From positions 2,501 through 66,500 of the forward strand of contig NZ_JAFZ01000002.1 of assembly GCF_000526395.1 (NCBI RefSeq): 64,000 nt of DNA, written 5' to 3'. The notes under the pieces were generated by a model, which was not told the origin of the DNA, searched no databases, and worked only from the letters and a program-made list of their open reading frames with translations. How positions within the stretch are numbered: position 1 is the first letter of the stretch; every line of letters starts with the position of its first letter. Both the position numbers and the translations under genes were made by a program. Origin of the DNA: Aminobacterium mobile DSM 12262 (lineage in GTDB: Bacteria > Synergistota > Synergistia > Synergistales > Aminobacteriaceae). Below are positions 1-64,000 of the stretch, one piece after another.

Positions 1-1634
1 CTGAACGGTATAGCCCCTTAAATAACATGGGAAATGCGAAGGTTCGCCAAGGGTATGTTCTTGACCGTCTTGTTTCTTTAGGTTGGATCAACGAAGAGAC
101 TAAACAAACTGCTTTTAAAGAAGAAATTACATTAAAACATGTCCCTAATAAGGTTACAGAATACAACAAAGCTCCTTACTTTATTGCTCATCTACTCTTC
201 AACTATCTCCTTCCTAAATACGGAGCGGATCTTGTCTATAGTGGTGGCATGGCAATTCATACAACTCTCGATTTGGACCTCCAAGAAAAAGCCGATATAG
301 CTGTGAAAAAGCTGAAGAGTCAAGGAGCTTTGGTAGCTATTGATCCCTTTACTGGAGAAATTCTAGCTATGACTGGGGGAAAAGATTTTGCTGAAAGTAA
401 ATTCAATAGGGTAACTCAAGCATATCGGCAACCAGGGTCTTCCTTCAAACCTATAGTATATGCAGCAGCTTTAGAAAGGGGAATTTTACCTACAGACCAC
501 TTTTTGGACGCTCCCCTCTCATATGATATTCCGGGAGAAGAACCCAAAACATGGGAACCAGGGAATTATAGCAAAAAATTTAGCGGAGAAGTAACAGTAA
601 TTGATGCTTTGAACCATTCATATAATACTGTCGTTGTCCGTGCGGCTGACATTATAGGGGTTAACTCGGTAATAACAACCGCTCGTAGTATGGGAATCGT
701 TACTCCTTATCTACCTCGAGACCTTTCCGTAGCATTGGGAACAGCGAGCGTTACTCCTATGGAAATGGCAGTAGCATATTCCACCTTTGAAAATGGTGGG
801 AAAGTCGTCTCCCCTCTTATGATTCGGGAAATTCGCTCGAGCAACGGAGAAATTTTAGAGCATCATACTCCTGAGATTCGAGACGGCATTTCTCCAGTTA
901 CATCTGTTGTCATTCGTTCTTTGATGATGGATGCTGTACGTGCAGGGACAGGGCGCAGAGCAGCGGTCCCTGGATGGGAGACTTTTGGCAAGACTGGTAC
1001 TACTAACGAATATAGCGATGCGTGGTTCACCGGAGGAATTCCTGGCCTTGTAGCAGTAGTATATGCTGGGAATGATGATCATAAACCTCTAGGGCGGAAT
1101 GCCACAGGTGGAGTTATTGCAGCCCCCATATGGAAAGAATTTATGATAACAGCTGCTCAAGCCCTTCATCTGCCTCAAGCCTTTGAGGTTCCTGAAGATC
1201 TTCCTGTAGATAGAGTACAAGTTTGTAGACAGTCTGGCTTCATTGCGACTCCTAACTGTACCTCCGTCGCTACTATATTTATGCCTAGAGGGACAGCACC
1301 TACGAGTACATGTCCTCTCCATGGAGGAGATTTATTTGCGGGCCAAGATGATCCTCAATCTCCTAAGCTCTACCTTCTTCCACAAGATGAAGGGCATTAT
1401 TACGATTATGCCAGTTTCCCCCACGGAACATCCTTGCCTTCCATACCAGGACTGGAAAGTGGGGAGACATCCTCTCCTGTAAAAATTCAGCCTCAACAAC
1501 ATCATAAAGCGGCCAGTGAGTCGGATGTTCCTGTAGAACCAGTTAAACCATACGCGAACGATCCAAGTCCGGCACAGACTATAGAAGATCGATATCAACA
1601 GCTCTTAAAACAATATGGGATTTCTAACAACTAA
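1..1634 (+). CDS. Penicillin-binding protein 1A family (3' part of gene)
   Basis: Class A penicillin-binding protein that polymerises and cross-links peptidoglycan at the outer face of the cytoplasmic membrane. The frame is already open from base 3 (ERYSPLNN upstream of the first Met at 27), so the gene is cut by the window edge and its membrane anchor and most of the glycosyltransferase domain lie outside. Counting from the Met at 27, the transpeptidase domain shows the nucleophile motif SSFK (S138, K141), SYN (S198-N200) and KTGTT (from K322). The last 80 or so residues are a low-complexity, proline-rich tail after a Cys-containing segment, as in many PBP1A proteins. It converges on ppsA with a shared terminator between them. 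Family assignment is firm; the exact paralogue name is not. Confidence 0.93.
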   Translation, partial: ERYSPLNNMGNAKVRQGYVLDRLVSLGWINEETKQTAFKEEITLKHVPNKVTEYNKAPYFIAHLLFNYLLPKYGADLVYSGGMAIHTTLDLDLQEKADIAVKKLKSQGALVAIDPFTGEILAMTGGKDFAESKFNRVTQAYRQPGSSFKPIVYAAALERGILPTDHFLDAPLSYDIPGEEPKTWEPGNYSKKFSGEVTVIDALNHSYNTVVVRAADIIGVNSVITTARSMGIVTPYLPRDLSVALGTASVTPMEMAVAYSTFENGGKVVSPLMIREIRSSNGEILEHHTPEIRDGISPVTSVVIRSLMMDAVRAGTGRRAAVPGWETFGKTGTTNEYSDAWFTGGIPGLVAVVYAGNDDHKPLGRNATGGVIAAPIWKEFMITAAQALHLPQAFEVPEDLPVDRVQVCRQSGFIATPNCTSVATIFMPRGTAPTSTCPLHGGDLFAGQDDPQSPKLYLLPQDEGHYYDYASFPHGTSLPSIPGLESGETSSPVKIQPQQHHKAASESDVPVEPVKPYANDPSPAQTIEDRYQQLLKQYGISNN

Positions 1635-1640
1635 ATATTC

Positions 1641-1694
1641 AAGCAAGAAAGAAGGGGCGACATAGAGAAATATGTCGCCCCTTCTTTCTTGCTT
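1641..1694. terminator. Bidirectional intrinsic terminator, 24-bp perfect stem
   Basis: Bases 1641-1664 and 1671-1694 are perfect inverted repeats around a 6-base loop (GAGAAA). The GC-rich core GGGGCGACATA is flanked by AAGCAAGAAAGAA on one side and its complement on the other. A T-run follows on the plus strand. On the minus strand the outer arms are A/T-rich but the T-run is less clear. It sits between the convergent PBP1A and ppsA genes and probably ends both transcripts. Confidence 0.85.
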
Positions 1695-1724
1695 TTTATT
1701 CAGATAAAAGATTTTCTATCTTCT

Positions 1725-4097
1725 TTAGTCCCTCTCGCGAATGCTGTGCAATATAATGCGTTGCTCCACTCCAGCAACAAGTTTACGAGTATATGCCACT
1801 GTGTCAGGATTGACGCTCATGCTATCTATGCCTTCCCGCACCAAAAACTCTGCAAAATCTGGATAGAGAGAAGGTCCTTGCCCACAGATAGAGCATGTTT
1901 TACCATATTTATGCGCTGCTTGAATTAATATCCGAATAGCACGTTGTACCGCAATATTCCGTTCATCAAAGTATCCCATATTATTTAAAATACCAGAGTC
2001 TCTGTCGACTCCCATAACAAGCTGAGTAAGATCGTTGCTTCCAATACTGAATCCATCCACCATTTGAGCAAACTCTTCCGCAGCAAAGACAACAGACGGT
2101 ACTTCTGCCATAATCCATAGCTTGAAAGAAGAACTCCGTTTAAGGCCTTCTGACTCAAGAATGTCCATCACTCGCTCAAGCTCCCATGTGGTACGTACAA
2201 AGGGAAGCATCATCCACACGTTAATGAGACCGTATTCTTCTCGGACTTTTCGAATGGCTTGACATTCAAGTCTAAAGCCAGCCTCATATTCAGGAGAAAT
2301 ATACCTGGAAACCCCTCTCCAGCCAATCATAGGGTTATTCTCCACCGGCTCTACTTCATCGCCGCCTTTAAGTCCTCTAAACTCATTCGTTCTAAAATCG
2401 CTCATACGAACGACGATAGGGCGAGGATAAATAGCCTGTGCGACAGTCGTAATGCCCTCTGACATCTTATCTACCAATAGTTTTCCCTGGCCAGTCTTTA
2501 CCAAATACATAGGATGGATACCCACCATATTCGTAAAGATAAACTCTGTGCGCATTAACCCAATGCCATCGAAAGGCAATTTCTTATAGCGATCGATAAT
2601 AGATGGTTCTCCCAAGTTCATATATATCTTCGTACCTGTAATAGGAGCCATCTGGTAAACTAAATCCTCTATTGGCAATGAAGCCTGGGTAACTTGAGCA
2701 CTCACAGTTTCTTCTTTCTTCTCTGGAACAACATCGCCCTCGAAAACAACGCCACGGGTAGCATCTACTGTAACAACCATATTATCTGTTAACGTTTCTG
2801 TCCCATTTTTTGTTCCCACAATGCATGGAATTCCCAACTCGCGGGAAACAATAGCAGCGTGACATGTTCTTCCGCCTTCATCGGTGACAACGGCTGCAGC
2901 CTTTCTCATAGCCGGAACCATATCAGGGTTTGTCATGCCAGTAACAAGAATATCTCCATCTTTAACTCGAGAAATTTCATTAATATCTTTAATCGAAATA
3001 ACTTTACCCGCAGCGATACCAGGAGATGCCGCAAGACCTCGAGCAAGGACATTAAGCTTTGTTTCTTTCGAAGAGGTTTTTTCTTCCATAACAGTCGCTC
3101 CCTCTTTTAATGTAGTAACAGGACGAGCCTGAAGGATATATAGCTCTCCTGTATCCTTATCGAGCGCCCATTCTATATCCTGAGGGCTTTGATATATTTC
3201 TTCAATTTTTTTACCGGCTTTACCTAAAGTAATAATTTCCATATCAGAGAGACATTGTATCTTGACCTTGTCTGGCCCTAAATACTCTTTTACCGCCACC
3301 TTGACAGTCCCTATCCCATTTTTTTTCTCCACTATCATGGTGTTTTTCTCCGCAATATTTTTCTCTACAACATCCAAATGATCTTTATCGAGAATAAATT
3401 CATCGGGAGTCACAATACCAGAAACCACCGCCTCTCCTAACCCCCAACTTGCATTAATCATAAGTTGGCTTCGATCGTTCGTCACGGGATTGGCTGTGAA
3501 CATAACTCCTGATTTCTGACTCTGTACCATTTTTTGTACAACAGCGCTCAGCGCCACTTCAAAATGGTTGAAATCTTGTTTCTCTCGATAGTACGTAGCT
3601 CGGGCTGTCCATAGAGAAGCCCAGCACATCTGCACGTGTTTTAAAACTTCTTCAGCACCTCGAATATGAAGATACGTATCCTGTTGCCCAGCAAAAGATG
3701 CATCGGGAAGATCTTCCGCCGTAGCAGAACTTCTTACAGCAACACGAATGTTCTCAGTGCCCAGTTTTTTACATAAAAGAAGATATGCATCCTGAACTTC
3801 TTTGCTGATCTCGTCAGGCACAGATGCATCCATAATCATGTCTCTAACGAGGGCACATTTGTTCGCTAGCTCATCTGTGTCTTCATAATTAATCCCATGG
3901 ATCGTCTTTTCGATTGCCGCTCCCAGCCCAGAGATTTTTATAAAATCCCGGTACGCCCCGGCAGTTACACAGAACCCTGGGGGTACAGCCACTCCGTTCT
4001 GGGTTAACTCACCTAAATTAGCCCCTTTTCCTCCTACCAGTGGTATATCGTTTCGATTAATCTCGGAAAACCACTTGATATACCTATACGTTCCCAT
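1725..4097 (-). CDS. ppsA: Phosphoenolpyruvate synthase
   Basis: Converts pyruvate, ATP and water to PEP, AMP and phosphate in the cytoplasm, the first step of gluconeogenesis from pyruvate. The 790 residues match the family length. The N-terminal ATP-binding domain opens with VGGKGANLGEL. The swivel domain carries the phosphohistidine motif GGRTCHAAI with H413 and the regulatory-type Thr T411. The C-terminal PEP/pyruvate barrel has GSNDLTQLVMGVDRD and the catalytic-type Cys in ICGQGPS near residue 738. The start follows a strong GAGGAGG site. It lies 17 bases after ppdK and is the last gene of a long minus-strand series, with two PpsR-type regulators just upstream of ppdK. Confidence 0.97.
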   Translation of the reverse strand: MGTYRYIKWFSEINRNDIPLVGGKGANLGELTQNGVAVPPGFCVTAGAYRDFIKISGLGAAIEKTIHGINYEDTDELANKCALVRDMIMDASVPDEISKEVQDAYLLLCKKLGTENIRVAVRSSATAEDLPDASFAGQQDTYLHIRGAEEVLKHVQMCWASLWTARATYYREKQDFNHFEVALSAVVQKMVQSQKSGVMFTANPVTNDRSQLMINASWGLGEAVVSGIVTPDEFILDKDHLDVVEKNIAEKNTMIVEKKNGIGTVKVAVKEYLGPDKVKIQCLSDMEIITLGKAGKKIEEIYQSPQDIEWALDKDTGELYILQARPVTTLKEGATVMEEKTSSKETKLNVLARGLAASPGIAAGKVISIKDINEISRVKDGDILVTGMTNPDMVPAMRKAAAVVTDEGGRTCHAAIVSRELGIPCIVGTKNGTETLTDNMVVTVDATRGVVFEGDVVPEKKEETVSAQVTQASLPIEDLVYQMAPITGTKIYMNLGEPSIIDRYKKLPFDGIGLMRTEFIFTNMVGIHPMYLVKTGQGKLLVDKMSEGITTVAQAIYPRPIVVRMSDFRTNEFRGLKGGDEVEPVENNPMIGWRGVSRYISPEYEAGFRLECQAIRKVREEYGLINVWMMLPFVRTTWELERVMDILESEGLKRSSSFKLWIMAEVPSVVFAAEEFAQMVDGFSIGSNDLTQLVMGVDRDSGILNNMGYFDERNIAVQRAIRILIQAAHKYGKTCSICGQGPSLYPDFAEFLVREGIDSMSVNPDTVAYTRKLVAGVEQRIILHSIRERD

Positions 4098-4114
4098 ATC
4101 TCACTGCCTCCTCG

Positions 4115-6781
4115 TTAATTAGTGAAGCCCAGTGCGGCTTGAGCAGCTGCCAGCCTAGCGACTGGTATTCTAAAAGGCGAACAACTTACATAGTCAAGAC
4201 CAAGAGCATGACAAAAAGCAATACTTTCTGGGTTTCCGCCATGTTCGCCACAAATGCCCAAAGATATATTTTGCCGAGTTTTTCTGGCTTTATCCACACA
4301 AAAATGCATCATTTCACCGACCCCTTCCCGATCAAGAATATGGAAGGGATTTTCAGTAAGCAACTCCTTCTCTAGATATGCTCCTAAAAACTTAGATTCT
4401 GCGTCATCTCTGGAGTAGGCAAATACTGCCTGCGTTAAATCATTTGTTCCAAAGCTGAAGAAATCTGCATAAAGCGCTATTTTTTCGGTAATAAGAATAG
4501 CACGAGGAACTTCTATCATACTCCCTACTTTGTAGTCAATGGAAGCACCTGTACTCTTATAGTACTCTTGAGCTATTCTGTCTACCGTATGTCGGAAAAA
4601 TTCCATTTCTCCAGATATCCCTACTAAAGGTATCATGATTTCAGGAATAACTGTAACACCGTTTTTTTGTGCTTCTATGGCAGCCTCCAGAATAGCTCGT
4701 ATCTGCATTTCATAAATTTCTGGGTAGATAATCCCTACACGACAACCACGAAACCCCATCATGGGGTTCACTTCTTTAAGGGATTCGATCTTTTTTAACA
4801 TATCGATAAGCTCTTCCTCCCGAAATAGCCTCTCTTTCTCTTCCATATCCGTTGGAAGTTCCAAAATTCTTTTTTTTATATCTCCTTCCTTGGGGAGGAA
4901 TTCGTGAAGAGGGGGGTCAAGGAGGCGAATAATAACTGGGTAACCGTCCATTTCTGTAAAAATAGCACGGAAATCTTCCTTCTGCATAGCCTTCAAAAGC
5001 TCCAAGTCTGATAAACGTTTTTCCTTGCTTTCAGCTACGATCATACGTTCCATAATAGGCAAACGTTCTTGAGACATAAACATATGTTCCGTTCTGCATA
5101 AGCCAATGCCCTTAGCTCCAAATTCTCTCGCTCGCTTTGCATCAAGAGGGGTATCGGCATTTGCCCATACCTGAAGAGAAGCCACATTATCGGCCCATTG
5201 CAGCATCTCCGAAAATTCTGCGGTTATCTGAGCATCCACAAGAGGGACATCGCCTAAAAGAACTCTTCCGTAACTACCATCAACAGTAATAAAATCTCCT
5301 GCCGACAAAACAATATCACCTTTTTGAAGAATCCCCTGCTCTATATTTATAGATAGAGACTCGCAGCCAGTTACACACGGCTTACCCATACCACGAGCAA
5401 CTACAGCAGCATGGCTTGTCATACCTCCCCTACTTGTAACAACTGCCTCGGCTACTGCAAGTCCATGAATATCGTCTGGGCTCGTTTCTGGCCGGACTAA
5501 AACAACTTTTTGCCCCTCTGACGTCAAACGAACAGCTTCGTCTGGAGTAAAGGTTATAATCCCCTTCCCAGCCCCTGGAGAAGCCGGGAGACCTTCTGCC
5601 AATAAAGAAACATGAACATCTGAAGGAACTTGTTTATGCAATAGGAGTTCTGCATCTCGAGGAGTTACCCTTTTAAGGGCTTCCTGTCGGTTAATTATCT
5701 GTTCCCTTACCATATCATGGGCTATCTTCACAGCTGCCGCAGCAGATCTTTTACCTTCCCGTGTTTGGAGGATATAAAGCCTGCGATTCTCAATCGTAAA
5801 TTCCACGTCTTGCATGTCTTTATAGTAATTTTCAAGGGAATGGGCAACACCTAGCAACTCTTCATGCATGTCAGGCATTACATAGCGGAGCTCAGAAATA
5901 GGAAGGGGGGTTCTAACACCAGCAACAACATCTTCTCCCTGTGCATTGATAAGAAATTCTCCATAAAGGTCAGGGCAACCATTAGAAGGGTTTCGCGTAA
6001 AACAAACGCCTGTCCCACACTGTTCCCCTAAATTGCCGAATACCATCGAAACCACATTCACAGCTGTACCGAGAGTATGAGGAATGCTATTCAATTCCCG
6101 ATATGTAATAGCTCGAGAAGAGTTCCAACTTCTAAAGACAGCAGCTATAGCCTGCCGCAACTGCTCCCACGGATCTTGAGGGAAAGGTTCACCCACCTTC
6201 GCTTCATAAATAGCAAGAAAAGCAGAAACAACACTTCTCATGCCGTCCGTTGAAATTTCATAATCAAATTGAATTTTTTCTCTTGCCTTAACTTCTGCGA
6301 GAATCTCTTCAAAAGAGGCAGAAGCAAGGCCTTTAACAACTTCTGCATACATCTGGATAAAACGACGGTAACTATCAAAGGCAAATCGTTCATTTTGAGA
6401 AGCATGACTTAAAAGAGGCAAGGTTTCACTGTTAAGCCCCAAATTGAGGATCGTATCCATCATTCCTGGCATAGATACAGGGGCCCCAGATCGAACAGAG
6501 ACAAGGAGGGGGAAAGGGCCTTTCCCCCATTTTTTACCGGTTTTTACTTCCAAGCGAGAAAGTGCTTCGCGAATTGAGGGCCAAATGTCTTCTAAAAGTT
6601 TTTCACCCTCTTGGAGATAGGAAAGACACGCTTGAGTAGTAATAATAAATCCTGGGGGGACACGAAGACCGTTTCGAACCATTTGAGCAAGGTTCGCTCC
6701 CTTCCCCCCCAGGAGATTTGTCATGGCCGCATCGCCTTCTTCGAAGTCGTACACAAACTTCCTTTTAACTTCGTCTCTCAT
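4115..6781 (-). CDS. ppdK: Pyruvate, phosphate dikinase
   Basis: Interconverts pyruvate + ATP + phosphate and PEP + AMP + pyrophosphate in the cytoplasm; in anaerobes it can work in either direction. At 888 residues it has the usual length. The N-terminus shows LLGGKGANLAQM (nucleotide domain). The swivel domain has GGMTSHAAVVA with phosphohistidine H457 and the Thr T455 that regulatory kinases of this class modify. The C-terminal barrel holds SFGTNDLTQ and the Cys of GICGEHGG near residue 844. The start is placed after GGAGGGGTGA. It sits between a tandem pair of PpsR-type regulators (upstream) and ppsA (downstream), so both dikinases and two candidate regulators share one transcription unit. 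Confidence 0.97.
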   Translation of the reverse strand: MRDEVKRKFVYDFEEGDAAMTNLLGGKGANLAQMVRNGLRVPPGFIITTQACLSYLQEGEKLLEDIWPSIREALSRLEVKTGKKWGKGPFPLLVSVRSGAPVSMPGMMDTILNLGLNSETLPLLSHASQNERFAFDSYRRFIQMYAEVVKGLASASFEEILAEVKAREKIQFDYEISTDGMRSVVSAFLAIYEAKVGEPFPQDPWEQLRQAIAAVFRSWNSSRAITYRELNSIPHTLGTAVNVVSMVFGNLGEQCGTGVCFTRNPSNGCPDLYGEFLINAQGEDVVAGVRTPLPISELRYVMPDMHEELLGVAHSLENYYKDMQDVEFTIENRRLYILQTREGKRSAAAAVKIAHDMVREQIINRQEALKRVTPRDAELLLHKQVPSDVHVSLLAEGLPASPGAGKGIITFTPDEAVRLTSEGQKVVLVRPETSPDDIHGLAVAEAVVTSRGGMTSHAAVVARGMGKPCVTGCESLSINIEQGILQKGDIVLSAGDFITVDGSYGRVLLGDVPLVDAQITAEFSEMLQWADNVASLQVWANADTPLDAKRAREFGAKGIGLCRTEHMFMSQERLPIMERMIVAESKEKRLSDLELLKAMQKEDFRAIFTEMDGYPVIIRLLDPPLHEFLPKEGDIKKRILELPTDMEEKERLFREEELIDMLKKIESLKEVNPMMGFRGCRVGIIYPEIYEMQIRAILEAAIEAQKNGVTVIPEIMIPLVGISGEMEFFRHTVDRIAQEYYKSTGASIDYKVGSMIEVPRAILITEKIALYADFFSFGTNDLTQAVFAYSRDDAESKFLGAYLEKELLTENPFHILDREGVGEMMHFCVDKARKTRQNISLGICGEHGGNPESIAFCHALGLDYVSCSPFRIPVARLAAAQAALGFTN

Positions 6782-6814
6782 GGCTCACCCCTCCTCTTAA
6801 TTTCTGGAAGGAGC

Positions 6815-7630
6815 TCAACGTCTGAAATAAGCCAGAATTTCTTGAGCCGTTTCTTCGAGAGCGCGATCGGTGACATTAAAAACTCGCACTCCGAGAGAAG
6901 ACATGATGGTTTGAGCGTATTGAAGCTCATCGTAAACTTTACTTTTTTCTGTATAGTCTGACTCTCCAGGATCAAGCCCCAACATGGACAAACGCTTTAC
7001 TCGAATATCAACAAGATTCTCTGCATCTATAGTCAAACCAATGATCCGAGATGAATCTATTTTAAACAGCTCCTCGGGAGGAGCAAGACTTGGTATAAGA
7101 GGGATGTTCGCTGTTTTTAATCCCTTGTGGGCCAAATACATAGAAAGAGGCGTTTTACATGTTCTGGAAACACCAATTAACACGATATCTGCCTCTGGAA
7201 GAAGATTCGTATTGCTGCCATCATCGCAATTTATAGTAAACTCTACAGCTTTCACTCTTTTAAAATACTCTTCGTCCATAACATGGGACAAGCCTGGCTT
7301 TTCTAAGGGTTTTTTGTTCAAAATCCCAGAAAGCACATTGAGTAGCGGCCCAAAAATATCAATAACATCGATATCCATAGCATTCGCATTCTCTATAAGC
7401 CAATGGCGAACAGATGTATCCACAAGGGTACAAATAACAATAGCTTGATTTTCAACCGCTTCATTCATTATCATCTGTGCCTTATCGATATTATTCACAT
7501 ATCGGAAACGCCGGATATTAACACTTTCCGGGTTGAACTGACTCGAAGCAGCCCGAGCAACAGCTTCCACTGTCTCCCCTGTAAAGTCTGAAACGACAAA
7601 TACGTTAATAAGTTTTTTTTCTGTCGTCAT
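6815..7630 (-). CDS. PpsR-type dikinase regulatory kinase/pyrophosphorylase, copy 1
   Basis: DUF299 family. Known members use ADP to phosphorylate a Thr near the catalytic His of PPDK or PEP synthase, switching it off, and remove the phosphate with inorganic phosphate. The 271 residues show the family signatures: an N-terminal VSDFTGETVE, VKAVEFTINCDDG in the middle, and the P-loop GVSRTCKTP at residues 153-161, where the variable position is Cys. The C-terminus ends RALEETAQEILAYF. It starts 3 bases after a second copy of the same family and is followed 33 bases later by ppdK. Which dikinase it acts on cannot be told from sequence alone; position next to ppdK is the only hint. Confidence 0.92.
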   Translation of the reverse strand: MTTEKKLINVFVVSDFTGETVEAVARAASSQFNPESVNIRRFRYVNNIDKAQMIMNEAVENQAIVICTLVDTSVRHWLIENANAMDIDVIDIFGPLLNVLSGILNKKPLEKPGLSHVMDEEYFKRVKAVEFTINCDDGSNTNLLPEADIVLIGVSRTCKTPLSMYLAHKGLKTANIPLIPSLAPPEELFKIDSSRIIGLTIDAENLVDIRVKRLSMLGLDPGESDYTEKSKVYDELQYAQTIMSSLGVRVFNVTDRALEETAQEILAYFRR

Positions 7631-7633
7631 ATC

Positions 7634-8437
7634 CTAACCCCGCAACAAATCCATGATCTCTTGAGCATTTTCTTCCACAGCTCTACCCGTTACATCAAAA
7701 ACTTTGCACCCAAGCTTATTCATAATTTGTTGAGCGTACTCCAATTCCCGCTTAACCCGCTCTTTATTAGCATAAGCTGACATGGCTGGATCTAGACCGA
7801 GAAGTTTCAGACGCTCTTCTCGAATCTGGATCAGTTTTTCAGGGTCTATGACAAGCCCAACTAGACGTTCTCGGGGGACAGAGTACAGTTCCTCCGGTGG
7901 GTCAACTTCCGGTATCAAAGGGACATTCGCCACCCTATACCCCCGATTTGCAATATACATAGATAAAGGAGTTTTCCCCGTACGTGACACTCCTAGAATT
8001 ACAAGTTCCGCTAGAGGAAGAGCGGAAGGATTTCGCCCATCGTCACATTGAATAGCAAATTCTACAGCTTTAACGCGTCGAAAATATTCTTCATCCATGC
8101 GACGATTAAGGCCGGGATATCCCACTGGAGATTCTTCCAATCTAATCTCGAGCAGCTCTAAAATAGGGCCGAGCAGATCAACAAAAGGGACCCCCAGCTT
8201 TTGAGCTCTAAGGGCCATATATCTTCGAAGCTCTCTATTTACTAGAGTACAAACAATGACCGGACGAGCTAACGCTGCCTTTTGTAATATGTCTTTTGCT
8301 TTTTCTTCCGAATCCACGTCTCGAAACCGCGTAACTTGACTAAAAGCAGATTCAAACTGACTCATCGCCGCATGAGCAACATGCTCAGCAGTCTCCCCTG
8401 TAGAATCCGAAACAATAAAAAGAGACAAAGAACTCAC
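7634..8437 (-). CDS. PpsR-type dikinase regulatory kinase/pyrophosphorylase, copy 2
   Basis: Second DUF299-family protein, 267 residues, expected to phosphorylate and dephosphorylate the Thr two residues before the catalytic His of a PEP-forming dikinase. It shows VSDSTGETAEHVAHAA at the N-terminus, VKAVEFAIQCDDG, and the P-loop GVSRTGKTP at 149-157. It is clearly a paralogue of the downstream gene and much diverged from it, so the duplication is old or the two were acquired separately. The GTG start at 8437 lies 6 bases after GGAGG. It follows glyS by 10 bases; glyS next to such a regulator is a common arrangement in Bacillota. Confidence 0.92.
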   Translation of the reverse strand: MSSLSLFIVSDSTGETAEHVAHAAMSQFESAFSQVTRFRDVDSEEKAKDILQKAALARPVIVCTLVNRELRRYMALRAQKLGVPFVDLLGPILELLEIRLEESPVGYPGLNRRMDEEYFRRVKAVEFAIQCDDGRNPSALPLAELVILGVSRTGKTPLSMYIANRGYRVANVPLIPEVDPPEELYSVPRERLVGLVIDPEKLIQIREERLKLLGLDPAMSAYANKERVKRELEYAQQIMNKLGCKVFDVTGRAVEENAQEIMDLLRG

Positions 8438-8447
8438 TTCCTACCTC

Positions 8448-10517
8448 CTAGCATTTGAGGGTCCCCAAATCGCCTACTTTTCTGAAAAGCTTATTGCAAC
8501 AGGAAAGAAGCGCAAGACGATTTCGGCGTACGGATATGTCTTCATCCATAATCAATACGTCATCGAAGAAAGAAGTAATGCAGGGCGACAGCTTTGCAAG
8601 AAGAACCATAAGCTCATCCCAATCATATCGAGACAAGGTTTTTTCCACATGTTCCGTCGTTTCCCTTATTTCGTCGAAAAGTCTTCCTTCTGCCTCTTTC
8701 TGGAAGAACGCTGGAGAAACTTCTGTGGAAATATCCGCCACTTCAGCTTTTGAGAGAATATTTCTTACCCTTACTGCGGCTGTTATGAGCTCTTCAAACC
8801 ACGACTCCGCCTTAACTTTGTCGAGAGCACCTAAAAGACGCAACACTTGCAGAGGTTGCTTCCCAATAACTGATATAGCTAGTGAAACAATATCATGATC
8901 GAAACCTTTTTCTTTAAGCTGCACATGGAGGCGCTGCTCGTAAAAACTCCAGACTTGATCCAAAATGTCCGAAGATACATCTGCCACTTCTCCAGCCTTA
9001 CGGAAAAGATCCTGCATATCCACATCTAACTCAGTTCCCCATATAATTTCATTAATACATCGAGCCGCTCGCCGTAAAGCATAGGGATCCTGGGAACCTG
9101 TAGGTTGCAAACCTGCCTTATGACAGCTTACAATGATGTATCCTCGCTCTGCAAGACCCAGAATAGCTCCTACGCTATCGGAAGGAACTTTATCTCCGGC
9201 AAAGCCAGGAAGATATTGCTCATAAATTCCCAGAGCTACTCGCTGTGGTTCGCCATTCCGAAGGGCATATTCTCTTCCCATAACCCCCTGAAGCTCAGGA
9301 AATTCGTAAACCATATTTGTAAGAAGATCGCTTTTGGAGAGAGAAGCCGCACGTTCCACTAATTTTTCAATATCTGAAAGGCCTAAGACATGACAGAGAT
9401 TCACAGCCAATTTTTGGGTTGCTTTCACTTTATCGTATAAGGAACCAATTTTCTCTTGGTAAAGGATGTTCTTAAGTTCATCTATTCGAGCAGCAAGAGG
9501 CTTCTTTAAATCTTCTTTCCAGAAAAAAGCCGCATCTTCTAAACGAGCCCTTAAAACTCGTTCATTTCCCTCTCGAACAACCCCCATATTCGTCGCTCTG
9601 TTGTTGCTCACTCCTACAAAGCAAGGCATAAGTTTCCCAGATTCGCTTCGTACCGGGAAATATTTCTGATGTTTCTTCATGCTAGTGGTCAACACTTCTT
9701 CAGGGATTTCGAGATATTTCTTATCGAAGGTTCCATAGAACGGGACAGGGTACTCGACCAAGTAAAGATTCTCTTCAACAAGTTCAGGATCTAATTCTAC
9801 TTTCCCGCCCATTTCCTTCTCTAGAGCTGTGATGCCAGAGATCATTTTCTGTCGGCGTTTCTCCTGATCCACAATAACGTAGTTATCATAAAGCCTCTCC
9901 ATAAACTCGGCAGCATCATCTATATCGAGATTTCGGGCCCCCATAAAGCGATGACCTCGCGTTGTCCTACCACTTTCTATATCCCCATAAACAAAAGGGA
10001 CCACTTCTACGTCTAGGAGTGCGACAATCCAACGAATTGGCCTTGCAAACTTAATAGATGAATCCACCCAATACATGTTTTTAGGGAAAACCAATTTACG
10101 AATTATAGCCGGGAGTATCTCAGGAAAAAGATCTCGCACAGGATTGCCCACTTCAGATACGACAGCAAAGGCATAACGAACTCCATCCACTTCTTTAGGG
10201 ACAAGATTTTCATAGCCAACGCCTTTGCTTTTAGCAAACCCCAAAGCAGCTTTTGTGGGGTTTCCATTCGCATCAAAAGCAGAATCCCATGTGGGACCTT
10301 TATATGTCATAACTTTATCTTCCTGTTTCTCTTCCACATCCCGTATGACGAGGGCAATCCTTCTCGGCGTTCCATAAGCCGCGACTCTGCCATGTATAAT
10401 TCTGGCAGCTACCATTTCTTCTTCTGCATAACGAACAATATTCGATAAAGCCTCTGGAAGAAAACGAGACGGGATCTCCTCTGTTCCTATTTCAAGCAAT
10501 AAATTTTTATACGCCAT
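8448..10517 (-). CDS. glyS: Glycyl-tRNA synthetase beta subunit
   Basis: Beta chain of the heterotetrameric (alpha2beta2) glycyl-tRNA synthetase, carrying tRNA recognition and the C-terminal anticodon-binding region. The 689 residues are of normal length and begin with the family N-terminus KNLLLEIGTEEIPSRFL. I chose ATG at 10517 because GAGGTGA lies 8-9 bases ahead; a GTG four codons upstream (10529) is an alternative but falls inside that ribosome site. It follows glyQ by about 23 bases and is translated from the same message. Confidence 0.96.
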   Translation of the reverse strand: MAYKNLLLEIGTEEIPSRFLPEALSNIVRYAEEEMVAARIIHGRVAAYGTPRRIALVIRDVEEKQEDKVMTYKGPTWDSAFDANGNPTKAALGFAKSKGVGYENLVPKEVDGVRYAFAVVSEVGNPVRDLFPEILPAIIRKLVFPKNMYWVDSSIKFARPIRWIVALLDVEVVPFVYGDIESGRTTRGHRFMGARNLDIDDAAEFMERLYDNYVIVDQEKRRQKMISGITALEKEMGGKVELDPELVEENLYLVEYPVPFYGTFDKKYLEIPEEVLTTSMKKHQKYFPVRSESGKLMPCFVGVSNNRATNMGVVREGNERVLRARLEDAAFFWKEDLKKPLAARIDELKNILYQEKIGSLYDKVKATQKLAVNLCHVLGLSDIEKLVERAASLSKSDLLTNMVYEFPELQGVMGREYALRNGEPQRVALGIYEQYLPGFAGDKVPSDSVGAILGLAERGYIIVSCHKAGLQPTGSQDPYALRRAARCINEIIWGTELDVDMQDLFRKAGEVADVSSDILDQVWSFYEQRLHVQLKEKGFDHDIVSLAISVIGKQPLQVLRLLGALDKVKAESWFEELITAAVRVRNILSKAEVADISTEVSPAFFQKEAEGRLFDEIRETTEHVEKTLSRYDWDELMVLLAKLSPCITSFFDDVLIMDEDISVRRNRLALLSCCNKLFRKVGDLGTLKC

Positions 10518-10540
10518 GGACAACGTCACCTCTTCCTGGG

Positions 10541-11419
10541 CTATCTGGGAAATTTATCCATAAAAGGATAGCCCATTTCTTTCCTTCGTTCCACGTAACT
10601 TGCACAACAACGACTCGCTAAGTTGCGAATTCTCGAGATATAACCAGTTCGCTCGGTAACACTAATGGCATTTCTGGCATCAAGGAGATTAAATGTATGA
10701 GAACATTTCAAGACATAATCATATGCTGGTAACGCATATCCCGTTTCAAGGATATGGAGAGCCTCTGCTTCGTACATATTAAAAAGGGTGAAGAGCATAT
10801 CCGTGTCAGCTATTTCAAAGTTGTAGTGAGAGTACTCCACCTCACCTTGGTGGTGAACATTCCCGTAAGATACATCATTGTTCCAAGATAAATCATAAAC
10901 ATTTTCTACTTTCTGAACAAACATGGCAATTCGTTCAATACCATAAGTAATCTCAGAAGGAACAAGTTCCATATCAATTCCGCCTACTTGCTGAAAATAA
11001 GTAAACTGTGTTACTTCCATACCATCAAGCCAAACTTCCCATCCCAAACCCCAGGCCCCCACTGTGGGAGATTCCCAATCATCTTCCACAAATCGAATAT
11101 CATGATCTTGAGGGTCAATGCCTATGGCCGCAAGACTATCTAAATATATTTCCTGTATACTTGCCGGCGCCGGTTGAAGTATAACCTGATATTGATAATA
11201 ATGCTGGAGACGGTTAGGGTTCTCCCCATATCTACCATCTGCTGGCCTTCTTGAAGGTTCTACATATGCCACACGCCAAGGCTCCGGTCCTAAAACACGC
11301 AATGCCGTTGCGGGATTCATGGTTCCGGCACCTACTTCTATATCGTAAGGCTGTTGGATAATGCATCCTTGTTCCGCCCAAAATCGTTCAAGACGAAAAA
11401 TAATCTCTTGAAAATTCAC
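10541..11419 (-). CDS. glyQ: Glycyl-tRNA synthetase alpha subunit
   Basis: Catalytic alpha chain of heterotetrameric glycyl-tRNA synthetase, 292 residues, which activates glycine and charges tRNA-Gly with GlyS. The family signatures [33 protein letters not shown] and [18 protein letters not shown] are intact near the N-terminus. The GTG start follows GGGAGGG. It is the typical era-recO-glyQ-glyS order. The 24-base gap to recO leaves no room for a T-box leader, so glycine-dependent control, if any, is not at this site. Confidence 0.97.
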
Positions 11420-11443
11420 TAAAAAGCCCTCCCTCGTTTCGAT

Positions 11444-12172
11444 TTAACGACTCCTATCGAGAATCAGTTTTAAACGGTCGGATTGAGCTCGCCAAAACTC
11501 GGCATCAAAGCCAGTACGACCAGTTATTTGAGAAAAAAAAAGAATGAAACGACGACGATCCATTAGAGCCGCCGCTTCCAACATAAGCCGTTCCTGTTTT
11601 GACAGGATAAGACCGTGAAGGTCATTATAACAAGACGAACACAAGAACCCTGTTTCTGACCATTGCACCTCAGAAGTCAAAGGGGTGCCACACTTCTCAC
11701 AACTATGAAGATCTGGAGCCTCCCCTCGAGAATGAAGCCAGCGCCATAAAAAACGCCAAGAAAGGGGGAGAGGATCCCCTCCTTCGCACAAGGTACGCAT
11801 AGACCAGTAAAAAAGAGCTAAAACATTGTCTTCTGCTATGCCTAAGCATGTATAACGAATAATAAGCTTATCCCATTCAAGGGCTACTAAAAGGAGATGA
11901 GGGTCTAAACGAAGTTTCCACATGTCATCTTTAATGTCTATGGACTTGAGATATAGCCTTTTAGGCCCCTTATAGAGATCAAACACACTCCAGCAAAGAG
12001 GTTCTGTACCTCCGCCAAAACGAACCCTGCCCCGAGCTGAACCTGGCGCCTGAATCCATATTGGGCCGATCCCTTTAAGCAGAAGGTACAAAGACATATT
12101 CCCTTCGGCATCTAGATTGCGTCGAAGAACAACTCCAGAACTGCGGACTGGCCCTTGAGACAAAAAATCCAC
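11444..12172 (-). CDS. recO: DNA repair protein RecO
   Basis: RecO helps load RecA on SSB-coated single-stranded DNA and anneals strands in the RecFOR pathway. The sequence is a divergent member: an N-terminal OB-like region (SSGVVLRRNLDAEG) and a four-Cys zinc site, CEKCG near residue 160 with LCSSC about 20 residues later. Position between era and glyQ supports the name strongly. The frame is open to 12217, overlapping era by 35 bases, but GTG at 12172 has the site GGAAGGTGA (overlapping the end of era) 10 bases ahead and puts GVVLRR near residue 12, as in the family, giving 242 residues. Confidence 0.83.
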   Translation of the reverse strand: MDFLSQGPVRSSGVVLRRNLDAEGNMSLYLLLKGIGPIWIQAPGSARGRVRFGGGTEPLCWSVFDLYKGPKRLYLKSIDIKDDMWKLRLDPHLLLVALEWDKLIIRYTCLGIAEDNVLALFYWSMRTLCEGGDPLPLSWRFLWRWLHSRGEAPDLHSCEKCGTPLTSEVQWSETGFLCSSCYNDLHGLILSKQERLMLEAAALMDRRRFILFFSQITGRTGFDAEFWRAQSDRLKLILDRSR

Positions 12173-12182
12173 GATGATTCTA

Positions 12183-13109
12183 TCACCTTCCAATATATCC
12201 CATTCTCCGGAGTTCACTTTCGGACTGACGCCACCCCGGCCTGACTTTTACCCACAAATCCAAAAAAACTTTATGGCCCAGCATATTCTCTATATCAATA
12301 CGGGCTCGCCGTCCAATTTCTTTTATTTTACGCCCTTTTTCACCAATAAGGATAGCTTTCTGCCCTTCGCGTTCTACTACAAGATTTGCTCGTATATAGA
12401 GAGTCTTTCGATCAGGATACTCATCTGGGCTTTTATATTCTTCAATCTCTACCGCCACCGAGTGAGGAACTTCTTCCTGAGTGAGGCGCAAAACTTTCTC
12501 TCTAATAATTTCACCCGCCAAAAAACGCTCAGGTTGATCCGTTATAGATTCTTCATCATACCAAGGGCAACCTTCTGGGAGCTTCTCTTTTAAAGATGCT
12601 ATCAACCTCTCCAAGTTGTAGCCCGTCTTCGCTGAAACTCCTATAGTTGCAACAAAAGATAGGTATTGGCTGTAAAGGGAAATAACCTGTGGAACACGAT
12701 CCTTTCCTCCTCGTATTCCATCTATTTTATTGACCACTAAAATGATAGGAGTAGACGTGGATTGAAGAATATTTATAATTCTTTCGTCCTCCACAGAAAT
12801 ATTGCTATCACTGGCCTCCACTACGTAAAGGATTAGATCCGCATTTTCCAACGCTCGTTCTGCTGCGGCAACTATAGCTTCACCTAGTTTATGTCTAGGC
12901 TTATGGATCCCCGGCGTATCTGTAAAAATAACCTGCAATCCAGGAGCATTGTAAAAACCTCGTACTTGGTTCCTCGTAGTCTGGGGCTTTTGAGAAACAA
13001 TGGAGACCTTAAAAGAAAGCAGCGCATTCATTAAGGAAGATTTCCCCACATTAGGACGCCCCACCAGTGGGACAATCCCAAATTTAAAATCCTTAAACTC
13101 ATCTATCAT
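12183..13109 (-). CDS. era: GTPase Era
   Basis: Essential GTPase that binds the 3' end of 16S rRNA and assists maturation of the small ribosomal subunit. The 308 residues show G1 GRPNVGKSS, G3 DTPGIHKPRHKLGE, G4 NKIDG, and a C-terminal KH domain with GEKGRKIKEIGRRAR. Its ATG overlaps the stop of cdd (ATGA), and its end supplies the ribosome site of recO. ybeY, another 16S maturation factor, lies three genes upstream in the same unit. Confidence 0.97.
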   Translation of the reverse strand: MIDEFKDFKFGIVPLVGRPNVGKSSLMNALLSFKVSIVSQKPQTTRNQVRGFYNAPGLQVIFTDTPGIHKPRHKLGEAIVAAAERALENADLILYVVEASDSNISVEDERIINILQSTSTPIILVVNKIDGIRGGKDRVPQVISLYSQYLSFVATIGVSAKTGYNLERLIASLKEKLPEGCPWYDEESITDQPERFLAGEIIREKVLRLTQEEVPHSVAVEIEEYKSPDEYPDRKTLYIRANLVVEREGQKAILIGEKGRKIKEIGRRARIDIENMLGHKVFLDLWVKVRPGWRQSESELRRMGYIGR

Positions 13110-13555
13110 TTATCTTTAAATTCCTTCCTGCTGAAAGCATGTGGAAGCAACATACGAAGAGGAAGAATCTCCCAACCTTTTTCCCCATCTTCCACCAAAA
13201 CGAGTAGATCTGGATTAAATTCCCATAAAACCTGTCGGCATGCACCACAGGGGTAACAAGGTTCTCCCTCTTTTCCCACTATGGCAATAACCAAAGGATC
13301 TTTTAACCCAGAAACTACCATATTCCCTATAGTATTTCGCTCGGCACACACAGTAAGGCCAAGAGATGCATTCTCTACATTACAACCTGTTACCACTTCA
13401 TCATCTACACTGAGAAGTGCTGCACCCACAGGAAAGTGGGAATAGGGACTATAGGATCGAAGCTGAGCATTGCGAGCCGCCTGTAGCAAAAATTCAGGGG
13501 TCACATTATGAGAAGGCCACGGGATCGCAAAATCATTATTCTTCATCTTCTTCAT
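13106..13555 (-). CDS. cdd: Cytidine deaminase
   Basis: Homotetrameric zinc enzyme that deaminates cytidine and deoxycytidine to the uridine forms for pyrimidine salvage. With the start used here it has 149 residues. Zinc ligands are C70 in the catalytic CAE motif and C103 and C106 in PCGAC; NVENAS binds the substrate. The frame is open further upstream to 13606, but ATG 13555 lies 7 bases after GAGGTG and overlaps the end of the corC-like gene by only 20 bases. The C-terminal ~25 residues beyond the core are poorly conserved. Confidence 0.94.
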   Translation of the reverse strand: MKKMKNNDFAIPWPSHNVTPEFLLQAARNAQLRSYSPYSHFPVGAALLSVDDEVVTGCNVENASLGLTVCAERNTIGNMVVSGLKDPLVIAIVGKEGEPCYPCGACRQVLWEFNPDLLVLVEDGEKGWEILPLRMLLPHAFSRKEFKDK

Positions 13556-14816
13556 CTCGAAGCACCTCATGAAATCGTAAAAGTTTAATTCGATGATCCT
13601 CCACATCGAGAACTTCTATCTCCCATTTCCCATACTGGAAAATAGTTCCTTTTTCAGGAAAGCCTCCAGAGAGAGAGAGAACCAGACCCGCTACACTTTC
13701 TGCATCTTCCGACTCGAAAGTGTCACCGATAATCTCGCTTAAATCCTCTAAACTTACATTACCTTGTACCAAATAGTTCCCACCAGTTTCGCTGAGAACC
13801 GGTGATGTTTCAGAGTCATATTCGTCTTGTATTTCTCCTACGATTTCTTCCAAAAGGTCTTCAAGTGTTACGAGACCTGCTGTACCACCATATTCATCAA
13901 CAACGATAGCCATGTGGACATGTCTGCTTTTCATAATGTTGAAAACTTCCACTATGCGCATGGTCTCTGGCACAAAAAGAGCTTCTCGCTGAAGTTTAGA
14001 AACAACGACCTCCACGTCACCTGACGCGAGATAAGGTATTGTATCTTTCACATAGAGTATCCCCACTATATCATCAAGACTTTCGTCATATACAGGGACT
14101 CTGGAGTGTCCGTGCTCCTGAAAAATCGTAACTGAATCTCTAATAGTTGCATCGCTGGCTATAGCATTCATATCCGTTCTCGGAATCATAATTTCATAAA
14201 CTCGTGTCTCTTCAAAGGAAATAATCCCGTGGATCATTTTCCGCTCAACAGCTTCAAGAGCCCCCGAAGCCTCTCCGATGTTAACCATTTGCTCAATTTC
14301 CTCTCTGGTCACAAAGGTATGCTGCGCCTTAAGATCTACTCCGACAAGGATTCCGAGAAAACGAACAAATTGGTTCATTGTCCAGATAAAAGGGGCAAAA
14401 AGGAAACCTAAAAAACGAAGGATGGGCAGGGTTATAATCAAGATTGGCTCAGACCTGACTATAGCAATGCTTTTAGGTAATATCTCCCCGAATACAACAA
14501 TCACAATTGTCATAATAATAACGGCCCAAAAGACACTCTTATGCCCGAAGAGAAGAATGGCAAGAGATGTAGCTACTGCGCTCGCAGCTATGTTAACCAA
14601 ATTATTTGAAACAAGAGTAATAGTAAGGGCTCGTTGAACATCGCCAACAAGCCACTGTAAAAACCTCCGTTGATAGGGATGACGTTCCTGTAAAGCTAGT
14701 AACTTTCCTCTTCCTGATGATGTTATGGCCGTCTCCGCGCTACTAAAAAAAGCAGAGAGCAGCAATAGGAAAAAAAGAAACATAAATATCCGTATTACAG
14801 AGACAGGAATATCCAC
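13536..14816 (-). CDS. CNNM/CorC-HlyC family membrane protein with CBS pair
   Basis: Membrane protein of the DUF21-CBS-CorC_HlyC family, linked in bacteria to magnesium or sodium export. Order in the 426 residues: N-terminal DUF21 membrane domain with about four hydrophobic segments (starting FMFLFFLLLLSAFFSSAETA), a pair of CBS domains from about residue 200 to 330 (MIPRTDMNAI; VVDEYGGTAGLVTLEDLLEEIVGEI), then the C-terminal transporter-associated domain. The GTG start shares its G with the last base of the ybeY stop and has GAGGTGA 7 bases ahead. The transported ion cannot be told from sequence. Confidence 0.9.
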   Translation of the reverse strand: MDIPVSVIRIFMFLFFLLLLSAFFSSAETAITSSGRGKLLALQERHPYQRRFLQWLVGDVQRALTITLVSNNLVNIAASAVATSLAILLFGHKSVFWAVIIMTIVIVVFGEILPKSIAIVRSEPILIITLPILRFLGFLFAPFIWTMNQFVRFLGILVGVDLKAQHTFVTREEIEQMVNIGEASGALEAVERKMIHGIISFEETRVYEIMIPRTDMNAIASDATIRDSVTIFQEHGHSRVPVYDESLDDIVGILYVKDTIPYLASGDVEVVVSKLQREALFVPETMRIVEVFNIMKSRHVHMAIVVDEYGGTAGLVTLEDLLEEIVGEIQDEYDSETSPVLSETGGNYLVQGNVSLEDLSEIIGDTFESEDAESVAGLVLSLSGGFPEKGTIFQYGKWEIEVLDVEDHRIKLLRFHEVLRDEEDEE

Positions 14817-15358
14817 TATCGAGTCACCTCTCCACCAAGCGAGGGGGATTGATGTGACTTTTTCTCATCTAAAAGCCATTCTTTGCAAATCGCAGACTGG
14901 AAAAGCCACATTTTCTGCTGCTTCTCCTCCGTATCGTGGTCCATTCCCAATAAGTGGAGGAAACCATGAGCAACCATAAGGTAGAGTTCTTCTACGTAAG
15001 ACGTTCCATTCTGATGAGCGTTTTCCCTCACTACATCTTCACAAATCAAAATATCGCCCAAAGGCAAAACATCCCAATCGCTAGGGGGAAGAAAAACTCC
15101 ATCCTGATCCTCCCACATAGGAAAAGAAAGGACATCTGTAGGCTCATCAATCCCTCGATATGTATAATTTTTCTCCTTCATATCTGGAGCTGAAACAAAA
15201 GCTATAGACACTTCCGCTTCCTGATCGGTAAATTTGCCTGGAAACAAACGTTCAACAATTACCCCTAACACATCTTCCCTGCCCTCTAATTTATTGAGGG
15301 CGTTGGTACTTTCAGACTCTCCATCATCGAGACTCTCAAAAGATAAATGAACCTTCAC
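14816..15358 (-). CDS. ybeY: Endoribonuclease YbeY
   Basis: Metal-dependent RNase needed for 16S rRNA 3'-end processing and ribosome quality control. The zinc site HGFLHLLGMDHD (three His with family spacing) is intact near residue 130. RGIDEPTDVLSFP before it is the other signature. At 180 residues it has a C-terminal extension of about 20 residues rich in Lys, Ser and Gly. GTG start after GGAGGAG. It follows pgpH by 3 bases, the usual phoH-pgpH-ybeY order. Confidence 0.95.
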   Translation of the reverse strand: MKVHLSFESLDDGESESTNALNKLEGREDVLGVIVERLFPGKFTDQEAEVSIAFVSAPDMKEKNYTYRGIDEPTDVLSFPMWEDQDGVFLPPSDWDVLPLGDILICEDVVRENAHQNGTSYVEELYLMVAHGFLHLLGMDHDTEEKQQKMWLFQSAICKEWLLDEKKSHQSPSLGGEVTR

Positions 15359-15361
15359 GTG

Positions 15362-17455
15362 TTACTCCTCCTGTTTTTTTAAAGTTGCCCCCTCTTCTTC
15401 AGAGGATGGCTCTTCTTTGATCTCTTTTACTTTTCGGCCATGATACATAGATTGTAGAGCGTAGACAAGGGCTTCTCTAATTGTAGCCAATTCTTTCATA
15501 GTAAAGTCTACATCATCAAGCTGCCCTTCCGAAACTTTCGCCTCTACAACACCAGAAATTACTTTTTCTAAATCTTGTATCCCCGTAATATTCTTCCGAT
15601 CAGCACGAACAGCCGCCTCCACCGAGTCGGCTAACATCAATAGTCCCGTTTCTCGACAAGAGGGACGGGGGCCAGGATAGCAAAACTGCTCTCGGGGAAG
15701 TGTCTCACCCAAAGCGATGGACTTCCTATGGAAATAAGCTAGACAGGTAGTTCCATGATGTTCGGCTATAAACTGACGCAGCTTCGCCGGTAAATGATAC
15801 TCTTGAGCAATCTCCAACCCTTCTCGAACATGCGCGATGATAACAAGAGCAGAAAGAGAAGGGGTCAATTCATCATGAACATTTTCTCCCTCCATCTGAT
15901 TTTCCACAAAAAAGTGAGGACGACGCAACTTCCCTATATCATGGTAATATGCTCCAGCACGTATCAAATAGGTATTCATACCAAGACGATCCGCAGCTGC
16001 TTCTGCAAGAGTTCCCACCATAAGAGAGTGATGATACGTTCCCGGCGCCTCTATTTGTAGTTTTTTTAAAAGAGGCTGGGTTGGGTATGAGAGCTCCATG
16101 AGCCGGAGAGGGGACATAATATCAAAGAAATTTTCCCACACAGGTAAAAAGGCAATGACAACAACGCCCCAAAAAGCTTCGCCTAAACAAGCATATAAAA
16201 AAACCTGCCATGAAAGATCCATAGCCATGCCCCATCGAACTACCATTCCTCCCAACACTGGGAAAAAACCGGCAACGACAAGCTGACGCCAAAGATGGCT
16301 TCGAGAATGAACATCTCTAAAAAAGAAGCGCCCTGTTACAGCCGCAACAAGTCCCATAGAGGCTACTAGCAAAATTTCAGACGTCGAAAAAGCTGCAGTA
16401 AGCACAGAAGCAACGATAGAAGCTCCGAAAACGACTTGGAAAGCAGGGATAAAGGGTAATACAAGATAAATCCATCCAGTCAAAACAACAATAGCTACAC
16501 CTCGAGCCCCTAAAAGACTTGAGATATACTCTGCAAACCAATATCCTCCCACTATACAGGCCACAAAAACTTCATTTAGGTCAAAAGATCGTCTACTCCC
16601 AGAAGCAAAATCTGGAAGATGCACCCAGAAAGGCCAACAAAAAATCAGCAAGAGAGACAGTATTAATATTTTCCATGGGAACCGTTGTTGAAGATATCCT
16701 TGTGAGAGCAATATACGCGCAAGCTGCGGAGTAATAACATTCCCTTTTTCCACAATCACATCGCCAACTTTTATAAATTGCTCCACCGGTTTGAGCCCTG
16801 CTGTAAAATCTTTTCTTAAGCTCTGAGTTAAATCTTTATCAAGCCGCACCGCTGGTTTGAGTATTTCCTCCAGAAGTTGATAGATAAGATTATTTTCAGC
16901 CATAGGCAAATCTAAAGCTTCTATTTTTTCCCAAATCAACTCTGCCGTCGGTGCAGCAACACCACGGGCCCAGTCCCCTTCTGCCAAAAGCTCCTGGCCT
17001 ATTTTAAAAGTGGATCGCAACACTATAGTTTTTTTTCGCTCTGAAAGTTGTGCTAAAAGGTCCTTAAGAGCAGCAGGGATCATGGCCATTTGAAGGTCTC
17101 CTTGTTCCAAGGCCTCTAAACGACTCTTCATCCCCCTGACTACAGAGGAATCCTTCACAAAAACTCCAGCTATGGTATCTTCCACTTTGGAGCGAAGCAA
17201 CTGTGTTTTCTCTTCGTCAATATATCCCATAGGAGCTATGGCAAAATATGTACGAGGCGACGGCTTGCCTAAGAGAAAACCGGATCGTCCTGTGTCAAAA
17301 AACCATCGAACAAAAAGCAGAAAGCAAGCAAAACAAACAAGCAAAACTACTGATGTAAAACGATAGAATCCATTTCCCACCAGTAGTTTCGCCTTCGTTT
17401 TTTTAAACTTGCGAGAAAGTTTAAGGTTGTTGACGACGTTGTTCATATTCTTCAT
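15362..17455 (-). CDS. pgpH: 7TM-HD cyclic-di-AMP phosphodiesterase, PgpH family
   Basis: Membrane phosphodiesterase family that hydrolyses c-di-AMP to pApA. The 697 residues comprise an N-terminal membrane helix, an extracellular 7TMR-HDED-like region to about residue 270, seven hydrophobic segments, and a cytoplasmic HD domain with HHSLMVGTLAEAAA, YYHDIGKLRRP, IIAHVREG and AEHHGT. The family position next to phoH and ybeY supports the call. The first ATG overlaps phoH by 35 bases with a weak ribosome site, so the true start may be ATG 17446 or a nearby codon. The matching synthase cdaA is at 36.9 kb. Confidence 0.92.
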   Translation of the reverse strand: MKNMNNVVNNLKLSRKFKKTKAKLLVGNGFYRFTSVVLLVCFACFLLFVRWFFDTGRSGFLLGKPSPRTYFAIAPMGYIDEEKTQLLRSKVEDTIAGVFVKDSSVVRGMKSRLEALEQGDLQMAMIPAALKDLLAQLSERKKTIVLRSTFKIGQELLAEGDWARGVAAPTAELIWEKIEALDLPMAENNLIYQLLEEILKPAVRLDKDLTQSLRKDFTAGLKPVEQFIKVGDVIVEKGNVITPQLARILLSQGYLQQRFPWKILILSLLLIFCWPFWVHLPDFASGSRRSFDLNEVFVACIVGGYWFAEYISSLLGARGVAIVVLTGWIYLVLPFIPAFQVVFGASIVASVLTAAFSTSEILLVASMGLVAAVTGRFFFRDVHSRSHLWRQLVVAGFFPVLGGMVVRWGMAMDLSWQVFLYACLGEAFWGVVVIAFLPVWENFFDIMSPLRLMELSYPTQPLLKKLQIEAPGTYHHSLMVGTLAEAAADRLGMNTYLIRAGAYYHDIGKLRRPHFFVENQMEGENVHDELTPSLSALVIIAHVREGLEIAQEYHLPAKLRQFIAEHHGTTCLAYFHRKSIALGETLPREQFCYPGPRPSCRETGLLMLADSVEAAVRADRKNITGIQDLEKVISGVVEAKVSEGQLDDVDFTMKELATIREALVYALQSMYHGRKVKEIKEEPSSEEEGATLKKQEE

Positions 17456-18425
17456 AAGCTTTGACTACCCGTTGCACAATTTCATGGCGCACAACGTCTT
17501 TATTTGTCAGTTCAAGAAATGCTATGCCTTCAATCCCCTCCAAAATGTCTCGGACTTCGATTAACCCGGATTTTTTCCCCGAGGGAAGATCAATCTGAGT
17601 TATATCTCCAGTCACTACTGCTTTAGACCCAAAACCTAAACGGGTCAAAAACATTTTCATCTGTTCGGGAGTTGTATTCTGCGCCTCATCCAAAATAATA
17701 AAACTATCATTTAAAGTCCGCCCCCTCATATAGGCTAAAGGAGCTATTTCTATAACATTTTTGTCAACATATCTTAGGAAACGCTCTGGAGAAAAAAGAT
17801 CATAAAACGCATCGTAAAGAGGTCGAACATAGGGCTCCACTTTTTCTCGCAAATCACCTGGCAAATAGCCGAGACTCTCTCCTGCTTCCACTGCTGGACG
17901 GACCAGAACGATACGACTAATAGCTCCTGCTTTGAGCAGGGACACGGCGTGACACACCGCCAGATAGGTTTTTCCCGTTCCTGCCGGACCTATAGCAAAG
18001 ACAATATCGTGAGTTCTCATGGCTTCAATATAAAGCTTTTGTCCTGCCGTTTTAGGACGCACAGGTTTGCCGCGATTCGTAGTACAGATAACATCATTGT
18101 AAAGAGAGGTAAGGTCAACCCGCCCTTCTATGGAAATCATATCCATCCCATAACGAACATCAGCAGCAAGAATTTGGTGACCTTTTTTAGCAACTTTAAG
18201 CAACTCTTCCATGTAATGATATACCGTTTCTACTACATCGTTATCTGGCCCCTGAACAGTCACCTTCTCTCCCCGTACTAAAATTCTTACAGGGAATCGT
18301 TCTTCTATCGTTTTAAAATTTTCATCGTTATTACCAGCAAAGCGCGCTAATATGTCCTGATCCGACACGATTATTGTTTCTGAAAAAGATTTTGGTTCTG
18401 ATGCTTTCAAATGATTTTCACTCAT
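17421..18425 (-). CDS. phoH: PhoH family ATPase
   Basis: PhoH-like P-loop ATPase of the type found beside ybeY; proposed to act in RNA metabolism, with the exact reaction unsettled. The 334 residues show Walker A GPAGTGKTY, Walker B-like IILDEAQNTTPEQMK and the sensor-like VVTGDITQIDLP. An N-terminal KH-like region precedes the ATPase. It starts 17 bases after the carboxyltransferase gene and overlaps the start of pgpH. Confidence 0.93.
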   Translation of the reverse strand: MSENHLKASEPKSFSETIIVSDQDILARFAGNNDENFKTIEERFPVRILVRGEKVTVQGPDNDVVETVYHYMEELLKVAKKGHQILAADVRYGMDMISIEGRVDLTSLYNDVICTTNRGKPVRPKTAGQKLYIEAMRTHDIVFAIGPAGTGKTYLAVCHAVSLLKAGAISRIVLVRPAVEAGESLGYLPGDLREKVEPYVRPLYDAFYDLFSPERFLRYVDKNVIEIAPLAYMRGRTLNDSFIILDEAQNTTPEQMKMFLTRLGFGSKAVVTGDITQIDLPSGKKSGLIEVRDILEGIEGIAFLELTNKDVVRHEIVQRVVKAYEEYEQRRQQP

Positions 18426-18442
18426 ATAGTTTTTTGATCCCT

Positions 18443-19918
18443 CTACACGGGATATCCAGCTCCATCGACAAAAGTCTCAAGACCTATATCCCTCTTCGTT
18501 TTCTTTGCATATTTCTTCATAAGGAAATCCTTCGCTACAGCTGGAAACATCACGTAAGAGACAGCATCTTCCGGCTGAAGCGCCCAAGGAGCCACAGCTT
18601 CCCTTGCTTCCTCCATCTCTGGAGCGATTTTTTCTCCGGGACGACACGTAATAGGAACCTCATCGCCAATGGCTTTCTTTTGTATCTCAAGGTCAACATC
18701 TGCTGGAGGGCGCCCGTAATAGCCGAGGAAGTAGTTCCGAACCTCTTTAGGGATGATTTTCCAGCGCTCCCCCACTAATACATTGAGAGTAGCCTGAGTT
18801 CCTACTATCTGACTCGTCGGAGTAACGAGAGGAGGATATCCCATTTCTTTCCTCACTTTCGGAACTTCCCGCAACACCTCTTGTAAACGCCCCAACGCAT
18901 TTTGTTCTTTAAGCTGACTTACCAAATTCGAGTACATTCCGCCAGGAATCTGATAAATCAAGACATTTATATCTACGCCGGATAATCCCACAAAAATATC
19001 TTTATACTTTTCCTTAATAGACTTAAAGTGGTTTGCCACCGGCACTAATTTGTCCAAACTTAATCCTGTATCATATTCCCCGCCAGCCAAAGCTGCGGCA
19101 ACAGATTCTGTAGGGGGTTGGCTTGTCCCCATCGAGAAGGGAGATATGGCACAATCCACTACATCTGCTCCAGCTTCGATGGCAGCCAGATACGCCATGG
19201 AAGCCATGCCGCTCGTATAGTGAGAGTGAATCTGAATGGGAAGTCCCGTCTTCTTCTTTATGGCTTTCACAAGTCTCGAAGCGTCAACAGGACTCAATAA
19301 ACCAGCCATATCTTTAATACAAATAGAGTCTGCGCCCATCTCTTTCATTTGAGAAGCTAACTCAGCAAAGGCAGAAAGGGTATGAACTGGAGATAACGTA
19401 AAAGACATGGATAATTGGAGATGAGCCCCCTCTTTTTTGACCTGATCAGCAGCTATCTCCATATTCCGCAAGTCATTTAAAGCGTCAAAAACACGAATGA
19501 TATCAAGGCCATTTCCTACAGCTCGTTTAACAAACTCCCTCACTGTATCATCTGCATAATGGCGGTATCCCACAACATTTTGACCTCGAAGCAGCATCTG
19601 CAACTTCGTTTTTTTGAATCTCTTCCGAAGCATTCGCAATCTTTCCCACGGATCTTCGTCTAGGAAGCGCATACATGTATCAAAGGTAGCTCCTCCCCAG
19701 ACTTCCAAAGAATGGTACCCGATTTCATCCATCTGTTCAGCAATAGGAAGCATATCTTCAATCCGCATTCGGGTAGCCATAAGGGATTGGTGAGCATCAC
19801 GCAAGGCGGTCTCAGTAATTCCCACCTTCTGAGCATTTAATACTTCAAGCCCTTGAACCGTGGGGTTCTTCGTACTTTTGCCGTTCTTGACAGTATTTTT
19901 TCCATTTCCATCTTTCAT
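18443..19918 (-). CDS. Biotin-dependent carboxyltransferase subunit (pyruvate/oxaloacetate type, no biotin domain)
   Basis: Carboxyltransferase of the pyruvate carboxylase B / oxaloacetate decarboxylase alpha / transcarboxylase 5S family. It moves CO2 between oxaloacetate-pyruvate and a biotinyl carrier. The 491 residues begin with a Lys/Asn-rich leader of about 25 residues, then ETALRDAHQSLMATRM, LRGQNVVGYRHY, the carboxylated-Lys region SICIKDMAG and the metal His pair HSHYTSG. PGGMYSNL marks the conserved C-terminal half. It ends after the partial carrier-linking region and has no biotinyl (AMKM) domain, so the carrier must be a separate protein, which is not in this window. It sits alone between mazG and phoH. 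Whether it serves pyruvate carboxylation or a sodium-pumping decarboxylase is open. Confidence 0.87.
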   Translation of the reverse strand: MKDGNGKNTVKNGKSTKNPTVQGLEVLNAQKVGITETALRDAHQSLMATRMRIEDMLPIAEQMDEIGYHSLEVWGGATFDTCMRFLDEDPWERLRMLRKRFKKTKLQMLLRGQNVVGYRHYADDTVREFVKRAVGNGLDIIRVFDALNDLRNMEIAADQVKKEGAHLQLSMSFTLSPVHTLSAFAELASQMKEMGADSICIKDMAGLLSPVDASRLVKAIKKKTGLPIQIHSHYTSGMASMAYLAAIEAGADVVDCAISPFSMGTSQPPTESVAAALAGGEYDTGLSLDKLVPVANHFKSIKEKYKDIFVGLSGVDINVLIYQIPGGMYSNLVSQLKEQNALGRLQEVLREVPKVRKEMGYPPLVTPTSQIVGTQATLNVLVGERWKIIPKEVRNYFLGYYGRPPADVDLEIQKKAIGDEVPITCRPGEKIAPEMEEAREAVAPWALQPEDAVSYVMFPAVAKDFLMKKYAKKTKRDIGLETFVDGAGYPV

Positions 19919-19936
19919 GACTCCACACAGCCTCCA

Positions 19937-20785
19937 TTACAGTAATGATGAGTCGCTTGCCTCTTTGTTCTTATCCGTAGCGGAATTGGAACCTTTTACC
20001 TCACGCCAAAATCGATCCAGTTCTTCTAAATTATAATCGTTCCACTCTTTCCCTGCCTCATGAACCATATTCTCTACTTGACGGAATCGAGATTCGAACT
20101 TTTTATTAGCTCGCTGCAAGGCTACATCGGGGTTTACCCCTAGATGCCTCGAGAGATTCACTACGGCGAAGAAAAGATCTCCGATTTCTTCTTCCACACT
20201 CTCTTGACTTTCCTTAAAAGATAGGGCATCTCTCACTTCTTGAAGTTCTTCTTCCACCTTTTCTTGTAAGGGAAGCACATTTCCCTGCTCCCAATCAAAC
20301 CCCACATGGGCGACCTTAGCCTGCATACGATATGCTTTAAGTAAAGGAGGTAAACTCTCTGGGATACCTGCTAAAATCGACGTGTCCTCTCGTTTCTGAA
20401 TATTCTTCTCTGTCGCTTTTATCTTCTCCCAGTTAGCTAAAACATCGGCACTCCCTTCCACTTTTGTTTTTCCAAAAACATGGGGGTGCCTGCGTATGAG
20501 CTTATCACAAATTTCGGATATTACATCTTTTATATCAAAAAATCCTTCCTCCTGGGCGAGCTGAGAAATGAAAACTATTTGAAGGAGTAAGTCACCTGAC
20601 TCTTCTTTTATATCGTCCACATTTTTATTCGTGATAGCATCAACTAACTCATACGCTTCCTCTACTATATGGCTCCTCAGACTCTCAAAAGATTGCTCTC
20701 GATCCCAAGGGCAGCCTTCAGGAGAGCGAAGCTGTGCCATAATATGTACCAATCGATCAAATGCTGCGTCAACAGAAGTGTTCAT
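19937..20785 (-). CDS. mazG: Nucleoside triphosphate pyrophosphohydrolase MazG
   Basis: Hydrolyses NTPs and dNTPs to monophosphates and pyrophosphate, a house-cleaning activity. The 282 residues hold two MazG domains: the first with CPWDREQSFESLRSHIVEEAYEL and EESGDLLLQIVF, the second from about residue 170 with EEEIGDLFFAVVNLSRHLG. The EExxE/ExxD metal motifs are visible in both. Its ATG overlaps the mfd stop by 4 bases (ATGA), so the two are translationally coupled. Confidence 0.95.
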   Translation of the reverse strand: MNTSVDAAFDRLVHIMAQLRSPEGCPWDREQSFESLRSHIVEEAYELVDAITNKNVDDIKEESGDLLLQIVFISQLAQEEGFFDIKDVISEICDKLIRRHPHVFGKTKVEGSADVLANWEKIKATEKNIQKREDTSILAGIPESLPPLLKAYRMQAKVAHVGFDWEQGNVLPLQEKVEEELQEVRDALSFKESQESVEEEIGDLFFAVVNLSRHLGVNPDVALQRANKKFESRFRQVENMVHEAGKEWNDYNLEELDRFWREVKGSNSATDKNKEASDSSLL

Positions 20786-23700
20786 GCTTGTACCTCCATA
20801 TCCTCTCTACGTTCAGACAAGAGAGCTTTTACGGCTTTTGATACATCTGCCATTCCTCTATACCCACCTGGTCCAATAAGACGCTGTGCGAAAAGAGCCC
20901 ATCCCTTACAACTCTTCAGAAATTTACGAAGTCTTTCAGCCTTCAAGATAACGATTGTCTGCTCCAAATCCGATATGACTGAAGAAATACCTGCTCGGCT
21001 TCCGGCAATTCTGACCATTGTCATATCTATAAGGAAGGAGAGTGGATCTGGTAAAGGACCAAAACGGTCACGTACTTCTTGCCGGATGTGTTCCAATTCT
21101 AGCCAATCATTTTCTTTCAACAATCTTCTATAAAGAGTGATGCGAATATTTTCTTGCGGAATATACGCTGAAGGGATTGCCCCTGTAAGCTCGCTTTCCA
21201 AAGAAACCTCAGGGAAAATTTCTCCCCTGACCCTCGTTATTTCTTCTTCAAGCATCTTATAATAAAAACAATACCCAGTCCTCTCCTCCTGCCCATGTTG
21301 AGAGGTCCCTACTAAATCGCCTCCACCACGTATCTGCAGATCCTGTAGAGCTAACGAGTACCCTGAACCTACATCAGAAAAGGTTGAGATAGCATCAAAT
21401 CGTTCCCTCGTCTCCTTTTGCAATGCGAGATGCTCTGGATAGAAAAAGTATGCAAAAGCTCCTTCTTCCCGCCTACCTACTCTTCCCCTAAGCTGATACA
21501 TCTGGGCTAATCCTAATTCTTGCGCGTCATCAACTATAAGTGTATTTGCTCGAGGAATATCCAAACCACTTTCTACAATAGTAGTACAAAGCAGGATATT
21601 TATTTTCCCATTATAAAAATCGAGCATTGTCTTTTCCAACTCTTTTTCCGCCATTTGGCCATGAGCCAATGCTATGGAAGCATCAGGAAACATGCTTTTT
21701 AGTTCAGAGAATTTTTCTGAAAGACGATAGATACGATTAGAGACATAAAAAATTTGTCCCCCTCTATTCAACTCTCGTAAAATAGCACGTCTCACTGTTT
21801 CCCGCCGTCTTGGCCCCACCATCGTTACTACAGGCAAACGATTATGGGGAGGAGTCGCTATAACAGAGAAGCTTCGTAATCCTCGCAACGAGAGAGAAAG
21901 TGTGCGTGGGATAGGGGTTGCTGAAAGAGTGAGAACATCTATTCCTTCCCTCGTATTTTTTAGCTTTTCTTTGTGCATAACACCAAACCGATGTTCTTCA
22001 TCTATAATCAACAAGCCAAGATTCGCAAATTCTATATCCTTTTGAAGAAGACGTTGCGTCCCAATTAATATATCTACAACTCCCTTTCGAGTATCCTCCA
22101 AAATCTTTTTCTGCTTTGATAAAGAAATAAAGCGGGATAAAACCTCCACTCGAATGGGGAACCCACTCATACGACTACGAAAAGTATAGTAGTGTTGTTG
22201 AGCTAAAATTGTTGTAGGAACAAGTACTACCACTTGCTTCCCGGCTTCTGCCGCTTTAAAAGCAGCTCGCATAGCCACTTCGGTTTTGCCGAATCCCACA
22301 TCCCCTACTAAAAGTCTATCCATAGGATAGGGGCTCTCCATGTCTTCTATAATATCTTCTTCTGCCTTAAGTTGATCTGCCGTTTCTATGTAAGAAAAAG
22401 CTTCTACAAATTGACGATACATATCAGTAGATGGAGGGAAAGCAAAACCTTTTATCATTTCTCTTTTTGCATAAAGCCGAATAAGGGCTCGAACTTCCTC
22501 TCGAACTCTCTCCTTCGTTCTCTCTACAGCTTTTTTCCACCTTGTTCCTCGCAGAGAATCAAGAACTACGTCAGAAGTGGCATCTTCTGGAAGCGGCGAT
22601 ATTTTATAGACTTGCATAAAGGGAACAAGAAGCCTTTGATCATTGGCAAATTCAAGCACGAGAGAGTCTAAGGATTCCCCCCCAGACGTAATTTCCTCTA
22701 CCCCCCTATAAATGGCTACTCCATAGTCTTCATGGACTACTAGCTGGTTCTCAGTGAGCCGTTCTTTCCATTCAGAGGGGATAGACCTCCAAGGTTTACT
22801 GCTTCTAGTAACAGTCATGCCAGCTATCTCAAAATCGGACACAACCACTATCTTTTTTCCAGAATCTATAAAACCTCTTGAGAGAGCGCCGTCTTCAAAA
22901 TGAGCTATAGATTGAATTTGAGGATCATTTTTCAAGACAGTGCCGGTAGAAAAGACATAAATAGAAAAACCTTCAGTCTCCCAATATTGACAATTCCATC
23001 GAAATTTCTCTGCATCTCCTCTAAAATGAGGGCACTCTTGAACAGGTATAGGCACCTCTGACAAAGCTACAGCTGAACTTACTCTTATCTTAGGCCATTT
23101 CGAAAGGGATACAAGCAAATCAGTCCACTCTGGAAGGGGCATTGTGCGCGCCTCTTCCCTTAGATCCTCCCACAACCAACGATAGGATTCAGCTTGGTTT
23201 TCGAGTTGCATTGGTTCAAAAAGAACAACATGACATTCTTCTGGAAGAATGGCATCTATAGGAATTTCTCGAGCAGTACGTATACTATGAATGCTAACAC
23301 TCTCGAGCCTCGCTGCGCTTATCTGGCTCTGCGGATGAAAGGAACGCAAACTTTCGACAGCTTCATCAAAAAACTCGATGCGTATGGGGAGAACATACGA
23401 CGGATCATAAATATCTACAATAAAACCTCGAACAACAAATTGACCGGGGGCCCATACCAAATCCACTCTCTCATAGCCAGCCCCTTCAAGCCATCGGATA
23501 AGAGTACTTCGTATCTGATCACTCTTGACATTAATGGGGAAAAAATCTCTTCCTGTCAGGAAGGGGCACAGCAAACTCCCAGGAGAAGCTACCAGGACTC
23601 CTCCTTCTTTCTTCCATTGCAACAACACTTCTCCTCGCTGAAGGCGAAGAGATTGGCTTCGTACCCCCTCTACACTGAGGGGAAGCTCATAAAGAAGATG

Positions 23701-23922
23701 GCTCTTTTCTCCCCCCCACAAACAGTCCCAATCCGCTACAAAATCTTCCGCTTGGCGCTGATCAGGACATACAACAAGCAGAGGGACCTCCGCACCACCG
23801 AGAACCCAGGGACGAGCTCCGCCTTCTAGCGGCAAATGTACCTGGGCACCTCTTTTCCATACCCCTTCATTGAGACTCCATAAATACCCACTTTGATGAC
23901 TATAGGTAGAGGAGAACATCAT
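20782..23922 (-). CDS. mfd: Transcription-repair coupling factor
   Basis: Mfd removes RNA polymerase stalled at lesions and recruits UvrA. At 1046 residues it is somewhat short for the family (often about 1150). Order: N-terminal UvrB-like region (QFVVRGFIVDIYDP), the RNA polymerase-interacting domain (VHEDYGVAIYRGVEEI), helicase motor with GDVGFGKTEVAMRAAFKA, DEEHRFGVMHKEKLK, LSATPIPRT, the RGRVGRREEGAFAYFF motif, and a C-terminal TRCF domain. It is the first gene of the long minus-strand series, lying just after the pth terminator. Start at the first of two adjacent ATGs. Confidence 0.96.
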   Translation of the reverse strand: MMFSSTYSHQSGYLWSLNEGVWKRGAQVHLPLEGGARPWVLGGAEVPLLVVCPDQRQAEDFVADWDCLWGGEKSHLLYELPLSVEGVRSQSLRLQRGEVLLQWKKEGGVLVASPGSLLCPFLTGRDFFPINVKSDQIRSTLIRWLEGAGYERVDLVWAPGQFVVRGFIVDIYDPSYVLPIRIEFFDEAVESLRSFHPQSQISAARLESVSIHSIRTAREIPIDAILPEECHVVLFEPMQLENQAESYRWLWEDLREEARTMPLPEWTDLLVSLSKWPKIRVSSAVALSEVPIPVQECPHFRGDAEKFRWNCQYWETEGFSIYVFSTGTVLKNDPQIQSIAHFEDGALSRGFIDSGKKIVVVSDFEIAGMTVTRSSKPWRSIPSEWKERLTENQLVVHEDYGVAIYRGVEEITSGGESLDSLVLEFANDQRLLVPFMQVYKISPLPEDATSDVVLDSLRGTRWKKAVERTKERVREEVRALIRLYAKREMIKGFAFPPSTDMYRQFVEAFSYIETADQLKAEEDIIEDMESPYPMDRLLVGDVGFGKTEVAMRAAFKAAEAGKQVVVLVPTTILAQQHYYTFRSRMSGFPIRVEVLSRFISLSKQKKILEDTRKGVVDILIGTQRLLQKDIEFANLGLLIIDEEHRFGVMHKEKLKNTREGIDVLTLSATPIPRTLSLSLRGLRSFSVIATPPHNRLPVVTMVGPRRRETVRRAILRELNRGGQIFYVSNRIYRLSEKFSELKSMFPDASIALAHGQMAEKELEKTMLDFYNGKINILLCTTIVESGLDIPRANTLIVDDAQELGLAQMYQLRGRVGRREEGAFAYFFYPEHLALQKETRERFDAISTFSDVGSGYSLALQDLQIRGGGDLVGTSQHGQEERTGYCFYYKMLEEEITRVRGEIFPEVSLESELTGAIPSAYIPQENIRITLYRRLLKENDWLELEHIRQEVRDRFGPLPDPLSFLIDMTMVRIAGSRAGISSVISDLEQTIVILKAERLRKFLKSCKGWALFAQRLIGPGGYRGMADVSKAVKALLSERREDMEVQA

Positions 23923-23944
23923 TATTCAATCTCATCCTTTTTCC

Positions 23945-23987
23945 AAACAAAAACAAAGAAGTGGCGAGACCAAGGCCCCGCCACTTC
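23945..23987 (-). terminator. Intrinsic terminator after pth
   Basis: On the minus strand GAAGTGGCG (23987-23979) and CGCCACTTC (23966-23958) form a 9-bp stem, followed by a T-rich run (TTTGTTTTTGTTT). It lies directly after the pth stop and before mfd, so it should separate the glmU-prs-rplY-pth unit from the mfd unit. Confidence 0.8.
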
Positions 23988-23988
23988 G

Positions 23989-24591
23989 CTACTTCTCTTC
24001 CAGCCCCTTGATGGGGTTTATGTTATCTCTAGAATTGATTTGGCTCATGGCCAATTGACTCTCTTCTGTCAGCCAGAGTTCCACTGCATTCGCAGCTTTA
24101 TGAAGAAATTCTGGCAACTGTTCTCGCTCATGTGAAGGGAATGTTCCCAAAACCCACGAGACCATATCACGTCCCATCGGAACAGCTCCAACACCTAGAC
24201 GAAGACGTGGTACGTCAAGAGTTCCAAGCGCACCAAGCACCGAGGCAAGGCCATTATGCCCCCCAGCCGAGCCTTTTATTCTCAACCGCAAACGGCCAAA
24301 AGGCAAGGCTACGTCATCACTAACCACCAAAACAAATTCAGGTTCGATGTGATAATAACGACATACCTGAGAAACCGCTCTGCCACTTAAATTCATATAG
24401 GTAAGGGGTTTTAAGAACAAACAATCCGTCACCCCTACTTTTCGCGGCCCCCAAAACATACCATCATACTTCAAAGAAGACTTGCCAAGAGAAAAACGTT
24501 GAATGACCTGGTCAAGCGCAAGCCACCCTATATTATGACGTGTCCAAGCATATTCTGGCCCTGGATTACCTAAACCAACGACGAGACGCAA
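23989..24591 (-). CDS. pth: Peptidyl-tRNA hydrolase
   Basis: Cleaves peptidyl-tRNA released during abortive translation. The 200 residues show VVGLGNPGPEYAWTRHNIGW at the N-terminus with the catalytic His of RHNIG, FLKPLTYMNLSG, VSDDVALPFG and KGSAGGHNGLASV. The start is a TTG with GAGGAG about 9 bases ahead at the end of rplY. The order rplY-pth is classical. Followed at once by a terminator. Confidence 0.96.
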   Translation of the reverse strand: MRLVVGLGNPGPEYAWTRHNIGWLALDQVIQRFSLGKSSLKYDGMFWGPRKVGVTDCLFLKPLTYMNLSGRAVSQVCRYYHIEPEFVLVVSDDVALPFGRLRLRIKGSAGGHNGLASVLGALGTLDVPRLRLGVGAVPMGRDMVSWVLGTFPSHEREQLPEFLHKAANAVELWLTEESQLAMSQINSRDNINPIKGLEEK

Positions 24592-24597
24592 AGGATT

Positions 24598-25263
24598 CTA
24601 CTCCTCTTCTTCCTCCGCTTCCTTGGCCTTACCCTTAGCCACCACTTCAACTTCACCGGGAGCCACTTCTTCCTCGACTTCGGGCTCTTCTTCTATCTTG
24701 GGTAAGCCTACGGTAACTACCATATCTTCAGGGTCTACAAGCAACTCAGCACTTTCCGGAAGAGGAAGCTCTTTTAAGTAAACACCCTCGTTCAAATCAA
24801 GATTTTTCACGTTTATAACGATAGAATCAGGAATTTCCTGAGGCAAAACATCTATCTCCACCTCATATAACAGCTGCTCTACTACTCCGCCAGATTTCAA
24901 GCCAACACAAACCTCTCGTCCCTCAAGAACGATAGGAACATTAATACTAACCTTGCGGCCTCTCATGAGCTGGAAGAAATCCACATGAAGAATATCGTCA
25001 TTCAGGAAGTTCTTCTGCACATCTCTCATTAAGCACATTTCCTCTTTGCCATCAGGAAGAGTTACATTAAAACGAACAGTTTCCCAATGTCCCGAACGGA
25101 CGATTGCCGCAATATCCAAAGCTTTTACCTTAACAGGAACAGACTCCTTATATTCGGGGCCATAAAAAACAGCCGGAATGTATCCTGTCGGCCGAAGTTT
25201 CTTTACGGCTTCTTTCCCTTTCTCATTTCTCGCCTCGAGAACTAACTTGACCATGTCAGCCAT
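24598..25263 (-). CDS. rplY: 50S ribosomal protein L25, CTC form
   Basis: Binds 5S rRNA in the large subunit. At 221 residues it is the long CTC-type protein: an N-terminal L25 domain (to about 95) plus a C-terminal beta domain ending in an acidic tail of about 35 residues (EEEPEVEEEVAPGE...). Start after AAGGAGGATG. It sits between prs and pth, the common prs-ctc-pth order. Confidence 0.95.
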   Translation of the reverse strand: MADMVKLVLEARNEKGKEAVKKLRPTGYIPAVFYGPEYKESVPVKVKALDIAAIVRSGHWETVRFNVTLPDGKEEMCLMRDVQKNFLNDDILHVDFFQLMRGRKVSINVPIVLEGREVCVGLKSGGVVEQLLYEVEIDVLPQEIPDSIVINVKNLDLNEGVYLKELPLPESAELLVDPEDMVVTVGLPKIEEEPEVEEEVAPGEVEVVAKGKAKEAEEEEE

Positions 25264-25312
25264 CTACAAACATCCTCCTTCTACAAAACAAATCGCTGCT
25301 GCGAACAAATAA

Positions 25313-26281
25313 TTAGCTGAACAAACTGCTCACAGAGCGGTCACTATGCACTCGGGCTATAGCTTCTGCAAACAATGGAGCAATGGACAACTGTGTAATT
25401 TTATCTAACTTTTTGCTTTCAGGCAACGGGATTGTATCTGTAAGAATAACCTTATCGATATCAGCTTTTTCCAATCTTTCAATAGCAGGCCCTGACAAAA
25501 CGCCATGGGTAGCACACGCATACACTTTATCTGCTCCTCGCTCTTTCAAGGCAGCCGCAGCATTGCAAATAGTACCAGCAGTATCGATAATATCGTCAAT
25601 AAGGATAGCTACTTTTCCCGTTACATCTCCTATGATCTCCATCACTTCACAAAGGTTGGCCACATCATGGGATCGTCGTTTATCCACAATAGCCAAGTCA
25701 GCATTGAGAGTCACTGCAAAACGACGTGCACGAACCACTCCTCCAACGTCTGGAGCTACAACTACTACTTCTTCCCTCTTTATCTCGCTGGGGAACTTCT
25801 CTTTAAAATAGTTAGCCAGAAGGGGAACGCCAGTAAGATGATCCACAGGAATATCAAAAAAGCCCTGGATCTGCCCTGCATGTAAATCAGCCGTGATTAA
25901 CCGACAAGCACCGCTATGCTCCATCAGGTTAGCCACGAGTTTGGCAGATATAGGATCACGAGCCTTTGTCTTACGATCTTGACGAGCGTATCCAAAATAA
26001 GGAGTTACCACGTTAATACGATAAGCAGATGCTCTCTTCAAAGCATCTAACATAATAAAGAGTTGCATAAGATTATCATTCACCGGTTCACACGTAGGTT
26101 GAACTACAAAAACATCTGCTCCTCGAACACTTTCTTCAATCGATAGCCCTATTTCTCCATCTGAAAAGCAGTAATGTTTGGCCCGGGAAAGCTCTACCCC
26201 CAGCTCCGCGCAGATTCTTCTGGCGAACTCCGGATGGGCGGTTCCCGAAAAGATTTTTAGATCCCTGGAACTGGAACCCAT
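25313..26281 (-). CDS. prs: Ribose-phosphate pyrophosphokinase
   Basis: Makes PRPP from ribose 5-phosphate and ATP for nucleotide, His and Trp synthesis. The 322 residues carry the family signatures: [26 protein letters not shown] (ATP loop), [18 protein letters not shown] and the PRPP loop [14 protein letters not shown]. The ATG at 26281 shares its A with the glmU stop codon; a GTG one codon earlier is possible. Tight coupling to glmU links PRPP and UDP-GlcNAc synthesis genes. Confidence 0.96.
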
Positions 26282-27684
26282 CACTCCTTACCCCCTTCTT
26301 TTCTGTTGCCTTGACGGCGTACAACCCAGTCCTCTACGTTTTTCTGTCTAGCTCTAGCAACAGCCAAAGCCCCCTCGGGCACATCTTGTGTAATAACAGA
26401 TCCTGCTGCCGTGAAGGAGTTGTCGCCAAGAGAGACAGGGGCTACAAGCATTGTATCGCTACCTACAAAGCATCTATTTCCTATATGCGTCGGGTTTTTG
26501 TTGGTTCCGTCATAATTACATGTTATAGTTCCTGCCCCAATATTAGTATCGCAACCAATTTGAGCATCGCCAATATAAGAAAGGTGCGGAACCTTGCTCC
26601 CAGAACCAATGGTGCTTTTCTTTATCTCAACAAACTTACCTACAAAAGCTTTTTCACCAACACAAGCATTATCTCGAATAAAAGCAAACGGGCCAATTGT
26701 AGCATGATCTTCTACACAGCTAGACTGAATTGAAACAAAGTGAATAATATCTACAAATTGACCTATTTTCGTATCGCGAAGAATTGTGTGGCTGCCAATG
26801 TAGCTCCCTTCTCCTACTTCAGTGGAACCATAAAGTTGAACAAAGGGATCTATCCAAACGTCCCCTTTAAAAGAAACCCGCGGTCCGATAAAAACAGTAT
26901 CCGGACTGGGACATTTTACCCCTAACTCCATCCAATAGTGCACTATGCGTTTTCTTACAATAGCAGTAACCGCTGCTAATTGTACAGGGCTGTTGACTCC
27001 TTGAAAATCTTCTTCATTGTCGAAACAAACAGCCTCTACATGCTGTTTTTGATCTGATAGAAGTCCTACCACATCAGGAAGGTAATATTCTTTTTGCGCA
27101 TTCTCATTTGCCAAAGAGTCTATATGAGAAGCCAAAGCCAAAGTATTAAAGAGGTATATCCCGCTATTGACTTCAGTTATTTTTCTTATCTCTGGAGTTG
27201 CATCTTTTTCTTCTATGATCGAAATAGCACCGTTAGTACGGGTAACTCTTCCATATCCGGCAGGATTTTTAGCGTGAAAACTGGCAAAAGTGCACAGAGA
27301 AGAAGACTCAAGATGGGTACGAACTAAAAGGGATAAGGAATCAGGCTGTAACAGAGGGGCATCGCCAGGTATAACCAGTACGTCTGAAAAAGAACTCCAC
27401 CACTCTCTAGCTACTTGAACAGCATGCCCAGTTCCTAACTGCTCATGTTGCCAAATGGAACAAACGTTTGGACATGCTACAGAGAGATACGACTCCACGT
27501 TCGTACCACCATGTCCAATAACTACTGCTACGTCAGAAAGACCTGCGTTATGCACTGCCCGAAGAGGATAAAAAAGAAGGGGCTCTCCTAAAATTGGTTG
27601 CAGCACTTTGGGTAAATCACTTTTCATTCTCGTTCCTTTCCCCGCAGCGAGAATTAATACCCCTATAGAGCGATGATTAGACAC
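26281..27684 (-). CDS. glmU: Bifunctional GlcNAc-1-phosphate uridylyltransferase / glucosamine-1-phosphate acetyltransferase
   Basis: Acetylates glucosamine 1-phosphate and couples it to UTP, giving UDP-GlcNAc for peptidoglycan. The 467 residues show the uridylyltransferase motif [18 protein letters not shown] near the N-terminus and a C-terminal left-handed beta-helix of hexapeptide repeats with [11 protein letters not shown] and GTITCNYDG. The frame is open to TTG 27720, but GTG 27684 follows a G-rich site (GGGGAT/GGGGAC) and matches the family N-terminus. Upstream lies tRNA-Gln and its terminator. glmM and glmS for the same pathway are at 33-35 kb. Confidence 0.95.
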
Positions 27685-27709
27685 GTCCCCATCCCCTTTT
27701 CTGTCGGTT

Positions 27710-27744
27710 AAAAAGCACAAAAGAGGGGAACCAACGGTCCCCCT
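27710..27744 (-). terminator. Terminator between tRNA-Gln and glmU
   Basis: Minus-strand stem AGGGGGACC (27744-27736) with GGTTCCCCT (27732-27724), 9 pairs including one G-T, loop GTT, followed by CTTTTG. It should end the tRNA-Gln transcript, so glmU may have its own promoter or rely on read-through. Confidence 0.65.
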
Positions 27745-27760
27745 TGCTGAAATCCTAAAA

Positions 27761-27835
27761 TGGCTGGGGTGGCTGGATTCGAACCAGCGATCACGGATCC
27801 AAAGTCCGCCGCCTTGCCGTCTTGGCTACACCCCA
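27761..27835 (-). tRNA. tRNA-Gln (anticodon UUG)
   Basis: Read on the minus strand: acceptor TGGGGTG pairs with CACCCCA, discriminator G, and CCA is encoded (27763-27761). The anticodon loop is CTTTGGA with anticodon TTG, and the T arm contains GGTTCGAATCC. It lies between its promoter (27854-27881) and a terminator. Confidence 0.95.
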
Positions 27836-27853
27836 GTATGAACGCCGGTAAAT

Positions 27854-27881
27854 ATACTAGCAGAGGTTTCTGTCATGTCAA
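27854..27881 (-). promoter_or_regulatory. Sigma-70-type promoter for tRNA-Gln
   Basis: Minus-strand TTGACA (27881-27876) and TAGTAT (27859-27854) are separated by 16 bases. The expected start of transcription falls about 10 bases before the tRNA 5' end. The -35 is a perfect consensus. Confidence 0.65.
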
Positions 27882-27999
27882 GAACTGGTTTCAAAAGTTT
27901 CTCTTTTTTTATAAGAAAAACATTATCTTTCTTGAATGTCAATACACAAAGTTAGCTATATACTAAAAGAGAATTCTGCTCTTACCTGGGGGGACAATT

Positions 28000-28266
28000 A
28001 TGTTTAGAGCTTTCAACTCTTTTTTAATGCCTGCAAAAACATTGCTTATTTGCAATGTTGCTTTTTTTATTCTATCACTTATTCTCGCAACTATAGGTTA
28101 TCGATCTAAAGGTAAAGGGAAAATGCTTATTTCCATAGCCCTTTTCCTCTTTTTTGCGGGGCTTGCTACCACTTCTTTTTATTTATTCATCTACGTAGCA
28201 AAATGGATTGCCTGGGCTCCCCTCATCCCAGGTTTGCTTCTTCTACTTATCCTCCGCAAAAAGTGA
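28000..28266 (+). CDS. Small membrane protein of unknown function
   Basis: I do not recognise this 88-residue protein. It is almost all membrane: three hydrophobic segments at about residues 13-33 (LLICNVAFFILSLILATIGY), 43-65 and 68-85, separated by a short basic loop (RSKGKGK) and ending RKK. A G-rich ribosome site (GGGGGG) lies 6 bases before the ATG. Its last 24 bases overlap the end of adenine deaminase tail to tail. The good ribosome site, the coherent membrane pattern and placement in otherwise empty DNA make it likely real. Confidence 0.7.
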   Translation: MFRAFNSFLMPAKTLLICNVAFFILSLILATIGYRSKGKGKMLISIALFLFFAGLATTSFYLFIYVAKWIAWAPLIPGLLLLLILRKK

Positions 28267-29970
28267 CATTGCCCCTCCTCTATTAAGATCCACATATCCC
28301 TGGTCAGTAATTTTTAATTCAGGAATGACACTAAGCGATAAAAAACTCATGGCCATAAAAGGATGGGGCAGCTTTGTTCCAAGAGAAAGAGCCCCTTTCT
28401 CCACTTCATTCAAACCATTAATAACATCTCTGGCAGAACCATCGCTCATCAGACCTCCTACTGGAAGAGGGAGATCTGCTATCGTCTTTTGTCCACGAAC
28501 GGCTAGCAACCCTCCCCCCAGATAGGATAACTCGTTAAGGGCATAGCGTATGGATATATCATCCATACCAGCAGCAATATAGTTATGAGCGTCATGCGCG
28601 ACAGAAGATGCAATAGCCCCCTCTTTAATACCAAGTCCCATAACAAACCCTACAAAAAAGCGATTGCTCCCACTATTTTTATCTACAACCACTATCTTCG
28701 CCAGATCTCTATTTGCATCAGCTACAATCTGCCCTTTGTGAACAGTAGGGGTCTCTATACGATGATCTGTAACTACTTGTCCTGCTTTGAGTCCCAATAC
28801 CCGTATTTGAGAGGATAAAGACGATTTTACGCGAATTTCTTCAAGAGATGGGATGTGTAAAGCTCTTGACGCTAACGGATACGAATGACGTCTGGGAAAT
28901 GGCACATTCAACAGGGCGGAGTTACGCACAACAAACTCTCCATTTTTCCAAACATGTATAGGCTGACAATTTTCCAAACTATCTAGTAATACCATATCTG
29001 CTTTATAGCCTGGTGCAATTGCGCCTCGATCCCATAGCCTAAAATATTGCGCTGGTGATAAGGTAACCATACGAAGAGCTGTGAGAGGAGAAAGCCCTGC
29101 TTCTATCGCAAGGCGGACCTTTTGATCCAAGTGACCACATGTTTCTATGTGGTTCGCTGTAAGATCATCACTTACAAACATGGCATGAGAGGATCGAGCT
29201 TCGTTCTCTTTGATAATAGGTAGAAGTTCTTGAAGGTTATGCTCAGTCGCTCCTTGACGAATCATAAGCCACATTCCCCTTCGCAACTTCTCTACGCCCT
29301 CTTTACAAGTAGAACTTTCGTGATCACTAGCGCATCCACTTAACAGATATGCACACAAATCCTTTCCTGTCACACCGGGAGCATGTCCACTTCGTACCTC
29401 ATTCCATGATACCAAAATTTTCCCCCAAACGCTCTCTTCTCCATGAATAACTCCTGGATAATTCATCACTTCGCCTAATGACTTGCACCAGCCTTCCTCA
29501 TAAGAGTTTTTAATAGCGAGTGCGTCCAATGGCTCTTTGGGGGTTTCAAAAGGAGATGCAGGCACACAAGAAGGCGCCGCAAAATAAATATCGATAGGAA
29601 GGTCACGAGATTCAAGGTACATGTATTCTAATCCCTTCATACCGCAGGTATTAGCTATTTCATGAGGATCAGCCACTACCGTTGTTGTGCCGCAAGGCAA
29701 CACCATCTCGGCAAATCCAGCTGGAGTAAGCATCGTGCTTTCTATATGGCAATGCCCTTCAATAAAGCCCGGAGCTAAAACGGCCCCCTCTGCATCGACT
29801 TCCATTAAACCTTTATACCCCTTACCTACCCCCACTATGGTACCATCATATATAGCTACATCGGCTTGTTCATAATCTAAGCTGAACACATTAGCGATGC
29901 GGCTATTTTTGATTACAAGGTCGCATGGAAGCTCTCCTCGTGCCGCCGAAAGCATCTTTTGAATGTTCAT
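28243..29970 (-). CDS. ade: Adenine deaminase
   Basis: Amidohydrolase-type enzyme converting adenine to hypoxanthine and ammonia. The 575 residues carry the metal-binding GHCHIESTMLTP (near 85), VADPHEIANTCG, VIHGEE and FVSDDLTAN. C-terminal SDGSARDVI and the length fit the bacterial Ade family rather than eukaryotic adenosine deaminases. ATG 29970 follows GAGAGGTGA by 8 bases; an in-frame GTG (29982) lies within that site and is less likely. It appears to be a single-gene unit. Confidence 0.94.
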   Translation of the reverse strand: MNIQKMLSAARGELPCDLVIKNSRIANVFSLDYEQADVAIYDGTIVGVGKGYKGLMEVDAEGAVLAPGFIEGHCHIESTMLTPAGFAEMVLPCGTTTVVADPHEIANTCGMKGLEYMYLESRDLPIDIYFAAPSCVPASPFETPKEPLDALAIKNSYEEGWCKSLGEVMNYPGVIHGEESVWGKILVSWNEVRSGHAPGVTGKDLCAYLLSGCASDHESSTCKEGVEKLRRGMWLMIRQGATEHNLQELLPIIKENEARSSHAMFVSDDLTANHIETCGHLDQKVRLAIEAGLSPLTALRMVTLSPAQYFRLWDRGAIAPGYKADMVLLDSLENCQPIHVWKNGEFVVRNSALLNVPFPRRHSYPLASRALHIPSLEEIRVKSSLSSQIRVLGLKAGQVVTDHRIETPTVHKGQIVADANRDLAKIVVVDKNSGSNRFFVGFVMGLGIKEGAIASSVAHDAHNYIAAGMDDISIRYALNELSYLGGGLLAVRGQKTIADLPLPVGGLMSDGSARDVINGLNEVEKGALSLGTKLPHPFMAMSFLSLSVIPELKITDQGYVDLNRGGAMSLFAEDK

Positions 29971-30005
29971 TTTAAAAATCACCTCTCAAATAGTCTTCTA
30001 AAAAG

Positions 30006-30034
30006 CTGTTTATCTTTTGATATTTCCTTATAAT
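30006..30034 (+). promoter_or_regulatory. Possible promoter for the secreted-protein gene
   Basis: A perfect TATAAT at 30029-30034 lies about 40 bases before the ATG at 30076. The -35 region at 17 bases (CTGTTT) is a poor match, so only the -10 is convincing. Confidence 0.4.
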
Positions 30035-30075
30035 AGACTATAACAACGTTAACGGTGAAAGAAGGGATAGAATAT

Positions 30076-31146
30076 ATGCGTCATCTCAAAAAAATATTCG
30101 TTATGACTTTTTCTCTCTATCTATTAGCTACCCTCTCCTCCTGTGTTGCAGCAGAAACGTTACTATACACACTTTACATACCCTGCAAAATTGGCGCTTC
30201 TGCATATGCTATAAGACCTGACGGCTCCAAAACAGACTTGGGAACCATTTCGTCCATACCAGAAACCACCCGATGGCCCAGTTACACAGCCAGCGGGTGG
30301 GGTAAGCCAGGGACAGTATGTGCTTCAGCTGTTAATGCTATACATTTACTCTGCTCCATCGAAGATGAGAAAGGCCGGACCATCAGCATTTTACCTCAGA
30401 CTACTGTAGCTCCAGCGGCAGGGAAAAAAACTTTTTTTACTGTACGTTCTGATGCCGGTACAGGAATTTTCGGCGGATGGGCACCACCTGTAGGTACAAA
30501 GGTTTATGTCCGCCGCCCAGACGATAGACAGGCTCTTCTCTCTTGTGAGAATATGCCCGTAGAGGGCGATATTCTTGTTATTCCTGTGGAAGAAACAGCC
30601 TCTCTTCCGTACATCGTGGATATAGAAAATCGTCCAGGTGGTCGTATTATCGCTTGGTACTCTCAAGGACCTCAAATCGTAGCTAGAGTCATTCGTCCAA
30701 TTTACGGGACCGGCCGTTTTGAAGGAACCCTCTTCCAACGAGGAAGTCGCATACGAGCTAACCATACAGGAGTCATCGATATAAGCACATCACCTCGGGG
30801 AGAAATTGGAGGGTTTCAGATCATGCCTCTCCTTCACGGTGCCTCTTCTGAAATGGCTTCTGCTTGGCAATTGACCCAATGGATGATTATTGCTTCTACG
30901 AGTCATAATACCCTAGTGGGTACGACACCTCTCTTCTCAGACGGTCTAGTCCCTGGCACGCAACTTCAAGACAAGCTTTGGGATATATGGTCCACCTATG
31001 AACGCCGGCCTCTCATTCTCTGCCGTTTAGATGGTGCCCCATGGCAATTTTTCCCTTCTGTTTCTGGTCGGCAAGATAAGGCTCTTTACAATATGACTCA
31101 CATTAGAATATATTACCCTGCTACCAAAGAGCCTCTACAAAAGTAG
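30076..31146 (+). CDS. Exported protein of unknown function, possible lipoprotein
   Basis: Not recognised. The 356 residues start with a signal peptide (MRHLKKIFVMTFSLYLLATL) followed by LSSC, which fits a lipobox with C23; cleavage by signal peptidase I after VAA is the alternative. The mature part is beta-rich with many Gly/Pro/Trp residues (ASGWGKPGTVCAS, FGGWAPPVG, GRFEGTLFQRGSRIRANHTGVIDISTSP, GEIGGFQIMPL). It has no visible enzymatic motif. The frame is open to GTG 30055, but ATG 30076 has AGAAGG ahead and gives a proper signal peptide. It is monocistronic, closed by a terminator shared with glmS. Confidence 0.75.
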   Translation: MRHLKKIFVMTFSLYLLATLSSCVAAETLLYTLYIPCKIGASAYAIRPDGSKTDLGTISSIPETTRWPSYTASGWGKPGTVCASAVNAIHLLCSIEDEKGRTISILPQTTVAPAAGKKTFFTVRSDAGTGIFGGWAPPVGTKVYVRRPDDRQALLSCENMPVEGDILVIPVEETASLPYIVDIENRPGGRIIAWYSQGPQIVARVIRPIYGTGRFEGTLFQRGSRIRANHTGVIDISTSPRGEIGGFQIMPLLHGASSEMASAWQLTQWMIIASTSHNTLVGTTPLFSDGLVPGTQLQDKLWDIWSTYERRPLILCRLDGAPWQFFPSVSGRQDKALYNMTHIRIYYPATKEPLQK

Positions 31147-31177
31147 TCTCCACAAAGAAAAGATAGGTATATAACAA

Positions 31178-31214
31178 AAAGGCTTCTACCTAAATACACG
31201 AGGCAGAAGCCTTT
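31178..31214. terminator. Bidirectional terminator between the exported protein and glmS
   Basis: AAAGGCTTCTACCT (31178-31191) pairs with AGGCAGAAGCCTTT (31201-31214) with one mismatch and a 9-base loop. T-rich runs follow on both strands, clearer on the minus strand (CCTTTTTGTTAT). It serves the convergent gene ends. Confidence 0.8.
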
Positions 31215-31236
31215 ACTTTACTGCAAAAGAGCTTTA

Positions 31237-33069
31237 TTACTCGACTGTAACGCTTTTGGCCAAATTACGAGGTTGATCGATGTCGCATCCCCGTACACGA
31301 GCCATATAATATGCAAAAATCTGCAACGGAATAACCGTCATAAAAGGAGTTAGCTCCTCTTCTGTTTGAGGCACAGAAAAAACATGATCTGATATTTCAT
31401 CTACGTTTTTATCCCCCAAAGTACCTATAGTAAAAATTGGAGCCTTTCTGGCTTTCGCTTCTAAAATATTCGAAAAAGCTTTTTCATAAAGTTTATCCCG
31501 TGGAGCAATCACTACCACTGGTACATCCTTTTCAAGCAGAGCTATAGGACCATGTTTCATCTCGCCGGCAGCGTAAGCTTCAGCATGCACATATGATATT
31601 TCTTTTAACTTCAACGCCCCTTCTAACGCTATGGGGAAAGAACGGCCACGACCGAGATAGAGAAGATCCCGAGATGTTGCATATCTCTCAGCTATACGTC
31701 GAAGCTCTTCCTGTCGTTCCAGTATCCCCTCTATCTGATATGGCAATTTCTGAAGACCATCTACAAGCCTTTTCTCCTCAACTGAAGAGAGAGTCCCACG
31801 CAGTTTAGCAATATAGATAGCGAGCACGTATAGCACCGCAAGCTGCCCGGTAAACGTTTTCGTAGCTGCTACTCCTATTTCAGGGCCTGCTTTCAGCAAG
31901 AGGACATCGTCTACTTCTCGAGCCAAAGATGATCCTTGAGCATTCGTCACCGCCAAACATCGGGCTCCTCGACTTTTAGCCATCCGCTCTGCAGCAAGAG
32001 TATCCGCTGTCTCTCCAGATTGAGATACAAAAATCGCCAACGTATCTTCTCCTATAGAAAGAGGTCTGTATCGATACTCAGAAGCCACATCCACACGAAT
32101 ATCTAGGTCCGTAATCTCCTCAAGAAGCCTTTCCGCTACCAGTGCCGCATAAAACGAAGTACCACATGCCACGATATGGAGGCGCCTCCACTTTTGAACC
32201 GAAGAAGCGGGAACATGGAGCTCCTTGGAAAGATCCACTTTTGAATTGCAGATACGCCCCTCTAGAGAACTCCTTAAAACAGCACCCTGCTCATTGATTT
32301 CTTTAAGCATAAAGTGCGGATAGCCACATTTATCTACCATGGAAAGATCCCATTCTATACGATGGAATTCTTTTTTTATAATTGAACCAGACTCATCCCA
32401 AAAGGACACTCCCTTTGGGGAGAGACAGGCAATATCCCCGTCGTTCATATAGTACACATTTTGAGTATATGGCAGGAGAGCAGGGACATCGGAAGCACAA
32501 AAAGCCTCTCCCTCACCGTTACCCACAACGAGAGGAGAACCCTTTCTAACACAATAGATCGTATCTGGCATGTCCTTAACGAGAATAGCTAGCGCAAAAG
32601 AACCCCTTAACTGAGCTCCTAGCTCCACCAAAGCCTGAACCATATCTTTTTTACTTCCATAAATTTTAGCAAGAAGCTGGGCAACTACTTCCGTATCTGT
32701 TTCAGTTAAGAAAGAAACGCCCTCTGATTCAAGTGCTTTTCTTATTTCAATATAGTTTTCGACAATTCCATTATGTACTAAAACAATCTGCCTTTTGCAG
32801 TCGCTATGAGGATGAGCATTGACCTGAGTTACACCACCGTGGGTAGCCCAACGAGTATGGCCAATGCCAAGATGCCCACCGATACTACGGGTAGAGATAG
32901 CCTTTTCAAGCTCAGAAACCTTTCCCACCTCTTTGAGCACCTGAATATCTTTACCGTTGTTTACAGCAATTCCAGCCGAATCATACCCTCGATACTCCAA
33001 GCGCTTCATGCCATCTATAAGAATATCTGGCGCATTACGCTGCCCTACATATCCAACAATCCCACACAC
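31237..33069 (-). CDS. glmS: Glutamine-fructose-6-phosphate transaminase (isomerizing)
   Basis: Makes glucosamine 6-phosphate from fructose 6-phosphate and glutamine, the entry to UDP-GlcNAc. The longer open frame hides the true start: GTG 33069 gives (M)CGIVGYVGQRNAP with the N-terminal nucleophile Cys that the enzyme needs. The 610 residues have a glutaminase domain (RWATHGG, HNGIVENY, TDTEV) and two SIS domains (ACGTSFYA, VSQSGETADT, HGPIAL), ending in the conserved LAKSVTVE. The message carries a glmS ribozyme in the leader. Confidence 0.97.
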   Translation of the reverse strand: MCGIVGYVGQRNAPDILIDGMKRLEYRGYDSAGIAVNNGKDIQVLKEVGKVSELEKAISTRSIGGHLGIGHTRWATHGGVTQVNAHPHSDCKRQIVLVHNGIVENYIEIRKALESEGVSFLTETDTEVVAQLLAKIYGSKKDMVQALVELGAQLRGSFALAILVKDMPDTIYCVRKGSPLVVGNGEGEAFCASDVPALLPYTQNVYYMNDGDIACLSPKGVSFWDESGSIIKKEFHRIEWDLSMVDKCGYPHFMLKEINEQGAVLRSSLEGRICNSKVDLSKELHVPASSVQKWRRLHIVACGTSFYAALVAERLLEEITDLDIRVDVASEYRYRPLSIGEDTLAIFVSQSGETADTLAAERMAKSRGARCLAVTNAQGSSLAREVDDVLLLKAGPEIGVAATKTFTGQLAVLYVLAIYIAKLRGTLSSVEEKRLVDGLQKLPYQIEGILERQEELRRIAERYATSRDLLYLGRGRSFPIALEGALKLKEISYVHAEAYAAGEMKHGPIALLEKDVPVVVIAPRDKLYEKAFSNILEAKARKAPIFTIGTLGDKNVDEISDHVFSVPQTEEELTPFMTVIPLQIFAYYMARVRGCDIDQPRNLAKSVTVE

Positions 33070-33110
33070 TGAACAGTGCACCGCCTTTCGTACAGGCACA
33101 CGAAAACCAT

Positions 33111-33255
33111 CTGTTCTTATTGTCCCGGAGATCGCTCCCCGGTTTTGTAGAACAGTTTATTGGCTTGGCTTTCAGAGCCATGGGGGCATCCGCCGAATAT
33201 TCGATAATCCCCCAACCTCGTCAACTGGCCATAAAAACCAGTCCTGGCGCTACCT
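33111..33255 (-). ncRNA. glmS ribozyme (glucosamine-6-phosphate-activated self-cleaving riboswitch)
   Basis: Read on the minus strand between galU and glmS. The cleavage site is A|GCGCC with the G at 33250 (cut between 33251 and 33250). P1 is ACTGG/CCAGT. The conserved core follows: TTGACGAGG, then TTATCGAATATTCGGCGGATG inside the GGGGG/CCCCC stem. ACAAAACCGGGGAGCGATC forms the P4 region with TCCGG, and the closing stem CTGTTC/GAACAG ends at 33111. It lies about 40 bases before the glmS start. In the known class, glucosamine 6-phosphate binds as cofactor, the RNA cuts itself and the glmS message is degraded. Confidence 0.95.
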
Positions 33256-33289
33256 TCTCCCGCAATAATTTTTTATTGCCTCAGCACGT

Positions 33290-34195
33290 TTATTTGTTTT
33301 CGCTATTTGTACATTTCTCACCCCTTTCATAGTTTTCCACACTTTCTAACACTATTTTCCGCAGGTCTGGGTCTTTGAGAGCCATCTCCACGTTAGCCTT
33401 GAGCCAGCCCTTTTGTGTTCCACAATCAAGCCGTTGCCCTTTATACACGACACCCCATAACTGTTGTTCTTTTGCTAGCTGTCTTAATGCATCTGTAAGT
33501 TGAATTTCACCTCCTGCACCAGGTTTTGTATTCTTAAGAATGGAGAAAATTTCTGGAGCAAGAATATAACGCCCCATAATCGCCAAATTGCTCGGCGCTT
33601 TTTCAGGCGAGGGTTTCTCCACAAGATCGTGAATTTTGAAGAGGCCTTCTGACACTTTTTCTGCCTGAACAACTCCATAGCGAGCTGTCTCCTCAGAAGG
33701 AACTTCTTCCAAGGCTATAACACTTCCACCCCATTTTTCATGGACAGCAATCAACTGGGAAAGAACTGAAGGCTGGGCTACCATCACATCATCAGGAAGT
33801 ATGACTCCGAAATACTCCCTGCCACAGAAAGGTTCCCCACACAGAACCGCATGCCCTAACCCTAACGGTTCAGGTTGCCTCGTATATACGACCCTAGCCA
33901 TTTCAGGTATTTTTCGCACAAGACGGAGCATATCCATCTTTCCTCGTTCTTCCAATATCTTTTCTAATTCCCAAGTTCGATCAAAATAATCTTCAAGAGA
34001 TCTTTTTGACCGGCTGGTTATAAGGACAACGTCTGTACACCCAGCAGCTACTGCTTCCTCTACCCCAAAAGAAATAATCGGCCGGTCTACAAGCGGTAAC
34101 ATTTCTTTAGGAATATCTTTTGTTGCGGGTAAAAATCGTGTCCCCAATCCCGCAACTGGGAAAAGACATTTTCTAACTGTTTGGAATTCACCCAT
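33290..34195 (-). CDS. galU: UTP-glucose-1-phosphate uridylyltransferase
   Basis: Forms UDP-glucose from glucose 1-phosphate and UTP. The 301 residues begin with RKCLFPVAGLGTRFLPATKDIPKEMLPLVDRP, the nucleotide-binding signature, and contain LGLGHAVLCGEPF and GVILPDDVM. The frame is open to 34231; ATG 34195 fits the family N-terminus, with AAGGAG about 12 bases ahead. It lies between glmM and the ribozyme, so cleavage of a galU-glmS message would separate the two. Confidence 0.95.
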   Translation of the reverse strand: MGEFQTVRKCLFPVAGLGTRFLPATKDIPKEMLPLVDRPIISFGVEEAVAAGCTDVVLITSRSKRSLEDYFDRTWELEKILEERGKMDMLRLVRKIPEMARVVYTRQPEPLGLGHAVLCGEPFCGREYFGVILPDDVMVAQPSVLSQLIAVHEKWGGSVIALEEVPSEETARYGVVQAEKVSEGLFKIHDLVEKPSPEKAPSNLAIMGRYILAPEIFSILKNTKPGAGGEIQLTDALRQLAKEQQLWGVVYKGQRLDCGTQKGWLKANVEMALKDPDLRKIVLESVENYERGEKCTNSENK

Positions 34196-34237
34196 AAGAA
34201 AAAATTTCTCCTTCCAGCCTCTATCAGACAAGAAATG

Positions 34238-35605
34238 CTAACAGCACTTCAACTGTATCTGATCCACTAGATCCTTTGAAACTTCTCGCATTAATTGAGG
34301 ATCTTTAGCCTCCACAAGAACCCTCATGAGAGGCTCAGTCCCTGACGGTCGAATGAGGACTCTGCCCTGCCCCATCAGCTTCTGATTTGCTTCCTGAGAT
34401 ATATGGGATATAAAAGCTGGATCTACCGAACGACTCCTAGAAATTTCTACATTACGAAGGAGTTGGGGATAGCGATCAAACGTATCAACAAGTGAATCTA
34501 TGTTTTCTCCTAATTCGCTACATGCCCTCAGGAAAATAAAGCCTGTACAAATTCCATCTCCTGTAGATGTAAACTCGCTAATTATAACGTGCCCAGACTG
34601 TTCGCCTCCAAGGCAAGAATCCCTATGTTTCATCATTTCAAGTACATAACGATCCCCTACCGGACAACGGAAAACCTGAATCCCATCCTTCTTCAAATGC
34701 TCTTCAAGAGAGAGGTTGCTCATAACTGTAGCAACAACGCCACTACCCAATTTCCTTTGAGAAGCAAGCCAGCGAGCTAAAACCCAAAGGATAATGTCTC
34801 CATCCAAAACTCGCTCTAAAGAATCGGTAAGCAAAACTCGGTCGGCATCACCATCATACGCTATTCCTACCTGAGCATTTTCCTCTTTCACTACTGAAGC
34901 AATATGGGCCATATTCATAACGCCCACTCCTTCATTAATGTTTAACCCGTCTGGAGCATCGCCAGTAAGCATCCAAGAGGAAACGCCTCTATTTTTATTG
35001 ATAACATGTAAAATGTCGGAAGCCGCACCATGAGCACAATCAAAGGCGATCCGACTATCCAGGAGGGGAATAGACGAGGCAAGAGAAGCGAGCCACCGTG
35101 CATACGATTGCGCGATATCAGGACGCTCTACAACCTCCCCAATAGAAGCTCCTGTAGGACGCCAGTCATCTATAAGATTATCGCCAAGGTATTCCTCAAT
35201 GGAAGCTTCAGCATCATCGCATAACTTGTGCCCATCACTGTTTAAAAACTTAATGCCGTTATATTCTGCTGGATTATGAGATGCGCTCACAACCACACCG
35301 CCTTGCGCTTTTACCTGTTTTATTGCAAAACTCACTCCAGGCGTAGGTATAACACCTAGGGACAAAACCTGCGCTCCCGCAGAAAGCATTCCTGCCACAA
35401 GAGCATTCACAAGCATATTCCCTGACCTACGGGTATCCCGTCCAATAACAATCCGGGGACGAGGAACACCCCTTTCCGTTAAATACAGCACGTAAGATCT
35501 TCCTAGACGCAATGCCATTTCTGGAGTCATGACCCCTCTGTTGGCTACATCCCTAACACCGTCTGTACCGAAAAGGCAGCGAACCTTTTTTTCACTCTCT
35601 TCCAA
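34238..35605 (-). CDS. glmM: Phosphoglucosamine mutase
   Basis: Converts glucosamine 6-phosphate to glucosamine 1-phosphate between GlmS and GlmU. The 455 residues show FGTDGVRDVANRG, the phosphoserine loop VVVSASHNPAEYNGIKF near residue 100, the metal loop DGDADRV, GGEQSGHV and the C-terminal RPSGTEPLMRVLVEA. The start is a TTG with GGGGAAGG ahead. The order cdaA-cdaR-glmM is conserved across many Gram-positive-type genomes; in known cases GlmM binds and inhibits CdaA. Confidence 0.96.
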   Translation of the reverse strand: MEESEKKVRCLFGTDGVRDVANRGVMTPEMALRLGRSYVLYLTERGVPRPRIVIGRDTRRSGNMLVNALVAGMLSAGAQVLSLGVIPTPGVSFAIKQVKAQGGVVVSASHNPAEYNGIKFLNSDGHKLCDDAEASIEEYLGDNLIDDWRPTGASIGEVVERPDIAQSYARWLASLASSIPLLDSRIAFDCAHGAASDILHVINKNRGVSSWMLTGDAPDGLNINEGVGVMNMAHIASVVKEENAQVGIAYDGDADRVLLTDSLERVLDGDIILWVLARWLASQRKLGSGVVATVMSNLSLEEHLKKDGIQVFRCPVGDRYVLEMMKHRDSCLGGEQSGHVIISEFTSTGDGICTGFIFLRACSELGENIDSLVDTFDRYPQLLRNVEISRSRSVDPAFISHISQEANQKLMGQGRVLIRPSGTEPLMRVLVEAKDPQLMREVSKDLVDQIQLKCC

Positions 35606-35634
35606 ACCTGTTCACCTTCCCCGCTCCTCTTTTC

Positions 35635-36864
35635 TTACTCCACGTCCGCCCGCACTGTTACGCGAGAAGGTTCAACCTTGACAACATGAATGCTCCGTGA
35701 AGTATTTCTAACCTGTACAGGAACCATTAATTTTCTTGACACAATATTCGTTACATTCACATAGGGCTGAATAGGGAAATTCGATTCGTCTATTTTTTCC
35801 ACTTCCGACGGCGTCCCCTCAATAGTAATATTCACAGCAGAAGGATCCACTTTCCACCCTGGATAGATACTATTCCCTTCCACCTCTACAGCTACATTTG
35901 TCAAAAGTTTTGAGACCGTAAAAGGCTTAAGTAATATATTTACCCGTACAGAAGATGCACCCGCATATTTTAAAGTTCCATCGTCAATAGGCTTGAGCGG
36001 CACAATCATACTTTGTTCCTGAGACAACCCTGTGATATCAATGGTCTCGGTCTCAACCTTCGGCAAAGCTTCTAATTTATTATAGGGCCCTTCAACCTCC
36101 ACTTCCGAAGGCTCTACTATTATGGCCTTTACTGAGAAGTCCGAATTCGGCTCTCCTATAACTTGGACATTAACTGGAACTTTTTTCTTCGGAAGCCCTT
36201 TGGCTAGTACAGCTGTCAAGTGAACTTCCTTGGGATCTATATCAATCTGGTCTTCAAAAACTTCAGATTTGTTTACTTCCACCGGCAAAACAACATCCTC
36301 ACCACTCTTTAATTGATCAAGAGTAGGGGTAATACGAACACCCTTAATTCGCGCTAAATCTTTTTCCACCCCTCGTACTGTTACATCCTTAGGTGAGATG
36401 TGGACCGATTCAAGATAAAGACCTGGAGGCAATCCATCTTTTACGACAACATCTACTGGGATCATACGATCGATATATCGTACCATCTCTATAGCTATTT
36501 GTGCTGGATTAATACCCACGACTTTAACATCTTTAGGAACTATAGCACGAACAGCAAGTCGATATTTTCCAAGGGAAAGCCCTTTTGTGTCTACCTCACA
36601 AAGAATTGCTCCTTGCTTAAGCCCATCAAGCATAGTTCGGCTACCGGACACACTTACTTCCACTTCCCGAGTTTCTGCTCTCAATATAGTTTGTTGAGGA
36701 ACATTAGAAAAATCCACCGGGCAACGGAAGGTTCTAACAACTTCTCCTCCCCGATCTCCTGCTACATAGAACCAGAGAAGTATAGCTATAACCACAGAAA
36801 TAATCCTCAGGAAATGAGGAGAAGTTAAGAGAACATCAATTTTTTTTGATTCTGGCGCCAACAT
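35635..36864 (-). CDS. cdaR: CdaR (YbbR-domain) regulator of diadenylate cyclase
   Basis: Membrane-anchored extracytoplasmic protein that modulates CdaA in known systems. The 409 residues have one N-terminal membrane segment (FLRIISVVIAILLWFYVAG, about 18-36) followed by roughly four YbbR-type beta domains, each with a VTVRG- or VEVEGP-like strand. It lies between cdaA and glmM with gaps of 20-30 bases, so the three are cotranscribed. Confidence 0.92.
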   Translation of the reverse strand: MLAPESKKIDVLLTSPHFLRIISVVIAILLWFYVAGDRGGEVVRTFRCPVDFSNVPQQTILRAETREVEVSVSGSRTMLDGLKQGAILCEVDTKGLSLGKYRLAVRAIVPKDVKVVGINPAQIAIEMVRYIDRMIPVDVVVKDGLPPGLYLESVHISPKDVTVRGVEKDLARIKGVRITPTLDQLKSGEDVVLPVEVNKSEVFEDQIDIDPKEVHLTAVLAKGLPKKKVPVNVQVIGEPNSDFSVKAIIVEPSEVEVEGPYNKLEALPKVETETIDITGLSQEQSMIVPLKPIDDGTLKYAGASSVRVNILLKPFTVSKLLTNVAVEVEGNSIYPGWKVDPSAVNITIEGTPSEVEKIDESNFPIQPYVNVTNIVSRKLMVPVQVRNTSRSIHVVKVEPSRVTVRADVE

Positions 36865-36888
36865 ACAACGACCTCCTTATTCCCATCC

Positions 36889-37698
36889 CTATTGCCACAA
36901 AGAACGAATATCTTCTTGTACCCGATCAAGGATAGATCGTTTCTCTTTCTCTTCTGCGCCAAAGTAGTGGAGAAGAAGTTTATACACTTGATTCTCTTTT
37001 AAATTTCTGGAGAGATGCCCATTAATAGCTAGAGATATCTCTCCTCGCTCTTCTGAAACCACCAAAGCTATAGCATCAGATACCTCCGACACTCCAAGAG
37101 CAGCTCTATGACGAGTCCCTATCCAACGAGAAAGATCTGTATTTTCAGTTAAAGGGAGGTAGGTCCCTGCAGATATAATCATGTCTCGATCCACAATAAC
37201 AGCCCCATCATGGAGGGGGTTATCCGGCCAAAAAATAGCTATAAGAAGTTCCTGCGAAATTTCAGCATTCAATTTAACAGCCGTACTCCAGAAATCTTTC
37301 AGCCCTGTTTCTCTCTGAAGCACCATAAGTGCTCCGATTTTCTGTCCTTTAAGATACCCTAATGCACGAGTGATTTCCTGACTCAAAGCCTCAGCTCTCT
37401 TTTGAGCCCTTTTGCGTCTCCATATATTGCCTCGTCCCAATTCTTCCAACATTTTACGAAGTTCCGGTTGAAACACGATCGGGATAGCTATGATCAATAC
37501 TCCTAAAACTTTCCCCAAAAACCACGACAACGTTTTCAGTTCAAAAAACCTGGCCAGAGAAGCTACGACTCCTAATATAAGCAACCCCTTCACAAGCTGC
37601 ATTGCGCGGGTGCCGACCAGAAGCAATAAAAGGCGATGAATAATCACCGCTATAATAATTATGTCTAAAAGATCGTGCCAACGAAAAAAATCGAGCAT
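36889..37698 (-). CDS. cdaA: Diadenylate cyclase CdaA
   Basis: Makes cyclic di-AMP from two ATP. The 269 residues have three N-terminal hydrophobic segments and a DisA_N domain with the active-site motifs DGAVIV (near 165) and RHRAALG (near 197). ATG 37698 has GGAGG 7 bases ahead; the open frame runs to TTG 37731 but without a site. The PgpH-type hydrolase at 15.4 kb would complete the c-di-AMP cycle. Confidence 0.95.
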   Translation of the reverse strand: MLDFFRWHDLLDIIIIAVIIHRLLLLLVGTRAMQLVKGLLILGVVASLARFFELKTLSWFLGKVLGVLIIAIPIVFQPELRKMLEELGRGNIWRRKRAQKRAEALSQEITRALGYLKGQKIGALMVLQRETGLKDFWSTAVKLNAEISQELLIAIFWPDNPLHDGAVIVDRDMIISAGTYLPLTENTDLSRWIGTRHRAALGVSEVSDAIALVVSEERGEISLAINGHLSRNLKENQVYKLLLHYFGAEEKEKRSILDRVQEDIRSLWQ

Positions 37699-37737
37699 CC
37701 TTTTTCCTCCACTCTCAACCTGAGATGGCAAACAAAA

Positions 37738-38817
37738 TTACCTTATCATATGTACAGAAACATAGGGAGACGTGGTAAGAGCTAACATAGCACTATAATC
37801 GACAGAAAAATGGAGCCTGTCTCCAACATGCAGCTGTCGTTCAGATTCTTCTACATCAAGCACCATATGGTCACTGGTAGCTCCAAGAATCTCTATCCCC
37901 TTTTCCAGAGGAGCTAATCCCTCGATTTTAACATCTTGTCTTCCTACCGCAGTTATTGCTCGCAACCGCCATCCTCTATCTGTAAAAGCAGGGATCTCAC
38001 CGAAAGCATTGGCCATCGCCCTGCCCTGTGGCAAACTAGGTTTGCGTTTTATTTCTATTATCTCTGTCTCAAGAACCATTGTTCCCTGATGCAAATAAGG
38101 AATTACTCTCATCCCTGAGGAATCTGTCCCTAAAAATATACCTTCGCCAATACGGAGCGAATTAACACATCGAGGCATCGTCCCATCCTCCAGCAAAGAC
38201 AAGGATGAAGTTGCTCCACCAGAACAAAGCTTCATAGGATAACCCAATAGGCCTTCCAACTGCTGGGAGAGGCGCCCTAATTCCCGTAGCTTATCCGAAG
38301 AGGGTAAGATCCCTCCAAAACAGGCAAAGTTTGCTCCCACTCCCATACAGTGTACATATCGACATTTTTTAAAAGCAGCGGCTATATTCTCTAATTCATC
38401 CGGCCAAATGCCCTCCCGTAGATCCCCTAGATCAATCATCAGAAGGACTTTATAATCTTGCTTCCCATGAAAACTACATTCCTGGTCCAAGGCTCTAATT
38501 GTCTCAACCTCAGATACAACGGAACTATCGCAATATTCCACAACCTCGCTAACTTCATTTAACATCGGGGTCCGGAGCATCATAATTGGGATAGTAACAC
38601 CCATTTCTTTTTTCATACGATAGACATTCTCTATACGGCTATCTGCCACGCCTTCACACCCATTTTCCAGAAGGATTCGTACAATGTCCTTCTGTGCGCA
38701 TATCCCTTTCGTAACCCCATAAATGCCAATATTCCATTGGCGACACAAGGAAACTATCCTTGCCGCATTATGAGCTATTTTATCGTGATATACCATAAGG
38801 CGGGGCCAGAGGCTCAT
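37738..38817 (-). CDS. Alanine/ornithine racemase-like PLP enzyme
   Basis: PLP-dependent fold-III amino acid racemase of the class that includes clostridial ornithine racemase. The 359 residues carry the PLP Lys in IGIYGVTKGICA (near 37), the barrel motif VHCMGVGANFACFGG, the phosphate-site SGGATSSL and the C-terminal IRIGEG/ILGATSDHMVLD beta domain. It is unlike a canonical Alr in length and motif wording. Substrate is inferred: ornithine, with alanine or another basic amino acid possible. It stands between nfo and cdaA, 39 bases before the cdaA start. Confidence 0.85.
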   Translation of the reverse strand: MSLWPRLMVYHDKIAHNAARIVSLCRQWNIGIYGVTKGICAQKDIVRILLENGCEGVADSRIENVYRMKKEMGVTIPIMMLRTPMLNEVSEVVEYCDSSVVSEVETIRALDQECSFHGKQDYKVLLMIDLGDLREGIWPDELENIAAAFKKCRYVHCMGVGANFACFGGILPSSDKLRELGRLSQQLEGLLGYPMKLCSGGATSSLSLLEDGTMPRCVNSLRIGEGIFLGTDSSGMRVIPYLHQGTMVLETEIIEIKRKPSLPQGRAMANAFGEIPAFTDRGWRLRAITAVGRQDVKIEGLAPLEKGIEILGATSDHMVLDVEESERQLHVGDRLHFSVDYSAMLALTTSPYVSVHMIR

Positions 38818-38825
38818 AGGAATCC

Positions 38826-39668
38826 CTACCTTCCCCTTAATTTACGTAAGATTGTTAAATTCCCCTCATTTCCTATTCCATTTTGGGGCGTCTCAAGAAG
38901 AGCCGGAACATGGTCCCAGCGAGGATCGTTCACTATAAAAGAAAAAGGGGAGAGCCCTAACTCTCCGTCTCCTATATGCTGGTGCCGATCTAAGTGGCTT
39001 CCCTTTACATGTTCACTATCATTTAAATGCCAGCAACCAATACGTTCAAGTCCTATTTTGCCCATAAGAGTTGCGACAAACCGCCCATATGCCTCTTCTG
39101 TTCTGAGTTCGTGTCCCGCTGCAAAGAGATGACACGTATCAAGACATACCCCCAGTTTTTCAGTATACCCTATTCTATCTAAAACAAACTGTAATTCATC
39201 AAGAGAGCTTCCAAGTATACTTCCTTGCCCCGCCATAGTTTCAAGCAAAATTCTAACTCTCATCATAGACGTAGCATGAATAACTTCTTTAAGACTTTTT
39301 GCCAGGCGTTCCAAACCATCTTCTTTGGGTGTTCCCCGCGAAGAGCCTGGATGCACCACCAGTTCTTCCACTCCGAGCATATCGCAACGTTCCACCTCTT
39401 CTATTAAAGCAACAACACTCTTAGCCCTGGTCTCATCCGGAGAGGCTAGATTGATAAGATATGATGCGTGGACAACTACTGATTGGATGGAACTATTTTT
39501 CCACGCATGGAGGAATCTCTCTGCCCGAGAAATTGAAATCGGAGCACTATGCCATTGGAGTTGATTCTTTGAAAAAATCTGGATCGCTTCACATTCTAAA
39601 GCTTCTCCTCTTTCTATGGCATGTTCTAGCCCCCCAGCAATGGAAACATGAGCACCAATTAAAGGCAT
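38826..39668 (-). CDS. nfo: Deoxyribonuclease IV (AP endonuclease)
   Basis: Cuts DNA 5' to abasic sites in base excision repair. The 280 residues fit the Nfo family: IGAHVSIAGGLEHAIERG at the N-terminus, FSKNQLQW, VVHASYLINLASP, VHPGSSRG, LETMAGQGS, CLDTCHLFAAGHEL, HLNDSEHVKGSHLDRHQHIGDG, and a C-terminal ETPQ. The zinc ligands lie in these segments. It overlaps the NUDIX gene by 10 bases. Confidence 0.95.
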   Translation of the reverse strand: MPLIGAHVSIAGGLEHAIERGEALECEAIQIFSKNQLQWHSAPISISRAERFLHAWKNSSIQSVVVHASYLINLASPDETRAKSVVALIEEVERCDMLGVEELVVHPGSSRGTPKEDGLERLAKSLKEVIHATSMMRVRILLETMAGQGSILGSSLDELQFVLDRIGYTEKLGVCLDTCHLFAAGHELRTEEAYGRFVATLMGKIGLERIGCWHLNDSEHVKGSHLDRHQHIGDGELGLSPFSFIVNDPRWDHVPALLETPQNGIGNEGNLTILRKLRGR

Positions 39669-40264
39669 GAATACATATCTCCCTTGCGTATAAAATATAT
39701 AAATCGCCTAAGGATAAAGGCTGTTGCTCCCCAAATGATCCTCCCATCTGGGAGGGTATATTGAGGTGTCTCAAAAATTTTGCCATTATCGTGAAGGACC
39801 CGATAAGTCTGAGAATTATCTGGGATAGAATCAAGAGACCACAAAGCAAAGTCCGCCACTTCTCCAGGAGAAAAACGCAAGTCGCTCAATGGTGATCGAC
39901 CCCGAATAACTCCCGCAACAGGATAAATGGTAAATCCACTTTTCACGGTGTGTTGAGGGCTCATTATACATACTGGTTGAACAAATTGAGGGGAGAGCCC
40001 TATCTCTTCCTCTGTTTCCCGAAGAGCTGTCTCTAAAGGACCTCTATCATTAACCTCTCGTTCTCCCCCCGGGAAACACATTTCTCCTCCATGATCTTTC
40101 AAGAAAAGAGGGCGTTCCAAGAACAACACCTGCACATCTTTCCCTTTCTTAAAGAGAGGAACGAGTACAGCACTCAAACGATCTTTATGCAGGGGAAATT
40201 CCTCCCATCTCGGGAAAGAAGCCGCCATAAAGCTATATGCTCTATTTCCCTCTGTACTTTTCAT
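39659..40264 (-). CDS. NUDIX hydrolase, CoA-pyrophosphatase type
   Basis: Probably cleaves CoA or a related nucleotide diphosphate. The 201 residues carry the NUDIX box in FPGGEREVNDRGPLETALRE followed by TEEEIGL, of the CoA-type wording (FPGG...D...TALRE). The N-terminus (about 35 residues) and C-terminus are not diagnostic. It lies 13 bases after pyk and overlaps nfo. The substrate is inferred from the box wording only. Confidence 0.88.
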   Translation of the reverse strand: MKSTEGNRAYSFMAASFPRWEEFPLHKDRLSAVLVPLFKKGKDVQVLFLERPLFLKDHGGEMCFPGGEREVNDRGPLETALRETEEEIGLSPQFVQPVCIMSPQHTVKSGFTIYPVAGVIRGRSPLSDLRFSPGEVADFALWSLDSIPDNSQTYRVLHDNGKIFETPQYTLPDGRIIWGATAFILRRFIYFIRKGDMYSCL

Positions 40265-40277
40265 TAAGATATTTTCC

Positions 40278-42029
40278 TTATGCTCTCAATCGAACGCTGC
40301 CAGCATATACAACGCCTCGCACCCCATCTACTGTTACAGCCATACCGTCATGAAGGGTGGCAAGGGCATCTGCTGCACTCACCACACAAGGTATGCCAAG
40401 TTCAAGAGCTACGATAGCTGCATGACTGGTAAGCCCTCCCTGTTCCGTTATAATAGCAGCGGCTTTCCCCATAGCTGGAACAAAATCTTTATCTGTTTGC
40501 TCTACCACAAGAATATCCCCTTGTCGCATTTTTTGATTCGCTTCTTCCGCCGAGCGGGCTGTCCGGACAAATCCATACGCTTCTTTCTTAAGAAGAGAGA
40601 GCCCCTTCACCAAAATGTGGCCCACTGTATGGACCTGTAACATATTGGTAGTGCCAGGAATGCCCATGGGGACTCCAGCTGTAACTACAACCAAGTCTCC
40701 TTCCTTGACAAATCCCCCTTCAAGAGCAGCAGACAGAGCATTATCCACAGCTTGCCCCTGATCATTGATTTCCCCTACCAAAAGAGGTTCCACTCCCCAA
40801 TATAAAGAAAGCTCACGCCATGTTCGCAAAACGGGAGTCGCTCCCACAATAATACAGGGAGGACGGTGCTTGCTCACCATTTGAGCAGAACTTCCACTTC
40901 GGGTCAAAGAGAGAATAGCGGCGGCCCTCATCTCCCGAGCCACTTCTACAGAGGCTCCGCTCACAGCATCAGGAACTCCTGCGCTAAGCTGCTCTCGATG
41001 TAAAGGGTGTTGCCATAAATCCAAATCTTTTTCTACTCTGGATACAATACGATACATGGTTTCCACAGAAGGGAGAGGATATGCCCCTTTCGCAGTCTCC
41101 CCCGACAACATAACAGCATCTGCCCCATCTAGAACTGCATTTGCAACATCGCTGGCTTCTGCTCGAGTAGGGCGTGGGTTTCTAATCATAGAATCAAGCA
41201 TTTGCGTAGCCACAATGACAGCTTTCCCGCGAGATTGACAGAGATCTATAATCTCCTTCTGAACTAAAGGAACTTCTTCTGTAGGAATTTCGACTCCAAG
41301 ATCTCCCCTAGCTATCATAACTCCATCTACTACATCTAAAATTTCGTGAATAGAGTCTACAGCCTGGCGGGTCTCTATCTTAGCAATGATTTTCATCACG
41401 CCGCCAGCTTCTTCTATAACCCGCCGAACATCCATAATATCCTTCTGGTTTTTAACAAAGGAAACTGCAATATATTCTAATTTATTCTCTAATCCCCAAT
41501 GTATATCGGCCTTATCCTTATCCGATAGAGCAGGTAGAGATATCTTAGCTCCAGGAATATTAACCCCTTTCCTTTCTCCAAGCTCTCCACCTACAATAAC
41601 CTTGCAATGGACATCAAGCCCAGAGATTCTCTGAACCCTGAGATGAAGAGTTCCATCATCTATAAAAATATCTTGACCTGGAGTAACTTCTTCTGACAAA
41701 GCTGGATAATAAACGGTTACTTCGTTTTCATTACCGTCTACCTCTCTGGTGGTCAGGATTATATCTTGACCTTTTTTCAAAAAGGCAGAACCCCCACGAA
41801 GAGTTCCGGTCCTAATCTCCGGTCCTTTCGTATCTAGAAGCGTTGCTATAGGGCGTCCCCTGTCTCTTTCCACTTTCCGGATAAGATCAAGTCGTGCTTT
41901 ATGCTCTTCATAAGAGCCATGGCTGAAGTTAAATCGAGCGACATTCATACCCGCTTCCGCCATAGCGTAAAGCATTTCATAACTAGAGCAAGCCGGTCCA
42001 ATAGTACAGACAATTTTAACTTTTTTCAT
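40278..42029 (-). CDS. pyk: Pyruvate kinase with C-terminal PEP-utilizer domain
   Basis: Last step of glycolysis, PEP + ADP to pyruvate + ATP. The 583 residues exceed the ~475 of the core enzyme. The core shows KIVCTIGPACSS, NFSHGSYEEH, LDTKGPEIRTG, the active-site IIAKIETRQAV, MIARGDLGVEIP and MLSGETAKGAYP. After about residue 480 comes a PEP-utilizer swivel domain with GGLTSHAAIVALELGIP (H536), the type found in Bacillus Pyk. It lies directly downstream of dnaE (41 bases). Start after AAAGGGG/GAAGG. Confidence 0.96.
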   Translation of the reverse strand: MKKVKIVCTIGPACSSYEMLYAMAEAGMNVARFNFSHGSYEEHKARLDLIRKVERDRGRPIATLLDTKGPEIRTGTLRGGSAFLKKGQDIILTTREVDGNENEVTVYYPALSEEVTPGQDIFIDDGTLHLRVQRISGLDVHCKVIVGGELGERKGVNIPGAKISLPALSDKDKADIHWGLENKLEYIAVSFVKNQKDIMDVRRVIEEAGGVMKIIAKIETRQAVDSIHEILDVVDGVMIARGDLGVEIPTEEVPLVQKEIIDLCQSRGKAVIVATQMLDSMIRNPRPTRAEASDVANAVLDGADAVMLSGETAKGAYPLPSVETMYRIVSRVEKDLDLWQHPLHREQLSAGVPDAVSGASVEVAREMRAAAILSLTRSGSSAQMVSKHRPPCIIVGATPVLRTWRELSLYWGVEPLLVGEINDQGQAVDNALSAALEGGFVKEGDLVVVTAGVPMGIPGTTNMLQVHTVGHILVKGLSLLKKEAYGFVRTARSAEEANQKMRQGDILVVEQTDKDFVPAMGKAAAIITEQGGLTSHAAIVALELGIPCVVSAADALATLHDGMAVTVDGVRGVVYAGSVRLRA

Positions 42030-42070
42030 CCTTCAGACCCCTTTCACAATACAGCGCTTCTCTTCCAATT

Positions 42071-45000
42071 TTAACAGCACACTTTATAAGCTTCTTCCGA
42101 CAGAAGGGGAGCAAAGCCCTTTTCTTTTACACTAGGACCGTCCACTTTTACTCCATCTAAAAGAATTACAGCACTACCAACCCCATTCCGGACTTCAAGA
42201 AGTACTGGAGAGTGACCCGGAAAACTTTTGAGGGACCGGAAGAAACCTTTTAACGCATCCATGGGGAAAAGAGATGCTTCAAGAACAATACGAACATAGG
42301 GAGACACGTTCTGCTGAGCTTCCTGAAGAGAAACAACATCTCGAGCTATAACACTGTTTTCTCCCCGCTCGTTAAGAGTTCCACGAATAATGCAAATATT
42401 TCCAGCCTCTATATTCCCTTTTATGGAAGCCCATGTTTTAGGAAAACAAATAACCTCCACCTTTGACTCTGCATCTTCTAATTCCAAGATTCCCATAGGA
42501 TCTCCCTTTCGGGTATATTTTTCCTGAACAGAGAGGATCATCCCACCTATCTGTGGACACTGATTCCTCCCTCTCCAATATTTCAAATCGCTGATCCGAC
42601 ACGTACAGTATCGGGAAACTAAAGGTTCATATTGAGCAAAAGGATGCCCTGATATATAGAGTCCCACAACTTCTTTTTCCATATCTAGCCGTTCATAGAT
42701 GCTGAATTCTTCTATATCCGGAAGTTCTGGCTCGACTTCTACTCCATCCTCACAATCGTCAAAGAGACTGAGAAGGGAACACTGATTCTTTTCTTCATTT
42801 TGTCTTTGAGCCAAAGAAATGAAATCAGGCAAAGCTTCCAGCAACTGATGTCTATTCTGAGAAAGATCATCAAAAGCTCCGGCTTTAATGAGGTTCTCAA
42901 TAACTGACTTATTGACCGTTCTTAAATCCACACGACAGACAAAATCCCATAAAGAGGAAAAAGCCTTACCGCTATCTCGTGCTTTTAATATAGCCTCTAC
43001 CGCAGTATGACCCGCTTTAGCCACAGCTCCCAGACCAAAACGGACCACTTCTCCTACAGCGGTAAATGATTCCATGGACGAATTAACGTCTGGGGGAAGG
43101 ACTTCTATGCCCGAATTGCGAACTTCACGGACGTAGCTTGCCATAACATCTTTCTTTGAACCAATCTGGCTTGATAGATAGGCGGCCATAAACTCAGACC
43201 GATAGTTACATTTTAAATACGCCGTTTGGTAGCTGATCAAAGCATAGGCAGCGCTATGAGATTTATTAAAACCATACCCGGCAAACTCTTGAATAATATC
43301 GAAAATTTCTTCGGATTTTTTCTTGGCCACTCCATGTTGGGCACAGCCCTCCACAAATTTTATCCGTTGCTGCTCCATAACCTCTACTTTTTTCTTCCCC
43401 ATAGCGCGCCTTAAAAGGTCGGCCTCACCGAGAGTGTATCCTGCTAACTTAGCTGCACACTGCATAACCTGCTCCTGGTAAAGGATAACTCCATATGTTT
43501 CTTTTAGCACCTCAGATAAGGCTGGGTGAAGATACTCTACAGAAGCCCGGCCATGCTTTCGTTCTACATATTGGTCTACCATGCCACTACCTAACGGGCC
43601 CGGACGATAGAGCGCCAATACTGCTATCAGGTCTTCAAAACAGTCCGGCTTCATCTTTCGAAGAAGCTGACGCATTCCTGTAGATTCAAGCTGAAAGACC
43701 CCAAGAGTGTCGCCTCTTTGCAACATGGAATATGTCTCGGAATCATTGAGAGGGATACGGTTCAGATCTGGCGCTGGTTTCCCATTGAGGCGGATATTTT
43801 CCACTGCTTCCTCAAGAACAGACAGGGTTTTCAATCCTAAAAAATCCATCTTTACAAGCCCCAGCTTTTCTATGGGCTCCATGGGATATTGGGTAACTAT
43901 CTGATCATCACCAATTTTGCGAACTGGGACAAGATCAGTAATAGGCATTGGCGTAATAACAACTCCAGCGGCATGTTGTGAGCAGTGGCGAGCAAGTCCT
44001 TCTATTTTAGAGGCACTATCAAGTAACCTCTTCACCGCTAAATCGCTATGAACAACTTCTTGAAGATCTGAACTCTGTTCCAGGGCTTCTGGTATGGATT
44101 TAACGCCTTCCGGTATAAGTTTGGCTATTTTATCTACATCGCCATAAGGCATGCCAAGCGCTCTTCCAACGTCTCGAACAGCCGCCTTGCTTTTCATTCG
44201 GTCAAATGTAATGATCTGTGAAACTCTGTCCGCTCCATATTTTTGCACAATGTAGTGCAGCAATTCTTCTCGGCCTTTATCAGATACGTCAGTATCAATA
44301 TCGGGCATACTGATTCGTTCGGGGTTTAAAAAGCGTTCGAAGAGGAGGTTATATTTTAAAGGATCCAATTCCGTAATCCTCAAGCAATAAGCTACAAGAG
44401 AACCAGCAGCAGACCCTCGGCCTGGGCCTATAGGAATGGCAAGATTCTTTGCTGCCCTTATAATTCCAGCAACAATAAGAAAATATCCTGCAAATCCCAT
44501 TTTTTTAATGATTGAAAGCTCGTATTTAAGTCGTTCACTATATTCTTCGGGAACTAGGTTCGTGCTAAGGCGCTCTTTTAAACCGGCCCATGCTTCTTTT
44601 TCCAAGTTAGATTCAAGGGTTTCACCCTCAGGAAGGTCAAAGCTTGGCAGTTTGTAATCTCGAGTTCCTAATTCAAAACGTACAGAACATCGCTCTGCAA
44701 TAGCTACCGTGTTATCCAGTGCGTCAGGAAGATCTCCACCGAGCAGCCTCTCCATCTCTTCTGGCGAGCGAAGATAGAAATCATTAGTGGAGAAACTCAT
44801 CCGATCTTGATCGTTTATAGTTGCGTTCGTCTGAACACATAAGAGAATCTCATGCCAATCATAATCTTCCTCATTTAAATAGTGAGCATCATTAGTAGCC
44901 ACTAAATTAAAGCCATTTTTCCGCGCCATCTCTACTAAAGCTCTATTTATGACGGCCTGCTCAGGAATTCGGTTATACATAATCTCAAGAAAGAAATTGT

Positions 45001-45502
45001 CAGCTCCCATAATATCTCGATACATTTCTGCTCGACTTAGCGCTTCTTTTTCTTTCCCTTCCAAGATCAGTTGAGGAATTTCACCTGCAATACAAGCCGA
45101 AGACGCTATAATTCCGCTACTGTAACGGGAGAGAAGATCGTGGTCGATTCTTGGCTTGTAGTAAAATCCATCTGTATTGGCGATGGAAACCAATTTAACT
45201 AAATTATCGTACCCCTGCTGGTTTTCTGCCAAGAGGAGGAGGTGGAAATTCTTGCCCTTCCTCTCTCTGGACGTATGTCCATCAGGATCTACGTACACTT
45301 CGCAGCCAATAATAGGTTTTATTCCAGCAGCTAAACACTTATCATAAAATTCAACGGCACCATACATCGTTCCATGGTCAGTGAGAGCTACTGCTGGCAT
45401 GCCCCAGGAAGCAACCTTTTCTGCTAGTTCTCCGCAACGAATGGCACCGTCAAGAAGGCTATACTCGCTATGAACATGTAAATGTACAAAGGGGCGTGTC
45501 AT
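42071..45502 (-). CDS. dnaE: DNA polymerase III subunit alpha
   Basis: Replicative polymerase catalytic subunit, 1143 residues, DnaE (not PolC) type. The N-terminal PHP domain retains HLHVHSEYSLLDG and LTDHGTMYG, so its metal ligands look intact, unlike E. coli. The palm has PDIDTDVSDKGRE and VKMDFLGLKTL; GPGRGSAAGSLVAYCL and the helix-hairpin region FAGYGFNKSHSAAYALISYQTAY follow. The C-terminal OB fold (about 990-1060: GGMILSVQEKYTRKGDPMG) and a tail complete it. ATG overlaps the dnaX stop by 4 bases. Confidence 0.97.
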   Translation of the reverse strand: MTRPFVHLHVHSEYSLLDGAIRCGELAEKVASWGMPAVALTDHGTMYGAVEFYDKCLAAGIKPIIGCEVYVDPDGHTSRERKGKNFHLLLLAENQQGYDNLVKLVSIANTDGFYYKPRIDHDLLSRYSSGIIASSACIAGEIPQLILEGKEKEALSRAEMYRDIMGADNFFLEIMYNRIPEQAVINRALVEMARKNGFNLVATNDAHYLNEEDYDWHEILLCVQTNATINDQDRMSFSTNDFYLRSPEEMERLLGGDLPDALDNTVAIAERCSVRFELGTRDYKLPSFDLPEGETLESNLEKEAWAGLKERLSTNLVPEEYSERLKYELSIIKKMGFAGYFLIVAGIIRAAKNLAIPIGPGRGSAAGSLVAYCLRITELDPLKYNLLFERFLNPERISMPDIDTDVSDKGREELLHYIVQKYGADRVSQIITFDRMKSKAAVRDVGRALGMPYGDVDKIAKLIPEGVKSIPEALEQSSDLQEVVHSDLAVKRLLDSASKIEGLARHCSQHAAGVVITPMPITDLVPVRKIGDDQIVTQYPMEPIEKLGLVKMDFLGLKTLSVLEEAVENIRLNGKPAPDLNRIPLNDSETYSMLQRGDTLGVFQLESTGMRQLLRKMKPDCFEDLIAVLALYRPGPLGSGMVDQYVERKHGRASVEYLHPALSEVLKETYGVILYQEQVMQCAAKLAGYTLGEADLLRRAMGKKKVEVMEQQRIKFVEGCAQHGVAKKKSEEIFDIIQEFAGYGFNKSHSAAYALISYQTAYLKCNYRSEFMAAYLSSQIGSKKDVMASYVREVRNSGIEVLPPDVNSSMESFTAVGEVVRFGLGAVAKAGHTAVEAILKARDSGKAFSSLWDFVCRVDLRTVNKSVIENLIKAGAFDDLSQNRHQLLEALPDFISLAQRQNEEKNQCSLLSLFDDCEDGVEVEPELPDIEEFSIYERLDMEKEVVGLYISGHPFAQYEPLVSRYCTCRISDLKYWRGRNQCPQIGGMILSVQEKYTRKGDPMGILELEDAESKVEVICFPKTWASIKGNIEAGNICIIRGTLNERGENSVIARDVVSLQEAQQNVSPYVRIVLEASLFPMDALKGFFRSLKSFPGHSPVLLEVRNGVGSAVILLDGVKVDGPSVKEKGFAPLLSEEAYKVCC

Positions 45503-47319
45503 TCCTCTGTCAATCCTCCATCCAACTCATCTGCTTCTTCCTTCCTTACCCAAAGAACCTCTCCTCCTCCTAATCGAAGAACCGCCTCCACTAATCCCGA
45601 AAAAACTGTTTGTTCCTCTAACGGATCGTCATCCTGCTCAGGTAGTTCCTGAGAAGGCGAAGGAGGCATTGGAACATCGTCAAAAGGGAGTTGGGGAATG
45701 GACTCTCTTCCATCAAAAAAAGGACCTATTGGTACATTATCGATTTTTTCTTCGTTTGTCCCTTCACGTTTTATAATTTTTTCCCCACATATAAAAGATA
45801 AAGACAAATGCCCATTGAAGATTTCATCTATCAATCGTTGCAATAGGAAAGAATTTCTCTCTATTGTGAGCAACTCAAAAAGATAAGTGCACTGTTCCGG
45901 CAAAGAGATATGTATCTCCTCATTCATAAAAGCAACAGATGCAGGTATCAATGCACTATGAAGGTGGATCTCGCTATCTAAGAGTCTTGTCAGTACTTCT
46001 TCCCATTTATTTTCCAACTCGCAATCGCACGGAACTTCTGGCGAAACCTTTGCTACAGAGGTTTCTTCTACAAGAGAAACAACTAATGCTTCCTCTTTTG
46101 CTGGAATATTGGGAGCTACTGACATTGTAAAAGAAGCTGAAGGGAGAGGAGCTTCCTCGTTTAATCCCTTTAAAATGTCGTTTTTTGTTGTTTTTTTCTC
46201 TTCCGACACCATAGTTGTATTATGGGAGATAGTGCCTAGAGACATTAACTTATTCAAGAAAAGCCCAGACAACACATCGGTCCGCATCCCCATCCGTACT
46301 TGCGGAAGAACCCCCACACAAAAATCCATGAGAGACAGCAGCTCTTCCGGGCTCCAACAACGAGCTTCTTTTTGGAGAAACTCTGTTTCAGCAGAAGCTC
46401 CCTCTATTATTTTTAAAGCTCCTTTTCCCCACATTGCAGTAATCCATAAATCTCGAAAAACAACGAAAAGATCTTCCACCACTTTAAATGGAGAAGCCCC
46501 TCTCCTGAACATATTTTGTAGATCCGCCAAGACATCAGGGCCACCGTCATGAAGACGAGAAATCCACCTCTCTAATTCAGGGCGACTTCCTCCTCCCAGG
46601 AGATGATCTACAGCTTCCATTGTCATTTCTTCCCCTGTCAAAGCCATGACTTGTTCAAGTAGAGAAAGCGCATCTCGCAAGGCCCCATCAGATTGTCGTG
46701 CTATTTCCCAAAGAGCTTCTTCCTCTGCTAGACGACCTTCTTTAACCGCAACTTCTTTAAGATGCTTCTCAATATCCCCTGTGGCAATTTTTCTAAAAGG
46801 AATATGCTGGCATCGAGAACGAATAGTAATAGGGACTTTGTAAGGCTCCGTTGTAGCTAGAATAAAAACCACATGGGAAGGGGGTTCCTCTAACGTTTTC
46901 AACAACGCATTAAAAGCCGAGAGAGAGAGCATATGAACTTCGTCAATGATATACACTTTGTAAGAAGATGCAAAAGGGGACAAGGAAACATGAGTTTTAA
47001 GCTCTCGGATTTCATCTACGCTATTATTAGAGGCGCCATCAATTTCTATCACATCTAAGCTTTCGCCTCTATTTATAGCCTCACAACTGGAGCAGCTATT
47101 GCAAGGTTCTGCTCCTTCTCCTCGCGAAGTACAATTAAGGGATTTGGCAAGAAGACGCGCTAAAGTGGTTTTACCACATCCTCTTGGTCCCGAGAAAAGG
47201 TATGCATGACTTACAACCCTTTCCTCTAATGCTCGAGTTATAACATGAACAGCAGCTACCTGACCAACTATCTGATTAAATTGTGTTGGCCTGTAACGAC
47301 GATAAAGTGACACGGACAT
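45499..47319 (-). CDS. dnaX: DNA polymerase III subunit gamma/tau
   Basis: Clamp-loader ATPase and replisome organiser, 606 residues. N-terminal AAA+ module: RYRPTQFNQIVGQ, Walker A GPRGCGKTTLARLL, a zinc site CTSRGEGAEPCNSCSSC, Walker B YIIDEVHMLS and sensor 1 LATTEPYKVP. After about residue 365 comes a poorly conserved linker with Lys/Thr runs, then a tau-type C-terminal region. An A7 run in this linker is discussed under findings. It is the first gene of the series dnaX-dnaE-pyk-NUDIX-nfo. Confidence 0.96.
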   Translation of the reverse strand: MSVSLYRRYRPTQFNQIVGQVAAVHVITRALEERVVSHAYLFSGPRGCGKTTLARLLAKSLNCTSRGEGAEPCNSCSSCEAINRGESLDVIEIDGASNNSVDEIRELKTHVSLSPFASSYKVYIIDEVHMLSLSAFNALLKTLEEPPSHVVFILATTEPYKVPITIRSRCQHIPFRKIATGDIEKHLKEVAVKEGRLAEEEALWEIARQSDGALRDALSLLEQVMALTGEEMTMEAVDHLLGGGSRPELERWISRLHDGGPDVLADLQNMFRRGASPFKVVEDLFVVFRDLWITAMWGKGALKIIEGASAETEFLQKEARCWSPEELLSLMDFCVGVLPQVRMGMRTDVLSGLFLNKLMSLGTISHNTTMVSEEKKTTKNDILKGLNEEAPLPSASFTMSVAPNIPAKEEALVVSLVEETSVAKVSPEVPCDCELENKWEEVLTRLLDSEIHLHSALIPASVAFMNEEIHISLPEQCTYLFELLTIERNSFLLQRLIDEIFNGHLSLSFICGEKIIKREGTNEEKIDNVPIGPFFDGRESIPQLPFDDVPMPPSPSQELPEQDDDPLEEQTVFSGLVEAVLRLGGGEVLWVRKEEADELDGGLTEE

Positions 47320-47407
47320 ATAAAGCTCCCCTTTCGAGGATATAAAACTATCTATGTTATTCTATCACCTAAAGGATTCGGGGGAAAAACAACAGAATCG
47401 CAAAAAT

Positions 47408-48490
47408 TTAATGCAGGTAATCTGCGATAGGGTGAGCGTTTTTTGCTTTTAATAGAATTTCAACTAAATTAGAACGAAAAAGCTCCAAAGATTCTACTCC
47501 CTCTGGTAACGGTTCAGACGCAATGATCATATTCCCAATTCGCAATCCCTTGTTATGCGTCTCTGGCAACTCAATAACTTGCAATTCATAAGGTGGCAAT
47601 TCCATTTGAAACGATATATCAAGTTTTTGCTTTGCTTCCAGGAAAAAATCTTTTACTTCCGGGCAAGCTGGGCCACTCCATACTTGGAATTCATCGACAA
47701 GCAACGCCATCCTTCCACGTTGCTCCTGAGTAGTGACGACAAGCTTATGAAGAGCCTTCTTACGTTCAAGAGGCCAACCATTCTTTCGAATTTCCTGCGT
47801 AAGATATGCAACTCGTTCTTCAACGTAAGGGTGATCCATAAAAATCCCTGGATCTACATATGGATGGCGTAATTGCTCTTCCGCCAATCCTTCCATAACT
47901 GTTAACATGGCTGCTGACGGATATCCTGCCTTTACGAGAGCTTGCAATCCTTCTACATCTGCTTCGCGCTCTAAATCTCGGCTATAAGAGTTTGTTATAG
48001 CTATCTGGGCCATGCTCGCTAAAAGAGAAGGTGCGGCTTGACCGCCAGTGGCAATAATAAGGGCAAGAGCAATAACAGAGATACGTTGAGAACGAGCCAT
48101 TTGCACCATAACATGGCTACGGTCCGCATGTATCATTTCATGGGCAAGAATAGCTGCAATTTCGGCATCGCTATGTAAAAAATCAAGAATACCGGTAGTC
48201 ATATAAATAGTTCCGCCAGGGAGACTAAAGGCATTCACCGAATTTTCCTGGATAATGCGAACATCATAGGGAAGAGAACGGGTCATATGAAATTTAAGCT
48301 TTTCTAAAATCATGGACAAACGAGCAGTTTTAGCAGGATCTGAAATCCTTTCCCAACGCTTCTCCACTTCAACTGCTACCTTCTGCCCCAATTTAATCTC
48401 TTTCTCCATATTTTCCGCTGCAAACGTTCTTACAGAGAGAGAAAAGATTAAAAACAGAGCCGCACTAAGAATTCCAATCCTATTTTTCAT
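47408..48490 (-). CDS. M48 family zinc metallopeptidase, exported
   Basis: Secreted metallopeptidase related to BepA/LoiP-type M48 proteins, which in other bacteria act in envelope protein quality control. The 360 residues begin with a signal peptide (MKNRIGILSAALFLIFSLSVRTFA). The zinc site HEMIHADRSH lies near residue 118, with the third ligand in SYSRDLEREAD near residue 178. A hydrophobic stretch (ISVIALALIIATGG) follows the HExxH helix. The C-terminal ~110 residues are of unclear function. It starts 13 bases after flgN, so is probably cotranscribed with fliS-flgN. Confidence 0.9.
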   Translation of the reverse strand: MKNRIGILSAALFLIFSLSVRTFAAENMEKEIKLGQKVAVEVEKRWERISDPAKTARLSMILEKLKFHMTRSLPYDVRIIQENSVNAFSLPGGTIYMTTGILDFLHSDAEIAAILAHEMIHADRSHVMVQMARSQRISVIALALIIATGGQAAPSLLASMAQIAITNSYSRDLEREADVEGLQALVKAGYPSAAMLTVMEGLAEEQLRHPYVDPGIFMDHPYVEERVAYLTQEIRKNGWPLERKKALHKLVVTTQEQRGRMALLVDEFQVWSGPACPEVKDFFLEAKQKLDISFQMELPPYELQVIELPETHNKGLRIGNMIIASEPLPEGVESLELFRSNLVEILLKAKNAHPIADYLH

Positions 48491-48503
48491 ACATTGCCTT
48501 TCC

Positions 48504-48968
48504 TCACAAAGCTCCGCCAGATTTCATGTAGCCATGAAAAGCTGCTTTCCCCTTGTTCAGGCGCCCCATTTCCTTTCGCAATTCTGAAATGTGTTCCTCC
48601 AATAGCGCTTGCACATGCTCTTCTTTTGCTAAGACAGAAGTTACTAGCTCTCGAATTTGAACGATGAGATGTGAAAGAGAAAGGAAGCCTTGCGACTCCA
48701 TATGGTGCTCTACAGCAGACCAAAAAACAGGCCCTTCACGCCCTTCCGTCACGCCTAACCCTAACGCAACCTGCTCCCATTGTTCCTGAAGAAGTTGTTG
48801 CTTAGAAATCACACCTTGTTTCTGCTGAAGAATCTCCAGAAGCTTCGCCATATCTCCTTTTTGAACACAATCCAACTCTTCATCAACATATTCTTCTAGT
48901 TGACGATAAAGGGAGATTTCTGACGACAGCAACTCGACAAGTCTGGATTCGAGATTATCCGGCAACAT
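48504..48968 (-). CDS. FlgN-family flagellar chaperone
   Basis: Likely export chaperone for hook-associated proteins. The 154 residues are largely helical and coiled-coil-like with many Leu, Gln and Glu (LESRLVELLSSEISLYRQLEEYVDEE, LLEILQQKQGVISKQQLLQEQWEQ), matching FlgN in length and pattern; no strict motif exists in that family. ATG 48968 has GGGGGG a few bases ahead and overlaps fliS by 14 bases. The call rests on the fold pattern plus its coupling to fliS. Confidence 0.75.
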   Translation of the reverse strand: MLPDNLESRLVELLSSEISLYRQLEEYVDEELDCVQKGDMAKLLEILQQKQGVISKQQLLQEQWEQVALGLGVTEGREGPVFWSAVEHHMESQGFLSLSHLIVQIRELVTSVLAKEEHVQALLEEHISELRKEMGRLNKGKAAFHGYMKSGGAL

Positions 48969-49422
48969 TAAACCCCCCAGCTGTAAGCCCTGGACTGGGC
49001 TTGTTTTCAACAGAAGCTGCTTCACTGCGTTCAGTCACTATCTTCTCAATCGCCTGCTCCCATGTATCTCGCAGCTCTTCTAACATTCCCCGAACGAGGG
49101 AGATAATATCGGGGGCTTTTTTCATATTACCCTCTATTAATTGACGATACATAAAGTCATATAAAGACAGCAAATTCTCCGCTATTTCTCCGCCTTTATC
49201 TACATCTAACGTTATAGTAAGCTCCCTCACAACCTCTTGAGCCCTGAGAACACAAGAATTTGCTTCCTCTAGTTCCCCTTTGCTCAACGCTAACTCTGCC
49301 GCTCTACAGTTTTTGATCCCAATATCATATGTAATAAGGAGAAGCTGCTCTTTAGAGGCAGTTTGAATTTGCGTTACTAGATATTGATTAATCTGAGCGT
49401 TTCGGCTGTTATTCATGACCAT
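48955..49422 (-). CDS. fliS: Flagellar export chaperone FliS
   Basis: Cytoplasmic chaperone that keeps flagellin unfolded for export. The 155 residues show the family N-terminus YLVTQIQTASKEQLLLITYDIGIKNCRAAELAL, and LLSLYDFMYRQLIEGNMKKAPDIISLVRGMLEELRDTWEQA in the C-terminal half. A strong GGGGAGGAG site lies 6-7 bases before the ATG. A sigma-28-like promoter sits about 20 bases further up. fliD and flagellin are not in the window. Confidence 0.93.
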   Translation of the reverse strand: MVMNNSRNAQINQYLVTQIQTASKEQLLLITYDIGIKNCRAAELALSKGELEEANSCVLRAQEVVRELTITLDVDKGGEIAENLLSLYDFMYRQLIEGNMKKAPDIISLVRGMLEELRDTWEQAIEKIVTERSEAASVENKPSPGLTAGGFNVAG

Positions 49423-49448
49423 TATAAACTCCTCCCCTCATTTTATAT

Positions 49449-49476
49449 TTGTCGGCTGTTTGGAGGAAAGGGTTTA
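49449..49476 (-). promoter_or_regulatory. Sigma-28/sigma-D-like flagellar promoter before fliS
   Basis: On the minus strand TAAA (49476-49473) and GCCGACAA (49456-49449) are 16 bases apart, close to the motile-class consensus TAAA-N14-16-GCCGATAA with one mismatch in the -10. The predicted start of transcription lies about 20 bases before the fliS ATG. Confidence 0.6.
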
Positions 49477-49493
49477 TCCTTTTTACTCTTGAT

Positions 49494-49946
49494 TTATTCT
49501 TGAGGTTCTTCTCTCATGATGTATTCTATGAGATGAGCCCTACTTACAAAACCTAAGAGAGACCCATCCTTCCTCACTACTGGAGCCATTTTAAGTCCTT
49601 TTTGTATAAGAGAAAGGGCGACATGAAGATCTGAATCATCTTCAGAAAAAGCGATGACCTTTCGAGTCATATATTTCCCTACAAATTCGTTCCCTTTTTG
49701 ACGGAGTTTTTCGCTCAATTGGTTAAAATCCGGAATAAAAGCTGCTCCTGACAAATAATCACAATACCCTGGCAAAGAAGCTTTAATAATATCTTTCTCA
49801 CTAATAAATCCAACCAGAATTCCTGTCTCGTCAACAACTGGCAAACCTGTGAGATTGTGTTGAGACAGAACTTCAATGGCCTCTCGCAATGTAGTATTTT
49901 CAGTTACAGAGGTAAGATCTCTATCCATAAGTTCCCCGATTCGCAT
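49494..49946 (-). CDS. Two-CBS-domain protein
   Basis: A 150-residue protein made of one CBS pair and no other domain: first CBS from MDRDLTSVTENTTLREAIEVLSQHNLTGLPVVDETG, second from KYMTRKVIAFSEDDSDLHVALSLIQKGLKMAPVV. Such stand-alone pairs usually bind adenine nucleotides and regulate a partner. ATG 49946 lies 8 bases after AGGGAGG; the open frame extends to TTG 49967. It follows the PfkB kinase gene by 13 bases and may be its partner, an inference from position only. Confidence 0.85.
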   Translation of the reverse strand: MRIGELMDRDLTSVTENTTLREAIEVLSQHNLTGLPVVDETGILVGFISEKDIIKASLPGYCDYLSGAAFIPDFNQLSEKLRQKGNEFVGKYMTRKVIAFSEDDSDLHVALSLIQKGLKMAPVVRKDGSLLGFVSRAHLIEYIMREEPQE

Positions 49947-49959
49947 AGCATTTGCCTCC

Positions 49960-50892
49960 CTATTCAAGACGCTCTAGTTGAACGCGTGGCATCAATGCCT
50001 CAATAGCCTCTCGACTTGTAAAACCTTTTTCTACATGCATAGCATCTTCCCATGCACATGCCATGGCGAATCGAATGCGATCCTCTACAGCCATCCTTTC
50101 TTCCCCTCCAACTATAAGACCTGTTATAAGAGCATCAGCTGTCGCAAAGAGAGAGAGAATAGAACGACGATCGGACACTGCTAAATATATACCCTGAGGT
50201 GTAAAAAACACGTCTCCATAGACATGATACGATGTAACTGCCCATTCCACCCCTTGGTCATGAAGTTTCGAAACAACCTCTATTATATTGTCTAGAGAGG
50301 TAAGGGATATTCCCGACATTCTTGACATAAAACGATGATCAATTTTTGCTATTGTAGGTCCAGCCTCAAGGGCTGACTGTAGGGAAGGACCAGCGGCATC
50401 TACTATGGTTGGGATATTAAACTCTTTCGCCATGCGGATGAGAACCCCATAAACGTCTTGAGGAATACCAGGAGGTAAGGATCCCCCTAAAACGAGGAGT
50501 CGAGTCCGTTGAAGCATCCTCTCGAAATTTCGAAGGAAACGATCATAAGCTTCTTCAGGAATATAAGGGCCGGGTTCGGATAAGCCTGTTTCTACATGTC
50601 CCGTTTCATCAATAATATAAACATTTGTACGAGTCTCACCCTTGACGTGCACAAAATTCGTAGTGAGCCTCTCTCGTCGCAATGCATCTCGTATATAAGC
50701 ACCATTAAAACCAGCAAGGAATCCCATAGCGGCTGACTCGTATCCAAGTTGTCCTAACATCATGGAAACGTTAATCCCCTTGCCGCCGGGGGTTCTAATA
50801 GCATTTCGGGAACGGAACCATCCGCCAGGTCGAAACTCCGAAACGACAAACTCCTCATCTACAGCGGGATTCAGCGTAACCGTAACTATCAT
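49960..50892 (-). CDS. PfkB-family sugar kinase, 1-phosphofructokinase-like
   Basis: Ribokinase/PfkB-fold kinase. The N-terminus VTVTLNPAVDEEFVVSEFRPGGWFRS and TPGGKGINVSMMLGQLGY match the 1-phosphofructokinase/tagatose-6-phosphate kinase branch, as does LVLGGSLPPGIPQDVYG. The C-terminal signature that normally reads GAGD is here FATADALITG: the Asp base is kept but the anion-hole glycines are gone. The 310 residues start at ATG 50892 after GGGGGGAGAA. No fructose PTS genes are adjacent, so substrate is uncertain. Confidence 0.82.
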   Translation of the reverse strand: MIVTVTLNPAVDEEFVVSEFRPGGWFRSRNAIRTPGGKGINVSMMLGQLGYESAAMGFLAGFNGAYIRDALRRERLTTNFVHVKGETRTNVYIIDETGHVETGLSEPGPYIPEEAYDRFLRNFERMLQRTRLLVLGGSLPPGIPQDVYGVLIRMAKEFNIPTIVDAAGPSLQSALEAGPTIAKIDHRFMSRMSGISLTSLDNIIEVVSKLHDQGVEWAVTSYHVYGDVFFTPQGIYLAVSDRRSILSLFATADALITGLIVGGEERMAVEDRIRFAMACAWEDAMHVEKGFTSREAIEALMPRVQLERLE

Positions 50893-50914
50893 TCTTTTCT
50901 CCCCCCATGAGATA

Positions 50915-50946
50915 AAAGGGAAGGCAGATAGACCCACCTTCCCTTT
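50915..50946 (-). terminator. Probable terminator after trxB
   Basis: Minus-strand AAAGGGAAGG and CCTTCCCTTT form a 10-bp perfect stem around a 12-base loop, followed by a short TTTTATCTC. It lies between the trxB stop and the pfkB start. Confidence 0.6.
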
Positions 50947-50961
50947 ACTAAGGACAAGAGG

Positions 50962-52149
50962 CTATTTCAGGAGTTCAGAGATTTCAGAAACGGAAGAAAC
51001 AACCTTCTTAGAAGCAACGACTCCTTTTTTCAGTTCTACGACTACGGGCATCTTCTCCAATGCTAGTTTCCCTACCATTCTGGCATTGCGGTATCCGTCT
51101 ATCAGGGCAACCTTTTTCCCTGTCTTTTTACTCATTTCTTCCACTTCATTGGAGAGCCGGACCTGTGTTTCATCAATGCTCGAATAGAAGAAAGCCACCA
51201 CTCTTTCAGGGTCCAAAAGAGTAGATCGAAGGTGAACCTGCTCATTAATATATGCAGATGCAGTCATGGCCGCAACAGCACCATCAGCAGCAGCAGTAAC
51301 TACCTGTCGGAGCCCCTTATCTCGAACGTCTCCGGCAGCAAAGATACCCTCTACAGAAGTCTCCATGTTGTCGTTGGTTACAATCCAACCGCCTTTTTTG
51401 GCCTCTACGAGTCCACGAATACACTCATCGTGAGGAGCCTGGCCTACAAAAACGAAAACCCCTGCTACGGGAAGATCAGAAATTTTACCTGTCTTCACGT
51501 TCTTCAGCACTAGATTTTCAACCATGCCATCGCCTTCGATTTTTTCAACAACACTGTTCCAAATAGGCTCTATTTTAGGATTAGCCAAGGTTCTGGCAAT
51601 AGCAGCTCTATCCGCTCTGAACTCGTCACGGCGATGGATAATGTAAACCTTAGACGCAAAAGTGGTAAGATAATTTGCTTCCTCTACCGCCGTATTTCCA
51701 CCACCTACAACAGCTATAACCTGATCTTCAAAGAAGGCTCCGTCGCAAACGGCACAATAGCTGACACCAGCCCCAATGCGCTCTGCCTCCCCCTCACAGC
51801 CCAGCCGACGGAAATAAGCACCTGTAGCAAAAATAACCGCCTCGGCTTCTATTTCTCCTTTATCTGTTACTACCACTTTAGCTCCATCGCGAACCTCGAT
51901 CTTCTGAACTTCGGCATCTCGGAACTCTGTGTTAAATTTCTCAGCATGTTCACGGAACATATTTCCAAGCTCCTGCCCGGAAGCATGAACAACTCCTGGC
52001 CAGTTCTCAATTTCCGCTGTGATATTAATCTGACCACCGGCAACTCCTTTTTCGATAAGAAGCACATCAAGCCCAGCCCTACGACCATAAATAGCGGAAG
52101 TCAAACCAGCAGGGCCAGCTCCGATGATCACGAGCTCTCTTTTTTCCAT
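50962..52149 (-). CDS. trxB: Thioredoxin reductase with C-terminal thioredoxin-like domain lacking CxxC
   Basis: Flavoprotein that passes electrons from NADPH to a disulfide partner. Residues 1-305 are a normal TrxB: FAD motif GAGPAG (11-16), redox pair C132-A-V-C135, nucleotide motif GGGNTA, and FAAGDVRDKGLRQVVTAAADG. The protein then continues to 395, about 85 residues longer than usual. The tail reads like a thioredoxin fold (VVAFFYSSIDE, KKVALIDGYRNARMVGKLALEKMPVVVELKKG) with SSID at 323-326 where CxxC would be and Met-Pro at 367-368 in the cis-Pro position. GAGGAGG precedes the ATG. Confidence 0.9.
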   Translation of the reverse strand: MEKRELVIIGAGPAGLTSAIYGRRAGLDVLLIEKGVAGGQINITAEIENWPGVVHASGQELGNMFREHAEKFNTEFRDAEVQKIEVRDGAKVVVTDKGEIEAEAVIFATGAYFRRLGCEGEAERIGAGVSYCAVCDGAFFEDQVIAVVGGGNTAVEEANYLTTFASKVYIIHRRDEFRADRAAIARTLANPKIEPIWNSVVEKIEGDGMVENLVLKNVKTGKISDLPVAGVFVFVGQAPHDECIRGLVEAKKGGWIVTNDNMETSVEGIFAAGDVRDKGLRQVVTAAADGAVAAMTASAYINEQVHLRSTLLDPERVVAFFYSSIDETQVRLSNEVEEMSKKTGKKVALIDGYRNARMVGKLALEKMPVVVELKKGVVASKKVVSSVSEISELLK

Positions 52150-52222
52150 ACCAACATCTCCTCCTCAGCTCTATCCTGAAATGGAATAAATAATATATGA
52201 TCCCCATAGATCACCTGGGTCA

Positions 52223-53095
52223 TTATACACGACACCAAACAGCGATGCGATAGAGACCATTATGGTCCTTCTTTAAGTGAGAAAAACGGAGATGATCTAC
52301 CGACAAAGAGGCCAAATGTTCTGCTTGTTGATCATCCCCTACCTCTACAATTACAAATCCTCCACGTTTAAGCCATTGAGGCGCTATGGCTAACAACATA
52401 TAATAGAAAGAAAGTCCGTCAATACCGCCATCCAGAGCATTTCTCGGCTCATATCGGGACACTTCTTCCATAAGATTACCTATTATGGCAGTTGGGATAT
52501 AAGGTGGATTACTAATAACTATATCCAAACTCCCTTCAGAGATAGGAATATCTTCTGGTATTTGAGTATGCCATAAAAGACATCGATGAAGGACGTGATA
52601 ATTACGTAAATTTCTCCAAGCCCAAAAGAGGGCTTGCGGGCTTACATCTGCAGCTATCCCCCGAGAATCGGGGCGTTCCAGAAGGATAGTAGCGGCAATA
52701 CAGCCACTCCCTGTCCCCCAATCTAAAAAGCAACCTCCAGAAAAAAGACTCAAAGCTTCTTCCACAAGAAGCTCTGTTTCTGGCCGTGGAATAAGACATC
52801 CCGCACCTACTAAAAAATTCCGCCCCCAAAACCCCTCATATCCCATTATATACTGCAATGGCTCATGTTGGAGTCTCCTATCCACCATAGATTCTAATAG
52901 GAACCCCTCTTCTTCTGAAATAAATATCTCCCGTTCACAGGCAAGGAGCTCTCCTCTGGTTATTTTTTTCAAAGAACAAAGAATCCATTCTGCCTCGTTA
53001 AGCGGATTGGGGAAGCCTGCTTCTTGTAAAATCGCAACAATACTCTCTTTTGTTTGTTCAAGAGAGCAACCTATGAAAGATTTATGCACTTTCAA
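52223..53095 (-). CDS. prmC: Release factor glutamine methyltransferase
   Basis: Methylates the Gln of the GGQ motif in release factors. The 290 residues hold an N-terminal helical domain, [16 protein letters not shown] and [12 protein letters not shown], the SAM loop [15 protein letters not shown], and the catalytic NPPY in [10 protein letters not shown]. It overlaps prfA, its substrate's gene, by 14 bases. The start (TTG 53095) has only a weak site; GTG 53089 is an alternative. Confidence 0.95.
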
Positions 53096-54158
53096 GTCTT
53101 TTCAGCTTCTCCGTTTGATCCGCCATTGTGAGAGCATCAATCATTTCGTATATATCCCCATCAAGATACTGATCCAGCTTGTATAAAGTTAAACCAATTC
53201 TATGATCTGTAATACGGTTTTGCGGAAAGTTATATGTTCTAATCCGTTCTGATCGATCTCCCGATCCAATCTGGTCGCGACGCTCTTCCGCAAGCTCTTC
53301 CGACTGTTTCTCTTCTTCCATATCATACAATTTGGCTCGCAGATATGCCATGGCTTTAGCTCTGTTTTTAATTTGAGAGCGCTCATCCTGGCATGTCACA
53401 ACAATTCCCGTAGGCAGGTGAGTGATACGAACAGCTGAATCTGTCATATTAACATGCTGACCACCCGCTCCACTTGAACGATATGTATCTATCTTCAAAT
53501 CTTCTGTGCGAATCTCTACATCTACAGCCTCAACTTCCGGCAACACGGCTACGGTAGCTGTTGAAGTATGAATGCGCCCCCCAGCCTCTGTAACCGGCAC
53601 TCTCTGTACTCGATGAACGCCTCTATCAAATTTCAATTTACTATAAGCGCCATGTCCATCTATTCTAAATATAATTTCTTTAAGGCCACCAATACCCGTT
53701 TCATTCGATTGGATAACCTCTATTTTCCATCCCTCTCGCTCACAGAAACGGCTGTACATTCGGAAAAGATCTGCCGCAAAAAGGGCTGCTTCTTCTCCCC
53801 CTGCTCCTCCCCGTATTTCCATAATAACGCTCTTCTCATCGTTAGGATCCACAGGCAATAACAACACATGAAGCTCTTTCTGTATTTCTTCAAGAAGAGC
53901 TTCTTTCTCTTTTATTTCTTCTTTAGCCAAGTCCTCCATCTCCGCATCACCTGAATGAAGCAGTGACTTAGCCCCTTCTATATCCTCTTGAACCTTCTTA
54001 TACTCTCGATACTTCAAAACAGATGGCTCCAAATGAGCATGTTTTCGGGCTAACTGCTGTATCTCTTTAAGATTAGCGGCTATCGCCGGAATTGCCATCT
54101 GGCGTTCTAGTTCTACATATGCTTGCTCTAACTCTTCAAGTTTATTCTCCAAATTCAT
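53082..54158 (-). CDS. prfA: Peptide chain release factor 1
   Basis: Recognises UAA and UAG stop codons and releases the peptide. The 358 residues contain the codon-reading tripeptide PVT in [16 protein letters not shown] (RF1 type, not the SPF of RF2) and GGQ at 232-234 in [23 protein letters not shown] 54158 lies 8 bases after GGAGGTGA and overlaps the DUF1385 gene by 17 bases; the frame is open further upstream to 54212 but without support. Confidence 0.96.
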
Positions 54159-55083
54159 TATTTCTTTCACCTCCGGAATAATCATCAAACACCCTGCCAA
54201 GAGCCTCTTCAAGCGCTGCTATCGCTACTTCTACCTGTTCGCGAGACGGCTCCCGTGTCGTGAGATACTGAAAAGACAAAGCAGGCCACAAGATGATCTT
54301 CCCAAACGTTTTTACAGAAGAAGCTGCCCGAATGATCTCATAAGAAAGCCCCACAACTACTGGTAACAACAAAATTCTCATGAAAATCTTCCAGAAAAGA
54401 CTTCCATGCCCTGCTATTGAAAAAACTATAATACTCACTATCACTACAATCAAGAGAAAAGATGTGCCACACCGAGGGTGAATTCTGGAACAGGACATAA
54501 CATTATCCGGCGTCATGGGAAACCCAGATTCGAAAGCATTAATAGTTTTATGTTCAGCCCCATGATAACGAAAAACTTGCCGGATGTCCTCCCACATCCC
54601 AATCGCCGCTACATAGGCTACAAAAAATCCCCCCCGAACAAACCCCTCAATAATATTGCGCACGACTGAAGATAAATTCCACGCCTCGCTCGTCCAATGA
54701 GCAAACCACACAGGAAGGGCAACGAAAAAAACAATCACTGCAGCCAGGGCTACTAAAATCGACCCAGCAAATTCCAACGGGGTAATAGTATCATCTTCGC
54801 CTAACGCTATTTGAGCTGATCGATTTAAAGCTCGTATCCCTATCTTCAACATCTCAAACATAACAACGAGCCCTCGAAGAATAGGCAATTTCCAAGGGAA
54901 GAGTGCTGATCGCGCCACAGCGTCCCAATGCTCTCTCGCAATAGAGCCATCATGCTGACGAACAGCAAGCCCCCACATTTTGGGGCCACGCATGAGGACT
55001 CCCTCTATAACCGCCTGTCCCCCTACTGGCATTCGAGAATCTTTCCCGGAAAGAGACGGGCGGGAATCCTTTTCAGAATGCAA
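54142..55083 (-). CDS. DUF1385 membrane protein
   Basis: Uncharacterised conserved membrane protein often found beside prfA and rpmE. With TTG 55083 as start (GAGGAGG about 10 bases ahead) it has 313 residues. [22 protein letters not shown] near the N-terminus is the family signature; the middle has hydrophobic segments ([57 protein letters not shown]) with [13 protein letters not shown] between them. The C-terminus ([24 protein letters not shown]) is cytoplasmic-like. Function is unknown. Confidence 0.9.
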
Positions 55084-55087
55084 CTGT

Positions 55088-55783
55088 TTATTCCTCCTCG
55101 AGAAGTTCCTCCACGGAACGGAAAGGTTTTCCACATGGGCGTGCTTCTCCGCACACCCCATTGACAACACAGGAAGGTCCAGCAAGAGCAAAAATAACGG
55201 GAGATACTTGACGAACCTCTATAAGCATTTTCCTTGCCAGCTCTTGGATTTCCCACTGGGCACGACGGCAAAGTCGCAGAGAGAAGAAATGTAAAAGCTC
55301 TCTGGCATTCATAGTCATTACCAAACTGGTAGTCCACCCATGGGGTAAAATATATCGCGCATCTTCTTTCGGCACACCCCGCTTTAGAAGTGCCAAATAG
55401 GTATTATGCGCACTTTCTACCTGATGGACAAACAGATCGGTCGCTTCTTTATCTGCTGCTACAGTTGGTGGAAGGACCACATCAGGTTCAACCATAGAGA
55501 CATAACGCTGACTTCTTTGGCTGTAACTAGCAATGCGATGGCGAACCAGCTGATGGCTCGTCACTCGACTTATTCCGTCTAAAGAGAATGTAAAAGAAGC
55601 ATGCTCCAAGGGCGAGAGATGTCCGCTTTTTCGAAGATGTGTAATAAGAGATACTACAGAATCTGAATTTTGCTCCTCCATTATGGAAGAGGCTGGAACA
55701 GCGCTATAACAGAGACGGGCCGCTGCTGCCACAATACGATCAGGATCAGGAGTGTGCCCGAGCAAAATTACCTGACACGCCAT
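55088..55783 (-). CDS. thyX: Flavin-dependent thymidylate synthase
   Basis: Makes dTMP from dUMP with FAD and methylene-tetrahydrofolate. The 231 residues show the ThyX signature RHRIASYSQRSQRYV, the preceding HLSPLEHASFTFSL, and MNARELLHFFSLRLCRRAQWEIQELA. ATG 55783 is chosen: it follows AGGAG and leaves the ATG at 55804, which sits against the rpmE terminator, unused. No thyA is visible here. A gap of 4 bases joins it to the DUF1385 gene. Confidence 0.93.
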   Translation of the reverse strand: MACQVILLGHTPDPDRIVAAAARLCYSAVPASSIMEEQNSDSVVSLITHLRKSGHLSPLEHASFTFSLDGISRVTSHQLVRHRIASYSQRSQRYVSMVEPDVVLPPTVAADKEATDLFVHQVESAHNTYLALLKRGVPKEDARYILPHGWTTSLVMTMNARELLHFFSLRLCRRAQWEIQELARKMLIEVRQVSPVIFALAGPSCVVNGVCGEARPCGKPFRSVEELLEEE

Positions 55784-55806
55784 ACATTCATCAACTCCTG
55801 TCATGT

Positions 55807-55829
55807 AAAAAAGGGGAGCAGTGCTCCCC
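55807..55829 (-). terminator. Intrinsic terminator after rpmE
   Basis: Minus-strand GGGGAGC, loop ACT, GCTCCCC, then six T. It follows the rpmE stop by 4 bases and precedes the thyX start by about 24 bases, so thyX would depend on read-through or an unseen promoter. Confidence 0.75.
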
Positions 55830-55833
55830 CTTA

Positions 55834-56073
55834 CTACTCCTCGTTTCCTTCTTCTCGCTGACCGTAATTAATTCCTTCGTACTTCCTGCGGAACCTCTCA
55901 AGACGACCAGCTTCGGAAGCAACACGGCTTCCTCTTTTACCTGTGTAAAAAGGATGACACTCAGAACATACCCCAACTCTGATTTCAGAAGCTGTAGATC
56001 TAGTTTCAAAGGTATTTCCACAAGCGCAGGTAACCTTACATTCCTTATATTCAGGGTGAATATCTTTTTTCAT
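55834..56073 (-). CDS. rpmE: 50S ribosomal protein L31
   Basis: Large-subunit ribosomal protein, 79 residues. It has the zinc-binding form with Cys in CKVTCACGN and [14 protein letters not shown]. The C-terminal tail ([18 protein letters not shown]) is acidic. A promoter (56119-56147) and a GGAGGTG site precede it; a terminator follows. L31 of this form can be replaced under zinc limitation, but no zinc-free paralogue is in the window. Confidence 0.96.
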
Positions 56074-56118
56074 CTATGTTGCACCTCCAAAAACATTTCT
56101 CTACATGAACAAATACGA

Positions 56119-56147
56119 ACTTTACCATAGGAAATAAAGACATGCAA
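56119..56147 (-). promoter_or_regulatory. Sigma-70-type promoter for rpmE
   Basis: Minus-strand TTGCAT (56147-56142) and TAAAGT (56124-56119) with a 17-base spacer, about 45 bases before the rpmE start. Four of six matches in each box. Confidence 0.5.
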
Positions 56148-56155
56148 GCAGAGAT

Positions 56156-56722
56156 TTAAATATGCATCACTCCAAGCCCACATCGTTCATGATGAGCCAC
56201 TGCATGATAAGCAGTATCTCCCATAACTGCAACAGCAATCCATCGATCGTTACGAACTATCGCGATCTTCGCTCCCACACTGGCTTCAAGCATCCCTACA
56301 GTAATAAAGCCCTCCAGAGCTTCCACTGCTGCGTGCATAAGAGCATGCATTTCGTTTCTGGATTTTTCAACCACCCCTGCATTTAATGACGCTCCGACTA
56401 AAGCCCTTGTAACTTTTTGTGGCAAATCCCCTGCCAATCCCCCCACTTCTGTAGCAACAGATCGCCAACCATATTGTGCCAGCTCTTTCTTGAGACTGTT
56501 TTCTGATTCCGGAGTAGTAGTAGAAGCTAGTAATAAAGCCGCACGGCCAACCTGATTCTCATCGTTCAGATGTACGTGAATATTCAATTCCAAATCGATA
56601 TTCTCAACAGGAGTACAAATATCCATTTCCGTAACATCCCCCCCTACCATATTTCCCCCCGCAACCCCTCCCTCTCCTGTCATTAATTCTTCCTGATTAT
56701 TAAATATCTTTTTCCACAACAT
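56156..56722 (-). CDS. HutP-family RNA-binding regulator
   Basis: Related to HutP, the histidine- and metal-dependent RNA-binding antiterminator of the Bacillus hut operon. After about 50 residues of poorly conserved leader the family pattern appears: VGRAALLLAS, YGWRSVATEVGGLAGDLPQKVTRALVGASLNAGV, then HALMHAAVEALEGF (H126, H130, matching the metal/histidine ligands of HutP), ASVGAKIAIVRNDRWIAVAVMG and the end HHERCGLGVMHI. ATG 56722 is preferred because GGGGAG lies 9-10 bases ahead; ATG 56731 sits directly on that site. No histidine-use genes are nearby, so its target is unknown. Confidence 0.82.
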   Translation of the reverse strand: MLWKKIFNNQEELMTGEGGVAGGNMVGGDVTEMDICTPVENIDLELNIHVHLNDENQVGRAALLLASTTTPESENSLKKELAQYGWRSVATEVGGLAGDLPQKVTRALVGASLNAGVVEKSRNEMHALMHAAVEALEGFITVGMLEASVGAKIAIVRNDRWIAVAVMGDTAYHAVAHHERCGLGVMHI

Positions 56723-56839
56723 CCCCAACATCTCCCCTCTCAGGTACTTTTATTACTATAGCATATTTGGTACGCTCTTCGTCTAAATCTATGTTTGGCA
56801 AGAATTAATTCAGTTTTAGATATAAAAAGCAGTCAATTC

Positions 56840-56868
56840 TTGATACTCTTTCAGAAGAGCCGTATACT
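56840..56868 (+). promoter_or_regulatory. Sigma-70-type promoter for the TAXI receptor
   Basis: TTGATA (56840-56845) and TATACT (56863-56868) with an ideal 17-base spacer. The start of transcription would leave a leader of about 105 bases before the receptor ATG. Confidence 0.75.
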
Positions 56869-56981
56869 TGTAAGGAAAAATGTAAAAGGAGGTGTTATTC
56901 AAAACTTTCTTTAAAGCGTTTATCCTTATCAGATTCAAAGCGGAAGGAGCCGAAAAAACTCTTTGAGGGGGAATGTGTAAA

Positions 56982-57947
56982 ATGACAAGAAGAACACTAA
57001 TATTGGTAACTGTATTTTGTCTTTTGTTGACAGTCTTCGCTGGCGCCGCTTCAGCGAAGACCTTTGTTTCCATCGCTACTGGTGGAACAGGCGGTACTTA
57101 TTATCCTTTAGGCGGTGGTATAGCGGATATTCTCACTCGGCATCTTGGTGATGTTCAGGTAACATCCGAAACAGGAAACGCATCTGTGGCTAATATTAAC
57201 CTTCTTGGCACTCATCAAATTGAGATGGTCTTCGCTCAAAACGATATCGCTTATTGGGCTGCAAAGGGAATGGGCCCTTTCAAAAAAGGTGCATATGACA
57301 ATATTCGAGTCGTGGCCTCTCTCTATCCCGAACATGTACACTGCATTACCCTGAAAGGCAGCGGAGTAAAAGATATTATGGACCTGAAAGGGAAAAGAGT
57401 TTCTGTTGGCGCCCCTGGCTCTGGTGTACAGGGCGACGTTTCTGCTATCCTGAATGTAGCTGATATAAAATATAGCGACATGCAAACTGATTTTCTAGAT
57501 TTCAACATTACAACTCAACGATTTAAAGATGGACAGCTTGACGTAGGTTTTGTCGTTGCCGGTTATCCCACAACCTCAATAATGGATTTGGCTACCACAC
57601 ATGATGTAGACCTTGTAGAATTCAATGATAATTTTACAGATAAACTCGTTAAGGAATTCCCGTACTTTGTGAAAAGTGTTATTCCAGCTGGTACCTACCA
57701 GGGAATAGACAGAGATATTAAAACTCCAGCTGTTATGGCCCTTTTAGTCTGTGATGCAGACCTTCCTGAGGAATTAATCTACCGCGTTACTAAAGCTCTC
57801 TGGGATAATATTGACGAGTTACGTCCCGTACACGCAAAAGCTCAGTTGATCACCCTGGACACTGCTCTTGATGGCGTTTCTGTCCCTCTACATCCTGGCG
57901 CAGCAAAGTATTACAAAGAAGTAGGGATGAAACTGCCCACCTTTTAA
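56982..57947 (+). CDS. TAXI-family TRAP transporter solute receptor
   Basis: Periplasmic substrate-binding protein of a TRAP-type uptake system. The 321 residues start with a signal peptide (RRTLILVTVFCLLLTVFAGAASA, cut before KTFVS). The mature part has IATGGTGGTYYPLGGGIADIL, TGNASVANINLLGTHQIEMVFAQND and GKRVSVGAPGSGVQGDV, the TAXI signatures. ATG 56982 has GAGGGGG about 10 bases ahead; the ATG three codons earlier abuts that site. No DctQ/DctM-type permease gene is adjacent. The substrate is not readable; TAXI receptors often bind glutamate or other dicarboxylic compounds. Confidence 0.92.
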   Translation: MTRRTLILVTVFCLLLTVFAGAASAKTFVSIATGGTGGTYYPLGGGIADILTRHLGDVQVTSETGNASVANINLLGTHQIEMVFAQNDIAYWAAKGMGPFKKGAYDNIRVVASLYPEHVHCITLKGSGVKDIMDLKGKRVSVGAPGSGVQGDVSAILNVADIKYSDMQTDFLDFNITTQRFKDGQLDVGFVVAGYPTTSIMDLATTHDVDLVEFNDNFTDKLVKEFPYFVKSVIPAGTYQGIDRDIKTPAVMALLVCDADLPEELIYRVTKALWDNIDELRPVHAKAQLITLDTALDGVSVPLHPGAAKYYKEVGMKLPTF

Positions 57948-57968
57948 CTAAAAATAGCTCCAATATAA

Positions 57969-58011
57969 AAGAAATGGAGACTGTCTCGTTGAAGGACAGT
58001 CTCCATTTCTT
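57969..58011. terminator. Bidirectional terminator between TAXI receptor and alaX
   Basis: GAAATGGAGACTGTC (57971-57985) and its exact complement (57995-58009) form a 15-bp stem, extended by two A-T pairs, loop of 9. T-rich sequence follows on both strands. It ends the two convergent genes. Confidence 0.85.
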
Positions 58012-58027
58012 CTCTTTTTATATGTAT

Positions 58028-59212
58028 TTAAAGTGACATCATATAATCAATAATTTTACCTACCCAGACAGATGGATCTTCGCAAAGAGTGTAGCCACGG
58101 ACCCAACTCTTCTGGCCTCCACCCCGTACCTTTAATTCAGAGGTATCCCGCAGGAAAAGGCGGAAATCTACCTCTACTTTTTCACCTGCCCCTAAGAAAA
58201 ACTGGCTGCCCCCTTTCCCGTGGTCATAAAGGAGAAATAAACACGTGATATCGGGCCGTTCTTTTAACAGGCGACTTACTGCTGAAGAAGCAACCTCTTC
58301 TGGAATTCCAGATACGTCATACCAAAAAAGTGACACTCCTCCTACCCTCTCTTCCTTCCATGGGAAAGCCACAAAATCTCTTAGTCTGTCCATCTTCTTA
58401 ACAAAAGCTTTATTCTCCTCTTGCAGATGTCTATATACGTCCTGTAATTTATCTAAAGGACAGCCAATTTCTCGTAACAACATTCTCGCAGCTCGGCTTT
58501 CTCTTTTTAAAACATCCTCTACATGAACAGAAAATCGAAATTCCCATTCAGGAGAGTGACCTCTGAACCCCTCTATCACAACTCCCCCTATTTCAGATGT
58601 TTTTGTAACGTGAGTGCCAGAACATGCAATCGTGTCAAAATCTGGAATTGTCACAATTCTGATAGTTTCCTCATCTGAGATTCTTTCCCAATTTGCCTTT
58701 AATTCTTTCATATTCATGGCCTCTTGAGGGGATAGGAAAGAAATATTTACAGGGAGATTCTGTTTGATGACAAGGTTTGCCTCGTCCTCCGCTCGGAAAA
58801 GCATCTCCCAAGAAAGTTCACCGGGGTAGCGAAGATACACTGTTGAGAACTCCGCCCCAATAGCCACTTTGTAAATATGCAAATCAGGCCATGCCCGTTC
58901 CAAAGCCCGGGAAAGCACGTGCTCCCCAGAGTGCATGCGAGAAAAAAGCCACTGACGCTCCATATCTACCTCCACGTCTACAGGGACACCCTCTTTCAGC
59001 TCGCCATGCCGGACTTTAATAAGCAGTATCATTTCTTTCCCATCTTTTACACAATCAAGGACAGTGGCTTCAAAATTATTTTCGCCATAAAGATGTCCAG
59101 TATCTCCAGGCTGTCCCCCACCCGCTATATGAAAAGGATTTGGCTCTATTACAACTTTTGCTTCCTTTTTAGCATAGCTTACAATTTTCTTTAAGAAAAC
59201 GTGCTGTTTCAA
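58028..59212 (-). CDS. AlaX-type alanyl-tRNA editing protein
   Basis: Free-standing editing protein that hydrolyses mischarged tRNA-Ala (Ser or Gly). The 394 residues show FHIAGGGQPGDTG near the N-terminus, zinc ligands H94 and H98 in HSGEHVLSRAL and C197 and H201 in CSGTHVTKTSEIGG, and a C-terminal DHHA1-like domain with RGGGQKSWVRGY. That makes it the long AlaX form. The frame is open to 59446, but TTG 59212 has GGGAGG 8 bases ahead at the end of the symporter gene and fits the family; it lies 5 bases after that gene. Confidence 0.87.
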   Translation of the reverse strand: MKQHVFLKKIVSYAKKEAKVVIEPNPFHIAGGGQPGDTGHLYGENNFEATVLDCVKDGKEMILLIKVRHGELKEGVPVDVEVDMERQWLFSRMHSGEHVLSRALERAWPDLHIYKVAIGAEFSTVYLRYPGELSWEMLFRAEDEANLVIKQNLPVNISFLSPQEAMNMKELKANWERISDEETIRIVTIPDFDTIACSGTHVTKTSEIGGVVIEGFRGHSPEWEFRFSVHVEDVLKRESRAARMLLREIGCPLDKLQDVYRHLQEENKAFVKKMDRLRDFVAFPWKEERVGGVSLFWYDVSGIPEEVASSAVSRLLKERPDITCLFLLYDHGKGGSQFFLGAGEKVEVDFRLFLRDTSELKVRGGGQKSWVRGYTLCEDPSVWVGKIIDYMMSL

Positions 59213-59217
59213 AAAGT

Positions 59218-60585
59218 TCACCTCCCGACAAATAGCCCTACAAATGTCAGTATTCCTGAAAGTAAAAGTCCTACAAAAAGCGGCTCTACTGAATGGGAAA
59301 AAAGAGGGGTCATAAGGGCAGCACCTAACCCAGCAATGGCAGATAGAAAAGCCCAGAAAGGAGACAACGCTCCAGGGTAAAGGAGAGCCACAATGAGAGG
59401 CAAAAAAGTACCTACTCCCCGTAAACTCATGCTCAAATAGCTCCAATTTAAAATGAGGTCGCCTCTAAAAACAATTCCCAGACAGGCTGCACTAACGACA
59501 ATAACAGCAACTGTTGCACGACTTAAAAGGAGTCCCTTCGCTCCCTTCATCCTTTGTGAAATATACGATATATTGTTAAGGAAATCTTGTACTAAATTAG
59601 TGGCGACGCCAAAAGAGAGACCTGCTGCAGCTCCGACAACTGTAATAAAAATCCCAGCTAAAAAAACGCCTCCAACAACAGGTGGGAAATGAAGACGAAT
59701 AAAGATGGGCAACGCGTGAGCTGGGTCTATACTACCTCCAATACTTCGCATATAGAGGCCAATGTAAACCCCCATCAAACCTAAAGGTGGAATTAATACG
59801 CCGGCAAGCAATGCCCCTCTACGAGCTACTTGAGGATCAGATGCAGCAAAAATTCCCTGGAGATAAATTTGCGTGCAAAAAACACCGACAATCGTGGAAA
59901 AAAAGGCACCAATCCCCTTCGAAATCCCTGCGCCGAAAAAATTGAAAAAGGGAGACGAAGGCATGCTCTTTATCAGGCAAAGAGGCGTAGCACCTTGAAT
60001 AAAAATCAAAGCTGCTGACGATCCCAAAGTAAGAAAAAGCATTATGATCTTCACCTTGCCAATAAGGCTATAGCTCTTTAATCCCCCGAGATAGAGAAAG
60101 CCTAAAACAAAAAATACCACTATCATCGATGAAACAAATGGAGATAAAGGGAGGATACTCTGCAGCAAGGCGACTCCAGAAAGAAACTGGGCAACAATAG
60201 CAATATAAGTGCCTAAGGAAGATGCAATCATGGAAACAATGCTTACAGACATTCCGTAGTTTTTCTTCAAAAAACCTGGGATTGTCGTTACATTTGCCTC
60301 ACGCAGGCGGGAAGCGAAGCCTAGACCAAGGATAATACATCCTACACCGCCTCCAAGTGTAAACCACCAAGCAGAAAGACCATATTTGTAGGCCATTTGA
60401 ACTGTACCTACAGTAGAAGCTCCTCCCATTAAGGCCCCCATAATCACCCCTACAACTCCTGAAACACCCGCTTTTTTCCCAGCCACTGTATAATCTGAAA
60501 CATTCCCTACTTTTTTAGAAACTGCAATCCCAAGACCTAAAACAGAAAAGACCAGCAATGCAGCAGAAAAAGTTAAGACGTTCAA
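59218..60585 (-). CDS. Sodium:solute symporter family protein
   Basis: Membrane transporter of the SSS family, 455 residues, with about 12-13 hydrophobic segments. The N-terminal region reads AVSKKVGNVSDYTVAGKKAG, then GALMGGASTVGTVQMAYKYGLSAWWFTLG, a typical SSS motif region. Later GLKSYSLIGKVKIIMLFLTLG and AGLSFGVATNLVQDFLNNI fit. The long frame runs through tRNA-Arg; TTG 60585 with AAAGGA 9 bases ahead lies past the tRNA terminator and is the likely start. The solute is unknown. Confidence 0.87.
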   Translation of the reverse strand: MNVLTFSAALLVFSVLGLGIAVSKKVGNVSDYTVAGKKAGVSGVVGVIMGALMGGASTVGTVQMAYKYGLSAWWFTLGGGVGCIILGLGFASRLREANVTTIPGFLKKNYGMSVSIVSMIASSLGTYIAIVAQFLSGVALLQSILPLSPFVSSMIVVFFVLGFLYLGGLKSYSLIGKVKIIMLFLTLGSSAALIFIQGATPLCLIKSMPSSPFFNFFGAGISKGIGAFFSTIVGVFCTQIYLQGIFAASDPQVARRGALLAGVLIPPLGLMGVYIGLYMRSIGGSIDPAHALPIFIRLHFPPVVGGVFLAGIFITVVGAAAGLSFGVATNLVQDFLNNISYISQRMKGAKGLLLSRATVAVIVVSAACLGIVFRGDLILNWSYLSMSLRGVGTFLPLIVALLYPGALSPFWAFLSAIAGLGAALMTPLFSHSVEPLFVGLLLSGILTFVGLFVGR

Positions 60586-60611
60586 ATCATCAGATCCTTT
60601 CAATAACATAC

Positions 60612-60650
60612 AATAAAAAGAGCCGAGTTGCCTTCTCGACAACCCGGCTC
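60612..60650 (-). terminator. Terminator after tRNA-Arg
   Basis: Minus-strand GAGCCGGGTTG pairs with CAACTCGGCTC (11 pairs with one G-T), 9-base loop, followed by TTTTTATT. It lies between the tRNA and the symporter start. Confidence 0.8.
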
Positions 60651-60661
60651 TATATTTACAA

Positions 60662-60737
60662 TGGCGTGCCTGTGGGGATTCGAACCCCAGACCCTTGGCT
60701 CCGGAGGCCAATACTCTATCCGCTGAGCTACAGGCAC
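60662..60737 (-). tRNA. tRNA-Arg (anticodon CCG)
   Basis: On the minus strand acceptor GTGCCTG pairs with CAGGCAC, discriminator G, CCA encoded. The anticodon arm TTGGC-CTCCGGA-GCCAA gives anticodon CCG. The T arm has TGGGGTTCGAATCCCCA. Confidence 0.95.
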
Positions 60738-60825
60738 ATAATGAACGCCGAGAATATTACCACGTACCAGGTAATCGCGCAACTTCCACGTATCAGATCG
60801 TTCTTTATTGTATGCAAATACATAT

Positions 60826-63174
60826 CTATTTTTTAAAGGTGATAATGGTTACCCCATACCCGCCTTCGCCAGGTCCCCCCAGTCGATAATTTTCTACATA
60901 ACTAAGATGGGCACAAAGGGTATGTACTTCCCGACGTAAAATTCCTTCTCCTCGGCCATGGATAATTTCCACGCTCCCGTACCCCGCTCTCATGGCCTGG
61001 TCCAAATACTTTTCCACGAGGGGCATTGCTTCATCTACAGTCATGCCACGAACCATAAGGGAGTTTGGTACTCCTTCCGGCCTTACTATCTTCGGGGAAG
61101 GAGGCAACATGGCTTCCCTCGCTGGTTTAGAGGCACGAGTTAAAGTGCTTATAGGAACTTCCATGCGAATGGCCCCTGCCAAAACCTCAGCTTTTTTCCC
61201 TTTTAGAGTAACAATTGTACCAGTAATATCTGTTCCTGATATTTTTACTGTATCCCCAACTTCGGGATGAAACCCTTCACTTTTCATCTTTAAAAGCGCC
61301 CTCTTCTCCTCTCTTTTCTCCAGCTCTTTTCTCTTCTCCCTAATTTTTTCTCGTTTAGGGTGCAATGCTCGTTGCACAGCAGACTTGGCCGATTCATCAA
61401 GAGCCCGAAGCATACGTCGCGACTCTTCTTCAGCTGCGACCAATATAGAAGTAGCCTTTTGTTCAGCCTGCGAAAGAATTTGTTCCTTCTGTCGCTCAAA
61501 ACAAGCTTCTTTTTCCTGAAATTTTTCCCGTCGTACCGCAAGCTCCTGTCGGGCTTTCTCTATCTGTTTCTGTTCGGTGTCCAAATGAGCTTTTCGTTCT
61601 TGTAGATCTGTTATAATATCTTCCACCGAAACTTCTTGTTCTTTAAGAGCCAATCGAGCTTTCGCAAGGACATCGACAGGCATACCATACCGTTCAGCAA
61701 TATATAAGGCGTTACTTCGACCGGGAATACCCATTAACAAGCGGTAGGTGGGAGCGAGAGTCTCAGCATCAAACTCCATACTAGCCGTTTCTACATATTG
61801 CGTCGTTAAAGCATATCTTTTAATAGGGTTGTGGTGAGTCGTCGCCAGGGTTACACACTTCTTTTCTCGCATTGTGTCAAGTAATGCTACTCCTAAAGCT
61901 GCCCCTTCCTGAGGATCAGTCCCAGCCCCCAACTCATCAAGCAACACAAGAGAATGACTATCAGCTTCCTCGATAATATGGATTATATTTTTTAAATGGG
62001 AACTAAAGGTCGATAAGTTTTGTTCAATACTCTGTTCATCGCCAATATCAGCATATACGGCATTGAGGTTCCCCACAAAAGAACCTTCCTCGGCAGGTAT
62101 GGGCAACCCGCACCATGCAAGAATAGTACCAACGCCTACAGCCTTTAAAGTCACTGTTTTCCCACCTGTATTAGGGCCAGTAACTACTAATATGCGAAAA
62201 TCCCGACCGCATTCTATAGAAAGAGGAACGCCATGCTCGCCTAAAAGGGGGTGGAGCAATGAATGGAAAGCAAAAAGAGGTTTCTCGGCCAATAAGGGTA
62301 ACTTCCATTTTTTTTTGTCCATAACAGTTGTTACAGCATAAAGTAAATCTATTTGGCCAAGAACCTTCTCTGCATCTAAAATAGCCCGCTCACGTGAAAG
62401 AACCTGGGCTGTGATCTCGCTAAGAATTCTTCGCTTCTCTTCTTCTTCGTCTCGAAGAAGAAGAACGAGGCGGCTGTTCAGATCCGCCATACTTCGAGGT
62501 TCCATGTACACTGAATTACCTGATCCTGAACGATCAACAATAGTTCCAGGGAATCGGGAAGCAAACTCCTGTCGAACAAGAACCGTAAAGCGGTTTTGAC
62601 GATAGGATAAAATCTTTTCCTGCAACATAGAATTAAACCGAGGGTTTGAAAATATCGACTGAGCGCGGGCGCGGATAGTTTGCCGCACAGAATCTTCACT
62701 CTTCCTAATTCTAGACAGATCCGGTGAGGCTGAATCAAAAAGGTTACCATCCTCATCTAAAACAGAAAGAGCCTTCATTTCCTGCGAAAAGTCACGAATT
62801 TTACGCAAAAGCACCCCAAACGGTGGAACTTCTTCTTTAATAGAACTAAGAGCTGTCTTTATTTTTTCTGCAAGAAGCAAAAGAGTACGAACGGAAAGAA
62901 GCTCTCTCCCCAAAAGAAGCCCCGTTTTTCGTGCCGATAAGAGAAGATCTTCAACGCTATCTACATTTTGTGTCCAAGGGAAATCCCCGTTACGGTCTAC
63001 ATAATCTCTATACGCTCGTAAGAGCTCTTGTCGTTGGTAAAGATTTTCAAGATTCTCGCTAGGAGCCAAATGAGCTAGAGTCTGGAGTCCTAAATTACTT
63101 CGTACATTTGAGGCAAAATTTGAAAGGACCTTATCCATTTCGAGAAGGCGCCATACGTCCTTATGAACTTTCAT
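60826..63174 (-). CDS. mutS2: Endonuclease MutS2
   Basis: MutS-like ATPase with a C-terminal nuclease; roles reported in recombination control and rescue of collided ribosomes. The 782 residues: N-terminal helical core (SNFASNVRSNLGLQTLAHLAPS), ATPase with Walker A VVTGPNTGGKTVTLKAVG, SIEQNLSTFSSHL, Walker B LVLLDELGAGTDPQEGAALG and ATTHHNPIK, a long Glu/Lys/Arg coiled coil (about 500-620) and a C-terminal Smr domain with the HGRGEG motif. ATG 63174 overlaps cvpA by 14 bases and has AGGAGGGG about 12 bases ahead; the frame is open to 63273 without support. Confidence 0.95.
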   Translation of the reverse strand: MKVHKDVWRLLEMDKVLSNFASNVRSNLGLQTLAHLAPSENLENLYQRQELLRAYRDYVDRNGDFPWTQNVDSVEDLLLSARKTGLLLGRELLSVRTLLLLAEKIKTALSSIKEEVPPFGVLLRKIRDFSQEMKALSVLDEDGNLFDSASPDLSRIRKSEDSVRQTIRARAQSIFSNPRFNSMLQEKILSYRQNRFTVLVRQEFASRFPGTIVDRSGSGNSVYMEPRSMADLNSRLVLLLRDEEEEKRRILSEITAQVLSRERAILDAEKVLGQIDLLYAVTTVMDKKKWKLPLLAEKPLFAFHSLLHPLLGEHGVPLSIECGRDFRILVVTGPNTGGKTVTLKAVGVGTILAWCGLPIPAEEGSFVGNLNAVYADIGDEQSIEQNLSTFSSHLKNIIHIIEEADSHSLVLLDELGAGTDPQEGAALGVALLDTMREKKCVTLATTHHNPIKRYALTTQYVETASMEFDAETLAPTYRLLMGIPGRSNALYIAERYGMPVDVLAKARLALKEQEVSVEDIITDLQERKAHLDTEQKQIEKARQELAVRREKFQEKEACFERQKEQILSQAEQKATSILVAAEEESRRMLRALDESAKSAVQRALHPKREKIREKRKELEKREEKRALLKMKSEGFHPEVGDTVKISGTDITGTIVTLKGKKAEVLAGAIRMEVPISTLTRASKPAREAMLPPSPKIVRPEGVPNSLMVRGMTVDEAMPLVEKYLDQAMRAGYGSVEIIHGRGEGILRREVHTLCAHLSYVENYRLGGPGEGGYGVTIITFKK

Positions 63175-63706
63175 GTGGGAGTTTTTCCCCTCCTGTAATA
63201 TATTGCATATGATATTCCATGTTGCTCCTTCCTTCAAAAAATGAATAGATATACGGCCAAGCAGAAGAAGCAACTCGCATAGAAATACTTTTTTCCATCC
63301 ATTGGAGAGAAAAGAACGGGGACAAAGCTAGAAGGATAGCATAGAGAAACATGACCAAAACTATGGCTTTTAAAGCTCCGGCAATAGAGCCTAATATACG
63401 ATCCACAAAAGAAAGGGCCGTCCAGCGGAGGAAAGCCTGAACAATACGGCAAAGGACAGTACTAGCCACTACTGCTACAAGAAAAAACAACACCATGGCA
63501 AGAATCATTACTATAGAATGATTTCCAGGCCATTTAGTCAGATACCATGTAGCTACGCTTGGGGCAAAACGCCAAGCCAAAACAACTCCGCCTACTGTCC
63601 CGAGAAGAGAAAAAAACTCTCCTGAAAGACCTCGAAACAACCCGCGAAGACAAAAGAACACTATTAATATGGCAACAGCGACGTCTACACCTAAAGCAAA
63701 GCTCAT
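63161..63706 (-). CDS. CvpA family membrane protein
   Basis: Integral membrane protein of the CvpA family, first known from colicin V production; its general role is unclear. The 181 residues have about four hydrophobic segments, at roughly 5-22 (VDVAVAILIVFFCLRG), 30-47, 63-85 (VMILAMVLFFLVAVVASTVLC) and 103-125, with the family GFxRG-like LRGLFRGLSGEFFSLLG. Its ATG overlaps the zapA stop by 4 bases. zapA-cvpA-mutS2 is a known order. Confidence 0.9.
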   Translation of the reverse strand: MSFALGVDVAVAILIVFFCLRGLFRGLSGEFFSLLGTVGGVVLAWRFAPSVATWYLTKWPGNHSIVMILAMVLFFLVAVVASTVLCRIVQAFLRWTALSFVDRILGSIAGALKAIVLVMFLYAILLALSPFFSLQWMEKSISMRVASSAWPYIYSFFEGRSNMEYHMQYITGGEKLPHESS

Positions 63707-63957
63707 GACGAAACCGAGTCTCCTTCAGCCTCTCGAAGAACTTCCTGCAAAGACACTCCCACGCGGTCGAGACAATAAGCAAGATGAAGGCTGACCAGAA
63801 GCAAAAGATGCTCCTGGGCAACCTCCGTTCCTATAGTATTGGCAGCTTCATTCAGCAAGGAGAGAACCCGACGATACGTTTCTTCATCAAGCGCTGTCTT
63901 TAGATTATATTGCCGTTTCCCTATTTTGAGAGTTACGTCCCGTAAAGGGATAGACAA
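63703..63957 (-). CDS. zapA: Cell division protein ZapA
   Basis: Small protein that bundles FtsZ protofilaments. With the start used here it has 84 residues: IPLRDVTLKIGKRQYNLKTALDEETYRRVLSLLNEAANTI, then a helical part with VAQEHLLLLVSLHLAYCLDRV. TTG 63957 has GGAGGAG 8 bases ahead; GTG 63975 would start on that site itself. The call rests on length, pattern and the cvpA-mutS2 context. The upstream neighbour is outside the window. Confidence 0.82.
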   Translation of the reverse strand: MSIPLRDVTLKIGKRQYNLKTALDEETYRRVLSLLNEAANTIGTEVAQEHLLLLVSLHLAYCLDRVGVSLQEVLREAEGDSVSS

Positions 63958-64000
63958 AGGATCCAACTCCTCCACTAAGAATTACGCCCTGATTCCAACT

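Follow-up and report, generated by a model that had tools for sequence, protein, structure and literature searches.

The window analysed here is a stretch of 64,000 nt from Aminobacterium mobile DSM 12262, in which cdaA, cdaR, glmM and galU are followed on the minus strand by a glmS ribozyme and then by glmS (Table 1). The sequence-only reading had named galU, glmM, cdaA and glmS as the neighbours of the ribozyme, and all four proved to match NCBIfam equivalog models above the curated cut-offs, with the same comparison giving no match for the cdaR gene. The glmS start was set at the GTG at 33069 because Cys2 is then the conserved N-terminal nucleophile. The gene which comes next after glmS (30055–31146) is on the opposite strand, and glmS is therefore the last gene of the series. 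We note that the cdaA series also contains a racemase-like gene (37738–38817, minus strand) for which the best NCBIfam model is the ornithine racemase Orr, at 377 bits against a cut-off of 480 bits.

Table 1. Features at the glmS end of the gene series in the window.
Feature	Position	Strand	Basis or score
glmS, GTG start, MCGIVGYVG...	31237–33069	minus	NCBIfam TIGR01135, 812.5 bits
glmS ribosome-binding site AAAGGCGGTGC, 3′ of the ribozyme	33078–33088	minus	
glmS ribozyme (RF00234), full-length match	33101–33262	minus	Covariance model, 97.6 bits
Self-cleavage site, A33251/G33250	33250–33251	minus	GGTA/GCGCC at 33254–33246; placed by homology
Synergistota-specific GCG element, 13 nt ahead of G1	33261–33263	minus	Comparative
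Small hairpin immediately before the cut, GCAATAA-AAAA-TTATTGC	33262–33279	minus	-8.7 kcal/mol over 46 nt, z -3.4
galU	33290–34231	minus	TIGR01099
Shine-Dalgarno-like GAAAGGGGTGAG, candidate stabiliser, inside the galU 3′ end	33317–33328	minus	-10.8 kcal/mol
glmM	34238–35605	minus	TIGR01455
cdaR (YbbR-type)	35635–36864	minus	Named from its position beside cdaA (between glmM and cdaA)
cdaA, diadenylate cyclase	36889–37731	minus	TIGR00159

The Rfam glmS model RF00234, which has a gathering cut-off of 37 bits, matched the minus strand over its entire length (model positions 1–167 of 167, E 1.5e-21), and this bears out the earlier identification of a glmS ribozyme, as does the alignment of each of the named core motifs to the RF00234 consensus. 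The span first proposed (33111–33255) was correct in location and about 10 nt too short at either end, and the proposed cut at 33251/33250 agrees with the position of the GGTA/GCGCC motif. When compared with the P2.2 pairing scheme of the glmS ribozyme (PMC7125110), the cleavage strand N/GCGCC and its P2.2 partner GGCG were both found to be present in the window copy, and GCGCC is invariant across all 63 Synergistota loci. The ribozyme is the single copy in the 2.1 Mb genome and is directly upstream of glmS, the start of which is 181 nt downstream of G1.

Further analysis of the phylum identified the ribozyme in 63 of 188 Synergistota genomes, with one copy in each and at least 26 genera represented, in the recurrent order nfo–racemase–cdaA–cdaR–glmM–galU–ribozyme–glmS (galU is absent from this position in part of one family). 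The upstream sequence was readable for 62 of these loci, 56 of which are held in the cdaA–glmM series with the ribozyme straight after galU or glmM. Where galU is upstream, the distance from its stop codon to the cut has a median of 31 nt and is ≤57 nt in 45 of 47 loci, and where glmM is upstream the distance is 58–114 nt. Six genomes from one genus (the Acetomicrobium group) retain the ribozyme at a glmS gene located away from the series, and therefore the ribozyme does not require the operon setting. Among the ribozyme-less relatives, glmS was outside the cdaA–glmM series in 38 of the 39 sampled and preceded by galU only in G002, and cdaA–cdaR–glmM, often with galU, were still together elsewhere in the genome. 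Having the ribozyme and belonging to the operon are strongly associated (Fisher 3e-20, a value which is not corrected for phylogeny and reflects few evolutionary events). Judged by sequence comparison, the ribozyme itself is ordinary and its placement within an operon is typical of the Synergistota, and it adds an example, spanning a phylum, of such a ribozyme within a c-di-AMP and cell-wall operon.

Several observations were made on the edges of this distribution. In a quick GlmS tree in which some branches are weak, the ribozyme-less Synergistota proteins (L095–L133) formed two clusters inside the order, and one of these (genus g10 and relatives) was nested with GlmS proteins from the Bacillota, which suggests that the gene may have been replaced together with the loss of the ribozyme. 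At two ribozyme loci (L048 and L049, from genomes G022 and G021) the galU frame extends 18 nt beyond the cut site, and here self-cleavage would strip the galU stop codon to leave a non-stop message. An inverted repeat around CCGTACGG was seen in family f6 genus g29 (L115–L118; leaders of G117, G118, G115 and G116: L085 and L087–L089), and the same leaders carry, between the glmM gene and the ribozyme, a sequence resembling TGATAATAT which is possibly a promoter.

We consider it probable, at roughly 0.85, that the window ribozyme works within a multi-gene message and that self-cleavage turns down glmS only. The genes from nfo and the racemase through cdaA, cdaR, glmM and galU to glmS would be transcribed as one message, and when glucosamine-6-phosphate is plentiful it would act as a cofactor in the ribozyme core, leading to self-cleavage at the site placed by homology. 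As the galU stop codon ends 39 nt ahead of the cut (at 33290), the upstream cdaA–galU message would retain all of its coding sequence. The glmS part would acquire a 5′-hydroxyl end and, by extension from B. subtilis, would be degraded by RNase J, which is encoded in the genome (TIGR00649, 578 bits); in B. subtilis glucosamine-6-phosphate triggers cleavage and the 5′-hydroxyl product is degraded by RNase J1 (PMC3997798; PMC3328962). As glmS is last in the series, cutting would affect this gene only, and we infer a transcript common to glmS and the c-di-AMP genes, with a different response of the two.

The position of the ribozyme inside a gene series, with no clear promoter ahead of it, had also been noted from the sequence alone, and this is consistent with a gene order which is conserved across the phylum and with a scan of the 150 nt ahead of the cut in which no sigma-70-like signal scored above the galU-interior control, though the scan is weak and carries little weight because the stand-alone leaders, which must have a promoter, scored no higher and also fail it. 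A different explanation is that glmS has its own promoter in the 3′ part of galU, with the ribozyme acting as an ordinary leader element and the gene order being incidental. In B. subtilis, transcription of the cdaA operon passes a weak terminator and continues into glmS, and glmS is transcribed from a promoter of its own as well (PMC13046274); the second of these facts favours such a promoter here. We nonetheless regard it as unlikely, as there is just 39 nt from the galU stop codon to the cut, the gap is similarly short in the 45 of 47 relatives mentioned above, and no sigma-70 match within the final 160 nt scores higher than those in the galU interior. The B. subtilis read-through is a precedent for the general idea of a message which runs from the cdaA operon into glmS. 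The window copy is like the B. subtilis-type ribozyme (RF00234) in matching the full core and peripheral elements, in controlling glmS, in the presence of RNase J and in being near to cdaA–cdaR–glmM; it differs in having galU between glmM and glmS, and in having the cut 39 nt after a stop codon with no separate promoter seen in what was a weak scan.

We compared the leaders of around 150 relatives for features upstream of the cut, and found that many have a strong Shine-Dalgarno (SD) sequence here, referred to as the orphan SD and scored as the duplex energy with the 16S tail over positions -100 to -12 from G1. In the Synergistota, 61 of 62 leaders reached -10 kcal/mol or lower and 34 reached -14 or lower, with all 29 groups represented, whereas the adjacent stretch further upstream was at the level of shuffled sequences (19/62 and 0/62, respectively). 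The ribozyme-less glmS leaders gave 2/39 and 0/39 at the same thresholds, and the difference between 61/62 and 2/39 is highly significant if uncorrected for phylogeny (Fisher 5e-24). Leaders from outside the phylum contain purine runs such as AAAGGAGGTGAT upstream of the cut, and in the non-coding leader parts from Bacillota and Actinomycetota we found 45/66 (≤ -10) and 21/66 (≤ -14), compared to 12% and 0.9% for shuffles and 2/84 and 0/84 for TPP and SAM riboswitch leaders used as controls. The orphan SD is stronger than the true glmS ribosome-binding site (median -14.1 vs -8.6), and it does not pair with the ribozyme (-10.92 vs -10.95).

Start codons behind these orphan SDs are less common than in shuffled sequences. 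In 58 leaders from outside the phylum a start codon was found 4–14 nt behind the SD in 13 cases, against 24.9 (sd 3.7) expected, and in the Synergistota in 22 cases, against 32.1 (sd 3.5) expected, whereas the true glmS ribosome-binding site has one at this spacing in 60/62. We therefore rejected the orphan SD as the start of a leader peptide. It might still serve a short translated ORF whose ribosomes run into the ribozyme, or halt there, and so interfere with its folding. Some leaders (L216 and L261) do have an SD and ATG with short ORFs ending near the cut, and in the two Synergistota genomes mentioned above galU itself ends 18 nt past it; but the deficit of start codons at a usable spacing, and our seeing no common peptide, make this very improbable.

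A more favoured though still tentative explanation is that an SD lacking a start codon recruits 30S subunits and thereby keeps the message stable while it is uncut, and that self-cleavage would both produce the 5′-hydroxyl end and amputate the stabiliser, such that the glmS mRNA collapses. The glmS ribozymes of the Synergistota, Bacillota and Actinomycetota might then be composite switches made from an SD stabiliser and a ribozyme which removes it, a proposal that we think has somewhat less than an even chance of being correct. It is favoured by the frequencies, the shortage of start codons, the SD strength and the lack of pairing given above, and by a known precedent, the cry3A-type STAB-SD (Agaisse and Lereclus 1996, cited in PMC3997798 and PMC7509114), in which an SD without a start codon stabilises mRNA. 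At the level of the family, the glmS leaders are like STAB-SD in that a strong SD with no start codon of its own precedes the regulated gene, but differ in that a self-cleaving ribozyme follows the candidate SD, which would thus be removed by the ligand, and in that the SD in operons is far from the 5′ end. This last difference also counts against the proposal, as a 5′ stabiliser is less sensible on a message which begins kilobases further upstream.

It should be noted that the pattern was found partly in the data used to test it, and that 38 leaders (L288–L327) were fetched after it had been noticed, of which 26 scored ≤ -10. A further objection is that the SD in the operon cases is often within the galU coding sequence, where K-E-V or R-E-V codons (KEVI/REVV-type) can yield an SD; against this, the purely non-coding Synergistota leaders scored ≤ -10 in 21/23 cases, and galU ends without a ribozyme were weaker in a small control (3/8 at ≤ -8.5 and 0/8 at ≤ -10). 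The window copy is a poor example, because it reaches only -10.8 kcal/mol and is followed by ATG TAC AAA TAG, a three-codon frame. We found no paper tying an SD stabiliser to glmS ribozymes in a search which included few subscription papers and not the main glmS survey. If the upstream SD is a stabiliser, this would explain a stable uncut glmS mRNA and decisive cutting, and a much-studied ribozyme would reach past the limit now accepted for it.

The Synergistota ribozymes also differ from the B. subtilis type in having a GCG element upstream, for which no published description was found in the same search, with its few subscription papers and without the main glmS survey. In 50/62 genomes a GCG begins 10–17 nt (mostly 12–16 nt) ahead of G1, where 8.5 would be expected by chance (with a maximum of 19 in 1000 shuffles), and in 24/29 groups most members have it. 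Outside of the phylum it was found in 6/85. The element is anchored to the cut and not to the galU stop codon, and stand-alone leaders have it too. GCG matches the P2.2 partner strand and could compete for C2-G3-C4 (for the P2.2 pairs, see PMC7125110). We rejected a role as an anti-P2.2 strand, as the folding of partial transcripts was barely above that of shuffled leaders (0.75 vs 0.69, and 0.58 vs 0.56 through P1) and the GCG flanks were no better complemented in the ribozyme than shuffled flanks.

The small hairpin just upstream of the window cut was considered as a protector of the 3′ end and rejected, as it is not conserved and most relatives are without one. In several Clostridia (L221, L225, L233 and L235) a hairpin of the TTTTCG...CGAAAA type is found directly upstream of the glmS cut.
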